A DNA stretch of 64,000 nt. It comes from Lachnospiraceae bacterium A2 (GTDB lineage Bacteria; Bacillota; Clostridia; Lachnospirales; Lachnospiraceae). The notes beneath the pieces were generated by a model, which did not search any database, was not told the DNA's origin, and was given only the letters and a program-made list of their open reading frames with translations. Positions 1 through 64,000 of the stretch are shown here, in pieces. Each line of letters starts with the position of its first letter. The stretch's first letter is position 1. The DNA is taken from contig KE159639.1 in the NCBI GenBank assembly GCA_000403315.2, forward strand, positions 165,323 to 229,322, in the 5' to 3' direction. The translations under genes were made by a program, and so were the position numbers.

Positions 1-1955
1 CCAATCTGGTATTCCCCGCTGACGGAACGGATATAGCTGATACCAGCTTTGGCAGATTCCTTCATGACATCCCCAAGCTGCCCCGTAAGCTGGAATTCCC
101 CTTTCCCAGGCATAATGTTTACTTCAATCTGGAGGGTATCGCCCCCTACGCTTGTCCAAGCCAGCCCGCGCACAATCCCAATTTCGTCAGATTCATTAAT
201 TAAGTCATAATTATATTTTTCTTTTCCCAGCAGTTTTTCTAAACTATTTTCGGATACTTTAACGCTTCTTTTATTTTCCTGGTAAATAACCCTTGCCGCT
301 TTCCGGCAGATTTCCCCGATTTTACGTTCCAGGTTCCGCACGCCTGCTTCTCTTGTGTAGCCCCGGATTAACCGTTCCAACGCACGGTCGCTAATAGAAA
401 TCTGCCCTTCTTTCAATCCGTTCTTTTCCATCTGCTTTGCAATCAGGTGCTCCCTTGCAATATGGGCTTTCTCATTTTCCGTATAGCTGCTGACTTCAAT
501 AATTTCCATACGGTCCAGCAAAGGCTTTGGGATGGTCTGGAGGGAATTGGCCGTGGCAATAAACAATACCTCGGACAGGTCCAAGGGCAGCTCCACATAA
601 TGGTCCCGGAACTTGCTGTTCTGCTCGCTGTCTAATACTTCCAGCAAAGCTGATGCCGTATCCCCTTTGTAATCGGTGCTGATTTTATCAATCTCATCCA
701 GAAGCATCAGGGGGTTTTTCACCCCGGCATTTTTCAGCCCGTTGGCTATCCGCCCGGGCATCGCCCCTACATAAGTTTTCCTGTGGCCACGGATTTCTGC
801 TTCATCCCTTACGCCCCCCAGGCTAATGCGCACATATTTTTTGTCCAAGGCGCGGGCCACGGATTTTGCTATGCTGGTTTTCCCGGTTCCCGGCGGGCCT
901 ACTAAACAGATAATGGGGCTGTCCCCTTTTTTTGTCAGGTTCCGCACTGCCAGAAATTCCAGCATCCGTTCCTTAACCTTTTCCATGCCGTAATGGTCCT
1001 CGTCCAGAATCCGTTCTGCATCCTCCAGATTCCGGTTATCCTTAGACACCTTATTCCAGGGCAGCTCCAGCAGGGTTTCAATATAGCCGCGGATAACTGC
1101 GCTTTCCGAGGAATTGATGGACACGCTTTTAAACCGTTCAATCTCTTTTTCCAGCTTCTCCTTAACCTCAGAATCTGCTTCCAGCTTGTTGGTTTCCTCC
1201 TGATAATGCTCTGCTTCCGAAATGGTGTTGTCTTCCCCAAGTTCCTCCCGGATTAGCTTCATCTGCTCCCGCAGGATGTATTCTTTCTGGTTTTTATCGA
1301 CTTTTTCCTTGACTTTTGTCTGGAACTCCGTCTTGATTTGGATGATGTTGATTTCATTCAGCAAAATGATCATCAAGGTTTCATACCGTTCCTGCAGGGA
1401 ATTTGCTTCCAGAATCCGCTGCTTCTGCTCGTACCCTACCGGAAGGTTATTGCCAATATGGTCCAGCAGCTTATCCAAATCTGTAATTTCTATCATCTGC
1501 CTTGCCAGCTCTTTCCCCGGCTTTGGGTTCAGCATACAGTAACGGGTAAAGGTTTCCCGTATGCCGCGCAGCATGGCTTCCTGGATTTCCACCGCCATCA
1601 GTTCCTCGTCCCTCTGCAGCGGCTCTACTTCTGCCAGAAGGCATTCTTCCTGTTCCATGGACAGCAGACGGGCGCGGGTTTCTCCCTCCACCAGCACCCG
1701 CACCACATTGTTCTGCATCTTAATGACTTGCTTAATAACTGCAATAATCCCAACAGTATATAAATCTTCCAGTTCCGGATCTTCTTTTTCTACGTTTTTC
1801 TGTGTTACCAGAAATACCATCTGGTCATCCATCATGGCTGCTTCCAGCGCACGGACAGACCGGTTTCTGCTCACATCAAAATGTGCCACCATACCGGGGA
1901 GTATCGCCATTCCCCGTAGTGCCACTGCTGGAACTTTTCTGTACTCTTCCTTCAT
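1..1955 (-). CDS. lon: Lon ATP-dependent protease, partial (C-terminus outside window)
   Basis: Cytosolic AAA+ serine protease that unfolds and degrades damaged and regulatory proteins. The first ~650 codons are present. The N-terminal substrate-binding domain begins MKEEYRKVPAVALRGMAILP, followed by a long helical region. The ATPase has a Walker A motif (GPPGTGKTS) encoded near 872-900. The open frame runs off the left edge within the protease domain, at the segment ESAKAGISYIRS. In known Lon proteins the catalytic Ser/Lys dyad lies after this point, so it cannot be seen here. The start is the ATG at 1955, directly behind a strong site (GAGGAGAG). It lies 11 bases downstream of clpX on the same strand, so the clpX-lon pair is probably co-transcribed. 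Full-length Lon is usually 770-810 residues. Confidence 0.96.
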   Translation of the reverse strand, partial: MKEEYRKVPAVALRGMAILPGMVAHFDVSRNRSVRALEAAMMDDQMVFLVTQKNVEKEDPELEDLYTVGIIAVIKQVIKMQNNVVRVLVEGETRARLLSMEQEECLLAEVEPLQRDEELMAVEIQEAMLRGIRETFTRYCMLNPKPGKELARQMIEITDLDKLLDHIGNNLPVGYEQKQRILEANSLQERYETLMIILLNEINIIQIKTEFQTKVKEKVDKNQKEYILREQMKLIREELGEDNTISEAEHYQEETNKLEADSEVKEKLEKEIERFKSVSINSSESAVIRGYIETLLELPWNKVSKDNRNLEDAERILDEDHYGMEKVKERMLEFLAVRNLTKKGDSPIICLVGPPGTGKTSIAKSVARALDKKYVRISLGGVRDEAEIRGHRKTYVGAMPGRIANGLKNAGVKNPLMLLDEIDKISTDYKGDTASALLEVLDSEQNSKFRDHYVELPLDLSEVLFIATANSLQTIPKPLLDRMEIIEVSSYTENEKAHIAREHLIAKQMEKNGLKEGQISISDRALERLIRGYTREAGVRNLERKIGEICRKAARVIYQENKRSVKVSENSLEKLLGKEKYNYDLINESDEIGIVRGLAWTSVGGDTLQIEVNIMPGKGEFQLTGQLGDVMKESAKAGISYIRSVSGEYQI

Positions 1956-1966
1956 GTTATCTCTCC

Positions 1967-3226
1967 TCAGGCAGATTTCGACTTCCCTAAACTGCCGTAC
2001 GCAATCTCCACTTCCTGGGCATCCTCCACGGCTGCCTTCGTGATATTGCAATGTGTAATGGATTCATCCGATGGGACACGGTACATCAAATCCATCAATA
2101 CTTTCTCTACGATTGCCCGGAGCCCCCTCGCCCCTGTTTTACGCTTTAACGTCTTTTCTGCAATCGCTTCTATGGCATCCTCGTCAAAGTTCAGGGAAAC
2201 CCCATCCAGCTCAAACAGCGCCTGGTACTGGCGGAGCAGGGAATTCCTCGGCTCTTTCAGGATACGCACCAGCGCCGCCTTATCCAAAGCTTCCAGCGAT
2301 ACCGTTACCGGGACACGCCCTACAAACTCTGGGATCAGGCCGAATTTTACAAAATCCTGCGGCAGTGCATGTTTGAAGATGACGCCTAAATCCTTCTCCC
2401 GCTTATCTGCAATTTCCGCATTAAAGCCCATGGACTTCTGATCCATCCTGTTTTCCACGATTTTGTCCAGCCCTTCAAATGCCCCGCCGCAGATAAACAG
2501 GATATTGGTGGTATCAATCTGTATCAGTTCCTGCTGGGGATGCTTCCTCCCCCCCTGGGGCGGCACGCTTGCCACAGTCCCTTCCAGAATTTTCAAAAGC
2601 GCCTGCTGCACGCCTTCCCCGGACACGTCCCGGGTAATGGAAGGATTTTCTGATTTTCTGGTAATCTTGTCAATTTCGTCAATATAAATAATCCCACGCT
2701 GGGCACGTTCAATATCGTACTCTGCTGCCTGGATAATCTTAAGCAAAATATTTTCCACATCCTCGCCCACATAGCCTGCCTCCGTCAAGGCAGTGGCATC
2801 TGCAATGGCAAAAGGCACATTCAGGATCCTTGCCAGTGTCTGGGCTAAAAGGGTCTTGCCGCACCCTGTGGGCCCAAGCATCAGGATATTGCTTTTCTGT
2901 AATTCCACCCCAAGGTTGGGCGGAGCCAGAATCCTCTTATAATGGTTATAAACTGCAACAGATAGCACCTTTTTTGCTTCTTCCTGCCCGATGACATATT
3001 CATCCAGAAATGCTTTCAGTTCCACCGGCTTTAAAAGATTGATTTCTTCTACCTCCGGCTGCACCATTTCTTCTTCTTCTAATTCTTCCTCAATAATTTC
3101 TGCACAGATATCTACACATTCATCGCAGATATAAGCCCCGTTTGGGCCTGCGATCAATTTACGCACCTGCCCGTCTGTCTTTCCGCAGAAGGAGCAGCGG
3201 ATCCTGTCATCCATTCTTCCAGCCAT
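1967..3226 (-). CDS. clpX: ATP-dependent Clp protease ATP-binding subunit ClpX
   Basis: AAA+ unfoldase that selects and threads substrates into the ClpP chamber. It starts with a C4 zinc-binding domain (CSFC ... CDEC). A Walker A (GPTGCGKT), a Walker B ([10 protein letters not shown]) and the C-terminal sensor segment [13 protein letters not shown] follow. The chosen ATG at 3226 ([11 protein letters not shown]) gives 419 residues, the usual ClpX length. It follows a G-rich stretch (GGGGTGAAGAA). The frame extends upstream to a GTG at 3262, which lies next to the intergenic hairpin and has no good ribosome site. Neighbours are clpP upstream and lon downstream, the standard Firmicute cluster. 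Confidence 0.96.
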
Positions 3227-3263
3227 TTCTTCACCCCATTCATCCATTTCTATTTTGAGCACT

Positions 3264-3297
3264 TAAGGGACAGTGGCATATGCGCGCTGTCCCCTTA
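3264..3297 (-). other. Intercistronic hairpin between clpP and clpX
   Basis: On the minus strand, TAAGGGGACAG pairs with CTGTCCCTTA around a 13-base loop. There is no following T-run, so it is not a classic terminator. It could be an RNA processing or stability element setting the ClpP:ClpX ratio; that role is inferred. Confidence 0.5.
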
Positions 3298-3300
3298 TTT

Positions 3301-3885
3301 CTACTTTCTGTTTGTAATTACACCATCAATCAAACCATATTCCTTTGCTTCATCCGCTGACATGTAATTGTCACGCTCGGTATCTGCCGCGATTACGTCA
3401 TATGGTTTTCCAGTATTTTCAGATAATATGGTATTCAGCCGCTTCTTGGTCTTTAGTATATTATCTGCAACAATCTGAATATCTGTTGCCTGCCCTTTGG
3501 CTCCGCCGGAAGGCTGGTGAATCATGATTTCAGCATTTGGAAGGGCAAAGCGTTTCCCTTTGGTGCCCCCTGCCAGCAGAAATGCCCCCATGCTTGCAGC
3601 CAGCCCAATGCAGATGGTTTCCACATCGCACTTGATATAGTTCATGGTATCGTAAATTGCAAGCCCTGCAGTTACTACGCCGCCTGGGGAATTGATATAC
3701 AAATGGATATCTTTTCCCGGGTCTTCCGATTCCAGAAACAGAAGCTGCGCTATTACAAGCCCCGCTGTCGTTTCATTGACTTCTTCCCCCAGAAAAATAA
3801 TCCTGTCCTTTAATAGCCTTGAATAAATATCGTAAGACCGTTCTCCTCGGCTGGTCTGTTCCACCACGTAGGGTACTAAACTCAT
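3301..3885 (-). CDS. clpP: ATP-dependent Clp protease proteolytic subunit ClpP
   Basis: Tetradecameric serine peptidase that degrades substrates fed by ClpX or other Clp ATPases. The catalytic triad is visible at family positions: Ser98 in AASMGAF, His123 in MIHQPSGG, and Asp172 in TERDNYMS. The oxyanion-hole segment INSPGG is at 64-69. The 194-residue length is typical. The ATG at 3885 follows a strong ribosome site (AAGGAGGAAG). It lies between tig and clpX, the usual tig-clpP-clpX order. Confidence 0.98.
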
Positions 3886-3959
3886 TCCATCTTCCTCCTT
3901 ACTCCTTACACATATGCCCGCCTCCAGGGTATAATATGGCGCAGATATTCCCGGAAGCC

Positions 3960-5249
3960 TTAGGCTTCCTCTGCTGCCTTCTCTACAATCAGGTCAACTG
4001 CCTTTTGGATTGCCAGATCCTTCTTCATATTTTCCCGTTCGCTGTCCCCAAAGATCTCTTTCAGCTTTTCAACTTCCATGCCGTACATGTCAGCCATGTT
4101 CCCAAGCTCTTTCTCCACGTCCTCCTCGGACACTTGGATATTTTCTGCTTTTGCAATGGCCTCAAGCACCAGCCCGGACTGGATCCGTTTCAGGGCATCC
4201 GGCCGCATCTGCTCCATCAGTTTTTCTTCGGTTACGCCGGTAAACTGTGCGTACTGCTCCATGGACAGGCCCTGCTGCGCAATCCTGTTTGCAAACTCAT
4301 CCACCATGTTTTCTGTCTGGGTATCAACCATTGCGTCCGGGATTTCCATCTGGGAATCCGCAACGATTTTCTCAATAACCTCGTTTTCCCGTTGGCGCCT
4401 TGCTTCATTTTCTTTGCGTTCCGCCAGCTTTTCCTTCACGCTGCCTTTGTATTCTTCCAGGGTGTCAAACTCTGATACGTCCTGTGCAAATTCATCGTCC
4501 AGTTCCGGGAGCTCCTCAGCCTTGATTTCATTGATTTTTACCTGGAATACCGCCGGCTTCCCAGCCACTTCCGATGAATGGTAATCTTCTGGGAAGGTGA
4601 CGTCCAGCGTTACCTCGTCCCCGGCATTCTTGCCGATTAACTGTTCTTCAAATGTATCAATAAAGGTGTGTGAGCCAAGCACCAGCGCAAAATTCTCGTC
4701 TTTCCCGCCTTCAAATGCAACGCCGTCCACAAACCCTTCATAGTCAATAACTGCCGTATCGCCTTCCTGCGCTGGGCGGCCTTCTACTGCCACCATCCTT
4801 GCATTGCCTTTCTGCTCTTTTTCAACTTCAGCGTTTATTTCTTCCTCGGATACGGAAACATCTGCTTTCTTTACAGAAACACCAAAATAGTTCCCCAATG
4901 TAACTTCCGGCTTCACTGCTACTTCCGCAGTAAAAATGAAATTTTTCCCTTTCTCTAATTCCACCACGTCGATGTCCGGGCGGGATACAATCTCAAGGCC
5001 GGATTCTTCTGCTGCCTTCGGGTATTCTTTGGGAAGAATGATGTTCACTGCTTCTTCATAAAAAATTTCAGGCCCATACATTTTCTCAATCATATGCCTT
5101 GGCACTTTCCCCTTCCGGAAACCTGGAAGGTTAATCCTGCTTTTCTGTTTCATATATGCTGCCTGAATTGCTTTTTCCAATTCTTCTGCAGGAACCTCAA
5201 CGGTGAGTTTTGCCATATTCTTCTCCAAATTTTCTACCTGTACGCTCAT
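3960..5249 (-). CDS. tig: Trigger factor, ribosome-associated chaperone / peptidyl-prolyl isomerase
   Basis: Binds at the ribosome exit tunnel and shields nascent chains. Three regions are present. The N-terminal ribosome-binding domain carries the signature [15 protein letters not shown] central FKBP-type PPIase domain includes [15 protein letters not shown] long helical C-terminal chaperone domain follows. The ATG at 5249 ([15 protein letters not shown]) sits 11 bases behind AAGGAGGAAG and gives 429 residues, the normal length. The frame is open further upstream (to 5336), but that extension does not look like trigger factor and is rejected. This is the first gene of the tig-clpP-clpX-lon block. 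Confidence 0.97.
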
Positions 5250-5406
5250 TCTTGCTACTTCCTCCTTAAATATATATGGTAATCCTAATATCCTTTTCAC
5301 GAAACAAAACGGGCAAATATGCATTTTCCGAAACATGAGGCTTGGCTGCCTTGCGCGCTGGGCGCGGGAATAAAAGCCTAATGCCCTAACTTACACTCAT
5401 TTTGGA

Positions 5407-5415
5407 ATTATATCA
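5407..5415 (-). promoter_or_regulatory. Extended -10 promoter for tig
   Basis: The minus strand reads TGATATAAT, an extended -10 (TGnTATAAT), about 160 bases before the tig start. No convincing -35 hexamer is seen 17 bases upstream. Confidence 0.55.
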
Positions 5416-5462
5416 CACTTCCTGGGAAAATACCAGCACTTTTTTGAAATGCCCGGAAAACC

Positions 5463-6449
5463 CTATTCCAAATCCAGCAGCTCCTGCATAAAGCTGCAGT
5501 AATCCGTCCTTTCTTCCTTGATGAATTTAATTGCGGCAGAAGGATGGCTGTTTAGAATCCCCGTTACAAGGTAGGGGATGTCGTAACCCCAGACAGTCCC
5601 TTCCGCCTTTAACTTCAGCATATGTTTTTCCACAAAGCGGATAATTGGGATTTCGTCGTATTTTGGGTTTTTCAGGAAGCTGAGCAGGGATTCCATATAG
5701 CAGTTCCCGGCGCCCCGCCCCATGCCGCTGACAGTGGCGTCTAAAAGGCTGACGCCCATGCGGCAGCCCTCAATGGTATTGGCAAAGGCAAGCTGCTGGT
5801 TGTTATGGGTGTGTATCCCCACGTTTTTTCCATAAGCTTCTGCCACTTCCACGTACTTTTGGGACAGCTTGGTAATCTGCTCCGGGTAAAAGGAGCCGAA
5901 ACTGTCCACCAGATAAATGGTGTCTACGGAGCTTCTCCCAAGGAGGTCCAGCCCTGCATATAAATCGTCCGTATTGACTTTGGACACAGCCATAATATTT
6001 ACCGTTACCTCATAGCCCTTCTTTTTCAGGTGGTCAATCATCTCAGCCGCAGCAGGGATTTGGTGGATATAGGTTGCCACCCGCACCATGTCAATGACGC
6101 TGTCTTTTCTGGGGAGGATGTCCTTTTTGTAGTCGCAGCGGCCCACATCCGCCATCACGGAAATCTTCAAGGGGGACTTATTTTCCCCCACAATGGCGCG
6201 GATATCCTTCTCATCGCAGAATTTCCATTTGCCAAATTTGTTGGGGTCGAACAGCTCCTTGGAGGCCTTGTAGCCAAATTCCATATAGTCCACCCCTGCT
6301 TTGATGTTTGCTTCATACAAATCCCGGGCAAATTCATCCGTAAAGGCAAAATTATTGACAAGCCCCCCGTCCCGGAGCGTGCAGTCCACAACCTTGATGT
6401 CGGGGCAGTAGTCCATTAAAGTTCTTTTATTGCATTGTTCTGCGCTCAT
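5463..6449 (-). CDS. HMGL-like (DRE-TIM) aldolase-domain protein
   Basis: A TIM-barrel metal-dependent aldolase/lyase of the HMG-CoA lyase-like family, 328 residues. Seen directly are the N-terminal substrate/metal motif VVDCTLRDGG (about 20-29) and the metal-binding HTHNN (about 216-220). A glycine-rich stretch GMGRGAGN also matches 4-hydroxy-2-oxovalerate aldolase-like proteins. Such proteins are common in gut Clostridia, sometimes next to sugar-nucleotide genes, but the substrate is not known. It appears monocistronic: a consensus promoter lies just upstream, and tig downstream has its own promoter. The start codon follows GGAGGGATAAGGA. It is an aldolase family member with high confidence; the reaction is unassigned. 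Confidence 0.85.
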   Translation of the reverse strand: MSAEQCNKRTLMDYCPDIKVVDCTLRDGGLVNNFAFTDEFARDLYEANIKAGVDYMEFGYKASKELFDPNKFGKWKFCDEKDIRAIVGENKSPLKISVMADVGRCDYKKDILPRKDSVIDMVRVATYIHQIPAAAEMIDHLKKKGYEVTVNIMAVSKVNTDDLYAGLDLLGRSSVDTIYLVDSFGSFYPEQITKLSQKYVEVAEAYGKNVGIHTHNNQQLAFANTIEGCRMGVSLLDATVSGMGRGAGNCYMESLLSFLKNPKYDEIPIIRFVEKHMLKLKAEGTVWGYDIPYLVTGILNSHPSAAIKFIKEERTDYCSFMQELLDLE

Positions 6450-6503
6450 TCCTTATCCCTCCATGTTCTGTCTTTTCACACTTTAAACCGATAAAGTCCC
6501 TTT

Positions 6504-6532
6504 ATCATACAAAATAATTGCAGGTTTGTCAA
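6504..6532 (-). promoter_or_regulatory. Sigma-A promoter for the HMGL-like aldolase gene
   Basis: The minus strand carries TTGACA (6527-6532), a 17-base spacer and TATGAT (6504-6509), about 55 bases before the start codon. A short hairpin, GATAAAG-GGA-CTTTATC, lies at the predicted transcript start. Confidence 0.85.
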
Positions 6533-6541
6533 TCTGCTCGA

Positions 6542-6595
6542 TTCTATAGGAAAGATACTTTCACGCTTTAGCGTGACAAGGCCTTTTCTAATAAG
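6542..6595. repeat. Palindromic repeat unit (copy 1 of the TTCTATAGGAAA family)
   Basis: This 54-bp unit begins TTCTATAGGAAA and has an inner hairpin, CACGCTTTAGCGTG. It matches the unit at 35555-35608 closely, but its right arm has drifted (TTTTCTA instead of TTTCCTATAGAA). It sits just after the jetC stop codon and may serve as its 3' hairpin. Confidence 0.8.
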
Positions 6596-6596
6596 A

Positions 6597-9500
6597 TTAA
6601 AACAGCAGCTCCTGCTGCACCACCTCAATCTGTGCCACGCTCAGCTCTTCCGGCTCATTCCCACGCATATGCTCCCCTTTTAAGTACTGCGTCCCCTGCC
6701 GTATGCTGGCGGCAACGAGGTTCAGCACATAAATATTGTCAAAACGGTTATAAATGGACTCCCCGCCAAGGCCCGTCAGGCAGATAAGCTGGGTGTTGGC
6801 CTTTTTTGCCATGTCCATCAGGGGCTTTAACAGGTGGGAAGCATTGGTCTGGGCAAAGGGGTTGTCCATCAGCAGCACCTTGCCCTCATTCCGGTCCGCA
6901 AAAATATCTGTATCGTCCCTGCGCATAAAATAAAGCAGGCTTGAAAGGATGACAAACGCAGACAGGAACCCTTCCCCTCCGGAGTTCCTTGCAACTTCCG
7001 CCCAGGTGATGGGGTATTCCCGCTGTTCTTCCACTTTGTAAAGGCGGATCTGCACATTCCCAATCCCCACCACCGTGTCATAGAGGTTCCTGGTTGTCAT
7101 CTGGGTACCGAAATACTCCCCGGCATTTTCATTCCGGCTAAAAATTGCAAGGCCCTTCTGGGTCAGGCCGTCTATGAAATCTTCCAGCCTTAAACGGTAA
7201 AGGCCTTCGTTTTCCTCCCATGGGGGAAGCTGGATTTTCAGCATTTTCACCGGGCGTTCCCGGATAGAAATGGTGGAATTATGGTCTATTTTCCCTAGGT
7301 TTTTGTGGACCTCCTGCACATACTCCTCCAAAAGCTCTACAATTTTGCTTTTTTCCTTTTCCACAAGGGAAATGTCCACTTCCAGTTTTTCCATCAGGCT
7401 CTGGTAGGACTGGACCGTTGTGTCTAGCTGCCGCTGTACCTGCCCGGCGTCCCCGGACAGCTCCAGCATGGCTTCCAGCGGTTTCCGGTAGAAATCCTCA
7501 TGGAACTGCTCCAAACGCACAATCTGGTTCAGCACATGGACAAGCTGCTCCTGTGCCTTTTGCCTGTCGTCCCGGTACTGATTGTAATCCCTAAGCAGGA
7601 TCCCTTTGAAATTCCGGAGGCTCTGGGTGCCAAAATCTTCAAAATCCTCTGCCCATTCCACTGGCTCTGTGATGGGCAGCCCGCTGTATTCTGCAAGGGC
7701 AGTCAGTGTTTCATTGTAGCTGTTCCTGCGGTCCTGCAAGCGTTTCCCGGCCTGTTCCAGTTCCTTCCTTTGGTAGTCCAATTGGTTTTTCCGGGCTTTG
7801 AAATCTTCGCTTCGGATTTCCTCCTTGGGCAGGGGCTGTTCCTGCCCACATTCTTCGGCCATGCGCCGGATGCGGCCTTCCATCTGCTGCATCAGCAAGG
7901 CTACCTGCTTGTCCTCCTCGTTCCAGCGGCTTTCCTTTCCTTTCAGCTTGCTGGCCCGGTCTTCCAACTGGGCTTCCTGATGGGTTTCTTCCCGGCGGCT
8001 GTAGGAAATTTCCAGCCATTGCTCTTTGGAAAGGCGGTATTTCCGGGAGAGGTGGCTTAATTCCTCACAAGCCTTCTGGTAACGCTTGCTGCTTTTCTGC
8101 TCCCGCTCCTCCAAAGACTGGATTTCTTGGGATACATTGGCGGTAATAGCCTGATAGCGGGCTTCCAGTTCGGATACTTTTTCTGGGGGCAGCACCAAAA
8201 CTTCTGCTCGGCCTTCCCCATCCACCGCTTCCCCATAGCCCCGGTATAAGGAAAGCTGCCCATCCAGCCGTTCCTGTATCCGCTCCAAGCCTGCCTGCTG
8301 GTTCCTAAGGGTTACAAGCTTCTCCTGGAGCTTTCCTTCCTTCAGTCTGGACAGCTTCTTGCCTTCTGTCAGGCGCAGTTCTTCCTTCCGGCATTTTTCC
8401 TGCTGCCGGCAATGCTCTTGGTATTCCTCATAGGCTCTGCACAGTTCAGAAAAATCCAGTTCTTTTTGTTTGAAATGCTCAATCTGCTTTTCTGCCGTGC
8501 GGATTTCCTTTTCTAAAATAGAAATTTGTTCCTGCAAGCTGGAAAGCTCTTGGGAAAACCAGCGGGTTTCTTTTTCCAGATCCTTGATTTTTTCTTCCAA
8601 TGCCAGAATCTGCTTCTGGTTTTCCTGATAATTTTCCTTGCGGACTTGCTGCTGCTTCACCTGCTCCTGCCATGAGAAATAAGATCCGTACTCCTGCTTT
8701 TTGATGGCAATCTGCTCTTGCTTTTTCTCGATTTGCCCCTGCTTTTCTGCCACAAGCTGCCGCAATTTTTCCTCGTCCAAAAGATTTTCATTAAACAGAA
8801 GGTAAAACTGGACGTCAGAAAAATCTACCAATGGGCTGGCTTGGCCCTTTGCTTTCTGCCCTAAATTCTTACGCAGCAGGATGGGAATGGGGAACCCGGT
8901 GGCGATGCTGCCAGAAAGCTGTTTCAATTTTTCTGCCTCTCCATCTGACAGTATCAGGGCATAAGGCAAAAAGGGGTGGCTCTGTACCAGCTCCCGGTTC
9001 TTTTTCTGGGAATATCCGTTCTTTTTTAGCCATTCCATGCCATACACGATATGGATGCCGGCTTTTTCAAATTCAGTTTCCAGTTCTTTGGGCAATTCTA
9101 AGATTTTTCCCTCGGTAAGCTTCTGGTATTCCTTTTGGAGTTCATTTTCTTCTTTTTCCAAGTTCCGGCGGAGGTTTTCCAGTTCCAGAAGCTTATGCCC
9201 TGCGGCCTGTAAAATCTTTTCTTCTTCCAATAAAGCGGATTCGTCCAATCCCAGATAGGTTAAAATATCCCTGCGCTTTAAAAGCTCCTGTTCATATACT
9301 TCCTGCAATTGTTCCTGCTGTTTTTTCCCTGCAATGGCAAATGCTTTTTCTTCATTTTTGCGGAGCAGGCTGTGCTCCAAGCTGGTCCTCCTGCTTTTGG
9401 CCTGTTCCAGTTCCCGGCTCTTTGCTGCTTTTTTCCTTGTTTCTTCTTCCCATGCCTTCTGGCAGGCGTCCCCGAAAATTTCCAGGCTGCCCGGCTCATA

Positions 9501-11018
9501 TTCCCCAAGGATATTCCGCACAAGCTGTTCTTGGTAGCGGACATTGAACTGGTTCTCCTGCCTGCTGTAGCCGCCAACCCGGGTTTTTAACTCCCCGGCC
9601 TGCCGTGCATTTTCCCTAAGCTCCTCCTCAAGCCCGGCCAGCAGCTCCTGTTCCTGCTGGATTTGCCCCATGGTTTCTTCCCTGTATTGCTGGTTGTCGG
9701 TTAGGCGCTTTCCTGTTTCAGCTAATGCAGATTGGAAATGGCTGTGTAAAAGAAGCCCTATCTGGTTCCGCTCCGGCTCCAAATCCTTATCCTGCCCCTT
9801 TGCCACCGCAAGCTGCTGGCAAGCCAAATCCCATTCGGACTTCTCCTCGTCCACGGCCTCCTGCTGCCTTGCGCAAAAGAATAAGTGCAGCGTCCGGCGG
9901 ATGTTTTCCAGTTCCCGCTGCAGCCCTTCCATTTCCAGCCCAATCATTTCCCGGTTTCCTGCATGGAATTTTTTCTGCTCTGCCAACTGGTAGTATTCCT
10001 CCGACAGCTTTTCATAATTCAGGCGGGAAAGCTCCCGCTTTAATTCCTCTGCCAGCCTGTGGTTTTCCTGCTCCTTCGCATTTACCTGCTGGTACAGCAG
10101 TTCCAATTCCTGCCGGAAGGCGGCAATCTTGTTTTCCTGTGCGTGTACGCTGGCTTCACTCTTAAGATACTTCTGGTTCTGTTCCCTAATCCGCTTTGCC
10201 TCCTCCTGAAATGCACGGATGGCGTCACGCCGCTTGATTTTAGACTGGTTGTCCTTGTATTGGCCGACATATTTTTCCAGAATGGACTGGAACTCCTTCA
10301 TCCTGTTTTTCTCTTTGTTCAGCTTCTGCTCCACTGCGTCCAAAAACCATTTTTCCACCAGCCCTTTCTCATCCTTGCAGTCGGAAAACAAATCAGACAG
10401 GCCGGATTCCTTCAGGTTCACTTTTTTGATAATCGTTTCCCACTCTTTGTAATTAATCTGGTACTCTGCCAGCTTGTCAAAATACTGCCGGGACTGGGCG
10501 CTGTTGTTCATGTCAAAGCTATCAAATTTCAGGGAATGATCCTTCTTATACCCCTCAAACATCTGGCGGCAGGCAGCAAAATTTTTAAGGACAACCTGCC
10601 GTTTCCCTTTTTCCACCACAGGCAGATGGTGGATGTCCTGCAGGCATGGCTCCTGATACTCGCTGATGAAATTAACCAGTTCCAAGCCTTCCCCGCTGCC
10701 TTCTTCCCCCTCTTGGGCCTTGCGCACCATCATCCCAGCCAGCACATAGCCGGCCCCTTGGTCCAGCGCCCACTCCACAAGGATGAAGGAGGGCTTATTG
10801 GTGGTAAAATAGCTTTCAAAGGGGCGTTCTTTCGCATCCCGGTAACGCTTGTGGACGAAAGGCGCCGTCATCATCTGCACCAGTACGGATTTCCCGCCCC
10901 CGTTGCGCAGGGAAAGCAGGGTGCTCTCCCCGTTGAAATGGAAGGTTTCGTCGCTAATCCTTATATTGTTATTGTTGTAATTGACATTGATCAGTCTTAC
11001 CGCATTGATTTTACTCAT
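6597..11018 (-). CDS. jetC: Wadjet SMC-like ATPase JetC (MukB/MksB type)
   Basis: Large 1473-residue SMC-family motor of the Wadjet plasmid-defence complex, which loops small circular DNA before JetD cuts it. Seen directly is an N-terminal Walker A (RNGGGKS, residues 38-44). Very long Glu/Lys/Gln-rich coiled coils span roughly 220-1250, with a hinge-like globular stretch in the middle. The C-terminal head has an ABC signature (SGGEGFLSA, near 1345) and a Walker B (VLLMDNPFAQ, near 1380). The C-terminal part resembles SbcC/MukB Walker B domains. The ATG overlaps the last 8 bases of jetB, implying translational coupling. It is the last gene of the D-A-B-C operon. The family role is established; activity here is inferred. 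Confidence 0.92.
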   Translation of the reverse strand: MSKINAVRLINVNYNNNNIRISDETFHFNGESTLLSLRNGGGKSVLVQMMTAPFVHKRYRDAKERPFESYFTTNKPSFILVEWALDQGAGYVLAGMMVRKAQEGEEGSGEGLELVNFISEYQEPCLQDIHHLPVVEKGKRQVVLKNFAACRQMFEGYKKDHSLKFDSFDMNNSAQSRQYFDKLAEYQINYKEWETIIKKVNLKESGLSDLFSDCKDEKGLVEKWFLDAVEQKLNKEKNRMKEFQSILEKYVGQYKDNQSKIKRRDAIRAFQEEAKRIREQNQKYLKSEASVHAQENKIAAFRQELELLYQQVNAKEQENHRLAEELKRELSRLNYEKLSEEYYQLAEQKKFHAGNREMIGLEMEGLQRELENIRRTLHLFFCARQQEAVDEEKSEWDLACQQLAVAKGQDKDLEPERNQIGLLLHSHFQSALAETGKRLTDNQQYREETMGQIQQEQELLAGLEEELRENARQAGELKTRVGGYSRQENQFNVRYQEQLVRNILGEYEPGSLEIFGDACQKAWEEETRKKAAKSRELEQAKSRRTSLEHSLLRKNEEKAFAIAGKKQQEQLQEVYEQELLKRRDILTYLGLDESALLEEEKILQAAGHKLLELENLRRNLEKEENELQKEYQKLTEGKILELPKELETEFEKAGIHIVYGMEWLKKNGYSQKKNRELVQSHPFLPYALILSDGEAEKLKQLSGSIATGFPIPILLRKNLGQKAKGQASPLVDFSDVQFYLLFNENLLDEEKLRQLVAEKQGQIEKKQEQIAIKKQEYGSYFSWQEQVKQQQVRKENYQENQKQILALEEKIKDLEKETRWFSQELSSLQEQISILEKEIRTAEKQIEHFKQKELDFSELCRAYEEYQEHCRQQEKCRKEELRLTEGKKLSRLKEGKLQEKLVTLRNQQAGLERIQERLDGQLSLYRGYGEAVDGEGRAEVLVLPPEKVSELEARYQAITANVSQEIQSLEEREQKSSKRYQKACEELSHLSRKYRLSKEQWLEISYSRREETHQEAQLEDRASKLKGKESRWNEEDKQVALLMQQMEGRIRRMAEECGQEQPLPKEEIRSEDFKARKNQLDYQRKELEQAGKRLQDRRNSYNETLTALAEYSGLPITEPVEWAEDFEDFGTQSLRNFKGILLRDYNQYRDDRQKAQEQLVHVLNQIVRLEQFHEDFYRKPLEAMLELSGDAGQVQRQLDTTVQSYQSLMEKLEVDISLVEKEKSKIVELLEEYVQEVHKNLGKIDHNSTISIRERPVKMLKIQLPPWEENEGLYRLRLEDFIDGLTQKGLAIFSRNENAGEYFGTQMTTRNLYDTVVGIGNVQIRLYKVEEQREYPITWAEVARNSGGEGFLSAFVILSSLLYFMRRDDTDIFADRNEGKVLLMDNPFAQTNASHLLKPLMDMAKKANTQLICLTGLGGESIYNRFDNIYVLNLVAASIRQGTQYLKGEHMRGNEPEELSVAQIEVVQQELLF

Positions 11019-11724
11019 GGTGTTCTCCTAGTACCTTCAGGATTCTCTGGTAATTGTTCTGGTTTAACAGGTTCCAGTCCATAAAGCTGTCCAGCTTCCT
11101 TGTGGTCTTTATCATTTCGTCCTGCTCCACATATTCAATCAGCCCCTGCTTCTGCAAAAACATCAGGATATGGTGCAGGAACCCTTCCTTGGTGGTCTTT
11201 GCCCGGGTGGATTTTTCGTCTGACTTCAAAGCCTCGTAAGCCTCCGTCATATTGGAAAATGCAATGCCAGCCCGTTCCTCATCTTCTGGCGGGACATTCT
11301 GGGCTCCTTCCTTCAGCCGCTTGGAAATGCAGTTCTGCAGTTCCCCTACCCGCATGTATTCCCGGGATTTGCTGCTGCTCCCCTGCCCGTCGAAAAACTC
11401 GACCAGCAAGGTCAGGACCACAAACTGGGACAGGTAGTAATCCTTGTCAGTGCCTGTGGATTTGCACAGGATGGACTTTAGCTGGGGCTTGGAAAAGCCT
11501 AGGAAATGGTTTTCTTCCTTTGGGATCAGGTAGATGACGCTGCCATACCGTTCGATGTTGCACAGGGCGATTTCCCCTTGGGATTTTACTAAGTTCTGGA
11601 CGGATTCCTGTTCGGCATATGCCCGGAACAGGGACTGTTCTTCTTCCTCCTGCAGTTCATGGTGTTCCAGCAGGTAGTAGAAGATTTCTTGGCTTTGGCG
11701 GATTTCCTCGGACTCGTATGACAT
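11011..11724 (-). CDS. jetB: Wadjet JetB (MukE/MksE-like kite subunit)
   Basis: Small subunit that bridges the SMC motor and the kleisin in Wadjet/Mks complexes. The 237-residue mixed helical protein begins MSYESEEIRQSQEIFYYLLE and ends FMDWNLLNQNNYQRILKVLG, consistent with winged-helix MukE-like folds. Identification rests mainly on its place between jetA and jetC, its size, and likeness to the clostridial DUF6063-type JetB that I recall. The ATG follows a strong AAAGGAGGAA site. The stop overlaps jetC by 8 bases. A 105-base gap separates it from jetA. Confidence 0.85.
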   Translation of the reverse strand: MSYESEEIRQSQEIFYYLLEHHELQEEEEQSLFRAYAEQESVQNLVKSQGEIALCNIERYGSVIYLIPKEENHFLGFSKPQLKSILCKSTGTDKDYYLSQFVVLTLLVEFFDGQGSSSKSREYMRVGELQNCISKRLKEGAQNVPPEDEERAGIAFSNMTEAYEALKSDEKSTRAKTTKEGFLHHILMFLQKQGLIEYVEQDEMIKTTRKLDSFMDWNLLNQNNYQRILKVLGEHHE

Positions 11725-11829
11725 GGTGGGGTTCCTCCTTTGTTGGGTATGGTGCTTTTATTAATATAGTCTTTGGGGATGGACGGCAATGCAGGGCAGC
11801 TCTGCATTGCCTGTGTATTGAAAAAATAT

Positions 11830-13443
11830 TTACTCCTCTTTTATTATCTGGAACATAATGTTAGAGCAACGGATGCTTTTTTTAGTTCCTGTTTCGTCTG
11901 GGACGTCTGGGAAAATTACTACTTTTCCATCCTGCAGCCGGTATGTGCGGATTTGCACAATATTAAGGAATTCACGGCAGTTGCCGGTGAGGTGGAGGAG
12001 GACTAGGTTTAGCTGGAATTCCCCGGACTGTTCTTGGATATATTCGCTCTGTTCTTTCCGCAGGGCTGGGATGTCGATTTCTTTATTGCGGATGAGCTCC
12101 ACCATAATTTCCTTGAAAATCTCTACGTTTGGTATCAAGGTTTCCAAGTCTTGGCCTTTGGCCTGCACGGAGATTTCTTCTAGGGAAACCTCTCCTTTGG
12201 CGGAAACATGGCGGAGCAGGCAGGCTAGGCTCTGCTCGTAACGGCGCAGCTTTTCCCTGCGGCGCAGCTCCTGTTCCTGCTCCCACGCCCCGGCGTCAAA
12301 ATCTAATGGTTCTGCTGTATCTGCTTCTTTTTTTCCGCGGATGGGCCTCTGCAGCTGGAAAGCCCGGTTTAAATTATAGGTTTTTCCAATTTCTTGGCAA
12401 AAGAGGGGGCGCAGGAAATATTCCAGATGCTCCAAAGCGTCTGGATATTCCAAAATTTTGTCATACAGCTCTGTCCGCAGGGGAAACCGCTGGATTAAGG
12501 ACATCTGGGATAGGGTTTCCAGTTCCTTGGTATACAGGGATTTTAAGTCAAAGTGGCTGCTTAAAATTTTCTGGTGCTCGTCTATGGTGCGGTTTAAGTA
12601 GTGCTCAATTTCCTTCAGATGGTTTAGCTTTTCCTCCTCTTTTTCTGTGAGCCTGCGCACGTTGATATTGGATTCCTCCAGCTCTTTTGCCCGGCTTTTC
12701 ACCAGTTCCCTGTAATTCTGGAATTTCTGCTTGGTATCGCTGATGGTTTCCAGATTTTCATTTAAAATTTCCTGATAGTCCTTTACAGAATAATTCAATG
12801 CATTCCGGCGGATTTTCCCCATGGCCTCCTGAATTTTCTGAAGCTGGATGCGCAGCAGGTTGAATACATTCTTGATTTCATCCACTGCTTTGTCGTAGTT
12901 TTGTTTTTCCAAATGCATCTGGAAAATCATTTCGTGGATGGTAAGCTTCATGTTATTTTCAATTTCCAGTGTGGATAAAAGAAGATTATAGCCGTCATCC
13001 GTCAGATAATAAGAAGTGCGCTTCACATCCTGCTCGCTGTACACCACCCGGTTCGCCACATAGCTGATGTTCATCTCCTGATAGGCTTTCTGCTCAAAAT
13101 GGAAACCTGAAAAATGCATCACCTTCCCCTCATTGGAAAGAATAACGTTGACAATAAAATCACCCAACGCACGGCAGTCCTCAAAGTCCATGGGTTTCTG
13201 GAAATACTGCATATTGATGGTATCAATATAGGCACCGATATCGTCCATGGTGCAGCGTTCCTCCCTCAAGGATTGCTCCATAATGTACAGGAGGACGGTG
13301 AAAATCATGTTGAACTGCTCATCCATTGTCTGGAATTTGTATTTTTTCCATGTGGCCTTCTGGATACTGTTTTGTACTAGGACGGCGTATAGGCCGACAT
13401 TTTTCATTCTGCGGGGGAAATGCTTTAAAAATTCAAATTGCAT
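11830..13443 (-). CDS. jetA: Wadjet JetA (kleisin, MukF/MksF-like)
   Basis: Kleisin subunit joining the two JetC heads and recruiting JetB. The 537-residue protein begins MQFEFLKHFPRRMKNVGLYA, which I recognise as the clostridial JetA (formerly DUF5716) family start. The N-terminal half is helical. Coiled-coil stretches span about 180-300 (KNVFNLLRIQLQKIQEAMGK and following). A charged linker and a C-terminal domain close with predicted beta strands (RTYRLQDGKVVIFPDV). The ribosome site is AGAGGAGC before the ATG. It lies 54 bases after jetD and upstream of jetB. Confidence 0.88.
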   Translation of the reverse strand: MQFEFLKHFPRRMKNVGLYAVLVQNSIQKATWKKYKFQTMDEQFNMIFTVLLYIMEQSLREERCTMDDIGAYIDTINMQYFQKPMDFEDCRALGDFIVNVILSNEGKVMHFSGFHFEQKAYQEMNISYVANRVVYSEQDVKRTSYYLTDDGYNLLLSTLEIENNMKLTIHEMIFQMHLEKQNYDKAVDEIKNVFNLLRIQLQKIQEAMGKIRRNALNYSVKDYQEILNENLETISDTKQKFQNYRELVKSRAKELEESNINVRRLTEKEEEKLNHLKEIEHYLNRTIDEHQKILSSHFDLKSLYTKELETLSQMSLIQRFPLRTELYDKILEYPDALEHLEYFLRPLFCQEIGKTYNLNRAFQLQRPIRGKKEADTAEPLDFDAGAWEQEQELRRREKLRRYEQSLACLLRHVSAKGEVSLEEISVQAKGQDLETLIPNVEIFKEIMVELIRNKEIDIPALRKEQSEYIQEQSGEFQLNLVLLHLTGNCREFLNIVQIRTYRLQDGKVVIFPDVPDETGTKKSIRCSNIMFQIIKEE

Positions 13444-13497
13444 AGGCGCTCCTCTTTGGAAAATCTTATGTATTGGTCCAGCAAAATACTGGCTGCT

Positions 13498-14493
13498 TTA
13501 TCCTTCTGCCATAAAGTCTTTGATATTTAAAATCTCTTGGGGGATGTACTGGCCTTTTTCCAAAACCCTTTGCATCTGCTTCGCTGCTTCTTTCGAAAAA
13601 TAGGAAAAAAATGCTCCGCTTATGTTCTGGTTCTGGAATTCCTTGGCGTCTGGCAGCCTGCCCGATTTCGCTGCCTTTGCGAGCATTGCCTGATATGCTG
13701 CCAGAAAAGGAACCAGCTTATGGTGCGCCGAAGACTGGGCGGCAAGGCTTTCATAAATGCCGATTCCCTCATAATCCAAATCCCCAAAATAGTAAAACCG
13801 GTTCCCTTCTGCTTTCATGTAAGGCTCCGCAGACAGGCCAAAATCCTGGAAAGATTTCACAATCCGTTTCCCTGCGCCGTAAATTAAAGTCCCTATTTCC
13901 GTCCCAAATATATGGGCGCTGCCTGCCAGCAGGAACCTGCGCATACTAAAAAAGGTATCCTTATTTTCCAGAATCAGCAAATTTTGGGGAACCTTTCTTG
14001 TATTTGAATAATAGGCAAATGGCTCTGCCGTTTCGTACATGTTGAAATACTCTGGCCCTAAGCCGCACCGTTTTAAGATTTTAAGGCCTTGCTCCCTTGT
14101 GAAGAATTTCTCCCGGTGAAAGATTTCAAAGCTGCGTTCGTTGACGGAAATGGGCTGCTTGAGCAGATGGCGGCTTTCTTTCAGGTATGTGTTTAACATC
14201 TGCACCCATGGCCTGTCTTTTTGGTATTCTTCCAGATGGGAAAGGTAATAGCTGATGGAAATCACCGGCTCTAAATGGTACTTTAATTCTTCTTCCAATT
14301 CTTGAGAACCGCCACCTTCCTCACCGGCCTGCCAGTAAGAAAGGCATAAGGCTGGCTTCTTGCCGTTGTGCCCGGCATTTTTTACTGGTTTCAGCTTTCC
14401 CTGCCCCAATAACTCCATAATGCGGGCATACTGCTGCTGGTAGGAATCATTGGGATGCTTCTGCAGCAATTCTTCCAAGGAAATGCGTTTCAT
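13498..14493 (-). CDS. jetD: Wadjet nuclease JetD (Toprim-domain subunit)
   Basis: Topoisomerase VI-like Toprim nuclease that cleaves DNA looped by JetABC. The 331-residue protein has an N-terminal winged-helix-like region (DUF3322-type) and a C-terminal Toprim (DUF2220-type) domain. The Toprim metal residues are visible: the glutamate in LLILENKDTF (near 173) and the DxD in YYFGDLDYEGIG (near 233). An intact acidic site suggests a working nuclease. The start follows ACGGAGGGAC. It is the first gene of the four-gene set, 15 bases downstream of an Rpn-type remnant on the same strand, so the two may share a transcript. Confidence 0.9.
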   Translation of the reverse strand: MKRISLEELLQKHPNDSYQQQYARIMELLGQGKLKPVKNAGHNGKKPALCLSYWQAGEEGGGSQELEEELKYHLEPVISISYYLSHLEEYQKDRPWVQMLNTYLKESRHLLKQPISVNERSFEIFHREKFFTREQGLKILKRCGLGPEYFNMYETAEPFAYYSNTRKVPQNLLILENKDTFFSMRRFLLAGSAHIFGTEIGTLIYGAGKRIVKSFQDFGLSAEPYMKAEGNRFYYFGDLDYEGIGIYESLAAQSSAHHKLVPFLAAYQAMLAKAAKSGRLPDAKEFQNQNISGAFFSYFSKEAAKQMQRVLEKGQYIPQEILNIKDFMAEG

Positions 14494-14507
14494 GGGATGT
14501 CCCTCCG

Positions 14508-14798
14508 TTATACGGGCTGTTTTCCAAACATGTTGAAATATTCCTGTGCCTTCTGCATAGGGATATTTAACCTGTCCTGTAACCGCTCCAAAATATCATG
14601 TTCGGAAAGGCCAAGTTCAAAACCGGCTTCAATGATGCCTTCCGCACGGCCTTCCACGCGGCCTTCTGCGCGGCCTTCTGCCCATGTTTCTTCAAATACT
14701 GCCCACATACCTGCTTCTCCTTTCTCGCGAAATCCATTGTCCCTCCAATAATTCTTCACCACAGTATCTGGTTTTAATTTCTGTTCTTTCTTTGGCAT
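14508..14798 (-). pseudogene. Rpn/PD-(D/E)XK transposase-nuclease family remnant, internally deleted
   Basis: The 96-residue frame opens MPKKEQKLKPDTVVKNYWRD, the start of Lachnospiraceae Rpn-family proteins. It then jumps to the family's C-terminal tail: Glu/Gly/Arg repeats (WAEGRAEGRVEGRAEG) and AGFELGLSEHDILERLQ. Full members are about 270-330 residues; the whole PD-(D/E)XK catalytic core is missing while both ends stay in frame. The ATG at 14798 follows AAAGGATG. The frame upstream (to 14855) is not needed. It ends 14 bases before jetD. It is probably a deletion relic; a small expressed protein cannot be excluded. Confidence 0.7.
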
Positions 14799-14864
14799 GG
14801 TTTCATCCTTTTCTTTTTCTGTTCCTAGTATACTATGAAAAAGTGAAATTTTCAAGGAGAATCC

Positions 14865-15902
14865 CTACATCCCAATCCCTAACCCCCGGCAAATTGCGGC
14901 TACCGCCGGGATAGTTGCCACCGACAAAAGCGTAGTAAAAGCCACGCCCTTGGATGCCAGCTCACTGTCACAGTTATACTGCTGGGCAAGCATGGCCGTC
15001 ATGCTGCCTACCGGGGTTGCCAGCATAACCAAGCAAACACCAAGCAAGGTTTGGCTATCCACAAATTTAGAAATGGCGGCCATGCCCAGCACAGGAATCC
15101 CCACAAGCTTAATGGCAGAAAAGGCCAACAGCCGCACATCCTTTGCCAGTTCCCCAAAAGACATCTGCCCAAAAGACGCCCCAATCACCATCATGCTCAA
15201 AGGCGCAGTCAGGCTTGCAAACATATCAAACACTTGTACAAACAGATCTGGCACCTGCACATTCCCAAAATACAGGGCTAATGCCCCAAGGCTTGCCAGC
15301 ACGCCAATGTTCCCTATTTTTTTCAGGGCATCCAGAATGCCCGCCCTGCGGCTGCCTGTGCATGGCGGCTGGCTGGCCTGGAAATTTCCTTTTTCCCTGG
15401 CATGGCTGGACGGAGGCTGGTTCTGGCTTTTTCCCCCATCCCCCTGCTTTGCGTCCAGGCACAGAATCCCATACGTATAAATCAGCACATTATAAACCAG
15501 CACAAACAGCGCCGCGTACAGCAGGGATTCTTTTCCATATAAAGCAGACAAAATAGGAAAGCCCATAAACCCGATATTGGAAAATACAGTCATCACACGG
15601 TAAACCCCATACTGGGATTTCTCTGCCTTTAGGGCTATGGGCAGGACTGCCGCAGCCAGTATCAGGCACAGGAACATAGTGGTGGCAATGAGGACAGTAA
15701 CCGCCAGTTCCTCCAGCTGGATCCGGCTCCCGCCAGACACGCTGGAAAGAATCATAGCCGGATTGGCAATGTTTACCACAATCCAGGATATTTTTTTGCA
15801 GGTATCCTCATCCAGAATCTTTTTTTGTTCTGCCAAAAATCCAGCCAGCATAACCAAAAAAAGGACAATCATTTGTTGTAAAATCAGCATAATCCTTGAC
15901 AC
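14865..15902 (-). CDS. AEC-family transporter (auxin efflux carrier-like permease)
   Basis: Integral membrane carrier of the AEC/BART type; bacterial members move organic anions such as malate, usually with unknown substrates. About ten hydrophobic segments are split by a hydrophilic loop (about 155-190, KQGDGGKSQNQPPSSHAREK). Typical family features are the first helix QQMIVLFLVMLAGFLAEQKK, NIANPAMILSS (about 46-56) and the late NCDSELASKGVAFTTLLS. The GTG at 15902 lies almost on top of GGAGGT, so the ATG at 15890 (MLILQQMIVLF) is an alternative start. It is preceded closely by the hypothetical gene ending at 15921, possibly in one transcript. Confidence 0.88.
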   Translation of the reverse strand: MSRIMLILQQMIVLFLVMLAGFLAEQKKILDEDTCKKISWIVVNIANPAMILSSVSGGSRIQLEELAVTVLIATTMFLCLILAAAVLPIALKAEKSQYGVYRVMTVFSNIGFMGFPILSALYGKESLLYAALFVLVYNVLIYTYGILCLDAKQGDGGKSQNQPPSSHAREKGNFQASQPPCTGSRRAGILDALKKIGNIGVLASLGALALYFGNVQVPDLFVQVFDMFASLTAPLSMMVIGASFGQMSFGELAKDVRLLAFSAIKLVGIPVLGMAAISKFVDSQTLLGVCLVMLATPVGSMTAMLAQQYNCDSELASKGVAFTTLLSVATIPAVAAICRGLGIGM

Positions 15903-15920
15903 ACCTCCATCATGCAGTTA

Positions 15921-17666
15921 TTACTTCCGCTTCCGCGTGTCCTCCATCCCAAATGCCCGGAGTTCCTGATGGAAAGCAGTCCGGCGGGAATAGGCGCTTC
16001 GGTATTCTTCCATGATTCTTTTCTTTGCGCCCGGCTCGCCCCGGGATTCCTCTACTTCCCCTAATGCCGCTACAAAGGCCGCACATTCCCCATAATAGTT
16101 CCTGCGGTTATGTTCCATAATGCCTGCCACCCGCAGTTTTACCCAATGTTCCAGCCGCTTTACCATGTCCTTTGCTTCTTCCTCCGGCATGATGGCATGC
16201 TCCCGCCACTTGCAGAACCGCTCCCAGAAAAATTGCTGTTCCTCCAACTCTGTGCCCCGGCAGGTCCCTTTGAAATAACTTTTTGCATCAAAGGAACTGG
16301 AATCCATATAATTTTTGCACATCTGCCTGCATCCCACGGAAAGTTCTTCTCCACGATAGAGATATAAAAACAGCAGCGCCATGCCTTCCTTCATAAAAGT
16401 GCCTGACCATCCCAAGGCCTGCTTCTCCCTCATGCCCTCTGATACCATCTGCTGGATGCTGCCGCTAAAAAACAGCAGGGACTCATACACATAACTGCCT
16501 TGGTATCGTTCCCTGCTCCCCAGCATATCATCAGGAACAGCTCCCCGGAACACCCTTTCTGCTGCTTTCTGCCATTTCCCATAATCTCTGGCTTCCAGCA
16601 CCAACCGGAGGTAATTTACCACGCTTGGGACAGCACGGAATGATTCATACCAGCAGTGCTCCGCCTCATCCCTGTCTTCCATCTGCAAGGCAAACTCCGC
16701 CGTTACCAAAGCCACTTCACTCCGCACCTGCCTGTCCAGCAAAATACGGGGTATGGCCTCTTTTCCAATTTCCAGCCCATCCGCTATTTGCCCCTTTTCC
16801 TTGCACTGCCCCAAAAACTGCATGTATAAGCCCGGATGGCAATCCACAAATTTTCTTGCTGTGTCCAGCAGGACACCTGGGCTGTCCACCAGCGAAACTG
16901 CCTCCCGTAAAAGCTGCCATGCCTTTTTATCTTCCACAGTTCCAAGGTAATTTATCCAAAGCCTTAAAAATTCTTGGAACTGCCCCAGTTCTTTCTGGCT
17001 TTTCTGCATCAGCAGCTCCAGCGTAGCTTTTTCACTGGAGGAATTTTTGAACATCCAGTAAAGGGCATCTGGCCTCCCCTCCAAATCATTCCCCCAATAT
17101 GCTGCCAGAAGGGCATCTAACACAAACCCTTCATAATCAAAATCAAGGATATTCTGGCTGGCCAACTCCTGTATTGACAATTCCACTCCCCCATATTCCC
17201 CGTCCGTGCTGATTTCCATTGCAAGGAGAAAATCTGCCAAATCATAACCCATCCCATACAGCTCCCTGTCTACGCATGTGTGCACCAGCTTTACGCCCTC
17301 CCCAATTACTTCACAGATATGTTCTGGGTCTTCGTAAAGAATTCCTCCTTCTTCATCATCGTACCACCCATCATACATTTCTTCATAGACTTCCTCCAGC
17401 ACAAGTTCCCCGTCATTAATTACAGCAAGCTGCTGCATGTTCCTTTCAATTGCACCTTTTAACTGCTCCTTGCCAAGCGCATCCTGTATCCCCGTTTCAT
17501 CTGCATCTGCCTTCTTACCTGCAAAAGAAAATAAGCGTTCCAGAAACTCCTCCCTTTTGTGCTCTGGAACGCTACGGGCATAATCATGCAGGAACGCTGC
17601 TAAGCGTTCCTGCGCCATGCTGCCGGCTGCCTGATCGGCCTTCTTGATAAATTCCGTATAATTCAT
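15921..17666 (-). CDS. Hypothetical helical-repeat protein
   Basis: I do not recognise the function. The 581-residue soluble protein has no signal peptide or membrane segment. It is rich in Glu, Leu and Ala, and mostly predicted helical with TPR-like stretches (e.g. WYESFRAVPSVVNYLRLVLE and LEARDYGKWQKAAERVFR). A very acidic segment lies near 110-130 (EEMYDGWYDDEEGGILYEDP). Similar helical-repeat proteins occur beside SWIM zinc-finger proteins in Lachnospiraceae, but no SWIM gene is next to it here. The start chosen is the ATG at 17666 (MNYTEFIKKADQAAG) after an AGGGGAAA site. The frame is open further upstream without a good start. Confidence 0.7.
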   Translation of the reverse strand: MNYTEFIKKADQAAGSMAQERLAAFLHDYARSVPEHKREEFLERLFSFAGKKADADETGIQDALGKEQLKGAIERNMQQLAVINDGELVLEEVYEEMYDGWYDDEEGGILYEDPEHICEVIGEGVKLVHTCVDRELYGMGYDLADFLLAMEISTDGEYGGVELSIQELASQNILDFDYEGFVLDALLAAYWGNDLEGRPDALYWMFKNSSSEKATLELLMQKSQKELGQFQEFLRLWINYLGTVEDKKAWQLLREAVSLVDSPGVLLDTARKFVDCHPGLYMQFLGQCKEKGQIADGLEIGKEAIPRILLDRQVRSEVALVTAEFALQMEDRDEAEHCWYESFRAVPSVVNYLRLVLEARDYGKWQKAAERVFRGAVPDDMLGSRERYQGSYVYESLLFFSGSIQQMVSEGMREKQALGWSGTFMKEGMALLFLYLYRGEELSVGCRQMCKNYMDSSSFDAKSYFKGTCRGTELEEQQFFWERFCKWREHAIMPEEEAKDMVKRLEHWVKLRVAGIMEHNRRNYYGECAAFVAALGEVEESRGEPGAKKRIMEEYRSAYSRRTAFHQELRAFGMEDTRKRK

Positions 17667-17840
17667 TGTTTTCCCCTTGCCTTTCTTATCTGGTGTGGCT
17701 CCATTCACAAGATATACCCAAGTGTACCACAAAAGGTTTTTGCCGTAAAGAAAGTTTCAGGGATAAAATTAATTCACCTTCAAATATCAAGCCATTGAAT
17801 AAACATGGCTATTTCCTCATTGCCCACTGATTTTCCCTGG

Positions 17841-18000
17841 AGCGTGTCTGAAAATTGCTTTCTGCAAGATTCCGTCCCAGTTTGCATCAGATTTTATGCT
17901 GGATTTGGGAGGTGTAGCGGGCTACATTGACGAAATACAGCATAGAATCCGGTGTGAAATGGGGCGGAACATTGTAGGAATGAATTCTCAGACACGCTCT
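17841..18000. mobile_element. MITE-like long imperfect palindrome overlapping the 3' end of the GH3 gene
   Basis: The terminal arms AGCGTGTCTGAAAATT and (reverse complement) AGCGTGTCTGAGAATT match. The similarity continues inward with mismatches: GATTCCGTCCCA against GTTCCGCCCCA, and ATTTTATGCTG against ATTCTATGCTG. About 160 bp with no coding potential. The right end supplies the last four residues and the TGA stop of the GH3 gene. It probably also forms the 3' hairpin of that transcript. Confidence 0.75.
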
Positions 18001-20594
18001 AGCCTGTCTGCCAGCGCAATAACCCTTCCCGCACAGGCACGGATTTCCTCCCCGGAAAGTTCCCCTTCCCGGTAAGCACGGCGGATATCTGCGTCATCCT
18101 CCGGGTTCCCCGGCATAATAATGTCATTCCCGGCAGCCACGCATTTCCATGGGCTGCTCCCATCTTCCGGGACGGTTGTGTTCCAGTCCGACATTACCAC
18201 CCCTTCAAAGCCCCACTCCCTGCGCAAGACCGTTGTGCAAAGCCCTTTCAGGTTTGCCGCATGGACACCATTAATCTGGTTATAAGAAGTCATAACGGCA
18301 GCAGGCGCGCCCTGCTTGACTGCAATCTCAAACCCACGGAGGTAAATTTCCCGGAGCGCCCGCTGGGAAACACAGGCATCTACCCCCATCCGGTTATCCT
18401 CTTGGTTATTGCAGGCAAAATGCTTCACTGTCACGCCACAGTCCCCGCCCTCCTGCACCCCGGAGGTAACAGCAGCAGCCATCATCCCGGACAGGTATGG
18501 GTCCTCCGAATAGTACTCAAAATTCCGTCCGCATAATGGGTTCCGCTGGATATTCATCCCCGGCGCCAGCCACAAGCCTACATGGAATTCCCTCATTTCT
18601 TCTGCAATGGCCCGGCCAAACTCCTGCATCAGCCCTGTGTCCCATGTCTGTGCCAGCGCAGTCCCTACTGGGAATGCCGTGCAGTACTGGTAGTAAGTGT
18701 CTGCATCCTCATGGTATTCCATTTCTTCCAAAAAGCCATTTTCCAAAGACCCGAGGACGCCAGCCCCATATACAGAACCGGATGCCCGGTCTGCCTGATA
18801 GCTTCGGCGTAAGCGCAGCCCGGCCGGGCCGTCCGCCATAATCAGGGAACAGATCCCATACTTCCCTTCCAATGCCTCCGTCGTTTCCCCAGCGGAGCCT
18901 GGCACACGAATCCCAGAAGATCCAAGGGTACTGGCTCCTTGGGTAATGTTCCCATATAAAAGGGGGATCAATTCCTCAACAGGCAGTTCTGCCGCTATGG
19001 AAGGAATATCCTCTCCCTCCTTCCCTGCGATTGGGGCTTGCAGCGCATCTTGCCCCTCTATGGATGCCTTTAAGGCTTGTTTCCCTTCTGCCATGGAAGC
19101 TCCCTTCCCTGGCTGGAAGGAATAGGATGGCACTGCCTGCCCTTCCCTGAGATCTTCCAAAACGTTCCTCCTCACGGCCCCTGCCCCATCTAGTTCCTCA
19201 AATTCCGCCTGTTTCGGGCATATTTCTTCCACCTGTTCCAGCACGGCCAGTTCTGGGACAGTAAGGGTGGCTGCAAGCAGCAAGGATTCTGCATGTTTCC
19301 CAAGGCATATGCCATACGTGCCATCTTCCACAACCCATGCCATTTTTTCTTCTGAAAAGCTGGCAAGCTGTTTCTGCCCAACTGCAATGGTTAGCCGCTG
19401 GGTTTCCCCCGGCTGCAAAAGCCCCGTTTTTGCAAAGCCTACCAGCCGGTGGCTCTCTTTCGTTCCCAGTATGGAAGTATCTGCTGGCGGGACTTTTCCT
19501 TCCCCAGACGGATGATGGACCCCATTCCCCTGGGACTGGGCTGCCCCTGCCTGCGGCAATGCCGCATAGACCTGCACTACCTCCCGGCCAGCGTAAGAAG
19601 CCCCAATATTTTTCACGGTAACAGTAACATCAAACCCCAGTTCCGTAAGCTCTAAATTTTCAAAGGAAACGGAAAAATCCGTATAGGAAAGCCCATAGCC
19701 AAAGGGGAACAGGGGCTGCACCCCAAATGTGCCGAAGTACCGGTATCCCACATAAATCCCTTCCCGGTACTCCTCTTTTTCCAAATCCCCATTCAGGGCG
19801 CCAAACGCTTCCGCAAAAGGATAATCCCCATAACGCTTCGCCCATGTGGCTGTCAGCCTCCCGTCCGGCACAGACTTTCCAAGGAGCACGTCCGCAATGG
19901 CACGTCCCCCCTCCTGCCCCGGCAGGGAAGTATGAAGCACTGCCTTGATGTTTCCGGCCTCCTGCAAAATATCCGTCAGCTCTATGGGCGCGCCCACATT
20001 TAAAATAAGCGCAATTGGGATATTCTGCTGGTTCAGGTACAAGATATGCTCCCATTCTGTTTTGCTTAAATAATAGTCCCCCTCTGTCCGGCTTCGGTCC
20101 TTCCCCTCACCAGACCTGCGGCTGATGACATAGATGGCAGCAGAAGCCCCAGCCATGTCCTCTTTCTGGATGCTGCGCCCTCCGGGCAGGAAAAAAGGGT
20201 TCATGGCATAGGCGTCAAAGGGATTTTCCACCCGCTTTGCATCCTCCAGAATCTTTTCCTTCCATACCTTCCGCGCGTCCTCATACTCTTTCCCGTAATC
20301 CGCCAGCCATCCCTCGCTGGCTATCTGTACGCCGGCTTCCTTAAGTCCCTTGTAAACAGAACAGCTTTCCCTGTTGTTCACATCCCCAGAGCCGGTTCCT
20401 CCTTTTACGGTCTGTGATGCGCCGCTCCCAAATAAGGCAACCGATATTGACGCCTTCAGCGGCAGCATGCCATCATTTTTTAAAAGCACCATCCCCTCCG
20501 CAGCCAGTTTCCGGGCCAGCCTGCTGTTTCGAACCTCCCGCCCGGAAGGGCGTTCCTCCAATGTGCCGCTATGTACCGCCTTTCGTTCTCCCAT
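17988..20594 (-). CDS. GH3 beta-glucosidase with permuted domain order
   Basis: Retaining glycoside hydrolase likely to release glucose from beta-gluco-oligosaccharides; 868 residues, cytoplasmic (no signal peptide). The usual C-terminal (alpha/beta)6 domain comes first (EGMVLLKNDGMLPLK from about 34). A fibronectin III-like domain follows (GREVVQVYA, about 345), then an unusual Gln/Ala/Gly-rich linker (about 470-545). The TIM-barrel domain with KHFACNNQE and the nucleophile in VVMSDWNT (about 800) comes last. This reversed order is known from Ruminococcus and Butyrivibrio enzymes. The start follows AAAAGGAGGAC. It is downstream of the ABC importer genes on the same strand. The extreme C-terminus (RLERV) is encoded by the MITE-like element. 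Confidence 0.92.
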   Translation of the reverse strand: MGERKAVHSGTLEERPSGREVRNSRLARKLAAEGMVLLKNDGMLPLKASISVALFGSGASQTVKGGTGSGDVNNRESCSVYKGLKEAGVQIASEGWLADYGKEYEDARKVWKEKILEDAKRVENPFDAYAMNPFFLPGGRSIQKEDMAGASAAIYVISRRSGEGKDRSRTEGDYYLSKTEWEHILYLNQQNIPIALILNVGAPIELTDILQEAGNIKAVLHTSLPGQEGGRAIADVLLGKSVPDGRLTATWAKRYGDYPFAEAFGALNGDLEKEEYREGIYVGYRYFGTFGVQPLFPFGYGLSYTDFSVSFENLELTELGFDVTVTVKNIGASYAGREVVQVYAALPQAGAAQSQGNGVHHPSGEGKVPPADTSILGTKESHRLVGFAKTGLLQPGETQRLTIAVGQKQLASFSEEKMAWVVEDGTYGICLGKHAESLLLAATLTVPELAVLEQVEEICPKQAEFEELDGAGAVRRNVLEDLREGQAVPSYSFQPGKGASMAEGKQALKASIEGQDALQAPIAGKEGEDIPSIAAELPVEELIPLLYGNITQGASTLGSSGIRVPGSAGETTEALEGKYGICSLIMADGPAGLRLRRSYQADRASGSVYGAGVLGSLENGFLEEMEYHEDADTYYQYCTAFPVGTALAQTWDTGLMQEFGRAIAEEMREFHVGLWLAPGMNIQRNPLCGRNFEYYSEDPYLSGMMAAAVTSGVQEGGDCGVTVKHFACNNQEDNRMGVDACVSQRALREIYLRGFEIAVKQGAPAAVMTSYNQINGVHAANLKGLCTTVLRREWGFEGVVMSDWNTTVPEDGSSPWKCVAAGNDIIMPGNPEDDADIRRAYREGELSGEEIRACAGRVIALADRLERV

Positions 20595-20676
20595 ATGTCC
20601 TCCTTTTTCTGAACAAATTCCCGCTTAGGGAATTTCTGAATGATAGAAATCCACCCCCGCAAGCCGCATAGGCTCA

Positions 20677-20710
20677 GGGCATGACGGAAGATTTGCTTCC
20701 CATCATGCCC
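20677..20710 (-). other. Hairpin between the importer permease and GH3 genes
   Basis: On the minus strand, GGGCATGATGGGAAG pairs with CTTCCGTCATGCCC around a short A-rich loop, without a T-run. It likely acts as a 3' stabiliser or partial terminator, lowering GH3 relative to the transporter. Confidence 0.5.
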
Positions 20711-20768
20711 AAGGGCTGGATTCCTCTGCTTCTTTCTATTACCAATGTTTTTATAAAATCTGTCCTGC

Positions 20769-21614
20769 CTACTCTTTTACCCCTCCAAGCGTCACGCCCG
20801 CAATGATATATTTTGAAAGGAACAGGTACACAAGGATAATCGGGACAATTGCCACCAGAATCATGGTGTATATTTTCCCCATGTCGAAATTCATGTAGTC
20901 TGCGCCGCGGAGCGTTGCAATTAGGATTGGCACAGTCATTTTGTCTTTGGACTGGATGACCAGAGCTGGTACGAAATAATTATTCCAGGAACCTACAAAC
21001 GTAAAGATTGCCTGCACTGCAATCGCTGGCTTCATAATCGGGATGACAATCTGGTTGAAGGTCCGAAACTCCCCAGAGCCGTCAATCCTTGCCGCTTCCA
21101 CCAAGGACAGGGGAAGGGAGGACTGCAGGTAGCTGTACATAAAGTAGAATACAGCCGGGGATGCAATGGAAGGGATAATCAGCGGCAGCAGAGAATCATA
21201 CATCCCCATATTGGTAACCAGCCGCAGGAACCCCATTGCAGTCACCTGCGTAGGCATCACAAGGATAGCCATGATAAATGTAAATGCCACTTTCTTACAT
21301 TTAAAATTATACGCGTAAAGCCCATAGGCTGTCAACGCTGAAAAATAAGTACAGATTGCTGCCGAGCACCCGGAAACAACCAAGCTGTTGATAATTCCCC
21401 GGAACATCGGGAATGTCCCGTCATTGGCAACATTCTTCAGGTTTTCCAGAAAATAGTTTCCCGGCAGCGCAGAAAACCCTTTCTGCAAGTCTGCATGTGA
21501 CCGCGTGGCATTGACAAACAGGATATAGAAGAAAAACAGGCACATAAAAGACAGGATAACCAGTACAATATGTGCAAAAATACTCCGTAAATGGCTTGGG
21601 CCTTTTGATTTCAT
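20769..21614 (-). CDS. Carbohydrate ABC transporter permease (MalG/CUT1 type)
   Basis: Second membrane subunit of a CUT1 sugar importer; 281 residues with about six transmembrane helices. The cytoplasmic EAA loop (EAARIDGSGEFRTFNQIVIP, around 190-210) docks the ATPase. No ATPase gene is in the locus, so a shared MsmK/UgpC-type ATPase elsewhere is expected, as is usual for these systems. It begins 3 bases after the partner permease, so the two are coupled. Substrate is inferred from the neighbouring GH3 and GH94 genes: beta-linked gluco-oligosaccharides. Confidence 0.94.
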   Translation of the reverse strand: MKSKGPSHLRSIFAHIVLVILSFMCLFFFYILFVNATRSHADLQKGFSALPGNYFLENLKNVANDGTFPMFRGIINSLVVSGCSAAICTYFSALTAYGLYAYNFKCKKVAFTFIMAILVMPTQVTAMGFLRLVTNMGMYDSLLPLIIPSIASPAVFYFMYSYLQSSLPLSLVEAARIDGSGEFRTFNQIVIPIMKPAIAVQAIFTFVGSWNNYFVPALVIQSKDKMTVPILIATLRGADYMNFDMGKIYTMILVAIVPIILVYLFLSKYIIAGVTLGGVKE

Positions 21615-21617
21615 AAG

Positions 21618-22568
21618 CTATGCCCTCCTTTGTTTTTTTGCTTTTTTCGCAGCCGCCTTCGAGCCGTCCGGATCGTCATTATTTGTCATCCGGTATACGA
21701 TAAAGCACAAAATCCCGCTGACTACAAACAAATAAACGGACAATGCACCCGCCATGCCGTAGTTCTTGCTCTTTAAGTGGCTGTTCAAGAACATAATCAA
21801 GGTCATGGACGTACGGTCCGGCGTCCCCTGCCCATTCGTCAGGATTTGGGGCACATCGAACATCTGCAGGCCGCCGATAATGGACGTAATCAATGTATAA
21901 GCGAGGATTGGCCGTATCTGGGGAAGGGTAATATAGAAAAACCGCTGTATGCTGTTGCAGCCATCCAGTTCAGCCGCCTCGAAAATATCCGGGCTGATTC
22001 CCATAATGGCCGCCATCAGCATAATCGTCGAATTCCCAAACCACATCAGGAAATTCATCAGCCCCACCAATGACCGGGTCCCGAATACAGAGCCCAGGAA
22101 ATCTATGGGCTGGCGAATCCACCCCAAGGATTGCAAGATGGAGTTGATTGGCCCATTGGTGGAAAACATGGTGAAAAACAGCATTGCAAACGCAGACGCC
22201 ATAATCAGGTTCGGCAGGTAAATCACTACCTTAAAAAACTGGCTTCCATGGATTTTCAGCCGGGCGTCCACGAACCATTCTGCAAGAACTAAGGCAATCA
22301 CAATCTGCGGGATAAACCCAATGATCCAAAGAATCATCGTATTCCCTGCATATTTCAGCATATCTGAGCCCAACAGGCTGATATAATTCTCAAGGCCGAT
22401 AAAGTTTGGCCCCACCTCTTTAATCCCCGAACGGTAATATTCAAAAAAACTATAGCGAATAGTATCCACCAAAGGGATAAAAGAAAATATGAAGAAACTC
22501 ACAAAAAACGGAAGGATAAACAAGTATCCCCATTTCGCATAATCTATTTTTTTATGTTTATTTTCCAT
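21618..22568 (-). CDS. Carbohydrate ABC transporter permease (MalF/CUT1 type)
   Basis: First membrane subunit of the importer; 316 residues. An N-terminal cytoplasmic tail is followed by about six helices and an EAA loop (EAAELDGCNSIQRFFYITLP, about 205-225). A Lys/Ala-rich tail ends the protein (AAAKKAKKQRRA). It sits between the solute-binding protein gene and the second permease in the standard binding protein - permease - permease order. Confidence 0.94.
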   Translation of the reverse strand: MENKHKKIDYAKWGYLFILPFFVSFFIFSFIPLVDTIRYSFFEYYRSGIKEVGPNFIGLENYISLLGSDMLKYAGNTMILWIIGFIPQIVIALVLAEWFVDARLKIHGSQFFKVVIYLPNLIMASAFAMLFFTMFSTNGPINSILQSLGWIRQPIDFLGSVFGTRSLVGLMNFLMWFGNSTIMLMAAIMGISPDIFEAAELDGCNSIQRFFYITLPQIRPILAYTLITSIIGGLQMFDVPQILTNGQGTPDRTSMTLIMFLNSHLKSKNYGMAGALSVYLFVVSGILCFIVYRMTNNDDPDGSKAAAKKAKKQRRA

Positions 22569-22646
22569 AAACTTCCGCCCCTTTCTCTATCTGGCGCTGC
22601 CACAGCCGCATGTGGCAGCGCCAGGTCCTTTCACATTGGGCCTTTC

Positions 22647-24056
22647 TTATTCCGGCCACTGGATTTCTGTAATGTCTGGGTAACGTTCCATGACTGCCGT
22701 TTCAAAATTGCTCTTCGCCTTGTCAAATTCCACTTGCCCCTGCAAATAGTCATTGAAGGAGTTCTGGATTAATTCCACGCATCCCTGGTCATACGCAGAA
22801 AGGGGCGCAATCACAATATTCTCTGCCACTGGCACAAAATACTTGAATGCATTCTGCCCGCCTAAGAACGCAGAGGAAAATCCCTTATCATCTTTTGCCG
22901 CCTGCTGCATGCCTGTCTTCGTATTGGTAAAATCAGAATATTCCTTGGAAATTTTTAACAGGTTCCCTTGATCTGCAGTCACTGCAAGGATAATGTCTTT
23001 CACATGCTCCGGATTATCGGTCCCGGTGCAGGCATGGACATAAGATCCGCCCCAGTTATATTCCTGCGGCGGGTTTGTAACCGCCCATGCGCCGTCTTCG
23101 CCGTCCCAGTTGTCCTTCAGGTTAAAATCAATCCCCCATGCCGGGAACAGGAAAGCAAACACTTTCGACGTAGACCCCATCGCCTTGTTCCAGTCATCGT
23201 TAAACTGGCCCTTCACGCTCTTGTCCAGATAGCCTGCATCCAGCCACTCTTTGGAATCTGCAACCCAGTCCATAATTTTCTGGTCGACTTTAATCACCGT
23301 TTCCCCAGGGCTGACCCAAGACTGCGCAATGCTGTTGCCATAGAGCCGGAAGGTATCTGCATAGGAAGAAAAGGTAAAATACCCCTTCGCTTTCAGCTCC
23401 TCAGCGGTGGCTTTCATGGTATCCCAGTCCTTCACCTTTTCGCCTACTTTTTCCGGGTCGTCTGTACCAAATACATCCTTTGCAATATCCCTGCGGTATA
23501 CCAAAAGCCCCGGGCAGCACTGCCAGGTAGATCCCCTCTGGACGCCATTCGTATCAGAAGCTGTCACCTTTGTAAAGCTGTACTGGTCTGCCAAATCCTT
23601 TTCCGGGTCAATTCCCAAGTCTGTAAGCGGCATAGCGGCATCTGCTTCTGCATCCGTATATTTATTCACATAATCTGTTTCTGACAGGAAAATATCTACC
23701 TTGTCGTCTGCCGGCGCATCTGCCTGTTTCATCAGCGCTTCGTCCAGTTTCTGCTGGTACACGCCGTCCTGGTTTGGGTTGATTGTCCAATGGATCTCCG
23801 TCCCGTCTTTCAAGGTCGTCACCGTCCCATCCTTGGAAGTTTCCACTACCTCTGGGTAAACGGCTTCTACACGTTCCCTGAACTCATTGTTCCAGCTATA
23901 GATGTTAATTACCTTGCCTTCTTCCGCGCCCTGGCTCTCCTGCGTACTGGCAGAATCGCTTTTGCTGGAACCTTCATTGGGCTGGCTCCCACACCCGGCC
24001 AATACACTTGCTGCCATGGCTGCTGCCAATAAGATGCTGACTGCCTTCCTTTTCAT
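22647..24056 (-). CDS. Extracellular solute-binding lipoprotein (family 1) for sugars
   Basis: Lipid-anchored sugar receptor of the CUT1 importer, 469 residues. The signal peptide runs MKRKAVSILLAAAMAASVLA and is followed by the lipobox cysteine (LAGCGS). A Ser/Glu/Asp linker comes next, then the bilobal domain. The ATG at 24056 is 9 bases behind AAAGGAGG; the longer open frame (to 24098) is not needed. It is the first gene of the minus-strand operon and is transcribed divergently from the GH94 gene. A TATAAT box lies at 24127-24132 with a poor -35, as expected for activator-dependent expression. Confidence 0.94.
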   Translation of the reverse strand: MKRKAVSILLAAAMAASVLAGCGSQPNEGSSKSDSASTQESQGAEEGKVINIYSWNNEFRERVEAVYPEVVETSKDGTVTTLKDGTEIHWTINPNQDGVYQQKLDEALMKQADAPADDKVDIFLSETDYVNKYTDAEADAAMPLTDLGIDPEKDLADQYSFTKVTASDTNGVQRGSTWQCCPGLLVYRRDIAKDVFGTDDPEKVGEKVKDWDTMKATAEELKAKGYFTFSSYADTFRLYGNSIAQSWVSPGETVIKVDQKIMDWVADSKEWLDAGYLDKSVKGQFNDDWNKAMGSTSKVFAFLFPAWGIDFNLKDNWDGEDGAWAVTNPPQEYNWGGSYVHACTGTDNPEHVKDIILAVTADQGNLLKISKEYSDFTNTKTGMQQAAKDDKGFSSAFLGGQNAFKYFVPVAENIVIAPLSAYDQGCVELIQNSFNDYLQGQVEFDKAKSNFETAVMERYPDITEIQWPE

Positions 24057-24169
24057 GTCATAAATCCTCCTTTTGTTCTTGTGCGGCACTGTGCACACAG
24101 CCGCCGCACTTTTAGTTTGTGGCAGGATTATACCGTAAATTTTAGGAAGGATATACTATGGATTTTAAC

Positions 24170-24229
24170 AAAATATCAGATTCATGACACCTTTTGGAAC
24201 TTTATTTTATGTCATGATTCTGATATTTT
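24170..24229. promoter_or_regulatory. Candidate operator: 20-bp inverted repeat in the divergent sugar-locus promoter region
   Basis: The left arm (24170-24189) begins AAAATATCAGA. The right arm (24210-24229) is its reverse complement with one mismatch, across a 20-base spacer. A third partial copy (TCATGTTTCTGATTTT) starts at 24232. It lies between the divergent binding-protein and GH94 genes. The AraC regulator at the end of the locus is the natural candidate to bind it; that assignment is inferred. Confidence 0.65.
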
Positions 24230-24370
24230 TCTCATGTTTCTGATTTTCTCTATATGGAAATTCCGATATGATATTCCTACTAAAATATATTCCCCCGCCC
24301 TGCACAGGAAAATCTATCCTGTACCATATGCTTAAGGCGCAGCCGGGGCAATGTGAAAGGAGAACAAGAT

Positions 24371-27100
24371 TTGGAACATATACAATTTACAGACAAACAT
24401 GGCAGCTTCACCATCCGGCAGCCGGAACAGACGAATTACCTGTACTTTCCCCTTGCTTCTGAGGCTGGCCTGAAAAGCGCAGTAACGCCAACCCTTGGGG
24501 GCGATGCCAAGATCGACCAGGAAACCTTCCTTTTAGAGCCGGTAAGCTCTGAAAACCTCCACAACAACCGCTCCTCCCGGAATTTCTGGTGCAGGGTGGA
24601 AGGAGGCGGGGTGTTCTCAGCCACTGGGGCGTCCGCACAGCAGGAGGCGGCAAAATTCACCCCTCAGCAGGAGGAAAGTGAGCTGTCCGCAGGGTTTATG
24701 TGGCAGCGCACCAAGCGCACCTTCCAGGACTTGCATCTGGCCTCAGAGATTACCATGTTCATCCCAAAAAACCAAAATGTGGAAATCATGCACATTTCTA
24801 TCCGCAACCTGTCTGAAAAGACACAGGAACTGACTGCCTACGCCGCCATCCCAATCTATGGCCGCAGCGCAGACAACATCCGGGACCACCGGAACGTGAC
24901 TTCCATGCTCCACCGCATCAAGGCAGAAAAACAAGGGGTTTTTGTCTGCCCCACCATGTCCTTTGATGAGAAGGGGCACCGGCCCAACCACCGGATTTAC
25001 TATGCAATGGGCTTTACCGGCAGCGGCGGCGCCCCAACCGCCTTCTACCCTACCGTAGAAGACTTTATAGGGGAAGGGGGCACGTTCACCCACCCTAGGG
25101 CCGTATATGAGCAATTTCCGGGAACCCCTGCCCCATGGGAAGGCGCAGGGAAGGAGGCAATGGGCGCTTTCCGGTTTGACCCCATTGCCCTTGCCCCCGG
25201 CGAGGCGGCTGAATACGTCCTGCTCCTTGGGGCAGCGGACAGCCAAGAGGACATCCCGCACATATCCCAGGGCTTCCATACTTCCGCCCAAGCCTTGGCC
25301 GCTTTGGCAGAAACAAAATCCTACTGGCAGGAAAAGGTGAATGTCAGTTTCCATACCAGCAGCCCAGAATTTGACAGCCTGATGAAATGGGTCAGCTTCC
25401 AGCCCTTCCTGCGGCGTCTCTTTGGCTGCTCCTTCCTTCCCCACCACGATTATGGCCGGGGCGGCCGGGGATGGCGGGACTTATGGCAGGACTGCCTTTC
25501 CCTCCTTCTGCTGGAACCGGGAAACGTCCGCCAGATGATTGCGGCAAATTACGGCGGCGTCCGCATAGATGGGACAAATGCTACCATTATCGGCAGCGGG
25601 GACGGAAACTTCCAAGCAGACCGCAACGGTATTGCAAGGGTCTGGATGGACCACGCCCTCTGGCCCCTGATTACTACAAAGCTTTATATCCACCAAACCG
25701 GGGATATTGGCATCTTGTCCCAGCAAGCCCCTTACTTTAAGGATGCCCAGACCAAGAGGGGGACGGCCCTTGATCCCCTCTGGGACAATGCATACGGCAA
25801 TATGCAGCGCACCGATGGGAATGAGGTTTACACTGGAACCATCCTAGAACACCTCCTCATCCAGCAGCTTACTGCATTTTATGAAGTAGGGGAACACAAT
25901 ATTTGCCGGCTGCGGGATGCAGATTGGAACGATGCCTTGGATATGGCGTCCCAGCATGGGGAAAGCGTTGCCTTCACCTGTGCCTATGCTGGGAACCTTC
26001 TGGAGCTTGCCTCCCTCATCCGCCTGCTTGCCGATAGTTCCGGAACCAGGCATGTGGAACTTCTGGAAGAACTTGGGACCCTGCTGGGCAACAGACCGGA
26101 AACTTACAGTGACCCTGGCAAAAAACAGGAAACCCTGCAAGCGTACTGCGCCCGCTGCAGGCACAATATCAGCGGAAAGCGCGCCAGCTTCTCCCTCTCT
26201 GCCCTTGCGCTGGACTTGACCCAGAAAGCCCATTGGCTGATCGGGCATATCAGGAGCCAAGAATGGATTGAGGGGACGGATGGCGAGGGATGGTTCAACA
26301 GCTATTACGACGACCACGGGCAGCCCGTGGAGGGATTCCAGGCCGGCGCTCCCCGCATGATGCTGACCGGGCAGGTCTTTGCCATTATGGGCGGCGTGGC
26401 CGAGGACGCCCAAATCCAAAAAATCGTGAAAAGCGCAGACCATTACCTCTACCGGGAAGGGCTGGGCGGCTACTGCCTGAACACGGATTTCCATGAGCTG
26501 AAATTTGACATGGGCCGGATGTTTGGGTTCGCTTACGGCGAAAAAGAAAATGGCTCTGTTTTTTCCCATATGGCCGTTATGTACGCCAATGCCTTGTACC
26601 GCCGCGGGTTTGTGAGGGAAGGCTATAAAGCCTTAAAATCCTTGGCAGACGCCGCCATGAACTTTGGGACCAGCCGCATTTACCCGGGCATCCCGGAATA
26701 TTTCCGTTCCGACGGGCGGGGAATGTACCATTACCTGACAGGGGCAGCAAGCTGGTACATGATGACAATGATTACCGAAGCCTTCGGCGTCCGGGGAGAG
26801 GCCGGGGACTTGATTTTAGAGCCGAAGCTTCTGGCAGAACAATTTGATTCGGAAGGGACTGCCTCCATCGCCGTCCCCTTCGCAGGAAAAGATTTTCAGG
26901 TAACTTATATCAATACAAGTACCATGGATTTTGGCGCATATGCCATCGGCTCCGCCACCTGCGGGCAGGAAACGCTTAGTGTCCACGGTTCCTTTGCCAT
27001 CCTTCCGCGGCATCTGCTGGATACCCTGCAAAGCGGCGCCACACATCAGATTACTGTACAGCTTACGGAAAAAATGTACAGCCCTGACAGCAATGAATAG
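24371..27100 (+). CDS. GH94-like phosphorylase (beta-gluco-oligosaccharide type, substrate uncertain)
   Basis: Inverting phosphorylase that splits a beta-glucoside with phosphate to give alpha-glucose 1-phosphate; 909 residues. It has an N-terminal beta-sandwich (KHGSFTIRQPEQTNYLYFPL onward) and a C-terminal (alpha/alpha)6 barrel. The barrel carries GRGWRDLWQDCLSLLL (near 364) and the catalytic-acid motif LRDADWNDALDM (Asp near 517). It is longer than cellobiose phosphorylase and shorter than typical 1,2-beta-oligoglucan phosphorylases. Cellodextrin-, laminarin- or sophoro-oligosaccharides are all possible. The TTG at 24371 sits 8 bases behind AAAGGAG; the GTG at 24353 would place that site inside the gene. 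It is probably co-transcribed with the second GH94 gene. Confidence 0.82.
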   Translation: MEHIQFTDKHGSFTIRQPEQTNYLYFPLASEAGLKSAVTPTLGGDAKIDQETFLLEPVSSENLHNNRSSRNFWCRVEGGGVFSATGASAQQEAAKFTPQQEESELSAGFMWQRTKRTFQDLHLASEITMFIPKNQNVEIMHISIRNLSEKTQELTAYAAIPIYGRSADNIRDHRNVTSMLHRIKAEKQGVFVCPTMSFDEKGHRPNHRIYYAMGFTGSGGAPTAFYPTVEDFIGEGGTFTHPRAVYEQFPGTPAPWEGAGKEAMGAFRFDPIALAPGEAAEYVLLLGAADSQEDIPHISQGFHTSAQALAALAETKSYWQEKVNVSFHTSSPEFDSLMKWVSFQPFLRRLFGCSFLPHHDYGRGGRGWRDLWQDCLSLLLLEPGNVRQMIAANYGGVRIDGTNATIIGSGDGNFQADRNGIARVWMDHALWPLITTKLYIHQTGDIGILSQQAPYFKDAQTKRGTALDPLWDNAYGNMQRTDGNEVYTGTILEHLLIQQLTAFYEVGEHNICRLRDADWNDALDMASQHGESVAFTCAYAGNLLELASLIRLLADSSGTRHVELLEELGTLLGNRPETYSDPGKKQETLQAYCARCRHNISGKRASFSLSALALDLTQKAHWLIGHIRSQEWIEGTDGEGWFNSYYDDHGQPVEGFQAGAPRMMLTGQVFAIMGGVAEDAQIQKIVKSADHYLYREGLGGYCLNTDFHELKFDMGRMFGFAYGEKENGSVFSHMAVMYANALYRRGFVREGYKALKSLADAAMNFGTSRIYPGIPEYFRSDGRGMYHYLTGAASWYMMTMITEAFGVRGEAGDLILEPKLLAEQFDSEGTASIAVPFAGKDFQVTYINTSTMDFGAYAIGSATCGQETLSVHGSFAILPRHLLDTLQSGATHQITVQLTEKMYSPDSNE

Positions 27101-27139
27101 CTTTCCGAAAAACAAAAAGAAAGGAACAGATACTGCAGC

Positions 27140-29551
27140 ATGAAATATGGATATTTTGACGACAACAACAAGGAATATGTCATAGAACGGCCGGACACGC
27201 CAGCGCCATGGGCCAACTATTTAGGCTCCCCGGAATACGGCGCAATCATCTCCAACAATGCAGGCGGCTATAGCTTTGCAAAATCCGGTGCAAACGGGCG
27301 CATCCTGCGCTATGTTTTCAACAGCTTCGACCAGCCAGGCCGGTACCTTTACCTCCGGGACAACGATTCGAAGGATTACTGGTCTGCCTCTTGGCAGCCA
27401 GTAGGGAAGGACTTAGGCAGCTACAAAAGCGTCTGCCGCCATGGCCTAGGCTACACCCAGATGGAGGCCGAATATGATGGGATAGCATCCAAGGCCTCCT
27501 ACTATGTCCCGCTGGGAAAATCCTACGAGGTTTGGGCCCTTGCCCTGACAAACCGCTCAGGCAGGCGCCGGGAGCTGACGCTGACTGGCTATGCCGAATT
27601 CACCAACCACAGCAACTATGAACAGGATCAGGTAAACCTCCAATATTCCCTGTTCATTGGCCGCACCTTGTTCCAAGGGAACCGGATTGTGCAGCAAATC
27701 CATGGCAATTTAGATGCCTTATCAGAAGAAGAAAAGATTGACGGAAAAAATGTAATAGAACGTTTCTTCGGCCTTGCAGGGGCAGAAGTTTCCTCCTACT
27801 GCGGGGACAAAATGCAGTTCCTAGGGGCATACCACGGCTACGGCAACCCCCAAGGCGTCCTTTCCGGCGACCTTGGAAATGCATTAAGCTATAATGAAAA
27901 TTCCTGCGGCGCACTCTCCTGTACCATCCCTTTGGAGCCAGAGGAAACAAGGACTGTTGTTTTCCTCCTTGGGGAACGGCCTTCCCAGGAAGCAGCAGGC
28001 ATCCTTGCATCCTACCAAGATGCCGGGGCATCTGTAACGCAGGAACTGGACAGCCTGAAAGCTTACTGGCAGGGGAACTTAAGCCGGCTTAAGGTAACAA
28101 CCCCAAGCCCGGAATTCAACACCATGGTGAATACATGGAATCCCTACAACTGCTTTATGACATTCCTCTGGTCCAGGGCGGCCTCCTTTATTTACTGCGG
28201 GCTGCGCAACGGCTACGGCTACCGGGACACGGTACAGGACATCCAAGGGATTATCCACCTTGCACCAGAACAGGCAGCGGAAAAAATCCGTTTCATGCTC
28301 TCCGCCCAGACAAGCAATGGCGGCGGGCTGCCCCTTGTAAAATTTACCCATACCCCCGGCCAGGAAGATACCCCGGACGATGCCTCCTACCGGCAGGAAA
28401 CCGGGCATCCCGCCTACCGGGCAGACGATGCCCTGTGGCTCTTCCCAACCGTCTATAAATACATTGCGGAAACTGGGGATATAGATTTCCTTAAGGAGCC
28501 TATCCCTTATGCGGATAAAGGCTCAGACACCGTATACTGCCACCTAAAACGCGCCATCCAGTTTTCCCTGGAGCGGCTCGGCCCCCATGGCATGCCCGCT
28601 GGCCTTTACGCAGACTGGAATGACTGCCTGCGCCTTGGGGCAGATGGGGAATCTGCTTTTGTTGCCATGCAGTTTTATTATGCACTGTCCATCCTGAAAA
28701 AATTTTCCGTTTTCCAGCAGGACACAGATGGTACGGAATTTATAGACAGAACGCAGGAAGAAATGGGCAAAACCATCCAAAAGCTGTGCTGGGATAAGGA
28801 CCGGTTTATCCGGGGCTACACCGAAGACGGCAGCCAGATAGGAGCCGCAGCAGACCCAGAAGCTAACCTGTGGCTGAACCCCCAAAGCTGGGCCGTGATC
28901 AGCGGGCTTGCAGAACCGGCACAGGCAGACGCCATACTTTCCAATGTCTATGGGAAACTGAACACGGAATACGGCGCGCTTTTGATGGATCCGCCCTACC
29001 ATGCACATGCCTTTGACGGCGCACTGGCTGTCATTTACAATCCGGGGACAAAAGAAAACGCCGGGATTTTCTCCCAGTCCCAAGGCTGGCTCATCCTTGC
29101 TGAAGCCCTGCGCGGGCATGGGGAACGGGCTTTTACCTATTTTATGGAAAATGCCCCAGCTGCCCAAAATGAACACGCAGAAATCCGCCGCCTTGAACCC
29201 TACTGCTATGGGCAGTTCACCGAAGGCAGGGACAGCAGGCATCCCGGACGCTCCCATGTCCATTGGCTCACTGGCACTGCCTCCACGGTGATGGTTGGGT
29301 GCGTAGAAGGCATTTTGGGGCTCCGGCCAAACTTGGAGGGAATCACCCTGTCCCCTGCCATCCCAAAAAGCTGGGCACACCTTGAAATCGAAAAGGAATT
29401 CCGCGGGAAACACTTGCATATCCGGATTGAGAACCCAAATGGAAAAGAATCCGGATGTGAAACACTTACCTTAAACGGAAAAATACTGGCCGGGAACCAC
29501 ATCCCTGCCAGCCTCTTGGAAAAAGAAAATGAAATTGTGCTTACCTTGTAA
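27140..29551 (+). CDS. GH94 cellobiose phosphorylase-like enzyme
   Basis: Cytoplasmic disaccharide phosphorylase, 803 residues, close to the ~810 of cellobiose and laminaribiose phosphorylases. The start MKYGYFDDNNKEYVIERPDT and PWANYLGSPEYGAIISNNAGG are hallmarks of that branch. The catalytic acid lies in GLYADWNDCLRLG (near 492), and the phosphate-binding region TGTASTVMVG is present. It follows the first GH94 gene by 39 bases. Together with the importer and GH3 it gives a phosphorolytic route from oligosaccharide to disaccharide to glucose plus glucose 1-phosphate. Cellobiose is the best guess; laminaribiose is possible. Confidence 0.85.
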   Translation: MKYGYFDDNNKEYVIERPDTPAPWANYLGSPEYGAIISNNAGGYSFAKSGANGRILRYVFNSFDQPGRYLYLRDNDSKDYWSASWQPVGKDLGSYKSVCRHGLGYTQMEAEYDGIASKASYYVPLGKSYEVWALALTNRSGRRRELTLTGYAEFTNHSNYEQDQVNLQYSLFIGRTLFQGNRIVQQIHGNLDALSEEEKIDGKNVIERFFGLAGAEVSSYCGDKMQFLGAYHGYGNPQGVLSGDLGNALSYNENSCGALSCTIPLEPEETRTVVFLLGERPSQEAAGILASYQDAGASVTQELDSLKAYWQGNLSRLKVTTPSPEFNTMVNTWNPYNCFMTFLWSRAASFIYCGLRNGYGYRDTVQDIQGIIHLAPEQAAEKIRFMLSAQTSNGGGLPLVKFTHTPGQEDTPDDASYRQETGHPAYRADDALWLFPTVYKYIAETGDIDFLKEPIPYADKGSDTVYCHLKRAIQFSLERLGPHGMPAGLYADWNDCLRLGADGESAFVAMQFYYALSILKKFSVFQQDTDGTEFIDRTQEEMGKTIQKLCWDKDRFIRGYTEDGSQIGAAADPEANLWLNPQSWAVISGLAEPAQADAILSNVYGKLNTEYGALLMDPPYHAHAFDGALAVIYNPGTKENAGIFSQSQGWLILAEALRGHGERAFTYFMENAPAAQNEHAEIRRLEPYCYGQFTEGRDSRHPGRSHVHWLTGTASTVMVGCVEGILGLRPNLEGITLSPAIPKSWAHLEIEKEFRGKHLHIRIENPNGKESGCETLTLNGKILAGNHIPASLLEKENEIVLTL

Positions 29552-29587
29552 TCTTCTGGGCATCAGCACAGCACCTTAATACCTGAA

Positions 29588-29686
29588 GGGGCTGTTGCAA
29601 AATAGCTGTTATATACAAGATATGGTATTCAGAACTTTGTAATCTCTGCCATATATTGTATATAAGCTGCATTTTGCGACAGCCCC
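29588..29686. repeat. MITE-like inverted repeat acting as a spacer between convergent genes
   Basis: The 99-bp element has near-perfect ends: GGGGCTGTTGCAAAATAGCT at the left, and the reverse complement GGGGCTGTCGCAAAATGCAGCT at the right in 20-base register with two changes. Inner arms (TATATACAA / TTGTATATAA) continue the palindrome. It lies between the convergent GH94 and AraC genes and may terminate both. Part of the same end (TTGCAACAGCCCC) recurs at 49279-49291. Confidence 0.75.
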
Positions 29687-29726
29687 TTTCCGCCCTCTTT
29701 CCCTGCATCCTTCTGGAACTGGCGCC

Positions 29727-30719
29727 CTACTGCCCCCCTGCCGTCCCCATTTCCTTCTTTTCCCCGATTCCTTCAATTTCCCATTGCGCCATATAATTGG
29801 TATCCCGGTATTTCTTTGGCGTTACGCCAGCAATCTCCCGGAACTGCTGTATAAAATGGCTTTGGGATGAAAAGGAAAGGCGGTTTGCAATGTCAATAAT
29901 AGCATAATCACTGTACCGGAGCAGATTTTTTGCCTTCTCAATCTTCTGCCTGCGGATGTAGGCACTGACAGAATCCCCTGTTTCTTTCTTAAACAGCCTT
30001 GAAAGATAACTAGCGGACACCCCCAGCTCATCGGACAAATCCTCTATCGTAATGCGTTCCTTGATATGGGAATAGATATATTCCTTGCAGGCATTGATAT
30101 GCTTGGAATTCGTATCGCTCCTGCGGAGCTTGCGCATTTTTTCCGCATAGTCCAGCACCATCTCATCATGCAGGCTCCGCACCCCCTGCACAGTATGGAT
30201 GTCATCCAGCTTCTGGATATAGAAATCGCTCATGCGGAATGCCTGCTCCAATTCCATGCCTTTCTGCCTGCACAGGCGCGTAATCATCGCTGTCGTTATT
30301 ACAAAATGGTATTTTAGGTTCGTTACCGGGTCCCGGGACAAGACCCCGACCCCTTCAGTGTCCAAAAAACGCTCCTGCTGGCAGTTTTCCCGCACTGCAT
30401 CCAGATTCCCATTGGACACCTCCTGATAAAACAGGAATTCCTCTGTGGGCTGCCTGTGTTCCATTTCATCTACGTCATCTCCGGCCTCCAAAAGGAGCCA
30501 TTCATCCTGATAACCCATTGTATGCACCTGCTTTCTTCCTGCTACTTCATCCATCAATTTCAATATCTCACTCTTTAACTTATCATCAAACCTAAACCGG
30601 ACATAACCATCTTTATTTCGCTTAATCGTGATCCTTTTTTCACCAAATTCATATAATATGGTAAAGTTCCGCATATGCGTTGTCTTGCCAAAACAGCCCA
30701 TAATATGAACTATGGCCAT
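29727..30719 (-). CDS. AraC-family transcriptional regulator
   Basis: Likely activator of the beta-glucoside locus. The 330-residue protein has an N-terminal sensing region of about 215 residues with no recognised cupin motif. A C-terminal double helix-turn-helix (about 218-315) follows, with VSASYLSRLFKKETGDSVSAY and the second-helix region LSFSSQSHFIQQFREIAGVT. The ATG at 30719 (MAIVHIMGCFGKT) follows GGAAGG with 5-base spacing. The frame is open upstream to 30773, but that part overlaps the terminator of the preceding gene. It is next to GH94 genes and convergent with them. Confidence 0.9.
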   Translation of the reverse strand: MAIVHIMGCFGKTTHMRNFTILYEFGEKRITIKRNKDGYVRFRFDDKLKSEILKLMDEVAGRKQVHTMGYQDEWLLLEAGDDVDEMEHRQPTEEFLFYQEVSNGNLDAVRENCQQERFLDTEGVGVLSRDPVTNLKYHFVITTAMITRLCRQKGMELEQAFRMSDFYIQKLDDIHTVQGVRSLHDEMVLDYAEKMRKLRRSDTNSKHINACKEYIYSHIKERITIEDLSDELGVSASYLSRLFKKETGDSVSAYIRRQKIEKAKNLLRYSDYAIIDIANRLSFSSQSHFIQQFREIAGVTPKKYRDTNYMAQWEIEGIGEKKEMGTAGGQ

Positions 30720-30771
30720 AATCACCTTCCATTTCACTGCAAACTGTACAGAACGGACCCATGGGAAATTC

Positions 30772-30798
30772 AAAAACTCCCCAGCATAAACTGGGGAG
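30772..30798 (-). terminator. Intrinsic terminator after the NTF2-like gene
   Basis: On the minus strand, CTCCCCAG-TTTATG-CTGGGGAG is followed by TTTTTG. It ends the transcript carrying the genes at 31.8-30.8 kb. Confidence 0.88.
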
Positions 30799-30848
30799 CC
30801 TCCAGAAACCTGCCTTTATTATATGCAGGCTCTTCCACCTTGTCAATA

Positions 30849-31238
30849 TTATTTTTCATCCCCATACCCTGCCCCAATCGGCGTCCCAATCTGCTTTTCC
30901 TTCCTCCACTGGGGCGGCTCCCCGTCCTCGCCCCAATACTCGTCTATGGCACAGATTTTCCCCTGCCGTACCGTTAGGAAAGAAACGGCATGGAAAGAAC
31001 TGGCGCCATCCTCCGTCCATACACGGACAGCCACAGCTATTTGATCCCCATCCTGTACCAGGCGCTTCACTTCCCCGTCCCATTGGCCGGGATATTCACA
31101 GTTTGCCCGGATAAATTCTTCCACTGTAAACCGCTCGTCCGTATTATGCCAGCAAATATAGGCATCCTCCCAAAAATATTCCCGTATAGCCGGGGTGTCC
31201 TGCCGCAGCACTGCCTGCCAATATGCTTTTATATCCAT
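30849..31238 (-). CDS. NTF2/SnoaL-like domain protein
   Basis: Small cone-shaped fold protein of 129 residues. The pattern matches nuclear transport factor 2/SnoaL-like proteins. It has an N-terminal helix with AYWQAVLRQDTPAIREYFWE and an aromatic segment AYICWHNTDERFTVEEFIRA. C-terminal strands with AVSFLTVRQGKICAIDEYWG follow. Such proteins are diverse (isomerases, ligand binders), so no substrate is assigned. The ATG follows AAGGAG. It is transcribed with, and 29 bases after, the P-loop kinase-like gene. Confidence 0.8.
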   Translation of the reverse strand: MDIKAYWQAVLRQDTPAIREYFWEDAYICWHNTDERFTVEEFIRANCEYPGQWDGEVKRLVQDGDQIAVAVRVWTEDGASSFHAVSFLTVRQGKICAIDEYWGEDGEPPQWRKEKQIGTPIGAGYGDEK

Positions 31239-31267
31239 CAGTTTCTCCTTCCTGTAAGATTAGGGTG

Positions 31268-31789
31268 TCAAAAGGGTGCTCTGGAAAAGCATTTTCCCAC
31301 AAGATCCAGCTCCCTCTGGTTCCTGATAACGGCTGTCTTTTTCCCATACTTTCCCAGCACTTCCTGGTATTGCCTTTTCTGCTTTCCTGCACGGCCTTCA
31401 TAAAGGATCCACCAGACAAACTCCAGATCCATCTTTTCCATGCAGCCCGCACCCATGGATTCCCGCACCTGCCCACGGTTTTTACAATACCTTTTCCACG
31501 CCCGGAACAGGCAGGAAAGACGGTTTAATTTCAGGAAAATAATGGTATCTGCTTCTTTCATGCGCCTTTCATGCTCCAACGCAGAATAATTCCCATCAAT
31601 CACCCAGGAACTGTTTTCATCCAGAAATTTTTCCACCATCCCCTCCGAATCTGCCTGCCCCCTCTCCTGCCATCCGGGCAGCCAATGCACCTGGTCCAAA
31701 TGCAGGACTGGGACTTTGCATTTTTTCCCGATATATTTGGCAAGGGTAGATTTCCCGCACCCGCTATAGCCAATAATTGCTACCTTCAT
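31268..31789 (-). CDS. P-loop nucleotide kinase-like protein (FlaR/adenylate kinase-related)
   Basis: 173-residue P-loop protein with Walker A GYSGCGKSTLAKYIG at 7-21 and LHLDQVHWLPGWQE in the substrate position. WVIDGNYSALEHERRMKEADTIIFL follows. This is the pattern of the topology-modulation (FlaR-like) and adenylate kinase-related family common in Firmicutes; the substrate is unknown. The ATG follows AGAGGTGG. It lies 24 bases downstream of the second exporter gene. Confidence 0.82.
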   Translation of the reverse strand: MKVAIIGYSGCGKSTLAKYIGKKCKVPVLHLDQVHWLPGWQERGQADSEGMVEKFLDENSSWVIDGNYSALEHERRMKEADTIIFLKLNRLSCLFRAWKRYCKNRGQVRESMGAGCMEKMDLEFVWWILYEGRAGKQKRQYQEVLGKYGKKTAVIRNQRELDLVGKCFSRAPF

Positions 31790-31813
31790 GTCCCACCTCT
31801 TTCCAACCTCTTT

Positions 31814-33604
31814 TTAGGAAACATTTTTAAACTGCGCCATATAAAGGTTATAATAATGCCCTTTCTGCTGCATCAGTTCCGCCGGGCTCCCCTGCTCCAA
31901 AATGCCCCCTTTGTCAATGACAAAAATCCGGTCGGCCCGCTGGACCGTGGAAAGCCGGTGGGCAATGACAAAGCTGGTGCGCCCCTTAAGCAAGGCTTCA
32001 ATGCCCTTCTGTACCAAAAGCTCCGTATGGGTGTCAATGCTGGAGGTAGCCTCGTCCAAAATCAGGATTTTCGGCATACTCACCATGGTCCTTGCAAATG
32101 CAAGGAGCTGCCGCTGGCCAATGGAAAGCCCTGCCCCACGTTCCTTTAACATGGTATCATAGCCATGTTCCATTTTCAAGATAAACTCATGGGCGTTCAC
32201 CGCCTTCGCCGCCGCTACGATTTCACTGTCCGAAGCATCCATGTTCCCATAGCGGATATTGTCCTTTACCGTGCCCTGGAAAATAAAATTTTCCTGTGTC
32301 ATCACCCCCATCTGCCGCCGCAGGCTTTCCATGGATACCTTCTGGATGTCGTAGCCGTCGATGAGGATCCTCCCCTTCTGGATGTCGTAAAAGCGGCTGA
32401 TTAAATTTACAACCGTAGTTTTCCCGGCCCCTGTGGGTCCTACCAACGCTATCGTTTCCCCGGGCCGGACCTGGAAGCTCACTTCCTCAAGGACCTTAGT
32501 TTCCGCAGGGGTTCCCTCGTCATAGGTAAAGGATACGTGTTCAAACTCCACCTTCCCCTCAAGCTCTGGCAGCTCCTCCACATTAGCCCCGTCAAAAATA
32601 TCCGGCTCTGTGTCAAGGATTTCAAAAATACGCTCTGCGGCAGTCAGGTTGGTAACCACCTGATTGTAAAAATTGCTCAGGTTCATTACCGGGTTCCAGA
32701 ACATATTAATATAAGTCCCAAAGGCCACCAACATGCCGATGCTGACATAATCCCCGCCAATCATCCGGATGCCAACCCAGTAAAGAATCATGGCGCCAAT
32801 GCCCCAGCAGAAATCAATGGACGCCCCAAACAGGTCTGCAACCCGGGCACAGCGGACAAAGGCCTGTTCATGGTCTTTTACCAGCCCTGCAAAAATGCCC
32901 TGGGTTTCCTGCTGTGCATGGTAGCCCTGGATCACCTGCATCCCCGCGATCCCCTCGTGGACATATGCGTTTAAGTTGGATCCTTTTTTCCGGAATACCT
33001 GCCAGCTTTCATGGGTATATTTCTGGATAAACCAGATTGCCGCTGCCATCAGGGGGATGCTGCTGAGGGAAGCAAGAGCCAGCCGCCAGTCCTTCACTAC
33101 CATAATCACTACCACGCCGCAGATAGTAACAAAATCCGGGATCAAAGTGGTAACGGCATTTACCAGCACATTTTTCAGGGAATTCACGTCCCCAATGATA
33201 CGGGCAAGGATTTTCCCGGTAGGCCTGCTGTCAAAAAAGGAAAAAGACAAGGTCTGGATATGCTCATAAAGTTCCTGCCGGATGTCCAGAAGGATTTGGT
33301 TCGATATCTTTGCCATCACGTACATCCGTACTTTTACCATTACAATAAAAATGGCATTGATGCACACAGTAATTACCGCCAGCTTTGCCAACCCCTGCAT
33401 GTCCTGGTTTGCAATGGAACCGTCGATTGCTTCTTCAATAATCAGGGGATTTACAAGGGAAATGGCGACGGTAAGCAGCATACAGGCCATAACGCCGGCC
33501 ACTTGGAGCCGATATTGGAGCATGTAGGAGAACAGGCGCTTCAGCGTTTCTTTTTTCCCAATGCTGTTTAACTGCTCGTCTTCTTTATATGAATTAATTG
33601 CCAA
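31814..33604 (-). CDS. ABC exporter half-transporter, catalytically complete subunit (BmrD-like role)
   Basis: Type IV ABC exporter half, 596 residues, with six N-terminal transmembrane helices and a C-terminal ATPase. Walker A is GPTGAGKTTVV and Walker B is ILILDEATSSID, with the catalytic Glu present. The signature is LSIGQ instead of LSGGQ, and the H-loop is VIAHRLS. It pairs with the upstream gene, whose site is degenerate, giving the asymmetric heterodimer typical of BmrCD, LmrCD and TM287/288 multidrug exporters. The TTG start follows AAGAAGGTG. A 51-base gap separates it from the partner. Drug specificity is not visible from sequence. Confidence 0.9.
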   Translation of the reverse strand: MAINSYKEDEQLNSIGKKETLKRLFSYMLQYRLQVAGVMACMLLTVAISLVNPLIIEEAIDGSIANQDMQGLAKLAVITVCINAIFIVMVKVRMYVMAKISNQILLDIRQELYEHIQTLSFSFFDSRPTGKILARIIGDVNSLKNVLVNAVTTLIPDFVTICGVVVIMVVKDWRLALASLSSIPLMAAAIWFIQKYTHESWQVFRKKGSNLNAYVHEGIAGMQVIQGYHAQQETQGIFAGLVKDHEQAFVRCARVADLFGASIDFCWGIGAMILYWVGIRMIGGDYVSIGMLVAFGTYINMFWNPVMNLSNFYNQVVTNLTAAERIFEILDTEPDIFDGANVEELPELEGKVEFEHVSFTYDEGTPAETKVLEEVSFQVRPGETIALVGPTGAGKTTVVNLISRFYDIQKGRILIDGYDIQKVSMESLRRQMGVMTQENFIFQGTVKDNIRYGNMDASDSEIVAAAKAVNAHEFILKMEHGYDTMLKERGAGLSIGQRQLLAFARTMVSMPKILILDEATSSIDTHTELLVQKGIEALLKGRTSFVIAHRLSTVQRADRIFVIDKGGILEQGSPAELMQQKGHYYNLYMAQFKNVS

Positions 33605-33655
33605 AAAAACACCTTCTTTCTTTGGATGGAAGCTTCGGCTGCCTGTGTGGCAGGC

Positions 33656-35398
33656 TTATGCCAGAGTTGCGGCAGCGCTGGCTTCCTCTGGTGAAACGCC
33701 CATTTGGGCTACATACGTGTCATAATACAGCCCTCTTTTTGCCAAAAGCTCCTCATGGGTGCCACGTTCCTTAATCCTGCCGTCTTCCAGGAAAATAATT
33801 TCGTCTGCACGGCGCACGGCGGAAATCCGGTGGGCGATAATGATTTTCGTGGCTTCCAAGGATTCCAAGGATTTCTGGATTTCGTATTCCGTTTCCATAT
33901 CCAAGGCGGAAGTGGAATCATCCAAAATCAGCACTGGGTTCTGCTTTGCAATAGCCCTCGCAATGCTGATGCGCTGTTTCTGCCCGCCGGAAAGGCCAAC
34001 GCCCCGTTCCCCAATAATCGTTTCATAGGCTTCTGGCATGGCTTCGATAAAGCCTTTTGCCCGTGCAAGGCTGGCTGCATGGACCATGGCAGGGCTGTCT
34101 ACGGTTTCCCGCTGCCCCATGCGGATATTTTCTGAAATGGTGTCCGAGAACAGGAATACATCCTGCATTACTGTGCCAATGCTGCTGCGAAGCTGCCCTA
34201 GGGAAAGTTTCCGCACGTCCACCCCATCCAGCTTTACGCTCCCGGCGCCTACGTCAAAAAACCGCATCAGCAGGTTTACCATGGAGGTTTTCCCGGCGCC
34301 TGTGGCTCCCATAACCCCAAGGGTGTTCCCGTGGGCTAAAGAGAAGGACACATCCTCCAAAATTTTCTGGTCCCCTCTGGAAAAAGATACGTGCTCGAAG
34401 GAAATATCCCCCTCCACCTGCTTTAATACCACTGGCTGCTCTTGCTCCTTAATGGAAGATTCCTGCTTGTAAATTTTATTTATTTTTTTACAGGAAGCCA
34501 CCGCAGAGGACAGGTCGTTGGTAAGCCAGCCCAGCATTTCCATAGGCCATACAATGTTCCTGCAGTACTCGGAAAAAGCTACCAGGCTCCCCAGCGTCAT
34601 TTCCCCATGGATGACCTGGACCCCGCCGATAATCACCATTGCCACTGGCAGCAGCTTTCCGATAAATTGGAACATCGGGTAGAACCGCACCAGCACCCTT
34701 GCCTGCTGCATGTTCAGATCATAATACTGCCGGTTGTGGGAAAGGAATTTTTGGATTTCAAATTTCTCCCTTGCAAAAGCTTTTACCGTGCGCACCCCTG
34801 CCAGATTTTCTTCCGCAATGGTAGTAAGCTGCGCATTTTCCTCGCTGATGGCCTCGTAAATTTTATCCAGCCGCCGTTCCATGAAAATGGCGACCGCCCC
34901 CATCAGGACCATTACCCCCAAAGGCAGGAACGCCAATTTCCAGTTCAGGCTAAACATGCAGTACAATACCATGGAAATATGGATGGCTACTTCAATAATC
35001 AGCATCCCCACATACCCCAGTGAATTCCAGACTGCATCTATGTCGTCTTTGACCCGCGCCATCAGTTCCCCGGTGTTGGTGTCGTCAAAATAGTCCATGG
35101 AAAGCCCCTCAATATGGGCAAATAAATCCTTCCGCAGCTTTGCCGCAATCTTAACGCTGACTACGTCAAATGTAAATTCTTTCAGGTAGCCGCCAAGGCT
35201 CCTGCCTGCCCCAATCAGTACAATCATAAAAAGCAGCCCGCCCAAAAGCTCTGTCTGGCCTTTGATGATTACGTCATCCACAATGCTCTTGGTAATGACT
35301 GGATAGAGCATGTCCAATACAATGGCCGCTGCCATGCAGGCGATGGCAAACAGGTAAGCGTACCAGTAATGGGCGATGTATTTCAATATTTTTTTCAT
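33656..35398 (-). CDS. ABC exporter half-transporter, degenerate-site subunit (BmrC-like role)
   Basis: 580-residue half-exporter with six transmembrane helices, then an ATPase with GATGAGKTSMV, signature LSGGQ and H-loop IIAHRIS. Walker B reads LILDDSTSALD: the catalytic glutamate is replaced by aspartate, the hallmark of the inactive site in heterodimeric exporters. The ATG follows AGAAAGGAAGG. Its expression is probably controlled by the leader peptide, structured RNA and terminator at 35.6-35.9 kb. A mosaic palindromic repeat has also been inserted between that terminator and the start codon. Confidence 0.92.
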   Translation of the reverse strand: MKKILKYIAHYWYAYLFAIACMAAAIVLDMLYPVITKSIVDDVIIKGQTELLGGLLFMIVLIGAGRSLGGYLKEFTFDVVSVKIAAKLRKDLFAHIEGLSMDYFDDTNTGELMARVKDDIDAVWNSLGYVGMLIIEVAIHISMVLYCMFSLNWKLAFLPLGVMVLMGAVAIFMERRLDKIYEAISEENAQLTTIAEENLAGVRTVKAFAREKFEIQKFLSHNRQYYDLNMQQARVLVRFYPMFQFIGKLLPVAMVIIGGVQVIHGEMTLGSLVAFSEYCRNIVWPMEMLGWLTNDLSSAVASCKKINKIYKQESSIKEQEQPVVLKQVEGDISFEHVSFSRGDQKILEDVSFSLAHGNTLGVMGATGAGKTSMVNLLMRFFDVGAGSVKLDGVDVRKLSLGQLRSSIGTVMQDVFLFSDTISENIRMGQRETVDSPAMVHAASLARAKGFIEAMPEAYETIIGERGVGLSGGQKQRISIARAIAKQNPVLILDDSTSALDMETEYEIQKSLESLEATKIIIAHRISAVRRADEIIFLEDGRIKERGTHEELLAKRGLYYDTYVAQMGVSPEEASAAATLA

Positions 35399-35444
35399 AA
35401 TCCTTCCTTTCTGAAAATTTCTCCAGTAACGGCTGCAGGAACAC

Positions 35445-35610
35445 GGTCTTTCCTATAGAACAAGAAAGAATCCTGCCTTGCAGGATTCTCCGCCTGCGGC
35501 GGGTCGCTTTGCGACAGATTTCATACCCGCCGCAGTGCGATAAAAGCTTTTTTATTCTATAGGAAATATACTTTCACGCTTTAGCGTGACAAGGTCTTTC
35601 CTATAGAACA
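35445..35610. repeat. Mosaic palindromic repeat cluster (copy 2)
   Basis: An 18-bp sequence beginning GGTCTTTCCTATAGAA occurs at 35445-35462 and again at 35593-35610. Between them lies a 79-bp core (35467-35545) containing AGAATCCTGC/GCAGGATTCT and CTGCGGCGGGT/ACCCGCCGCAG hairpins. A 54-bp palindrome (35555-35608) has arms TTCTATAGGAAA/TTTCCTATAGAA. The core recurs at 63111-63189 with one mismatch, and the palindrome recurs at 6542-6595. Confidence 0.9.
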
Positions 35611-35638
35611 AAAAAGCCCCGCGGTTTACCCGCGGAGC
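35610..35638 (-). terminator. Attenuator terminator upstream of the ABC exporter operon
   Basis: On the minus strand, GCTCCGCGG-GTAAA-CCGCGGGGC forms a 9-bp GC-rich stem followed by six T. It lies about 210 bases before the exporter start and about 120 bases after the leader-peptide stop, so transcription must read through it to reach the exporter genes. Confidence 0.9.
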
Positions 35639-35758
35639 CACTGTCCCTATATTGCCAAGCGTGCGTTCCCATCGCACAAATCCCATAAATTTTATCGGGC
35701 TGCACCATCCCATGAATAAATGGATGTGCCAGCCTTGCCCGTTTGGGCGTTATGGGGA

Positions 35759-35857
35759 TTAATGGGGAGTCCTGCCTGCCGTCACCGAGGTAAATCTGTA
35801 AGTTATCTTAATGAAGTTGCTGTTGCCGCCGTTTTTATTGTTATTAAGCTTCATCAT
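35759..35857 (-). CDS. 32-residue leader peptide of the ABC exporter operon
   Basis: Small ORF starting MMKLNNNKNGG, Asn/Lys/Gly-rich at first and ending RFTSVTAGRTPH before a TAA stop. The ATG at 35857 follows GCGAGG with 6-base spacing. The promoter is about 65 bases upstream of it. The stop codon abuts the first arm of the enclosing RNA stem. No homologous family was recalled. The role as a translation sensor for ribosome-targeting antibiotics is inferred from the layout (short ORF, structured RNA, terminator, multidrug exporter). Confidence 0.75.
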   Translation of the reverse strand: MMKLNNNKNGGNSNFIKITYRFTSVTAGRTPH

Positions 35858-35928
35858 GTTTTACCTCGCTTTCTTTATTATTTGCAGCAAAGCAGGAAAT
35901 TTGCCTTCCTGCTTTGGATGCTTTCTCT

Positions 35929-35957
35929 ATTAAAACATAGGTGTTAAAATTTGTCAA
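35929..35957 (-). promoter_or_regulatory. Sigma-A promoter for the exporter leader
   Basis: Perfect TTGACA (35952-35957), 17-base spacer, TTTAAT (35929-35934) on the minus strand. It predicts a start near 35922. Such a strong promoter ahead of an attenuator fits constitutive initiation with control by termination. Confidence 0.9.
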
Positions 35958-36013
35958 TTACTTAATTGTTTTAAGTTTCCCCATTTTTTTATTATAGCCA
36001 ATATTATTACTCT

Positions 36014-36059
36014 GGCAGCATAGGCATCTTGCACAAAAAGCAGCTTTTGCGCTACGCCC
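36014..36059 (-). repeat. 26-bp dispersed repeat with adjoining hairpin, copy 1
   Basis: The + strand has GGCAGCATAGGCATCTTGCA continuing to 36039, identical over 26 bases to 45138-45163. On the minus strand it directly follows a GCGCAAAAGC/CTTTTTGTGC hairpin. It is about 90 bases downstream of the FtsX-type gene and may be part of its 3' end. Confidence 0.7.
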
Positions 36060-36130
36060 ATACCATTTCGCATACTGCACTTTTCCATCCTCCACAGGCT
36101 CCTTTCCGATCCCTCCCCCACTTACCCCTG

Positions 36131-38536
36131 TCAATTCTCCACGCCCCGCAGGCGTTCCACCAGCGTTTCCTTAGAAAAACTGTGCAAAGACGCAAACGTA
36201 ATGGAAAAAGGAACAATCAGAAGCAAAGCTGCATAAGCAAGGGCAAAGGCTGCCGGGAACCGGAACGCCATATAAAACGCCCCATTGCTGTAAAGGGCCT
36301 GGCACAGCGCATATCCGCAGAGGGTGCCTGCTGCCATAGTAATGCCCATGGCCACCGATGACAGGAACAGGCTTTCCCCAAGGAGCATCTGCCGGATTTG
36401 CCCCTTTCCCATGCCAATGGATTCCAACATGGCAAGTTCCTGCTTGCGTGTCACGATATTAGTAATCATCGTATTCATCATGCTTAAGATGCTGAACATC
36501 ATAATAAATATGGCGAGCCCGCTGATTGCCCCAAATAGCTGGTCTACATTCTGCTTATAGGCAACCCTGCGCTCCGCAAGGGTTTCCATGGTAAGCTCCG
36601 GCCGTCCTGCAACCAGTTCTGCAAGCTTTTCCCCAATCGCATCTTCCTGTTCCGGCTCCGTGGATACTTGAAGGCTGGAATTCAGGCTCTGGTAAGACAC
36701 CATCCCCAGCACGGACTGCTCTGGCATTAAAAACCATGCCCCTGCCTCATTGAAGTCCAAGGTATACTGCCCATTTAAAATGCCAAGAACCGTAACTTCC
36801 TGTTCTGCCATTTTACTTCCGTCATAATAACGGAACACAATCTTATCGCCTACCTCAAACTTCCAGCCATAAATTTCCTCTGCCACAGAATTCCCAGCCA
36901 CAAGGACAGAACCGCCTCCCATCAGGCTCCCGTAATCTGCGCTTCCTTCTTCCAGGTACGTCCCAATTTTTCTGGTTTCCTCCTCGGATATCAGGCCTAC
37001 AAGGTCGTTCACCCCATATTCGCCATGCTTCGGGAAATCAAACACCACGCCAAGATTTTTCATGCCTGTTACCTGCTTTACCCCGTCCCAGGCAGATATT
37101 TCTTCCACCATGCCCGCCAAAGGTTTTTTGGCCTGGAGGCCGCTCAGACCATATTCATCCAGTTCAATGGCAGAATTGGCATAGTTAATATCAAATTCTG
37201 CATCTGTAAATTGCCCCTGCCTTACATACTGTTCCCTGTCAAAAGAGGACATATAAGTTGCCGCAGCCATAAAGAGGATCCCGCCAAACCCAAGGGAAAG
37301 CATGGTAAGCCCAGCCTTCTTCCTGTTTTTGGAAAAATTCATCCTGCCCAGCCCAAGGGGCGTAAGGCTGCGGCAGACCTTTTTATTTGCAGCCTGTTCC
37401 ATCCCGCCCTGCGGCAGGTAACGGAGGGCTTCCATTGGGGAAACAGATGCTGCAGTCCTGGCAGGCCTATGGATGGAAACCATAGTTATCCCATAGACAG
37501 CCGCAAATACAAGGGCAGCCGCGCCCACTGCATTTGCTGCCGAAAATCCATCCGGGACCATAAAATACCCGGCAGCCCCTCCAACCAAAATCCCAAGGGG
37601 CGCTGACCGCAGGAACAGCAAAGCGCCCTCACGGGAAACAAATTTTTTCATCTGCTTTTTCGTCATCCCTATAGTCCTAAGCTGCCCATACTGATGGATT
37701 TTCCCAATGACAGAAAGGTAAAACACGCCGTAAACCACAAGGATGCTGGCAAGCAGGATAAACGCCCCCACTACGCCGTATAAGCTGGCAGACTGCATGT
37801 TGACAGAACGGGAATCCAGAAAAGCCTTTGAGGGGCTGATGTTTTTCCGTTCCACCCCTGCATCCTGTCCAATCTTGTACATAATTTCCTTGCATTCCCC
37901 AGCCGGGAGGCCTTCTGCCCCCGTAAGCTTTGCGTACACCGTAAAGGGCTGCCCTTTCAATTGGCTGCCAGCGCGGGCATACTTTTCGGAAAAAAACACT
38001 GGGAACTGTTTCGTATTTTCCCCTCCTTCCAAAATGCCGGATACCGTAAATGTTTCTGTATTCCCATCATAAAAATGAAATGCCACTTCACTGCCAACGG
38101 CTGGCTCTATGCCCATCTTTTCCAGCAAAGCCGCCTGCAGGGCAACTTCCTGTTCCCTTGTGGGCATGTTCCCGTTTTCCAGCGCAGCTATTTTGATTTC
38201 CCCGGACAGGCTGCTCACATAATAAGGCATGACGTCAAACCCTTCCATCCCTGAAAGGATTCCTTCCTTTACCTGTACCTGGCAGGCAATCCGCTGATCT
38301 TCCTTTAGCCGCTCCACCTGCCCCTCCGTAAGGTTGTAATAGCTGACTTGCTGCCTGTGGGAAAGCGCATTTTTCGTCTGCTGGCGCTGCCCCATGGAAA
38401 ACATCAGGATTGCCATCAGCAAAGCGGAAGCCAGGGCAATCGTAACCATTACAAAAATGTTGCGCATACGGCTTGATTTCAGGCTTTTTTTTGCCATCAG
38501 GGAAACCATTCCCCTTGTTATTTTCCTATCCTTCAT
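36131..38536 (-). CDS. FtsX-family ABC transporter permease, large, two FtsX domains
   Basis: 801-residue membrane protein. An N-terminal helix (NIFVMVTIALASALLMAILM) comes before a long extracellular domain. A first group of helices (about 250-360) is followed by a linker with NKKVCRSLTPLGLGRMNFSK, which is the start of the second FtsX half (helix, extracellular domain, three C-terminal helices). Such permeases work with a LolD/MacB-type ATPase in peptide-antibiotic sensing or resistance, or in lipoprotein/peptide export. The ATPase gene lies immediately upstream (55 bases). The ATG follows AAAGGGACAGGA. Confidence 0.88.
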   Translation of the reverse strand: MKDRKITRGMVSLMAKKSLKSSRMRNIFVMVTIALASALLMAILMFSMGQRQQTKNALSHRQQVSYYNLTEGQVERLKEDQRIACQVQVKEGILSGMEGFDVMPYYVSSLSGEIKIAALENGNMPTREQEVALQAALLEKMGIEPAVGSEVAFHFYDGNTETFTVSGILEGGENTKQFPVFFSEKYARAGSQLKGQPFTVYAKLTGAEGLPAGECKEIMYKIGQDAGVERKNISPSKAFLDSRSVNMQSASLYGVVGAFILLASILVVYGVFYLSVIGKIHQYGQLRTIGMTKKQMKKFVSREGALLFLRSAPLGILVGGAAGYFMVPDGFSAANAVGAAALVFAAVYGITMVSIHRPARTAASVSPMEALRYLPQGGMEQAANKKVCRSLTPLGLGRMNFSKNRKKAGLTMLSLGFGGILFMAAATYMSSFDREQYVRQGQFTDAEFDINYANSAIELDEYGLSGLQAKKPLAGMVEEISAWDGVKQVTGMKNLGVVFDFPKHGEYGVNDLVGLISEEETRKIGTYLEEGSADYGSLMGGGSVLVAGNSVAEEIYGWKFEVGDKIVFRYYDGSKMAEQEVTVLGILNGQYTLDFNEAGAWFLMPEQSVLGMVSYQSLNSSLQVSTEPEQEDAIGEKLAELVAGRPELTMETLAERRVAYKQNVDQLFGAISGLAIFIMMFSILSMMNTMITNIVTRKQELAMLESIGMGKGQIRQMLLGESLFLSSVAMGITMAAGTLCGYALCQALYSNGAFYMAFRFPAAFALAYAALLLIVPFSITFASLHSFSKETLVERLRGVEN

Positions 38537-38591
38537 TGTCCTGTCCCTTTCATTTTTTTATGTCCTGAATTACAGGATGAAGACTCCCACA

Positions 38592-39269
38592 TCACCTTTG
38601 CTGCATGCAGATTTTCCCGTCCTCAATCCGGATCCTTACGTCCGCCTTTTGGGCAATTTCCGGATTGTGGGTAATCATGACAATTGTCTGGCAGAATTTT
38701 TCGCTGGTCATTTTCAGAAGGCTTACGACTTTCTCACTGGTGCGGCTGTCCAGGTTCCCGGTTGGCTCGTCTGCCAAAATAATGGCAGGCTTGGAAACCA
38801 GCGCCCTGGCAATTGCCACCCTCTGCTGCTGGCCGCCGGATAGATGGCTGGGGTAATTTGCAAGCTTTCCGTCCAGCTCCAGGAAATGGGCAACCTCCTC
38901 CACAAACCCCTTGTCCTCAAGCTTACCGTCCAGCCGGACAGGCAGCACAATATTTTCATATGCCGTTAAGTAGGGAATCAAATTGTAATTCTGGAAAATA
39001 AAACCAATCCGTTTCCGCCGGAATACTGTAAGCTGCTCGTCCCCCATCTGGCTGATATCCCTGCCTTCCACCTCCACGCTGCCCGACGTCGGGGAATCCA
39101 GGCCTCCAAGCATATTTAAAAGCGTGGATTTCCCGCTGCCGGAGGTGCCGATAATTGCGGCAAACTGCCCGCCCTCCACGGACACATTTACATTATCCAG
39201 CGCTTTTACAAGGCTTTCTTCCTTGCCATAATATTTTTTCAGGTTTGTTGCTTTCAGTATCATTTCCAT
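38592..39269 (-). CDS. ABC transporter ATP-binding protein (LolD/MacB/BceA type)
   Basis: 225-residue ATPase partner of the FtsX-type permease. Walker A is GTSGSGKSTLL, the Q-loop is FIFQNYNLIPYLTA, the signature is LSGGQQQRVAIAR, Walker B is IILADEPTGNLD and the H-loop is MITHNPEIA. The ATG at 39269 follows GATAGGAGG. The two-component genes upstream (histidine kinase and decayed regulator) could once have controlled it; a terminator-like hairpin stands between. Confidence 0.93.
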   Translation of the reverse strand: MEMILKATNLKKYYGKEESLVKALDNVNVSVEGGQFAAIIGTSGSGKSTLLNMLGGLDSPTSGSVEVEGRDISQMGDEQLTVFRRKRIGFIFQNYNLIPYLTAYENIVLPVRLDGKLEDKGFVEEVAHFLELDGKLANYPSHLSGGQQQRVAIARALVSKPAIILADEPTGNLDSRTSEKVVSLLKMTSEKFCQTIVMITHNPEIAQKADVRIRIEDGKICMQQR

Positions 39270-39345
39270 TGTCCTCCTATCATTTCACCGGCGGTTCCGT
39301 GTTCTCTTGGGAACATCTTACTGTATTTTTCTGGAAATACAAGAA

Positions 39346-39373
39346 GCGGCGCAGATTCTAACATCTACGCCGC
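39346..39373 (-). terminator. Terminator-like hairpin after the histidine kinase gene
   Basis: On the minus strand, GCGGCGTAGAT and ATCTGCGCCGC form an 11-bp stem followed by TTCTTGTATTT, a weak T-rich tail. It separates the two-component genes from the ABC pair. Confidence 0.6.
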
Positions 39374-39439
39374 AAATTCTAAGATGCCCCTGTCCCCTGG
39401 CACCATCCTTCCATGTATGGTATTGTATTTGCATTATAC

Positions 39440-40732
39440 TTACCCTTTCGGGATTGGGATTAAAATTTTCAGGACAAACTTTTCTTTTTCCTGCTTCGCC
39501 ACTAGCTGCCCGCCATATTTTTCCGCAGCCTTCTTCATATTCAAAATGCCAAACCCATGCAGGAACCTGTCCGCCTTGGAGGTTCGGCGGTTCCCTGTCC
39601 CTTCCTCCGGCACACAGGGATTTTCAATGCGGATGGAAACAAAATCCTGCACCCGCCCGGCCTTTAACAGGATTGCCCTCTGGCCTTCCGGAAGCTTTCC
39701 ATCGGCTTCCATGGCATTGTCAAGGCCGTTGCCAAATATAGTACTCAAGTCCAACGGCTCAATAAAACCTATTCCGTGGAAATCCACCATAGCGGAAAAA
39801 TCCACATGCTGTTCCCGGGCTTTTTCCGCCTTATCCTTAAGGATAATGTCCAGAAATTCATTCCCTGTCCGGGCATAGTCCTCATAGCCTGCAATCTGGG
39901 CGCGCAGTTCCTTTGCCATCTGTTTCGCATCCTCCTGCCCCTGGCTCTTTTCCAGCACCAGCAGGTGGTTTTTCATATCATGGTAAACGGAACGGACACG
40001 TTCTTCCTCCTTCATTTTCCCCCGGTAATAATTCTGCTGCATTTTTAACCTTTCCAGTTGGCAGGCAGCCTGCATGGCGTCCCCCAGGCGCGCGACAAGG
40101 CAGACGCAGCCCAGGGAGGAAAAAATAGCCGCAATGCACAGGGGATAAATGGCAAAGGATTCCCCAATGTCAAAATATATCGCTGTAAAACAGCCAATCC
40201 CCGACACAATAATAAGGGAATCCACAATCAGCCATGTGCCTGCCGTCAGGTTCAGGCGGACGTGCTGGAGAGGCTTTTTCAAAAACAGATAAATGCCGCC
40301 CCAAAACAGCAGGCGGATGAAAACGGCAGCCGCAAAAATGGCTGCATCTGCAAGGCGGGTGCCCTCCGTCCACATTTCATTTAAGGCCGGCGCATCTGCC
40401 ACAGCAAAAAAAATCTGCGACGACGCATCCATCATCAGAAAATTCACGGAAACCGTAATGGGATAAAAAATAAAAGCAGCCGTCATTTTTTCCATCATTT
40501 TTCCCTGATGGAACAGGATAAGGTACAGTGCAAGCCCAATGAAAGACAGCAGGATGCCGTCAAGGTCATGCCGGTAAATAATCACCCCTGCAAGGTGGCG
40601 GGACAGGGCAAAAGCCAGCAGCCGGAGCAGGCTGCCCTTCCGCAGGGGGATAAAGGTATGCAGCATCCAAAAAAATAAGAGCTGGTAAGCCAGCACAAAG
40701 GCAAAGGCAGCAAATTGCAGTAAAGGAATCAC
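39440..40732 (-). CDS. AgrC/LytS-like sensor histidine kinase (GHKL)
   Basis: 430-residue membrane kinase. Six to seven N-terminal hydrophobic segments (1-215) precede a dimerisation helix with the H-box VYHDMKNHLLVLE (about 250-262). A GHKL ATPase has the N-box DLSTIFGNGLDNAMEAD and the G-box FLHGFGILNMKKAAEKYGG. This is the peptide-quorum/bacteriocin kinase type. The GTG start overlaps the stop of the regulator gene by 4 bases (GTGA) behind a GGGGGGAG site, so the two were co-translated. The partner regulator is damaged, so the kinase may now be orphaned or signal to another LytTR protein. Confidence 0.9.
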   Translation of the reverse strand: MIPLLQFAAFAFVLAYQLLFFWMLHTFIPLRKGSLLRLLAFALSRHLAGVIIYRHDLDGILLSFIGLALYLILFHQGKMMEKMTAAFIFYPITVSVNFLMMDASSQIFFAVADAPALNEMWTEGTRLADAAIFAAAVFIRLLFWGGIYLFLKKPLQHVRLNLTAGTWLIVDSLIIVSGIGCFTAIYFDIGESFAIYPLCIAAIFSSLGCVCLVARLGDAMQAACQLERLKMQQNYYRGKMKEEERVRSVYHDMKNHLLVLEKSQGQEDAKQMAKELRAQIAGYEDYARTGNEFLDIILKDKAEKAREQHVDFSAMVDFHGIGFIEPLDLSTIFGNGLDNAMEADGKLPEGQRAILLKAGRVQDFVSIRIENPCVPEEGTGNRRTSKADRFLHGFGILNMKKAAEKYGGQLVAKQEKEKFVLKILIPIPKG

Positions 40733-41154
40733 AGCAGCTCCCCCCAGTACTCCGCCATCCTCTGCATAAACCCATTCCGCTTTGGCTGGCTGATTGGAAG
40801 GCGCTCCCCGGTCGTTAAGACTGCCTCCACGCCCTCAGCGCCCCGGACAAACGAAAGGTTTACCGCAAAACTCTGGTGGCAGCGGGCAAACTGGGGCTGG
40901 GTGCAGAGAAGGGCGGATATTTCCTTCATATTTTTATATTTGACAGGCTTTAACAGGTAATTCACGGCATGGAATTCATATCCTTTCCGCATATACTGTT
41001 TTAAGGAAGTCAGGAAAATAAGCCCCGCCGCGCCGTCCATCCTGCGGAGCTCCTCATCTGCCTTTAAGCCATTTGCCTTTTCCATTTTTATGTCCATGAA
41101 AACCAAGCCAAAATCCGGCTTGTACTCCTGCAGTAAGATTGCTATTTTAAACAC
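40729..41154 (-). pseudogene. LytTR response regulator with two in-frame internal deletions
   Basis: The 141-residue product should be about 235-250. It opens MFKIAI, the normal start of receiver domains, but passes directly to LLQEYKPDFGLVFMDIKM, losing about 40 residues including the acidic pair. The phospho-acceptor Asp (FMDIKM) and the receiver Lys (LLKPVKY) remain. After LLKPVKY it jumps to MKEISALLCTQPQFARCHQS, losing about 50-60 residues between receiver and the end of the LytTR domain. The GTG start and ribosome site (ATAGGAG) are intact. It is probably non-functional, although the frame is open throughout. Confidence 0.78.
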
Positions 41155-41239
41155 TTCTGTAATCTCCTATAACCGTTATTTTTATACCACCATAGTGTAT
41201 TATATAAAAAGATTTTTGGGAAATCAAGATCCCTGCGCC

Positions 41240-41434
41240 ATGGATACAGGCGGCAGAAGGGTATTCAGCAGGGCATACAGCAAGGCCTACAGAAGGGAAA
41301 AAACCTGCTGGCAGCCCTTGTAGGCCTATCTGGCACGTGACAAACGTTTCCAAGATTTGGAGCACCTCTCCGATATGGGGCTAAGGAAGGAGTTATACGA
41401 AGAATATAACCTAACGGGAAAAAACAAAAGTTAG
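41240..41434 (+). pseudogene. Possible Rpn-family nuclease tail fragment, frameshifted
   Basis: One frame reads QKGIQQGIQQGLQKGKNLLA, the Gly/Gln repeat tail of Rpn-like proteins. Another frame (ATG frame, after an internal stop) reads ARDKRFQDLEHLSDMGLRKE and ends at 41434. The pieces lie in different frames, with no start or catalytic core. It is in the 380-base gap between the regulator and the ABC-2 permease gene. Confidence 0.4.
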
Positions 41435-41534
41435 AGCAATACGTAACTGCCCACTGGGACAGAAGGATTCCGTCCATCCATCCCAGCCGGCAGGAAATTG
41501 GCAAAACGCCAAACAGAACATTTCCCCAGAACCA

Positions 41535-42296
41535 CTACAGCCTTCTTTTATCAAAGCAAACTGCCCCGGCAGCCAGACACAGCGCCGCCATTATCACTGC
41601 CGCAGCTATCCCTCCGCCATAGCTTTCCGGTTTTTCTGCCCCATACAAAAGCGCTGTGCCTTCCATCAATTTTGCCGGAAGGAAAGAATGGAATGTTGGG
41701 AATAAGCCCAGCAAATAAACGCCAAAGGCTGCTCCGCCCGTCCCGGACAGCACCTGCGCGCTGCTCCCTGCAAAAGCAGAAACAAACGCCAGGACTGCAG
41801 CCACCCAAATGCCAAACAGCCAATAACAAGCCCCTGCAAAAAACAAGTCCCCTGCAATGCCATTATCCCAGAAATAGGCATTGTACCCATACGTAATCCC
41901 AAAACAGAGCCAATACAGCACCGTCCATGCCCCAAACAAAAACAATGTTTTTGCGCCAAGGATGCTCCGGCGGGACAGCCCCTTCGTTACCACCGGGACA
42001 AGGGTTCCCTTCTGGTATTCCCCCGTAAAGCTTCCGCTGCAAAGCAGCACAAAAATAACCAGCCCCATTGGAATGTTTTTATAAAACTGCGCCCACGAAA
42101 CCATGGCATCCACGGTAATTTCTGTAGTTACAATCCCTGTTCCTGCCATGGAATCCGACAGTGTTTCCATCAGCCATGGGGTCAGCTTAGCCAATGCAGG
42201 GCTCATAATGCCGAGCAGTACAAACACCATCAAAAGAACCATCAGCCGCCCCGTGCGGAGCCACTCCATCCACTCTTTCTTTAAAAATGCTTTCAT
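41535..42296 (-). CDS. ABC-2 type transporter permease
   Basis: 253-residue membrane subunit with six hydrophobic segments. It begins MKAFLKKEWMEWLRTGRLMV, typical of ABC-2 permeases (NatB/BcrB-like), and includes TGEYQKGTLVPVVTKGLSRR before the third segment. It works with the ATPase encoded just upstream (66 bases). Such ATPase and permease pairs downstream of an XRE regulator and a PLDc_N protein are a common Lachnospiraceae operon. Roles are probably export or resistance to antimicrobial peptides; the substrate is unknown. The ATG follows TTTGGAGG. Confidence 0.88.
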   Translation of the reverse strand: MKAFLKKEWMEWLRTGRLMVLLMVFVLLGIMSPALAKLTPWLMETLSDSMAGTGIVTTEITVDAMVSWAQFYKNIPMGLVIFVLLCSGSFTGEYQKGTLVPVVTKGLSRRSILGAKTLFLFGAWTVLYWLCFGITYGYNAYFWDNGIAGDLFFAGACYWLFGIWVAAVLAFVSAFAGSSAQVLSGTGGAAFGVYLLGLFPTFHSFLPAKLMEGTALLYGAEKPESYGGGIAAAVIMAALCLAAGAVCFDKRRL

Positions 42297-42362
42297 CCTC
42301 TCAATACCTCCAAAACTAATTTCCGCCAGCCAAGCCCATGTTCCATAACATCTGTATTTCCC

Positions 42363-43280
42363 TTACTTCCCAATAATTTCTAAAAACAAATCCTCCAACG
42401 CCGCTTCCTGCCGCTCCACCCGCAGGACTGGCAGTTTCTTTTCCGCTATAAAATGTAAGATTTCCCACAGCCGCCCCGTATCCTCTAAAAGAAGGCTTCC
42501 CTGTCCCGCCATTTTCAGGAAAGGGAACTGGGACAGAAGCAGCCTGGCATCTTCCGGACGCTCCGTTTCCAGTTCTGTTTTAGCGGCCTTCCTGCTTTTT
42601 TTCACTTCCTCCACAGAGCCTTGCAGGACAATTTCCCCGTTGTGGAGAAAAGCCACCTGGTCACAGATATGCTCCACATCTGAAAGGATATGTGTAGAAA
42701 ACAGCACCGTTGCCTGTTCCTTCGCAGAAACCAGGATATCCAGCAGTTCCTTGCGCCCCGCTGGGTCAAGGGCTGAGGTTGGCTCGTCGCAAATCAGGAG
42801 TTTTGGCCTTCCAAACAGCGCCTGCGCTATCCCAAGCCGCTGCTTCATCCCCCGGGAAAAGCCCTTAATCCGGCCTTTTTCCTTTTCCAGGCCCACCAAA
42901 TGCAGCAATTCCCCTGTCCGTTCCCTGATTTCCTTTTTTTCCATGCCAGCAATTTCCCCGCAAAACTGCAAATACTCTGCTGGGGACATATAAGAATAAA
43001 ATTCCGGCACATCCGGCAGGTAGCCCACAAACCGGTTGGTGGGGGTATTCCCATAGCGGACGGGCATCCCATTGACTTGGATTTCCCCGCTGCTGCAGGA
43101 CAGAAGCCCCAGCACCAGCTTCATTGCCGTGGTCTTGCCAGCCCCATTTTTCCCTACAAACCCAAACACCGTGTGCTCTGGGACAGAAAAATCCACGTCC
43201 CGCAGCACCTGTTTTTCCCCAAAGCGCTTCTCCACATGGGAAAGGGTTAAGATATTCCTGCCAGTTCCCCTTCCTGCCAT
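42363..43280 (-). CDS. ABC transporter ATP-binding protein (BcrA/NatA type)
   Basis: 305-residue ATPase with Walker A GKNGAGKTTAMKL, Q-loop GYLPDVPEFYSYMSPAEY, signature FSRGMKQRLGIAQ, Walker B LLICDEPTSALD and H-loop STHILSD. A C-terminal extension of about 85 residues is typical of drug-resistance ATPases of this type. It starts 1 base after the PLDc_N gene stop, behind AAAGGAGGAG. It powers the ABC-2 permease downstream. Confidence 0.92.
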   Translation of the reverse strand: MAGRGTGRNILTLSHVEKRFGEKQVLRDVDFSVPEHTVFGFVGKNGAGKTTAMKLVLGLLSCSSGEIQVNGMPVRYGNTPTNRFVGYLPDVPEFYSYMSPAEYLQFCGEIAGMEKKEIRERTGELLHLVGLEKEKGRIKGFSRGMKQRLGIAQALFGRPKLLICDEPTSALDPAGRKELLDILVSAKEQATVLFSTHILSDVEHICDQVAFLHNGEIVLQGSVEEVKKSRKAAKTELETERPEDARLLLSQFPFLKMAGQGSLLLEDTGRLWEILHFIAEKKLPVLRVERQEAALEDLFLEIIGK

Positions 43281-43281
43281 T

Positions 43282-43485
43282 TCAGCTCTCCTCCTTCCCT
43301 AAAAGGAAATACAGTATTGGGCCGATAAACTGCATCCCGATGACAGCCACCGCAATCCACAGCCCCCGGCTTCCCCGTTTATAAGTATTATGGGTCAAAA
43401 TGTGGTGAATTGTATAAGCCAGCAATGCAAGTTCCACAACAGCCAGCGGAACTAAAAACGGCAAAACCTCTTGTATTGTAAGCAT
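43282..43485 (-). CDS. PLDc_N-domain small membrane protein
   Basis: 67-residue protein with two transmembrane helices. The first (FLVPLAVVELALLAYTIHHI) and the second (GLWIAVAVIGMQFIGPILYF) follow the phospholipase D nuclease N-terminal (PLDc_N) pattern ending in YFLLGKEES. In this family the domain often stands alone beside ABC-2 transporters and may help assemble them; that role is not proven. The ATG at 43485 lies behind AAGGAGG and 1 base from the stop of the regulator gene. Confidence 0.85.
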   Translation of the reverse strand: MLTIQEVLPFLVPLAVVELALLAYTIHHILTHNTYKRGSRGLWIAVAVIGMQFIGPILYFLLGKEES

Positions 43486-43486
43486 A

Positions 43487-44605
43487 TTATTTTCCTCCTT
43501 CTGCCAGGTTTCTGGCAATCTTTTGAAATTCCCCATTCCCTTTCAGGCCTTCAAACACTGGATGGGACAGGATTTCCTGTACACTCTGCAAAATAAACCC
43601 CTTATCCCTTGGCGCCATATTCCCTAAAGGAAGGCGCTCGATCCATGCATCCAGCAAATCAAAATACCCGTCCCCTTGGAGCAGGATTTCCCCATCCAGC
43701 AGTGCATGGACACATGCTTCAAATTTCCGCAGGAACCCTAACGCTTTTTCTATCTCCCCGTGGCTGGCATAGGCTATGGCAGCTTGGCAGTAAAATTGCG
43801 CCGCGGCATTTGGGTGGAGGCGCTCCAATTGGAATAATTCCATCACGCCTGTTGTCCGCTTTATGGTTTCTTCACACCGCCGCATATCATTTCCATAGAG
43901 GGACAGCGCCATTCCACCATGCCCCACTAAAGTCAGCAGGTTCGCATACTGCCCTATCTGGACATGGCTTTTTGCATCCTCCAGTTCCCCGGCCATCTGG
44001 TAAGCCTGGATCAGCAGTGCGCTGTCCTGCCGTGCAATACGGCTGGGGTCTGTGGCAGGGAGCAATATTTCAATGGCTTCTTTTGCCTTGCCAAGATGGA
44101 GCATGAGCCCTGCCTTTACCACCAAGGCATCCCCGCACACCCCTACATCGCTGCACCCATCCAAAATACGCCCGCACCACCCTACTGCTTCCTTCAGCAC
44201 CTGCCTGCCCCTTTCTTCCGTTCCCGCCATCATAAAATGGTTCCAGCACAGGATGCTAAGCTGCAGCAGGAACGGATAACAGGAATAATACCGGCGCGCC
44301 ATCGCCCGGGTATGCTCCAATGCTTCTTCAAAAGGCAGCGTAGCAAACTCCTTTGCCAACTCCCCATAGCGGCGGCGGATCTGCTCACTGGAAAGCTGCG
44401 CTTCATACCCCATTAGCTCGTCAATAGTTACCCCAAAGAACGCCGCTAACTGGGGCAGCAGCAAAATATCCGGCATACTTTGGGCATTTTCCCATTTGGA
44501 AACAGACGCCTTTGTCACGCCAATAAAATCTGCCAGTTCTTCTTGGGTTAATTTCCGTGCATGGCGCAGGCGGATAATGTTTTCTGATAAATTCAGCACG
44601 TCCAT
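43487..44605 (-). CDS. XRE-type helix-turn-helix regulator with helical-repeat C-terminal domain
   Basis: 372 residues. The N-terminal DNA-binding domain (about 5-60) includes LRHARKLTQEELADFIGVTK and ASVSKWENAQSMPDI. The remaining ~300 residues are TPR-like helices, resembling peptide-sensing regulators of Firmicutes (RRNPP-like layout). It is probably the local regulator of the downstream PLDc_N-ABC genes, with which it is tightly packed. The ATG at 44605 follows AGGAGGAG; the longer frame (to 44674) is not needed. A good promoter lies at 44719-44748. Confidence 0.88.
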   Translation of the reverse strand: MDVLNLSENIIRLRHARKLTQEELADFIGVTKASVSKWENAQSMPDILLLPQLAAFFGVTIDELMGYEAQLSSEQIRRRYGELAKEFATLPFEEALEHTRAMARRYYSCYPFLLQLSILCWNHFMMAGTEERGRQVLKEAVGWCGRILDGCSDVGVCGDALVVKAGLMLHLGKAKEAIEILLPATDPSRIARQDSALLIQAYQMAGELEDAKSHVQIGQYANLLTLVGHGGMALSLYGNDMRRCEETIKRTTGVMELFQLERLHPNAAAQFYCQAAIAYASHGEIEKALGFLRKFEACVHALLDGEILLQGDGYFDLLDAWIERLPLGNMAPRDKGFILQSVQEILSHPVFEGLKGNGEFQKIARNLAEGGK

Positions 44606-44718
44606 TCTGATTCTCCTCCTGTTTTGATTGTTGTTTTCCTTTGGCTGTTTGCTTCCCTTAATTGCTGTTATCAACCCTGTGCATTCACATATCAGTATGC
44701 TTCCGGTTTGCTGGCTTT

Positions 44719-44748
44719 ATTATAATAAACAAATGGGTGGGTTATCAA
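44719..44748 (-). promoter_or_regulatory. Sigma-A promoter for the XRE-ABC operon
   Basis: TTGATA (44743-44748), 18-base spacer, TATAAT (44719-44724) on the minus strand, about 115 bases before the regulator start. Confidence 0.8.
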
Positions 44749-44749
44749 T

Positions 44750-45534
44750 GGATAGGGGCGATACTTTAAGAGATAAAATCAACTGTCAGGAAACTTTCAG
44801 TTTGCAATAATCCGGCGAATAAAACGCCAAATCCTCTATTTTCTTCCATCTTTCTTCTGTAAAACATCCTGCCATACGTTTTGCAATACAGGAAAATTAC
44901 AAAATGCATTGCATAATAATTTTAAATTTTTACCTACAATAGAAAAAGATAAGCAGCTTTACAGATACCCTTTGCATGATGGCAAAAGAAAAACAACACT
45001 GTAACCCAAGTTATCTATTTCCCTGCCCTGCTGACAGTGCAGATAAAAAAGCAATAATAGCCCCTGATACCTCTCTTTCTGGATTTACCCTGCAGGCATA
45101 TAACTATACTATTGAGCCAAAAGGTCTTGCTGCCTTTGGCAGCATAGGCATCTTGCACAAAAAACGCTCTGGAAAGCCAGCTTTTCAGAGCGCTTTTATG
45201 TGCAAAGTGTTTCCATCAACTTTGTGTTGGAAACCTTTTGGCACTATAAATTACAAAATGGGGAAACTCAAAGTAACTGGAAAACACGAAACTGCAAATT
45301 AGTATATAAGTTGGCCATACAAAGGAAAAGGTGGGTAAGAATGTCCTTTCAGATAAAATCAAATAGAACAGAAAACAGAATACATCCGCCGCCTAACAAA
45401 CAATATATTTTCTTATACCAAAGAACAGTTACCTGCCCTATGCGGCGATTTAACATATTTTATTTCCGAATCCACATGCCCAAACCCGCGGAGGGCTTCT
45501 ACTGCTCCCTTAATCCCTTCCTGCTGCCCTTGCT
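44750..45534. other. Gene-free stretch of about 785 bases
   Basis: No convincing gene is seen. The open frame at 44976-45302 (+) has no family-like features. A short stretch near 45378-45480 (+) reads RRLTNNIFSYTKEQLPALCG in one frame and may be a fragment of a lost gene. The region contains the hairpin repeat at 45138-45205 and replaces the missing 3' end of the FGGY kinase, so it may be a rearrangement scar. Confidence 0.5.
45138..45205. repeat. 26-bp dispersed repeat with long hairpin, copy 2
   Basis: 45138-45163 is identical to 36014-36039. It runs into a long palindrome (45153-45205): TTGCACAAAAAACGCTCTG and CAGAGCGCTTTTATGTGCAA, with AAAGC/GCTTT inside. It could terminate transcription in both directions. 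Confidence 0.75.
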
Positions 45535-46491
45535 CTAGAGCGTGTCAATAAACCATTTTAAGGCCGCCCCGCTGGTCTGTATGGGCGCGTCAAAAATCCA
45601 CGGCATCCCATCAATGGCACAAGGCCTTGTCACCACTGGCACATCAGGCGCACTTTTGGTTTCGCTGCCCACAAATACCAATGAAGTAGTCCCTGAAGAT
45701 TCCCCGGCTTCCCCAAGCCTGCTCATGCCCGTTGCATGCATGGATGCCATGGCGTCACTACACCCGGCAATGACTGGAATCCCGGAAATCAACCCTGTTT
45801 CCCGAGCTGCTTCTTCCGTTACAAACCCAATAATCTCGTCTACTAATTTCAGCGGCGGCAGCATTTTATGCAAATCCACCCCTATCACTTCCCCAATTTC
45901 ATCCGACCAGTCCATGGTGCTAATATTTAAACATTGGGTTCTTGAAGCCTGGTCAATATCGGACGTCATGATTCCTGTCAGCTTGAAATTAATATAGGAG
46001 CTTGCCTGCAAAAAATACGCAGTTTTGGCAAACAATTCCGGCTGGTTCTTTTTAAACCACATAATCTTATTGGGAAGGAAAGCCACCGCAGGCTGCCCTC
46101 CCACAATCTGCACAAACCGGTCATAGCCAACTGCCGCCACAATGGCATGGAGCTCTGCCGCCGAACGGTTATCCTGATATGTCATGGCCGTCCGGACAGG
46201 GTTCCCCTCAGCATCCACCGGCAGCATGGACACCGTATGGGAGCTTATGGATATCCCCCGGATCCGCTTCACTACCTCACTGCCCGCTTGGCTGGCAGGG
46301 GAACGGAAAATATCCACAGTATTTGCCCACCATTCCCCTGCATCCTGTTCCTGCATGTTCAGCCCCGGGCTTAAAAAACGGCTGGGCCTGCTTGCTTCTG
46401 CCGCTACTGTCCCATCCTCCCCAAGTATCACTGCCTTAATGTTTGTTGTGCCGCAATCCATCCCTAATAAATAATTTTCCACTTTTGCCAT
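45535..46491 (-). pseudogene. FGGY-family carbohydrate kinase, 3'-truncated
   Basis: The first 318 residues of a kinase that should be about 490-530. The N-terminal phosphate-binding motif YLLGMDCGTTNIKAVILG is intact. TYQDNRSAAELHAI and the start of the second domain (GIPVIAGCSDAMASMHATG) are also present. The frame then stops after ALKWFIDTL with TAG. The lost part carries the rest of the ATP site, so activity is unlikely. The sugar cannot be named; xylulokinase-like or gluconate/erythritol-type kinases are possible. The ATG at 46491 follows AAAGGAGAAG; the longer frame (to 46707) is not used. It is divergent from the alcohol dehydrogenase gene. Confidence 0.8.
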
Positions 46492-46657
46492 GTTTCTTCT
46501 CCTTTGCTTTCTATTTCTATCTTTACAATAATAAAATCCCCCTTTCCCCTCAACTTCATATTTTCCTGATAATTCTGGAAAAAACGTACACCCTGCATTC
46601 TGCCCCGTCACTTCCCCTGCCGTATCTTTCTTCCGTAAGTATGTGGCAATATCCTGT

Positions 46658-46686
46658 TTGATAGTTATTCCCCACTTTCCTATACT
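46658..46686 (+). promoter_or_regulatory. Sigma-A promoter for the zinc alcohol dehydrogenase gene
   Basis: TTGATA (46658-46663), 17-base spacer, TATACT (46681-46686), 39 bases before the start codon. Confidence 0.8.
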
Positions 46687-46725
46687 GTACTTATAAACCC
46701 AAAACAAGAAAGGAGTTATTCTACT

Positions 46726-47781
46726 ATGAATACTATGAAAGCAGCATTAATGTATGGCCCAAACGATATCCGGGTGGAGGAAACCCCCAAGCCAGAATGC
46801 CCCACCGATGGGCTTATCCTAAAAATTATGTCCGTAGGTTTATGCGGCTCCGACATCCGTAACCTGACGACGGATTCCAGAAAAGGGGACTACCCTTTTA
46901 TCTACGGGCACGAAATCGTAGGCTATGTGGAAGAAACCGGGCCGGAAGAAACCAAGTACAGCGTAGGCGACAGGCTCTTCCTGTTCCCGGGTACTTATTG
47001 CATGGAATGTGAAGAATGCATCAGCGGCCACAGCGAAAATTGCTCCAATACCGCCGTTGCAAAATTGGCAGGAACCGGAGGGTTCGCCCAATATGTAGCC
47101 GTATCTGGTGAAAAAATCCGCCGCGGCGGCATCTACGAAATCCCGGACGGCGTATCCTTTGACGCTGCAAGCCTTGGGGAGCCTTTAACCTCTGTATTTG
47201 CCTGCTTGGAAAATATAAAAGTAGGCTATCCAGACACTTTGGTTATCATCGGGGCCGGGCCAATCGGGTGCTTTATGGCGCAGCTCGCCAAAATCCGGGG
47301 CGCCCAGAAAGTAATCATGGTTGACATCAGCCATTCCCGCCTAGAAATGGCAAAGGGCTTTGGGGTAGACTTCACTGTAAATAGTTCTGAAACCGACCCC
47401 ATAGAAGCCATACAAAAACTGACCAACAACAAGGGGGCAGATAAAGTAATTTCCGCTACGCCAGTGAACGCCACACAGGCCCAAAGCATCCATATGGTAA
47501 AAAAAGGCGGCCTTGCTGTATTCTTCGGCGGTGTGCCAAAAGGCTCCCTGACAGAGCTTGACTGCAACTTAATCCACTATAACAACATTTGGATTAAAGG
47601 GCACTTTGGCGCCTCCTACAGCCAGTCCAAGCGGGCGTTCCAGCTTGCTGTTTCCCCTTCCTTCCCGACGGAAAAATTCATTACCCATATCCTTCCGCTA
47701 GAACGTATCAGCGAAGGGATACAGCTCACAAAGGCTGGGGAAGCAATCAAAGTTGTGCTCCACCCCTGGGACGAAGCTTAA
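46726..47781 (+). CDS. Zinc-dependent medium-chain alcohol/polyol dehydrogenase
   Basis: 351-residue NAD(P)-dependent dehydrogenase of the sorbitol/threonine dehydrogenase group. The catalytic zinc site is seen in GLCGSDIRN and GHEIVGYVEE. Structural-zinc cysteines are CMECEECISGHSENC (four Cys). The nucleotide-binding VIIGAGPIGCFMAQLAKIRG is near 168-187. With the adjacent kinase fragment and MFS genes it suggests a polyol or sugar-acid pathway; galactitol-1-phosphate- or sorbitol-type substrates are guesses. It has a clear promoter upstream and a strong terminator downstream. The gene looks intact although both neighbours are damaged. Confidence 0.9.
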   Translation: MNTMKAALMYGPNDIRVEETPKPECPTDGLILKIMSVGLCGSDIRNLTTDSRKGDYPFIYGHEIVGYVEETGPEETKYSVGDRLFLFPGTYCMECEECISGHSENCSNTAVAKLAGTGGFAQYVAVSGEKIRRGGIYEIPDGVSFDAASLGEPLTSVFACLENIKVGYPDTLVIIGAGPIGCFMAQLAKIRGAQKVIMVDISHSRLEMAKGFGVDFTVNSSETDPIEAIQKLTNNKGADKVISATPVNATQAQSIHMVKKGGLAVFFGGVPKGSLTELDCNLIHYNNIWIKGHFGASYSQSKRAFQLAVSPSFPTEKFITHILPLERISEGIQLTKAGEAIKVVLHPWDEA

Positions 47782-47823
47782 CCTCAGAACCTCCTGCGAA
47801 ACGGGGGTTCCCAGAAAACCAGA

Positions 47824-47854
47824 AAGCCATTCAGGGACGCCCTGAATGGCTTTT
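47824..47854. terminator. Bidirectional terminator between convergent genes
   Basis: AAGCCATTCAGGG-ACG-CCCTGAATGGCTT is a perfect 13-bp stem with TTTTC after it on the + strand. It serves the dehydrogenase gene and probably the convergent MFS fragment. Confidence 0.88.
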
Positions 47855-47907
47855 CACGCTCTAGGCTGCCACGTTGCTTACAACAGGGCGCCTATTATAA
47901 TTTCCCC

Positions 47908-48567
47908 TTAGTTCTGGGAATCCAGGGCCTGTGCGTCCGTTGTTGGTGCTTTCAGGCAGGCCACTATGCCAATCACTGCCAAGGCCGCTGCGGACACAGT
48001 GAATCGGTTTGCAATATCATCCCCCATCAGCCCTGCCACAGGGTTTACCACATAAGCAGAAATAAAGTTCCCTACATTATAGGTTGCAGAGATTATGGCT
48101 ATCGCCAGGGACGCCTGTGCTGCCGGGACCATATTGGCCCCAAAAGTAACTGCCCCCGGATTGCGGATTGCAAACCCAATCCCTACCAATACCGCACCAA
48201 TGCAAATCATGGGGAAGCTTGTCGTCATGCCAACGATTGCCGTGCCGGCTGCCATTACAAGGATGGACGCCCCTATGGTGAACCGCTTGAAGGTTTTTAC
48301 CACAAAGCCAGGCATCAGCCCCCCTATAATCCCAATTACCTGCATAATGGATGCCACTGTCCCTGCCGTACTGGCATCCCCAATCCCTTTTCTGTCAATG
48401 TACATTGCAATATTTGTATTGAAGGTAGCAACAAAAATCCCTGTAATCAGGCAGAGGGCGCCAAAATAGACCATGCCGCCGGAAATTCCTCCGGATCCGC
48501 CTTTTTCAGCCTTGGGCGTAGTTTCTCCCTTTGGCACTGTCAGCAGGATAATGATAATGATGGGCAA
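47908..48567 (-). pseudogene. MFS transporter, C-terminal half (split gene)
   Basis: 219 codons encode helices equivalent to TM7-12: GGMVYFGALCLITGIFVATF, GTVASIMQVIGIIGGLMPGF and four more, ending QALDSQN. The first residues (PIIIIILLTVPKGETTPK) look like the end of TM6 plus the central loop of an MFS protein. The only start is a TTG inside the upstream half, without a ribosome site. It overlaps the N-terminal half by 28 bases in another frame. It is read as a frameshifted or rearranged gene rather than an independent protein. Confidence 0.8.
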
Positions 48568-49169
48568 TCAATAGGGTTGTCCCGCAAGGTAACATACCCA
48601 TAAACTGCCAGCAGGGCAGCCGAAACCGCAAAGGCAGCAAGGCTTGTCCGGTAATCTGCCAGCCCCAGCAAAAATGTCATCAGCGGAGCCAATACGGCTG
48701 TCCCGATATTTGCCCCAATGGTGCTGATTCCATTTACAACGCCGCGTTTTTTAGGGAACCAGTCCGACTGCATCGGGCCGGTGCATAGATAAAAGCATCC
48801 CTGCCCGCAGCTAACCATAATGCACTGCGCAAGTGCATACATGACAATATTCGTTGCCCGCAAAAACAGGAAATAGAAGGCTGCCCCAAAAATCAGGAAC
48901 AGGGCTGCGCTCACCTTCCTTCCTCCAAACCTGTCACGGAATTTGGCAATCACCAGCATCATTGCAACGCCTACGAAGCCTGCCACTGTCCCCATGCTCA
49001 GGCAAAGTTCATAATCTAAGCCCGAACCCTCTGCAATGGCTGGAAGGGCAATATTCAGCCCATCGTTCACCCCGGCATTTGTCACCAGCATGGCCAAAAT
49101 TGCAAAAACCATCAGATGCCAGCCTTTCCCCAAATGAAAACTTTCCCTAATTGTTAATTTTTCTTTCAT
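48540..49169 (-). pseudogene. MFS transporter, N-terminal half (split gene)
   Basis: 209 codons with TM1-6. They start MKEKLTIRESFHLGKGWHLM and include NAGVNDGLNIALPAIAEGSG and the helix 2-3 loop KFRDRFGGRKVSAALF with the MFS signature. The frame ends soon after TM6 (YVTLRDNPIDCPSLSLSC). A short direct repeat (ATCATTATCATTATC on the minus strand) lies exactly at the junction with the other half, a likely slippage or recombination point. The N-half resembles OFA-like carriers. The ATG at 49169 has only a weak ribosome site; the frame extends to 49262. Confidence 0.8.
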
Positions 49170-49293
49170 ATAGTTTTTTCTCAGTCCCTTCTGCTCAATT
49201 TGGCTAGCCATGATTGTACTATACCGTGCCAAATGCCCTTCCTGCAACCGCACTTTTTCCATATCATTCCTGAAAACCTTGCAACAGCCCCAT

Positions 49294-49327
49294 AAAAAAC
49301 CGCCCAGTTTCCGAAGAAACCGGACGG
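49294..49327 (-). terminator. Intrinsic terminator of the MacAB-like operon
   Basis: On the minus strand, CCGTCCGGTTTC and GGAAACTGGGCGG form a 12-13-bp stem with a TTC loop, followed by six T. It lies about 60 bases after the permease stop. Confidence 0.88.
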
Positions 49328-49388
49328 CTTTTCCTGCCTGAACCCTATATAAGATACAATTTTACCAAATTAGCTTCCGTTCCCCAGG

Positions 49389-50642
49389 CTACTCATGCCG
49401 CAGCGCATCAATGGGGTTTAAGTTTGCCGCCTTATAGGAAGGCAGCAGCCCGAAAATAATCCCAATTGCCATAGAAAACAGCACGGCCAAAATAGATACC
49501 GGGATGCTGATGGCTACCAGCGTGCCGGTCACCTTGGAAATCACCTGTGCCAGAATAATCCCCACAATCACGCCAATCAGCCCTCCCAGGCTGGTGAGCA
49601 CTGCCGCTTCTGTCAGGAACTGCCCCAAAATCCTGTTTTTGCGGGCCCCGATCGCTTTTTTCAGGCCAATTTCCTGTGTACGCTCCGTGACGGACACCAG
49701 CATGATGTTCATAACGCCAATACCGCCTACCAGCAGGGAAATCCCTGCAATCCAGATTAACATGGTGTTGGTGGACTGGCTTAAGTTCTGGATATCTTCT
49801 GCCTGCTTCAGCAAGTCCGCCGCCTTATACCTCATGGTTTCATCCGTCACGTTCAGCCCGTTATTTAAAATATTAGAAGCTTCCTTCCCGGCTACCGTCA
49901 TATTGTCCACACTGTCCAGCTTTAAGACCACAGACTGGGGCTCGTCATAATTGTAGAGCAGCGGCCAGATTGCATCCGTCACATAGACTGCGCCGTTGCT
50001 GGATTCCGCATAGGTTTCATAATCCTCCCTGCTGTTGATGACTGGCTCAAACTTGGAGGATTTTGTGATTATCCCAATTACGATAAAAGGCTCCTGCTGG
50101 ATTTCAATGGTTTTGCCTATGGGGTCTGCCCCCTGGAACAAGGTTTCTGCAGAGCTTTCGTCCAAAACCGCCACCTTGCGGAACTTCTCATAATCGGACC
50201 CATAAAACCCCCGGCCCTGCTTTAAAATAAAATTGCAGGTATCCAGATAATTTTTGTCAATCCCATACACCTTCCCGCCGGACATAGGCGTATTCTGGTA
50301 ATACACCGCATTGTATGTTTCCCTTGAAACGTAGAGGGATGCATTATCCACATGGTCCAGCTCCACAAGCTGTTCCCTTGTTTCCTCGGAAATCACGGGC
50401 ACCCCGTCAGGAATCCCGTAAAAATCTATTTCATAGGTGTTGTCCCCCTGATAAAGCTGTACGTCCACCGTGTTTTCCCCGGAGCCGATAAGGTTTTCCT
50501 TAATCTGCTCATTTGTCCCCTTAATCGTTGAAACTATGGCTATAATCGCCGCAATCCCGATAATAATGCCCAGCATGGTAAGAAAGGAACGCATTTTGTG
50601 CGACCAAAGCCCCTGAAAGGACAACCTGATATTTTCTAGCAT
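49389..50642 (-). CDS. MacB-like ABC transporter permease
   Basis: 417-residue MacB/FtsX permease. The N-terminal helix (MRSFLTMLGIIIGIAAIIAI) precedes a ~240-residue extracellular MacB_PCD domain. Three C-terminal helices include the family-typical GGIGVMNIMLVSVTERTQEI and AIGARKNRILGQFLTEA. The end, KAANLNPIDALRHE, is the conserved MacB tail. It partners the ATPase at 52366-53058 and adaptors in the same operon, probably exporting peptides or antibiotics across the single membrane. The ATG at 50642 follows ATGGAGGAG; the extra upstream frame is not used. It is the last gene before the terminator. Confidence 0.92.
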   Translation of the reverse strand: MLENIRLSFQGLWSHKMRSFLTMLGIIIGIAAIIAIVSTIKGTNEQIKENLIGSGENTVDVQLYQGDNTYEIDFYGIPDGVPVISEETREQLVELDHVDNASLYVSRETYNAVYYQNTPMSGGKVYGIDKNYLDTCNFILKQGRGFYGSDYEKFRKVAVLDESSAETLFQGADPIGKTIEIQQEPFIVIGIITKSSKFEPVINSREDYETYAESSNGAVYVTDAIWPLLYNYDEPQSVVLKLDSVDNMTVAGKEASNILNNGLNVTDETMRYKAADLLKQAEDIQNLSQSTNTMLIWIAGISLLVGGIGVMNIMLVSVTERTQEIGLKKAIGARKNRILGQFLTEAAVLTSLGGLIGVIVGIILAQVISKVTGTLVAISIPVSILAVLFSMAIGIIFGLLPSYKAANLNPIDALRHE

Positions 50643-50729
50643 CTGCTTTTCTCCTCCATTCTCCGCCCTTATGCAGATAACTCCCTGAACCTGCCTGCCC
50701 GCAGGCAGCGCGTGCGCCATGGCGGCTGG

Positions 50730-52373
50730 CTATTCAGAATCCTGCACTTTTACGCCTTCCTTTGCTTCTTTGCCATAGGGGAACGCAATCCTGTCATCCA
50801 GCGTCAGGCCGGAAAGGATTTCCACCTGCCCCCACGCTGTCTTGCCTGTTTTCACATACTGCTTTACCAGACGGTCATTTTCGTCTGCTTTCAGCACATA
50901 TTTCTTGCCGTCCTCCTCCCGGACATACGCTTTTTCGATGGAAATCCCATCCTGGGCCTGGGCCTTGGACATTCTCAGATCCACATATTCCCCATTGCGA
51001 AGCCCCTCGGTATTTTCAATATAAGCAGTGTAGGGATAATAGGATACGTTAGGGTTCCCGTCGCCGCCCCATGCGTTGCTGTATTCTTGGGGATAAGGGG
51101 AAATTTCCGTAATCTTGGCTTCAAAATTCATGCCGCTTTCCCAGGAGTTCGCATATACTACCTGCCCCACCTGGATCTCCCCAAGCTGCAGTTCGCTTAA
51201 GGATCCGCTGACATACAGCCCTTCCGAGCCTGTAACCGTAAGGAAAGGTTCCCCGCTGGCGGGGTTCTCCTTGTCACCCACAGATTTCACCACGCCGTTT
51301 ACCGTTGCTTTTACCACGCCGTCCCCGGAAATTTTCTTCATCTGTTCCAGTTCCAGTTCCTCTTTCCGCCTGGTTAAATCCAGGTCGCGGATTTCTTCTT
51401 CTTTTTCCCGTATCATTTTAGACAGTTCTTCCGCAGTATACCCTTCCGGCTCGTCAAAGTCTTCAAAAGAAGGCTCCTCGTAATCGTCCGGCTCCTCATA
51501 GTCATCCGGCTCCTCATAAACGTCATCGTCTGGTTCCTCGTAGCCATCCGGCTCCTCCGGTTCTTCCTCCACAATCTGGGACCTGGTGTGCACAGACCAT
51601 TTGGAATCGTCCGGGAGGGTCGGGAACCCGCTCTTGCTGCTGATTTTCCAAGACCGGAGCAATTTCCCGGACAGCTCATTCCCTTTATGGATCTCCAGGC
51701 TGACATAGATAGTTTTGTCTTCCTGCTCCGACAGGCTGTTGATAAATTCCCCCAGCACATAGCATTCCGGGGCGCAGAGGTATATATACGGCTCCTCAGC
51801 GGTCCCTGCCCCGTCGGTTGGCTTGGCGCCCCGGCTGATGAAATTATAGGCGTCCCCTGTTTTCTCAGCAGGAGCCTCCTCTAACGTCATGAACTCCTGC
51901 GGTTCCGGGTCTGGCTCCGGGTCTGGCTCCGGGTCTGGTTCCGGGTCTGGTTCCGGGTCTGTCCTTGGGACAATTGGCTTCGTTTTTTTCAGCTTTTCCA
52001 ACTGCCGCTTAGAGGCCTCCAGCCTGTTCAGCGTAGTGGAAACATCCAGTTCCTTCATTTCCAGTTCCAGGTTCGTCATTGTCATGTCATAGGAAAGCAG
52101 CGGGTCGCCTGCTGAAACAGTCTGGCCTTCCTCTACAAAAACCTCCACGATTTTTTTCTCGTCCAGAGGATATACTTCCTGGGATTTATCATTGGTGACC
52201 GTACCGGAGCTTGTCATTTCATTTTCATAATAATTATTCAAGCTGGACACATAGTACACCTTTGCCGTCTTTGTGCCGCTTTGGTAATTCTGGTATGCCT
52301 TTATCCCGCCAAAAACAGCAATGCCTGCAACACCAAGGGATACCGCCGTAATTATGATTGCTTTTTTATTCAT
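50730..52373 (-). CDS. Membrane-fusion adaptor (MacA/HlyD type) with inserted domain and acidic repeats
   Basis: 547-residue membrane-anchored adaptor. It has an N-terminal helix (AIIITAVSLGVAGIAVFGGI) and a barrel-sandwich half (EVYPLDEKKIVEVFVEEGQT). The second half sits near 365-400 (VKATVNGVVKSVGDKENPAS). In place of a plain coiled-coil hairpin there are five DPEP repeats (about 138-160). A ~100-residue Cys-containing segment follows (YIYLCAPECYVLGEFINSLS onward), then EEPDDY-type repeats (about 275-310). A short coiled coil comes after that. Typical adaptors are 350-420 residues. The start overlaps the ATPase stop by 8 bases. Confidence 0.88.
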   Translation of the reverse strand: MNKKAIIITAVSLGVAGIAVFGGIKAYQNYQSGTKTAKVYYVSSLNNYYENEMTSSGTVTNDKSQEVYPLDEKKIVEVFVEEGQTVSAGDPLLSYDMTMTNLELEMKELDVSTTLNRLEASKRQLEKLKKTKPIVPRTDPEPDPEPDPEPDPEPDPEPQEFMTLEEAPAEKTGDAYNFISRGAKPTDGAGTAEEPYIYLCAPECYVLGEFINSLSEQEDKTIYVSLEIHKGNELSGKLLRSWKISSKSGFPTLPDDSKWSVHTRSQIVEEEPEEPDGYEEPDDDVYEEPDDYEEPDDYEEPSFEDFDEPEGYTAEELSKMIREKEEEIRDLDLTRRKEELELEQMKKISGDGVVKATVNGVVKSVGDKENPASGEPFLTVTGSEGLYVSGSLSELQLGEIQVGQVVYANSWESGMNFEAKITEISPYPQEYSNAWGGDGNPNVSYYPYTAYIENTEGLRNGEYVDLRMSKAQAQDGISIEKAYVREEDGKKYVLKADENDRLVKQYVKTGKTAWGQVEILSGLTLDDRIAFPYGKEAKEGVKVQDSE

Positions 52374-53058
52374 TCCCTTCCTCCTTGCCGCCTTCTTCCG
52401 TTATTATCCCGTCAATAATATGGACAATCCGTTTGGCCCTAGAGGCAATATTCCTGTCGTGGGTAATCATTACAATTGTGACCCCTTCCTCGTTCAGCTT
52501 CTGGAACAGCTCCATAATCTGTTCCCCAGACTTGGAATCCAAAGCCCCGGTAGGCTCGTCTGCCAGCAGGATTTTGGGGTTGTTTACCATGGCCCTTGCA
52601 ATGGCGACGCGCTGCTTCTGGCCGCCGGAAAGCTGGGTGGGCTTAAAGGTTACCCGGTCCCCCAGGCCTACCCGTTCCAATGCCCGGGTTGCCCGTTCCC
52701 TGCGCTCCTTTTTCTTAACCCCGGCATAGCTTAAGGGCAGCGCCACATTTTCCAGCGCTGACTGCCGGGAAAGGAGCTGGAAGCTCTGGAACACAAAGCC
52801 AATGCTCCTAAGCCGCAGGTCTGACATATCCTTGTCCTTGCATTTTAAGACATCCTCCCCGGCAAGCTGGTATGTGCCGGAAGTCGGCCGGTCTAAGCAC
52901 CCGATAATATTCATCAGCGTTGTCTTACCAGAGCCGGACGGCCCCATAATTGCCACATATTCCCCTTCCTCCACCTGAAGGGATACGTCTTTCAGCACTG
53001 GGACTACTAGTTTTTCCTGCTGGTAATCCTTAAATATATTCTGTAAATCTAAAATCAT
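52366..53058 (-). CDS. MacB-type ABC transporter ATP-binding protein
   Basis: 230-residue ATPase with Walker A GPSGSGKTTLM, Q-loop FVFQSFQLLSRQSA, signature LSGGQKQRVAIAR, Walker B ILLADEPTGALD and H-loop MITHDRNIA. The tail (EEGGKEEGNE) overlaps the next start. It energises the MacB-like permease, from which it is separated by the second adaptor gene, an unusual order. The gene lies 23 bases after the first adaptor. Confidence 0.94.
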   Translation of the reverse strand: MILDLQNIFKDYQQEKLVVPVLKDVSLQVEEGEYVAIMGPSGSGKTTLMNIIGCLDRPTSGTYQLAGEDVLKCKDKDMSDLRLRSIGFVFQSFQLLSRQSALENVALPLSYAGVKKKERRERATRALERVGLGDRVTFKPTQLSGGQKQRVAIARAMVNNPKILLADEPTGALDSKSGEQIMELFQKLNEEGVTIVMITHDRNIASRAKRIVHIIDGIITEEGGKEEGNE

Positions 53059-53081
53059 CCCTGTCTGCCCTCCGGTTCCTG

Positions 53082-54620
53082 TTATTCGCCTGTTACAGTC
53101 AGTTCGTCCATGACCCCGCCGCTTTTAGGGGCTGGCTCCTCGTCTGCGCCTGCATCGCCGGCTTCCGTGTTTTCCTCCCCGCCTTCCCGGGGCATCCCGT
53201 CAAAGCTTTCCGTTTCTCCGCTGCCGGAATCTTCGCTGCCTGGATCCGTGCCATCTTCCAGGCCTTCACCGGTTTCTTCTCCGCCATCGCTGCCAGAATC
53301 CCCGCTGCCTTCACCGTCAAAATTTTCTCCGTCAGCGCCCATGTCACTGTCAAAGTTTTCTCCGTCAGCGCCCATGCCGCCGTCAAAATTTTCTCCGTCA
53401 ACGCCTTCTTCCCCTTCCTGGTTATACAATGGGGAGGTATAGTCCACCTCGGAAATATCCGTCACAGTGGCTACTCCTTCATACAGGCCTTCCATTGGGA
53501 ATGCAATGGCGTCTTCCCCTGAAAGCCCTGACACAATTTCATATGCCCCAAGGTTTTCATCGTATTCCCCTAACTCTACTTCCCGCTTTTCCAGACGGTT
53601 TTTCCCGTTGTCTGCCCACACATAGGCGCTTTCTTCCTCCTGGACGATATAGGCCTCAAAGAGCCAGAGGCCTTCCTTTTCCTCCGTCTGCCCCTGGTCC
53701 AGCTCAATGAAAACATGCTGCCCCATCATCAGGCCTTCCGTAGAATCCAGCGCCACATAGAAAGGATATTTGGTGGCTTTCTCCGCGCCGCCTGAGGAAT
53801 CATCATAATACATGTCATTGTTGTTGCCCTGTTCCTCATTCTGGGTATCGATTTTGCTGATTTTCCCAGCCCATGTCTGTTCCTCGTCTACCCGGGAACG
53901 GAGGATTACCGGCTGCTCCTCCGAAAGGAACTGCACGTTTGTTTCGCTGACGGTTCCCTTGACCCGGTAATCCCCTACGGCAAGGATTGTCATATAAGCC
54001 GCGGATTCCCCCATCATGTCCATGCCGGACTCGTTAATGGATTTTACCACGCCTGCAATCTTGCTGGTAACGACAGCCTTGTCCATGGATTCCTGCTTCT
54101 TCTGTATTTCCGCCTTCTTGCCTTCGATGTTGTATTCCGTCTGCTTAATGCTGTTTTGTTTCTCCTGTATGTCTGCGGTATATTCAAATTTTTCATCTGC
54201 CGATACGGAATTCCGTTCCTTCGTAAGCTGGTTAATCTGGCTCTGGAGGTTGCTGATGTCATTCTGCATCCCCTCCAATTCAAGCTGGGCCTGCTGGATT
54301 TCCGAAGCGACTTCATCCATGTCGTATTCAAACAATTTGGCGCCTTCTTCTACCATATCGCCTTTTTTCACGAAAACTTCTTTGATTTCCCGTTCTGCAT
54401 CTTTGTTCACTTCCCAAGTTTCCTGCGCTTCCACAATGCCGGAATAGCGGCTCTGGCTGCCGGAATTGGCCGCTGTCAGCGATTCCACTGTTTCCACATA
54501 GACCTTATCCGCTTTGCTCCCGGAACCTCCTTTTTCCTTCAGAAAATACCATGCTCCTCCCCCGATGGCCGCTGCTGCTGCCACGGCTGCAACAATAATC
54601 CCTATTTTCTTTCTGTTCAT
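53082..54620 (-). CDS. Membrane-fusion adaptor (MacA/HlyD type) with acidic C-terminal repeats
   Basis: 512 residues. An N-terminal anchor helix (IGIIVAAVAAAAAIGGGAWY) precedes barrel-sandwich halves flanking a coiled-coil hairpin (about 100-175, ASEIQQAQLELEGMQNDISN onward). A beta-barrel and membrane-proximal domain follow. From about residue 395 the tail is acidic and repetitive (three ADGENFD-like repeats, then Gly/Ser/Glu-rich sequence), suggesting a flexible extracellular extension. The ATG at 54620 follows TAGGAGG. It is the first gene of the operon; paired TTCTTA repeats lie 86-102 bases upstream. Confidence 0.92.
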   Translation of the reverse strand: MNRKKIGIIVAAVAAAAAIGGGAWYFLKEKGGSGSKADKVYVETVESLTAANSGSQSRYSGIVEAQETWEVNKDAEREIKEVFVKKGDMVEEGAKLFEYDMDEVASEIQQAQLELEGMQNDISNLQSQINQLTKERNSVSADEKFEYTADIQEKQNSIKQTEYNIEGKKAEIQKKQESMDKAVVTSKIAGVVKSINESGMDMMGESAAYMTILAVGDYRVKGTVSETNVQFLSEEQPVILRSRVDEEQTWAGKISKIDTQNEEQGNNNDMYYDDSSGGAEKATKYPFYVALDSTEGLMMGQHVFIELDQGQTEEKEGLWLFEAYIVQEEESAYVWADNGKNRLEKREVELGEYDENLGAYEIVSGLSGEDAIAFPMEGLYEGVATVTDISEVDYTSPLYNQEGEEGVDGENFDGGMGADGENFDSDMGADGENFDGEGSGDSGSDGGEETGEGLEDGTDPGSEDSGSGETESFDGMPREGGEENTEAGDAGADEEPAPKSGGVMDELTVTGE

Positions 54621-54705
54621 GTTTTTCCTCCTAGGCATATATGTATGCTTGAACTCTTTTCCGTTACATATCTTATCATAAAACAGTGATAAATCCTAAT
54701 AAAAT

Positions 54706-54727
54706 TTCTTAAAATTTTCTTATTTTC
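54706..54727. promoter_or_regulatory. Candidate response-regulator box upstream of the MacAB-like operon
   Basis: TTCTTAAAATT and TTCTTATTTTC stand 11 bp apart on the + strand, the spacing of OmpR-family tandem sites. The predicted minus-strand -35 (TTAGGA, 54694-54699) and -10 (TAAGAT, 54670-54675) are weak and begin 6 bases downstream. A matching box lies ahead of the VanR-like gene at 62917. Confidence 0.6.
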
Positions 54728-54736
54728 ATTTATGGG

Positions 54737-54765
54737 TTGAAATTTGCCCCCAACTTCTGTAAACT
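54737..54765 (+). promoter_or_regulatory. Promoter for the chemotaxis receptor gene
   Basis: TTGAAA (54737-54742), 17-base spacer, TAAACT (54760-54765), about 95 bases before the start codon. Confidence 0.6.
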
Positions 54766-54861
54766 GTGGATATAGACTTTCCACTATTGTTAAATGCAGC
54801 CTTTCATCATTTTTCAGGCGGAAGGACAACTATAAACACATGCATCAGGAGGAACAGTTAA

Positions 54862-56547
54862 ATGAAAAAATCAATCAGCCAGTCTATGCTGTCGTTTATT
54901 TTAAACGGGATTTCGACTTTGGCACTTTTATTTCTGGTATTTTCCCTGCTGTCTTACAGCCGCGTCACCGCAAAGCTGGACAGCGCCAACGAGGAACGGT
55001 TTGCCCTGACCTATAATGCCAACCGGTTTATGAACGGATCCGCTTACCTGACAAACGAGGTGCGGGCTTTTGCTTCTACCGGCCAGCAGGAGCACTATGA
55101 CAATTACTGGGATGAAGTCAACGAACTAAAAAACCGGGACAAAGGCGTAGCCGCCATGCAGGAAATCGGCATCACCTCCGAGGAGCAGAAAATGATTGAC
55201 GACATGTCGGACCTGTCCAATACCCTAGTGCCCTTAGAGGACGAGGCCATGAAAAATGTACAGGCGGGGAAGATGCAGGAAGCCCTGGATTACGTCTATG
55301 GGGAGGAATACAATTCCTCCATTGCACAGATTAACGCCTTAAAGGAACAGTTCTTAAGCGCTTTGGATACCAGGACGCAGGCGCAGGTAGAAACCTTGGG
55401 CCGCCAGTCCAAATTTATCCGCAATACTATGGTAGCAGCCATTGCGATTGTGGCTTTTATCCAGATTTTAATTATGCTGATTACCAAGATAAGGGTCCTG
55501 CGGCCTGTAATCGCAGTCCGCGACCAGATGGGTGAAATTTCCAAGGGGAATTTATCCGCGGCCTTCCCACTGCAGCCCAACACATCCGAAATCGGGATGC
55601 TGGTGGAATCCATCCATGAAACAAAACGGGAACTGAAAAAATACATCCACGACATTGATTCCAAATTGTCAGAAATGGCAGAGGGGAATATGGACCTTGT
55701 AATTGGGGACGACTACCGGGGCGAATTCCTGCCCATCCAAAATGCCATGCGGCAAATTGTGGATTCCCTGAACACTGCCCTCTCCCGCATCAACATGGCT
55801 GCGGAACTGGTATCTGAGGAATCCAGGCGGATGGCCGCAGACGCCCAAATCCTTTCCAGCGGGGCGGTCGCACAGGCTTCTGCCGTACAGGAGCTTTCAG
55901 CCAGCATCCATGAGCTGTCCACACAGGTAGACCGTACCTCCTCTGACGCGGACACAGCACAGAAATGTTCCACCGAAGCTGCTGCGCTCCTAATGGCCAG
56001 CAATGATAAAATGGGCGATTTAACCGTAGCTATGGAGGATATCTCCAATGCTTCCCAGGAAATCGGCGGGATTATCAAAACGATTGAAGATATTTCCTTC
56101 CAGACAAACATCCTGGCATTGAACGCAGCTGTGGAAGCTGCCCGGGCCGGGGAAGCCGGGAAAGGGTTTGCCGTGGTGGCAGAGGAGGTACAGAGCCTTG
56201 CAAATAAGAGTTCTGCCTCCGCAAAGGACATTACGGAACTGATTGAAAACTCCATCCGCATGATACGCCAGGGGACTTCCCTGACAGCGGAAACTACCAG
56301 CGCACTTGCCGACGTTGTAGTCGGCGCAAAGCAGGCTACGGAATTGATTGAGGAAATTGCAGGCTCCGCCATGCAGCAGTCCCAGGCCCTGCACCAGTTA
56401 AAAGCGGGGATGGAACAGATTGCCGGGGTTGTCCAGACCAATGCAAGCACAGCGGAAAAATCTGCGGCTTCTGCAAGGGAGCTCCAGAACCAATCGGAAG
56501 AATTGAAGGTTTCTGTACATAGGTTCCGGCTGCGCAGGCATAAATAA
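54862..56547 (+). CDS. Methyl-accepting chemotaxis protein
   Basis: 561-residue membrane receptor. TM1 ([20 protein letters not shown]) is followed by a ~155-residue extracellular four-helix-bundle sensor. TM2 ([20 protein letters not shown], about 190-210) and a HAMP region ([20 protein letters not shown]) come next. The long signalling coiled coil has the CheA/CheW hairpin tip [20 protein letters not shown] and [20 protein letters not shown]. There is no C-terminal CheR pentapeptide. It is monocistronic with its own promoter and a strong terminator; no other chemotaxis or flagellar genes are in the window. The ligand is unknown. The ATG follows CAGGAGG. Confidence 0.95.
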
Positions 56548-56626
56548 AGTTACATTGGTATTCTGGCAAGCGTTACCTACACTAATGCCACAGTACACCA
56601 GCAAAGCAAAATACCATAAAATTACT

Positions 56627-56682
56627 AAAAACATACAGCATATAGAACATTCCCACCGGAACATCTATATGCTGTATGTTTT
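56627..56682. terminator. Bidirectional terminator between the chemotaxis receptor and secDF
   Basis: AAAACATACAGCATATAGA and TCTATATGCTGTATGTTTT form a perfect 19-bp stem around an 18-base loop. A- and T-runs on both sides suit convergent genes. Confidence 0.88.
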
Positions 56683-56725
56683 ATCCTAATTATGGGCTAA
56701 CTATCTTTTCCCATCTTATCTTAAT

Positions 56726-58867
56726 TTATTTCGCAAATTTCACTTTAAACACATACCACAGCGCCCCCGTAATACATACGGAAGAATATCCCCCGCAGAT
56801 AATACCTGCCATCAGCGGAAGGGCAAACTCCCGGATGGAGCTGACGCCCAGGATAAACAGCACGAATACCATAATAAAGGTTGTCAGCGAAGTATTGATA
56901 CTTCTGGACAGGGTCTGTGTGATACTCCTGTCTGCAACTTCCATCAGCCCTGCGGCATCCCGCTTCTTCGCCCCGCCAAGGTTCTCACGGATACGGTCGA
57001 AAATGACAATGGTAGCATTGATGGAGTAACCTACAATCGTCAGCATACATGCGATAAAGGTATTCCCCACGGAAGTCTTTGCAATGGCATAAAATGCAAG
57101 CACGACCAGCACGTCATGGAGCAGCGCAATTACCGCGCTCCCTGCAAAACGGATATCCTTAAACCGGAACCAAATGTAAACCAGCATGAAAATAGTTGCT
57201 GTGACAACTGCCCAGACTGCGTCTGATTTCATCTCCCCGCTTACTGTGGAGCTGATATTTTCCGCGATAATCCCATCTTCGCTGACACCAAATTTATCAA
57301 TCAGCGCTTGGTTTAATGCTTCACGTTCTGCCAGTTCCAACGAACGTGTCTTGATTACCACTTGCTTGGTGCCTTCTACCCTCTGGGTCTGCACATTTGG
57401 GTCCCCAGTCACTTCTTCTACAACAGGTACAATTTTTTCATCAATCTCTGCAATGGTGTAATCTTCGTTGAAGGTTACTGTAGTGGAAGTCCCGCCTACA
57501 AAATCAAGGCTGTAATTTAAGATGTTCCCATCCTTGGATTTATTAATTCCCATCCCTACAAAACCAGCCACAACCATCACTGCCGACAGGGCAAAAAATA
57601 CCATGCGCTTTTTAAGGAACTGGATCGTAGCCCTTTCCTTTGCCGCCCCATATAATTTTGCATCCTGGACGCCCAAGGCGAAGAAGCAGCGCATCAGCCA
57701 GCGCGTCACTACCAGCGCCGTAAACATGGACAGTACAATACCAATGCCCAGGGTATAAGCAAACCCTTTGACAGAGCCGGAACCGCGCACCCCAAGGACA
57801 ACCGCTGCAATCAATGTGGTAATATTGCCGTCTAAAATAGCGGAAAGGGCTTTTTCATACCCAATCTTAATAGCAGATTTTACGGTCTTCCCTGCCCCAA
57901 TTTCCTCACGGATACGGGCAAAAATAATGACGTTGGCGTCCACCGCCATACCGATGGACAGGATAATCCCGGCAATGCCCGGAAGGGTCAGTGTGATATC
58001 GAAAATCCAGAGCGCCCACACCGTCAGTGCAGAATAGAGCACAAGGGCAAGGCTGGCTGTAAACCCTGGCGCACGGTACATGGCAACCATAAATACCATT
58101 ACCAGTATCAGGCCGATCAATGCCGCTTTTAAGCTGGTGGCAATTGCTTCTTCCCCTAACTGGGCGCCTACTACCTTGGAATGGAGCTCCTCCAGCTCTA
58201 AGGAAAGGGAACCGATACGGATGGTAGAAGCCAATTCCTCTGCTGCCTCAAAGCTTTCCATATTGTCAATCTGGGCTTTGCCCCCGGTAATGGCTTCATC
58301 TACCCCCGGGGCGCTGATGGTCTGCCCGTCATAAACAATGGGCATCGTTTTGCCTACATTGTCTGACGTAGCCTTGGCAAATTTTTCCGCCCCTTCATCT
58401 GTCAGCGTCAGCTCTACAACGTACTGCCGGTTGCCCATCTGGTCGTTGTAGGTGCCTGCCTGGGCATTTTTAATGTCCGTCCCTGTCACAAGGGTTTCCC
58501 CTGCTTCGTTCTGGAATTCCAGTGAGCCGGGCTTCCCAAGCTCCTCCAAAATCGCATTTGCGTCGGAAACACCGGGGATTTCAATATTAATCCGGTTATT
58601 CCCTTCCTGATAAACGCTGGATTCCGTGCTGTAAGTTTCCACACGCTTCTGCAGCTTGTAGACAGTGTCTTTCATGTCCTCTGCGGATGGGTTGTCCTCC
58701 ACCGCCTGGTAGGTAATGCTGACGCCCCCTGCAAGGTCCAGCCCCAGCTTGATATTGCGGTTCTCACCTACGCCAACCGTTGAGATAATCGTCCCTGCAT
58801 ACCATGACATCCCAGCCATAATTGCCAGGATCAGGACTAAAATCCCTGTTGCTTTACTTTTCTTCAT
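56726..58867 (-). CDS. secDF: Protein translocase subunit SecDF (fused)
   Basis: Fused SecD-SecF, 713 residues, using the proton gradient to aid export after SecA. The SecD half has the first helix, KLGLDLAGGVSITYQAVEDN, a large extracellular domain, and helices with GIAGIILSIGMAVDANVIIF. The SecF half starts near 455 with LDFVGGTSTTVTFNEDYTIA and ends with the six-helix block (VGYSINATIVIFDRIRENLG). The ATG at 58867 follows ATGGAGG. It is about 90 bases downstream of the SCIFF maturase gene on the same strand. The SCIFF genes and secDF are neighbours in many Clostridia. Confidence 0.96.
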   Translation of the reverse strand: MKKSKATGILVLILAIMAGMSWYAGTIISTVGVGENRNIKLGLDLAGGVSITYQAVEDNPSAEDMKDTVYKLQKRVETYSTESSVYQEGNNRINIEIPGVSDANAILEELGKPGSLEFQNEAGETLVTGTDIKNAQAGTYNDQMGNRQYVVELTLTDEGAEKFAKATSDNVGKTMPIVYDGQTISAPGVDEAITGGKAQIDNMESFEAAEELASTIRIGSLSLELEELHSKVVGAQLGEEAIATSLKAALIGLILVMVFMVAMYRAPGFTASLALVLYSALTVWALWIFDITLTLPGIAGIILSIGMAVDANVIIFARIREEIGAGKTVKSAIKIGYEKALSAILDGNITTLIAAVVLGVRGSGSVKGFAYTLGIGIVLSMFTALVVTRWLMRCFFALGVQDAKLYGAAKERATIQFLKKRMVFFALSAVMVVAGFVGMGINKSKDGNILNYSLDFVGGTSTTVTFNEDYTIAEIDEKIVPVVEEVTGDPNVQTQRVEGTKQVVIKTRSLELAEREALNQALIDKFGVSEDGIIAENISSTVSGEMKSDAVWAVVTATIFMLVYIWFRFKDIRFAGSAVIALLHDVLVVLAFYAIAKTSVGNTFIACMLTIVGYSINATIVIFDRIRENLGGAKKRDAAGLMEVADRSITQTLSRSINTSLTTFIMVFVLFILGVSSIREFALPLMAGIICGGYSSVCITGALWYVFKVKFAK

Positions 58868-58959
58868 GATTTCCTCCATTCTGTATGCCTTTTGCCGGAA
58901 ACAGCCCCACATTATCCCTTGCTTCCCGTTCCGACTGCTTATTCAGGAATGGCATACAT

Positions 58960-60321
58960 TTACTCGGTTTCCTCTGCCAAGGCAGCTTTTATCATAATGG
59001 CACATTCCACCCGTTTTTTCTGCAGTTCGCAGCCAACCTCATAGGTATCTGTAATGCTCCCATGGAAATTCCAGGAATTTGCGGCACAGCCGCCGCTGCA
59101 ATAAAATTTAGCAAAACAGTCCCTGCACTTTTCTTTGGCATATACATTGCACTGTTTAAATTCCTTCTGCAAAGCCGTATTCTTCACGCCTTCCATGACA
59201 TTTCCCATCAGGAACCCTTCGTTCCCTACAAACTGGTGGCAGGGGTACAAATCCCCCCAGGGGGTCACCGCTAAGTACTCCGTCCCGGAACCACAGCCGG
59301 AAAGCCGCTTTGCCACGCAGGGCCCGCCTTCCAAATCTATCATAAAATGAAAGAAATTGAACCCCCTATGTTCTTTCTGGCGTTTCACCAATTCCACAGC
59401 CAGCTTATCATACTCCTCAAAAAGCTGGGGCAGATCCTCCCCGCGCAGCGCATAGCTTTCTTCCGGGGCCGCCACCACAGGCTCCACGGAAATCTGCTGA
59501 AACCCTAAATCCGCCAGATGGAGCACATCCCTGGAAAAATCTAAGTTGTTGCGGGTAAACGTCCCCCGCACATAATATTTTTCCTGGTTCCTGCTTTCTG
59601 CAAATTTCTGGAACTTGGGCACAATCAAGTCATAGCTGCCCGCCCCTTTGCGGAAGGGGCGCATCCGGTCGTTGACTTCCTTACGGCCGTCTATGCTGAG
59701 CACCACATTTGCCATTTCCCGGTTGGCGAACTCCATCACTTCATCATCCAAAAGCACCCCGTTGGTTGTCAGGGTAAACCGGAAATTCTTGTTGTGGATC
59801 TTCTCCTGTTCCCTGCCATACGCCACCAGCTCCTTTACTACGCCAAAGTTCATCAAAGGCTCGCCCCCGAAGAAATCCACTTCAAGGTTCCTCCGGTTCC
59901 CAGACGCCCCAATCAGGAAATCCAGCGCGGCCTTCCCCACTTCGTAGGGCATGATGGCCCTTCTCCCATGGTACTCCCCTTCCTCCGCAAAGCAATAGCG
60001 GCAGGCCAGGTTGCAGTCATGGGCAATATGCAGGCACAATGCCTTTACCACCGTAGGCCGTTCCCCAAACTGTTCCATATACCCTTCATATCCGTCCTTT
60101 GTAAAAAGCTGCTGGCTTTCCGCCAGTTCCCGGACTTCCCCATAGCCTTCCGCAACCTCATCCGCTGGATAAGCCTGCCCCAGGCGGGAAATGATTTCTT
60201 CCTCTGTGCATGATTCAAACAAAGGGATGATATCATATACCACATCATCCACCACATGCACCGCCCCGCTGTTTACATCCAAGACGATATTGTATCCGTT
60301 GTTCCTATACTGGTGGACCAC
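58960..60321 (-). CDS. scfB: SCIFF peptide radical SAM maturase (SPASM)
   Basis: Radical SAM enzyme that forms Cys-to-Thr thioether links in the SCIFF peptide; 453 residues. The N-terminal peptide-recognition domain contains YNIVLDVNSGAVHVVDDVVY. The rSAM cluster motif is CNLACRYC (about 110-117). A SPASM domain with two further clusters supplies Cys in CGSGTEYL, LYPCHQF, CNVYAKEKCRDC and FYCSGGC. The start chosen is the GTG at 60321 (VHQYRNNGYN), which follows AGAGAGGA and matches the family N-terminus. The frame reaches a TTG at 60342. The precursor gene lies 150 bases upstream. Confidence 0.95.
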   Translation of the reverse strand: MVHQYRNNGYNIVLDVNSGAVHVVDDVVYDIIPLFESCTEEEIISRLGQAYPADEVAEGYGEVRELAESQQLFTKDGYEGYMEQFGERPTVVKALCLHIAHDCNLACRYCFAEEGEYHGRRAIMPYEVGKAALDFLIGASGNRRNLEVDFFGGEPLMNFGVVKELVAYGREQEKIHNKNFRFTLTTNGVLLDDEVMEFANREMANVVLSIDGRKEVNDRMRPFRKGAGSYDLIVPKFQKFAESRNQEKYYVRGTFTRNNLDFSRDVLHLADLGFQQISVEPVVAAPEESYALRGEDLPQLFEEYDKLAVELVKRQKEHRGFNFFHFMIDLEGGPCVAKRLSGCGSGTEYLAVTPWGDLYPCHQFVGNEGFLMGNVMEGVKNTALQKEFKQCNVYAKEKCRDCFAKFYCSGGCAANSWNFHGSITDTYEVGCELQKKRVECAIMIKAALAEETE

Positions 60322-60342
60322 TGCCAGTTCCTCTCTTTCCAA

Positions 60343-60471
60343 CTTGCCATTCTAACGCACAAATGACCGCTCGTTTGTTGCGAACGGTCTATGCTGGTTC
60401 CTTATGCTCTTAGGGCACGGCTGAAAACTGCTTCCTGCCCCGCTCCCAAAAGGGAACTGTCCCTTTGGAAA
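60343..60471 (-). other. Gap between scfA and scfB with two hairpins
   Basis: On the minus strand a hairpin forms from CCAAAGGGA and TCCCTTTTGG directly after the peptide gene. Another forms from ACCGTTCG and CGAGCGGT just before the maturase start. Neither has a T-run. They could uncouple high peptide expression from low enzyme expression, which is an inference. Confidence 0.5.
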
Positions 60472-60612
60472 TTATTTGTTCTCACAGCTTTGGTTCCCTA
60501 CGGTACAGCTTGTCTTGCAAGCAGACTGGCAGGAGGTCTGGCACTCGCCGCAGCCGCCTTTTTTCACTGTGTTCTGTAATCTCTTTGTATTTAATGTTTT
60601 TACATGTTTCAT
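60472..60612 (-). CDS. scfA: SCIFF ribosomally synthesised peptide precursor (six cysteines in forty-five)
   Basis: 46-residue precursor starting MKHVKTLNTKRLQNTVKKGG, with Cys at 21, 24, 28, 32, 36 and 43. That is exactly the SCIFF pattern, near-universal in Clostridia. Cys32 and Thr37 are both present, the pair linked in the characterised Clostridium thermocellum peptide. The ATG at 60612 follows AAAGGAAG. An extended -10 promoter is 45 bases upstream. The maturase gene is next downstream on the same strand. The biological role of SCIFF remains open; quorum or housekeeping functions have been suggested. Confidence 0.96.
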   Translation of the reverse strand: MKHVKTLNTKRLQNTVKKGGCGECQTSCQSACKTSCTVGNQSCENK

Positions 60613-60656
60613 AAAAAATACTTCCTTTCTTCTCTGTTTAAGCAACCTCATGCCCG

Positions 60657-60665
60657 ATTATAGCA
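60657..60665 (-). promoter_or_regulatory. Extended -10 promoter for the SCIFF genes
   Basis: The minus strand reads TGCTATAAT at 60657-60665, with no clear -35. It lies between the histidine kinase stop and scfA. Confidence 0.65.
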
Positions 60666-60689
60666 CACTTTTTTTCATATGAAAAGCAT

Positions 60690-62006
60690 TTATTTCAAAA
60701 ATTCCACAGATGCCTTGAACTGGTCGCAGTCGATTGCCACGTCGAAAGCGCCCCCCAGCGCAGCCGCATAAGTATTTACAATGGCAAGCCCCAGCCCGTT
60801 GCCCTCCGTGGTCCTGGACTCGTCCCCCCTTGCAAAACGCTCTACAATCTGCTCCCTTGTGAAATTCATCTGGTAGCTGGAGGTATTGGTAATTTCAAAC
60901 CGCACCTTCTGCCCAGGGTCCCCCAAGCCCCCGCCTTCCCCTGCGGGAAGGACGGATGATTTCAGGAAAATCCTTGTATGCTCCTGGGAATATTTCAGCG
61001 CATTTTCCATTAGATTCTGGATAATCCGGTACATATAGCCGCTGTCCGCCACAAAATCCGTAGGTTCCTCTGTCAGCATCACCACAAATTCCCTGCCGCT
61101 CTCCCCTATCCGGTCGGCCATGTCCGCCTGCACCTGTTCCACCAGGCAATTCATTTCCATCTGTTCCATATGGAGCTCCACATTGCCGCTGCTGGTTTTC
61201 GCCAAGTCAAACAGGCTGTCTATCATTTCCTTTAGCTTCTGGGCTTTCCGGGAAAGCACCTCGGTATAGTCAGATAATATATCGCTCAGTTCCTCTTTTT
61301 TCATCAGTTCAATGTAGCCAACCATGGAAGTCAGGGGCGTTTTCAGGTCGTGGGATACATTGGAAATGAGGTCTACCTTCATCTGCTCGCTGCGCAGTGC
61401 GGATTCTAAGCTCCTCTGGTTGATCTGTTCTAAATTTTCCATATAAAGCTTCAGTTTTTTCTTCATATAGCGATTCACCGTAAGGACGGCTATGCCCCAC
61501 TGCAGGGCCACGGTCCCCACCGGGATATAGCCAGAGCTTAAATTCCCATAAACCCAGGAATGTTTCAGCCTGTAATGGAAATTTGCAATTGCCGCTACAA
61601 GGGCTGCCAGTGCAAGGATGCCGGTAAAAATTTTGATGCGCCGCTCTTTCCATTCCCACTCCTGGAAAAAATTCTCATTCTGGACGCTCCAGCCCCTGTT
61701 GGCATACCGCAGGCCAAACTGGTACAGCCCTGCCACCCCGGCCGCAAAGCACAGGTTCATCATGCTTCCTTGCCCAAGGTTGGCTTCTGTTATATTATAG
61801 CGGTAGCTTAAGATATCAGACAGTATAAGAAAGCCCAGCACAGTGCCGACTATGCCCGGGATCAGGAAAATTTCATCCCGTTTTAATACTTTCTTCACCA
61901 AGTTCCCTGCCTTTTGCTTTAATTCTGTTTCCTTCCATTTGATTTCCATTGCCTTATGCCCCTTCCGTACTGTTTGGGCGCCTTGTTCCATTCCATATTT
62001 TTTCAT
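60690..62006 (-). CDS. VanS-like sensor histidine kinase
   Basis: 438-residue membrane kinase. Four or more hydrophobic segments lie in the first ~190 residues (FLIPGIVGTVLGFLILSDIL; FTGILALAALVAAIANFHYR) with little extracellular domain. A HisKA domain has LISNVSHDLKTPLTSMVGYI (His near 232). A HATPase has IIQNLMENALKYS, ARGDESRTTEGNGLGLAIVN. The start is uncertain: the ATG at 62006 (MKKYGMEQG) is given; an ATG at about 61949 (MEIKWKETEL) has a better site (AAGGGG). It is transcribed with the regulator upstream. Confidence 0.92.
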   Translation of the reverse strand: MKKYGMEQGAQTVRKGHKAMEIKWKETELKQKAGNLVKKVLKRDEIFLIPGIVGTVLGFLILSDILSYRYNITEANLGQGSMMNLCFAAGVAGLYQFGLRYANRGWSVQNENFFQEWEWKERRIKIFTGILALAALVAAIANFHYRLKHSWVYGNLSSGYIPVGTVALQWGIAVLTVNRYMKKKLKLYMENLEQINQRSLESALRSEQMKVDLISNVSHDLKTPLTSMVGYIELMKKEELSDILSDYTEVLSRKAQKLKEMIDSLFDLAKTSSGNVELHMEQMEMNCLVEQVQADMADRIGESGREFVVMLTEEPTDFVADSGYMYRIIQNLMENALKYSQEHTRIFLKSSVLPAGEGGGLGDPGQKVRFEITNTSSYQMNFTREQIVERFARGDESRTTEGNGLGLAIVNTYAAALGGAFDVAIDCDQFKASVEFLK

Positions 62007-62063
62007 GCTGCACCACACCCCAATCTGTTATTGCAAGGCGTTTTCCACGCTCTGATCTTAAGT

Positions 62064-62777
62064 TCAATATTTCTCCATTTTATAGCCAATGCCCCACACC
62101 ACTTTTACATATTTGGGGTTTTTGGTGTCTATTTCCAGTTTTTCCCGGATATGGCGGATATGTACCATCACCGTATTTTCCACGGTATAATTAGCAACCT
62201 CCTTCCAGACCCTTTCATAAATCTTTTCCGCCGGGAACACCTGCCCGGGGTGTTCCATCAGAAGCTCCAGAATCTTGTACTCCGTAGCTGTCAGCTTGAC
62301 TGGGGCTCCATCCACAATGGCTTTCTTCTCCTTTTTATCCAGCACCAGGCTCCCATTTACAATCTGATCCTCCTGCTGCTGCGGGGCGCTGCCGCCCCAG
62401 GTATGGTACCGCCTAAGCTGCGCCGCCACCCTGGCCGTCAGTTCTGCTGGGTTGTAAGGTTTGGCAATATAATCGTCCGCCCCCATCACAAGGCCGGAAA
62501 CCTTGTCGCTCTCCTCCGTCTTTGCCGACAGGATAATCACCGGGATTTTGTTGGTTTCCCGAATTTTCATCAATGCAGACAGGCCGTTAAGCCTGGGCAT
62601 CATCACATCCAGAAGGATAAGGTCCACAGGGTGTTCCCGGAGCATGTCCAGGGCTTCCAGCCCGTCATAAGCTTTCAGGATTTGGTAGCCTTCGTATTCC
62701 AGAAGCTTGCCCAGTGAAAATACGATTTCTTTATTGTCATCTACAACTAGGATGGTTTGCTGTTCCATGGTAATCAT
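62064..62777 (-). CDS. OmpR/VanR-family response regulator
   Basis: 237 residues. The receiver domain has TILVVDDNKEIVFSLGKLLE (acidic pair), the phospho-Asp in LILLDVMMPRLNG and the conserved Lys in YIAKPYNPAEL. The winged-helix output domain has KLTATEYKILELLMEHPGQV and VENTVMVHIRHIREKLEID. All key residues are present. It is the first gene of the two-component pair, followed by the kinase after 57 bases. The upstream region has tandem TTCTTA repeats resembling those ahead of the MacAB-like operon, so autoregulation and control of that operon are plausible. Confidence 0.95.
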   Translation of the reverse strand: MITMEQQTILVVDDNKEIVFSLGKLLEYEGYQILKAYDGLEALDMLREHPVDLILLDVMMPRLNGLSALMKIRETNKIPVIILSAKTEESDKVSGLVMGADDYIAKPYNPAELTARVAAQLRRYHTWGGSAPQQQEDQIVNGSLVLDKKEKKAIVDGAPVKLTATEYKILELLMEHPGQVFPAEKIYERVWKEVANYTVENTVMVHIRHIREKLEIDTKNPKYVKVVWGIGYKMEKY

Positions 62778-62878
62778 TCATTCCTTTCATATTCGCAGAA
62801 CTAGCAATGAAAACATTCTTTCACCGTATGTTCTCCTTCTGTTCCTTTTCCTTCACCTTCTGAAAAAGGAATACAGAC

Positions 62879-62938
62879 ATTATAATAATCATTTCAGAAA
62901 TAAAACTCAATGAAATTCTTAAAAATATCTTAAAGATA
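62879..62938 (-). promoter_or_regulatory. Promoter and tandem repeat box of the VanR-like gene
   Basis: TATAAT at 62879-62884 (minus strand) has a poor -35 (AGTTTT, 62902-62907). Two TCTTAA repeats at 62917-62922 and 62928-62933 (+ strand TTCTTAAAAAT then ATCTTAAAGAT) are 11 bp apart, just upstream of the -35, the placement expected for an OmpR-type activator. Confidence 0.6.
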
Positions 62939-62969
62939 CGGTTCCACTTCTTTCCTGCAGGCGTCCAGG

Positions 62970-63210
62970 GGCCTTTTCTATAAAAAAGAATGCGCACAGC
63001 GCATTCTCCGCGCGCGAGCGGATTGCGCAGCAATAAATTTCCTCTCCGCGAGCTGCGCATCCTTGCGGAGCATTTTGCTTTATAGGACGCAATCTCCTAT
63101 AAAGTAAAAAAGAATCCTGCTTTGCAGGATTCTCCGCCTGCGGCGGGTCGCTTTGCGACAGATTTCATACCCGCCGCAGTGCGATAAAAAAGAAGCGGGC
63201 AATGCCCGCT
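62970..63210. repeat. Mosaic palindromic repeat cluster (copy 3)
   Basis: In order, the cluster contains GGCCTTTTCTATAA, then a hairpin module GAATGCGC/GCGCATTC with CTCCGC and GC-rich arms. A palindrome CTTTATAGGA/TCCTATAAAG follows, then the 79-bp core shared with 35467-35545 (63111-63189). A final hairpin, AGCGGGC/GCCCGCT, has a T-run on the minus strand that can terminate the TIGR04086 gene. The first module has the same layout as the core but a different sequence in its stems. Confidence 0.88.
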
Positions 63211-63247
63211 CCTGCCATTCCTGCATACAATGCTATGTAACAGTCAT

Positions 63248-63655
63248 TTAACTTGCCATCCCCCCAATCATCCCAGATGCTGTGCACAGCACCAGCGTTG
63301 TGACAAACCGGGACATTTCCATATTAATTCCCTGCTGGAATATAATGGACCCTGCCATCAGAATCAGGAAATAACATGCCCCCATGGCCATTCCCCACAG
63401 GAACCGCTTCTGCTTCATGATTTTCCCGCTTAAAAAACCGCCCAAGAACCCTGACAGCACATAAATCAGCACAATCCCCATAGAAACCACGCTTTCACTA
63501 AGCTGCATCCGGTAGAGCATGGCAGACAGAATCAGCAGCAGGATTCCAGTTACCATGTACATAGCCAGCAGGATTTTCAATATGGACAATATTGAAATGC
63601 TTGGCTTATTCTCCCCTTTGCCTTTGGGCTGGGCTTTCCACATTTTCTTTTCCAT
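63248..63655 (-). CDS. TIGR04086 family membrane protein
   Basis: 135-residue protein with four transmembrane helices (ILLAMYMVTGILLLILSAML; VVSMGIVLIYVLSGFLGGFL; FLWGMAMGACYFLILMAGSI; VTTLVLCTASGMIGGM) and a basic N-terminus. The GFLGGFLSGKIMKQKRFLWG region matches the TIGR04086/YrzE-like family of Firmicutes, of unknown function. The ATG follows AGGAGGGAGGAGAA on the minus strand. It is monocistronic, with a hairpin terminator in the repeat cluster downstream. Confidence 0.85.
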   Translation of the reverse strand: MEKKMWKAQPKGKGENKPSISILSILKILLAMYMVTGILLLILSAMLYRMQLSESVVSMGIVLIYVLSGFLGGFLSGKIMKQKRFLWGMAMGACYFLILMAGSIIFQQGINMEMSRFVTTLVLCTASGMIGGMAS

Positions 63656-63829
63656 CCCGTTCTCCTCCCTCCTGCGGATGTCCTTATCCTTCTATGCCAT
63701 TCTATTCCGCTTTGCCCAAAACTATTCCTGCCTGCAATCCTTTTTGTAAGTGCCCTGCGGGTGCAAATATTTTGTTGCCTGCAGCGGGGTATTTGATTTC
63801 TAAAATTTCCCTAAATTTGCTGGAACGCC

Positions 63830-63858
63830 TTGCAAAATCTTCCTTTTTCCGTTATATT
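63830..63858 (+). promoter_or_regulatory. Promoter for the CNNM/CBS membrane protein gene
   Basis: TTGCAA (63830-63835), 17-base spacer, TATATT (63853-63858), about 25 bases before the start codon. Confidence 0.7.
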
Positions 63859-63882
63859 AGTGTATGGAAAGGAGAGATGTAC

Positions 63883-64000
63883 TTGGACTCAAGTGACGTC
63901 ATACAGTTAATTGTAATTATTGTCTTATTATTGTTATCTGCATTTTTTTCTTCTGCAGAAACAGCCTTAACCACCTCTAATAAAATCCGTCTCAGGAGCA
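63883..64000 (+). CDS. CNNM/DUF21 (HlyC/CorC-type) membrane protein, 5' end only
   Basis: The first 39 codons are present. A hydrophobic helix (VIQLIVIIVLLLLSAFFSSA) is followed by ETALTTSNKIRLRS, the hallmark start of DUF21/CNNM proteins (FFSxxETA). Full members have about 430 residues, with four helices, two CBS domains and a CorC domain, and are linked to magnesium or cobalt transport. The TTG at 63883 has the better spacing from AAAGGAGAG; the in-frame ATG at 63877 is too close. The gene continues beyond the window. Confidence 0.85.
   Translation, partial: MDSSDVIQLIVIIVLLLLSAFFSSAETALTTSNKIRLRS

Follow-up and report, generated by a model that had tools for sequence, protein, structure and literature searches.

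A predicted three-state, ribosome-sensing transcription attenuator before a BmrC/BmrD-like exporter pair in Lachnospiraceae

At the bmrB leader of bmrCD in Bacillus subtilis, lincomycin, erythromycin and chloramphenicol act as inducers and translation of the leader is needed, and 50S drugs induced whereas 30S drugs did not, as given in the available text of PMC4191407. In Listeria, a change of the start codon of the rli80 ORF stops induction according to the accessible parts of PMC6310831 and PMC8079631, and the Rli59 leader answers to lincomycin, erythromycin and chloramphenicol, with details of its mechanism reported as missing in the latter source (PMC8079631, available text).

Here, we analysed a window of 64,000 nucleotides from Lachnospiraceae bacterium A2, in which an initial annotation had proposed a leader attenuator of the bmrB/vmlR kind before a BmrC/BmrD-like exporter. 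That part of the proposal was supported, while the stem near the leader stop codon as the switch, and induction by a stall at the end of the peptide, were not. The attenuator is real and widely conserved, and its switch differs from the one first described. We propose, at a probability of roughly 0.7, that it is a three-state, ribosome-sensing transcription attenuator in which one segment of the leader ORF is common to two exclusive helices.

The leader region and the exporter pair in the window

The features of the locus are listed in Table 1. The promoter had been called perfect, which holds for the -35 element and the 17-base spacing but not for the -10 element, TTTAAT matching TATAAT at 5/6 positions. 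In the alignment of the genus, TGACAA occupies the -35 place in 13/15 rows and TTTAAT or TTTACT the -10 place in the same 13, rows L001 and L010 beginning downstream of the -35 place. Between promoter and terminator lies a leader ORF with a Shine-Dalgarno (SD) sequence, the arrangement of the ribosome-mediated attenuator class; the 32-codon ORF with a ribosome site was present as annotated (SD AGCGAGGTAAA), and so was the GC-rich intrinsic terminator with six T, which begins 119 nt past the leader stop codon. The leader region is single copy in its own genome. A strong hairpin, CAAAGCAGGAA...TTCCTGCTTTG (35916-35888), stands between promoter and SD in the window genome, and in 13/14 other genus rows the promoter lies at most 60 nt from the SD, which leaves no room for it.

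Table 1. Positions of the attenuator and exporter features in the window
Feature	Position	Strand	Evidence or remark
-35 element TTGACA	35952-35957	minus	sequence
-10 element TTTAAT	35929-35934	minus	sequence; spacer to -35 of 17 bases
Leader SD strand CGAGGTAAA	35860-35868	minus	pairs with 35794-35786 in minimum-energy fold; partner-swap test
Leader ORF, 32 codons, MMKLNNNKNGGNSNFIKITYRFTSVTAGRTPH	35759-35857	minus	frame kept relative to anti-SD core in 63/73 loci
Anti-SD switch segment TTTACCTCG, in ORF (codons F-T-S and next base)	35786-35794	minus	common to both helices
Intrinsic terminator hairpin GGCTCCGCGGGTAAACCGCGGGGCT then TTTTTT	35615-35639	minus	10 pairs; genus comparison
Terminator 5' arm/loop CGGGTAAA	35625-35632	minus	predicted antiterminator partner of 35794-35786
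Exporter subunit A, 580 aa, ABC membrane + ATPase	33656-35398	minus	BmrC (YheI) chain 8t1p_C, E = 4.6e-95
Exporter subunit B, 596 aa, ABC membrane + ATPase	31814-33604	minus	TM_0288 3.9e-115; BmrD (YheH) 3.7e-101

Both exporter proteins are fusions of an ABC membrane domain and an ATPase domain. The best scores among solved chains went to two-domain transporters of eukaryotes, of the ABCB1 kind. When only bacterial solved chains are considered, the nearest are BmrC for subunit A and TM_0288 for subunit B, the latter also matching BmrD at 3.7e-101, so that the controlled genes probably encode a BmrC/BmrD-like exporter at the level of family likeness (4.6e-95 and 3.7e-101). The canonical Walker B motif is ILDE and the canonical ABC signature LSGGQ. 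By eye, the Walker B motif of subunit A reads ILDDS, and subunit B carries the Walker B motif ILDEA and the signature LSIGQ. The ILDDS of subunit A and the LSIGQ of subunit B are consistent with one degenerate ATP site, as in such exporters, and fit what had been claimed for the gene pair.

Directly past the attenuator terminator lies a 54-base palindromic repeat, TTCTATAGGAAA...TTTCCTATAGAA (35555-35608), with 12 copies in its own genome and partial copies at 35449-35460 and 6542-6553; by eye, similar elements also follow the terminator in loci L004, L005, L007 and L014.

Conservation of the leader among exporter homologs

Upstream regions were obtained by searching 41 genomes and the best 80 of 379 relatives in GTDB contigs. 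After removal of 9 duplicates, 3 loci with less than 300 nt upstream and 1 paralog (38% identity) from 98 loci, 85 were examined. A leader call, for which a short ORF had to possess both an SD and a core complementary to that SD, was made in 74/85 homologs from these 41 genomes and best 80 of 379 relatives, and a duplex energy of -9.5 or lower was found in 69/85 homolog upstreams compared with 2/370 block-shuffled upstreams of the 74. Relatives in which the leader was called include Roseburia sp. 1XD42-69 (L039), Lachnotalea glycerini (L060) and Anaerocolumna aminovalerica (L061). No leader candidate was found at 13 paralog exporters (0/13). The call was negative at 11/85 loci (L034, L051, L057, L062, L072, L073, L080, L090, L102, L103 and L108); at L034 the terminator immediately follows the promoter and the leader ORF is missing, so that the sensor may have been lost naturally. 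In the genus of the window, by our own reading and among the matches listed, the leader occurs in 17/29 genomes, one copy each. Leader ORF and terminator thus recur at exporter homologs in Lachnospiraceae and some other families.

In other classes of the phylum, at 44-47% identity, our own reading found the SD complement in 7/15 loci (L203-L206, L208, L209 and L216 within L203-L217), which were the ones judged to have a leader, a candidate in L212 being left uncounted. A looser script gave candidates in L221, L222, L223 and L230 of L218-L230, all with TTG starts. In another lineage, represented by L211, L213, L214 and L215, the exporter homolog is preceded by a leader of a different kind that is very short (ATG ATT AAG GGT GTT CTT AAA TAA).

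The leaders range from 24 to 53 codons over 73 loci; L101, in which the anti-SD was placed by hand, was omitted from the frame count, the masked folding and the peptide composition. The anti-SD core is in frame with the ATG in 63/73 loci. Frame 0 is open by selection, and stops occur in the other two frames in 61/73 and 69/73. At homologous loci the ORF frame was kept, while in the genus only the terminator was kept of the structure 3' of the stop codon. A terminator-like hairpin lies 3' of the leader in 74/74 loci, although in L063 and L106 the hairpin picked is probably not the attenuator's own, and that of L063 was re-placed by hand for the swap test and the masked folding.

The initial annotation had held that a stall at the peptide end blocks a stem starting at the ORF stop, so that polymerase passes the terminator. 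This stem, enclosing two inner hairpins, does appear in the minimum-energy fold of the window sequence, and of 12 equally spaced genus leaders, 6 have exactly R-(I/V)-P-H as their last residues, with similar ends in others. However, across 15 genus loci the region from stop to terminator has a mean identity of only 31% and varies from 55 to 124 nt, and RNAalifold retained no pairs in that region but those of the terminator. Conservation thus does not extend to the enclosing stem, which was rejected as the switch after alignment and folding of these loci. Moreover, outside the genus the peptide end differs, the conserved switch segment would lie beneath a ribosome stalled at that end, and no synonymous-site excess was found after F-T-S (see below). 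We regard this version as decidedly unlikely.

A ligand-binding riboswitch overlapping the ORF had been offered as an alternative. The leader RNA folds better than its shuffles (minimum energy -103.6 kcal/mol, z = -4.31; 0/100 shuffles as good), and a leader with a terminator before an exporter is a common setting for riboswitches. Yet conservation falls on the SD, on the bases complementary to it and on the loop of the terminator, which pairing explains, and the ORF frame is kept. Rfam gave 0 matches at the gathering score in the window; at E up to 10 there were 16 matches, all below gathering, the best (E 0.012) at the exporter start. With no conserved structure downstream of the stop codon other than the terminator, the sequence data argue against the alternative, and a riboswitch appears extremely improbable here.

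One coding segment and its two pairing partners

Within the ORF, a conserved segment of 9 bases, UUUACCUCG, is complementary both to the leader's own SD and to the arm and loop of the terminator. In the window it corresponds to codons 22-24 (F-T-S) of the leader, and its pairing with the SD is present in the minimum-energy fold, though absent from the initial list of structures. The leader peptides are little alike except for this F-T-S near the end, encoded in many leaders as UUU-ACC-UCN, which is the reverse complement of the leader's own SD (GAGGUAAA). In 72/74 leaders the SD pairs better with the anti-SD core than with every other tested ORF window, a count that is partly so by choice, since the core was taken as the best-pairing among set motifs, which favours the SD test.

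After F-T-S, no synonymous-site excess was found in 12 genus leaders: 64/325 differing codon pairs were synonymous in frame, and 38/312 and 66/310 in the other two frames. Nothing therefore points to a conserved arrest peptide, a reading set aside on this ground, and the act of translation, rather than the peptide, appears to be what is kept. The RLR motif of macrolide arrest-peptide leaders, as the available text of PMC6310831 gives it, is absent from the window peptide, and one distant leader, L204, does contain RLR.

Over 73 leaders, asparagine is abundant in frame (15.9%) but not in the other frames (at most 6.6%); an example in the window is 35857-35795. A trp-type attenuator that senses an amino acid, most likely asparagine, would account for this. 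However, asparagine is the commonest residue in 19/73 peptides only and by eye keeps to no particular codon position, what is controlled is an exporter gene, and the asparagine may itself be explained by the unstructured, A-rich stretch that separates the helix strands (41% A). We therefore consider amino-acid sensing very improbable.

On the terminator side, two-sided changes were found in 6/10 stem pairs over 15 genus loci. GGTA occurs in the 5' arm or loop of 56/74 leader terminators and in 16/285 other terminator-like hairpins of the same loci, a count that does not represent 74 independent events because the loci are related by descent. The anti-SD and its neighbouring bases fit the terminator of their own locus: GAAAUUACC matches GGUAAUUUC in L066 and L109, GAAAUACC matches GGUAUUUC in L083, and AAAUUUACC matches GGUAGAUUU with one G-U in L012.

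Partner swaps were used for both helices over the 74 loci. The true SD:segment pairs averaged -12.3 kcal/mol compared with -10.6 for swapped ones, and the true segment:terminator pairs -9.7 compared with -7.1 kcal/mol, with 0/20000 permutations as good in either case. By 5' arm and loop alone, the own pairing ranked at a median of 0.16 among unrelated terminators and in the best 5% in 14/74 loci; by this measure the antiterminator is weak, and bases past the loop were added for the segment:terminator swap test. Both swap results hold in 20 dissimilar representatives, in 14 of which at most 3/19 swapped terminators were as good. In the window (L001), 10/19 swapped terminators were as good as its own or better, and L015, L058, L082, L101 and L106 likewise do not stand out in the segment:terminator swap.

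A second set of 13 loci, mostly more distant homologs, also gave 0/20000 for both helices. It includes L015 and L017, which are also among the 74, and L169, L174, L175, L176 and L179 of the window's own family; 13/14 loci were resolved, the SD of L016 being missing at a contig end, and the terminators of L169 and L174, probably picked wrongly by the script, were retained. L170, L173 and L182 were not entered; L173 and L182 have no clear leader, and in L170, by eye, the SD:ORF pairing is present and the terminator partner absent. The same logic is written in other letters in L171, where AGAUAACCC pairs with GGGUUAUCU, and in L017, where AAUAGCCC pairs with GGGUUAUU; in L172 and L178 the SD GGAGGCAGG pairs with CCUGCC. 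For the 7 loci from other classes the swap test was weak (234/5040), because the sequences there are much alike. The anchors of the 13-locus and other-class tests were chosen by eye, partly for their SD match.

We then consider the folds predicted with modelled ribosome positions. In the free RNA, the segment pairs with the SD at a mean probability of 0.90 over 73 loci. With the SD and start masked, the mean probability of segment:terminator-arm pairing was 0.53, 0.61, 0.72, 0.66 and 0.24 when the RNA ended at -1, 0, 2, 5 and 8 nt from the loop end, and exceeded 0.5 in 39, 46, 57, 51 and 16 of the 73 loci, respectively; the masked-start switch fades as the 3' arm emerges, from 57/73 at 2 nt past the loop to 16/73 at 8 nt. 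When unrelated terminators were swapped in at 2 nt, the mean was 0.20, with values above 0.5 in 78/438. Pairing is zero by construction for a segment under the ribosome and for a masked SD. With a ribosome modelled at codon 8, the SD:segment pairing persists; such a ribosome leaves the SD free, and the model therefore requires that the start itself be occupied, either by a single ribosome or by one queuing behind another that has stalled.

In the window with the start masked, 35794-35789 pairs with 35625-35630 and 35787-35786 with 35631-35632. With an RNA that ends 2 or 5 nt beyond the loop, this antiterminator is the state of lowest energy, which does not hold for ends at 0 or 8 nt; its ensemble probability is 0.02-0.20, so that the switch is predicted weakly here and would act co-transcriptionally, before the terminator closes. 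The window terminator (-20.2) is also stronger than the antiterminator duplex (-11.2), and the antiterminator must therefore be won kinetically. For the set of loci as a whole, terminator and antiterminator are exclusive and the anti-antiterminator overlaps; at the window the antiterminator is weak, while the relatives L009 and L012 have a strong predicted one.

These values for the window bear on a rival explanation, in which the SD:ORF pairing alone is functional, lowering translation of the leader, and the terminator answers to general coupling of transcription and translation with no specific antiterminator. The SD:segment pairing is indeed the most regular feature, and in the window the antiterminator is weak, with swapped partners doing as well as the true one. 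But this explanation leaves unaccounted for both the enrichment of GGTA in leader terminators and the co-variation of segment and terminator in the 74 loci and the 13-locus set, and we consider it unlikely.

Proposed mechanism and comparison with known systems

Two helices that share a coding segment and co-vary over many loci, a terminator, a kept frame and a change of pairing when the start is masked are what comparison and computation found. In cells, the three-state attenuator would operate as follows. With no ribosome loaded, the segment would pair with the SD as an anti-antiterminator, the terminator would fold and the exporter would be off. Free-running ribosomes would cover the segment while passing over it, after which it would be free to pair with the SD once more, so that the exporter is again off. 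A ribosome held over the SD and start codon by an inhibitor or another slow-down, directly or through a queue, would mask the SD and keep the segment free until the terminator 5' arm and loop (GGUAAA) emerge; the segment would then pair with the GGUAAA region as the antiterminator, and polymerase would read on into the exporter pair. A ribosome at the peptide end would cover the segment and leave the exporter off. The claim that a stall at the peptide end (RFTSVTAGRTPH) turns the switch on would thus fail, a ribosome there covering codons 22-24, and the stall-site prediction is reversed: the segment would be free with the ribosome at the start and covered with it at the end. Translation inhibitors would be the likely trigger, and the exporter would presumably remove them.

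Leaders of the same kind also occur before other genes. A strict pattern searched in 397 Lachnospiraceae genomes was found at 17 places in 15 genomes, compared with 1 for the reversed control. Eleven of the 17 lie before exporter A homologs (one being the window, and L184 assigned by eye), 2 before an RsgA-type GTPase in two genera (L189 by Pfam, L192 by eye), 1 before another ABC protein (L199), 1 near a contig end (L188) and 2 before small unassigned ORFs (L198 and L200), with an NFACT/RqcH gene about 600 nt further on in L200. The RsgA leaders carry GGC, not GGUA, at the terminator apex, which makes their antiterminator uncertain. We tentatively raise the possibility, for which the odds are rather against, that this is an old, uncatalogued Bacillota module that senses whether a ribosome occupies its own start site, whichever drug or peptide is involved, and that came to stand before several ribosome-stress genes (the exporter, the RsgA-type ribosome GTPase of L189 and L192, the ABC protein of L199 and possibly genes near RqcH/NFACT in L200).

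If the three-state attenuator is correct, the exporter in many Lachnospiraceae and relatives would be under a general "ribosome is stuck" switch with no drug-specific arrest peptide, which predicts induction by chemically unrelated translation inhibitors and would help explain low-level multidrug tolerance in gut bacteria. F-T-S would then have arisen as a side effect of RNA pairing, a warning that a short peptide may be conserved for reasons other than its own function. Genomes could be searched by a simple rule that works without expression data: an SD complement in a short ORF, with the same segment matched in the next terminator.

The proposed logic is by analogy that of bmrB, vmlR and rli80, and since these and Rli53 work likewise, it is already known. 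The variant for which we found no description in the open-access literature is that the leader's own SD serves as a strand of the anti-antiterminator and that a single coding segment is common to both helices. According to the available text of PMC4191407, bmrB shares with the window a leader ORF before a heterodimeric BmrC/BmrD exporter, with terminator, antiterminator and anti-antiterminator predicted there. By that description, however, the bmrB terminator lies inside the leader ORF, whereas here it follows the stop codon, and the bmrB anti-antiterminator lies in nucleotides 60-162 of bmrB, not at the SD.

At vmlR of Bacillus subtilis, as the accessible parts of PMC9226507 describe it, a ribosome on the uORF likewise prevents the anti-antiterminator so that the antiterminator forms. 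Unlike here, the uORF has 3 codons and lies in the anti-antiterminator, the SD is single-stranded before the anti-antiterminator, and the controlled gene encodes an ABCF factor; vmlR also has a pause hairpin and a hairpin that sequesters its own SD (PMC9226507, same parts). The 3-codon uORF of the vmlR and Rli53 leaders has no counterpart among our 73 leaders, all of 24 codons or more. In Listeria, the available text of PMC6310831 and PMC8079631 describes for rli80-hflXr and Rli53-lmo0919 a short ORF that overlaps the anti-antiterminator, as in the leaders studied here, but the rli80 ORF has 14 codons with an RLR motif, that of Rli53 has 3 codons, and the genes controlled are others.

The ABC-leaders resemble the window leader in being attenuators predicted before ABC transporters, one example being a multidrug export operon found in two lactobacilli; unlike it, they form a mixed prediction set, and the available part of PMC2965389 does not mention an SD:ORF design. 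Finally, Rli59-lmo1652 of Listeria combines, in the available text of PMC8079631, a small ORF and a conditional terminator before an ABC transporter gene, as the window does, and by description and analogy it may be the system nearest in function to the window leader.
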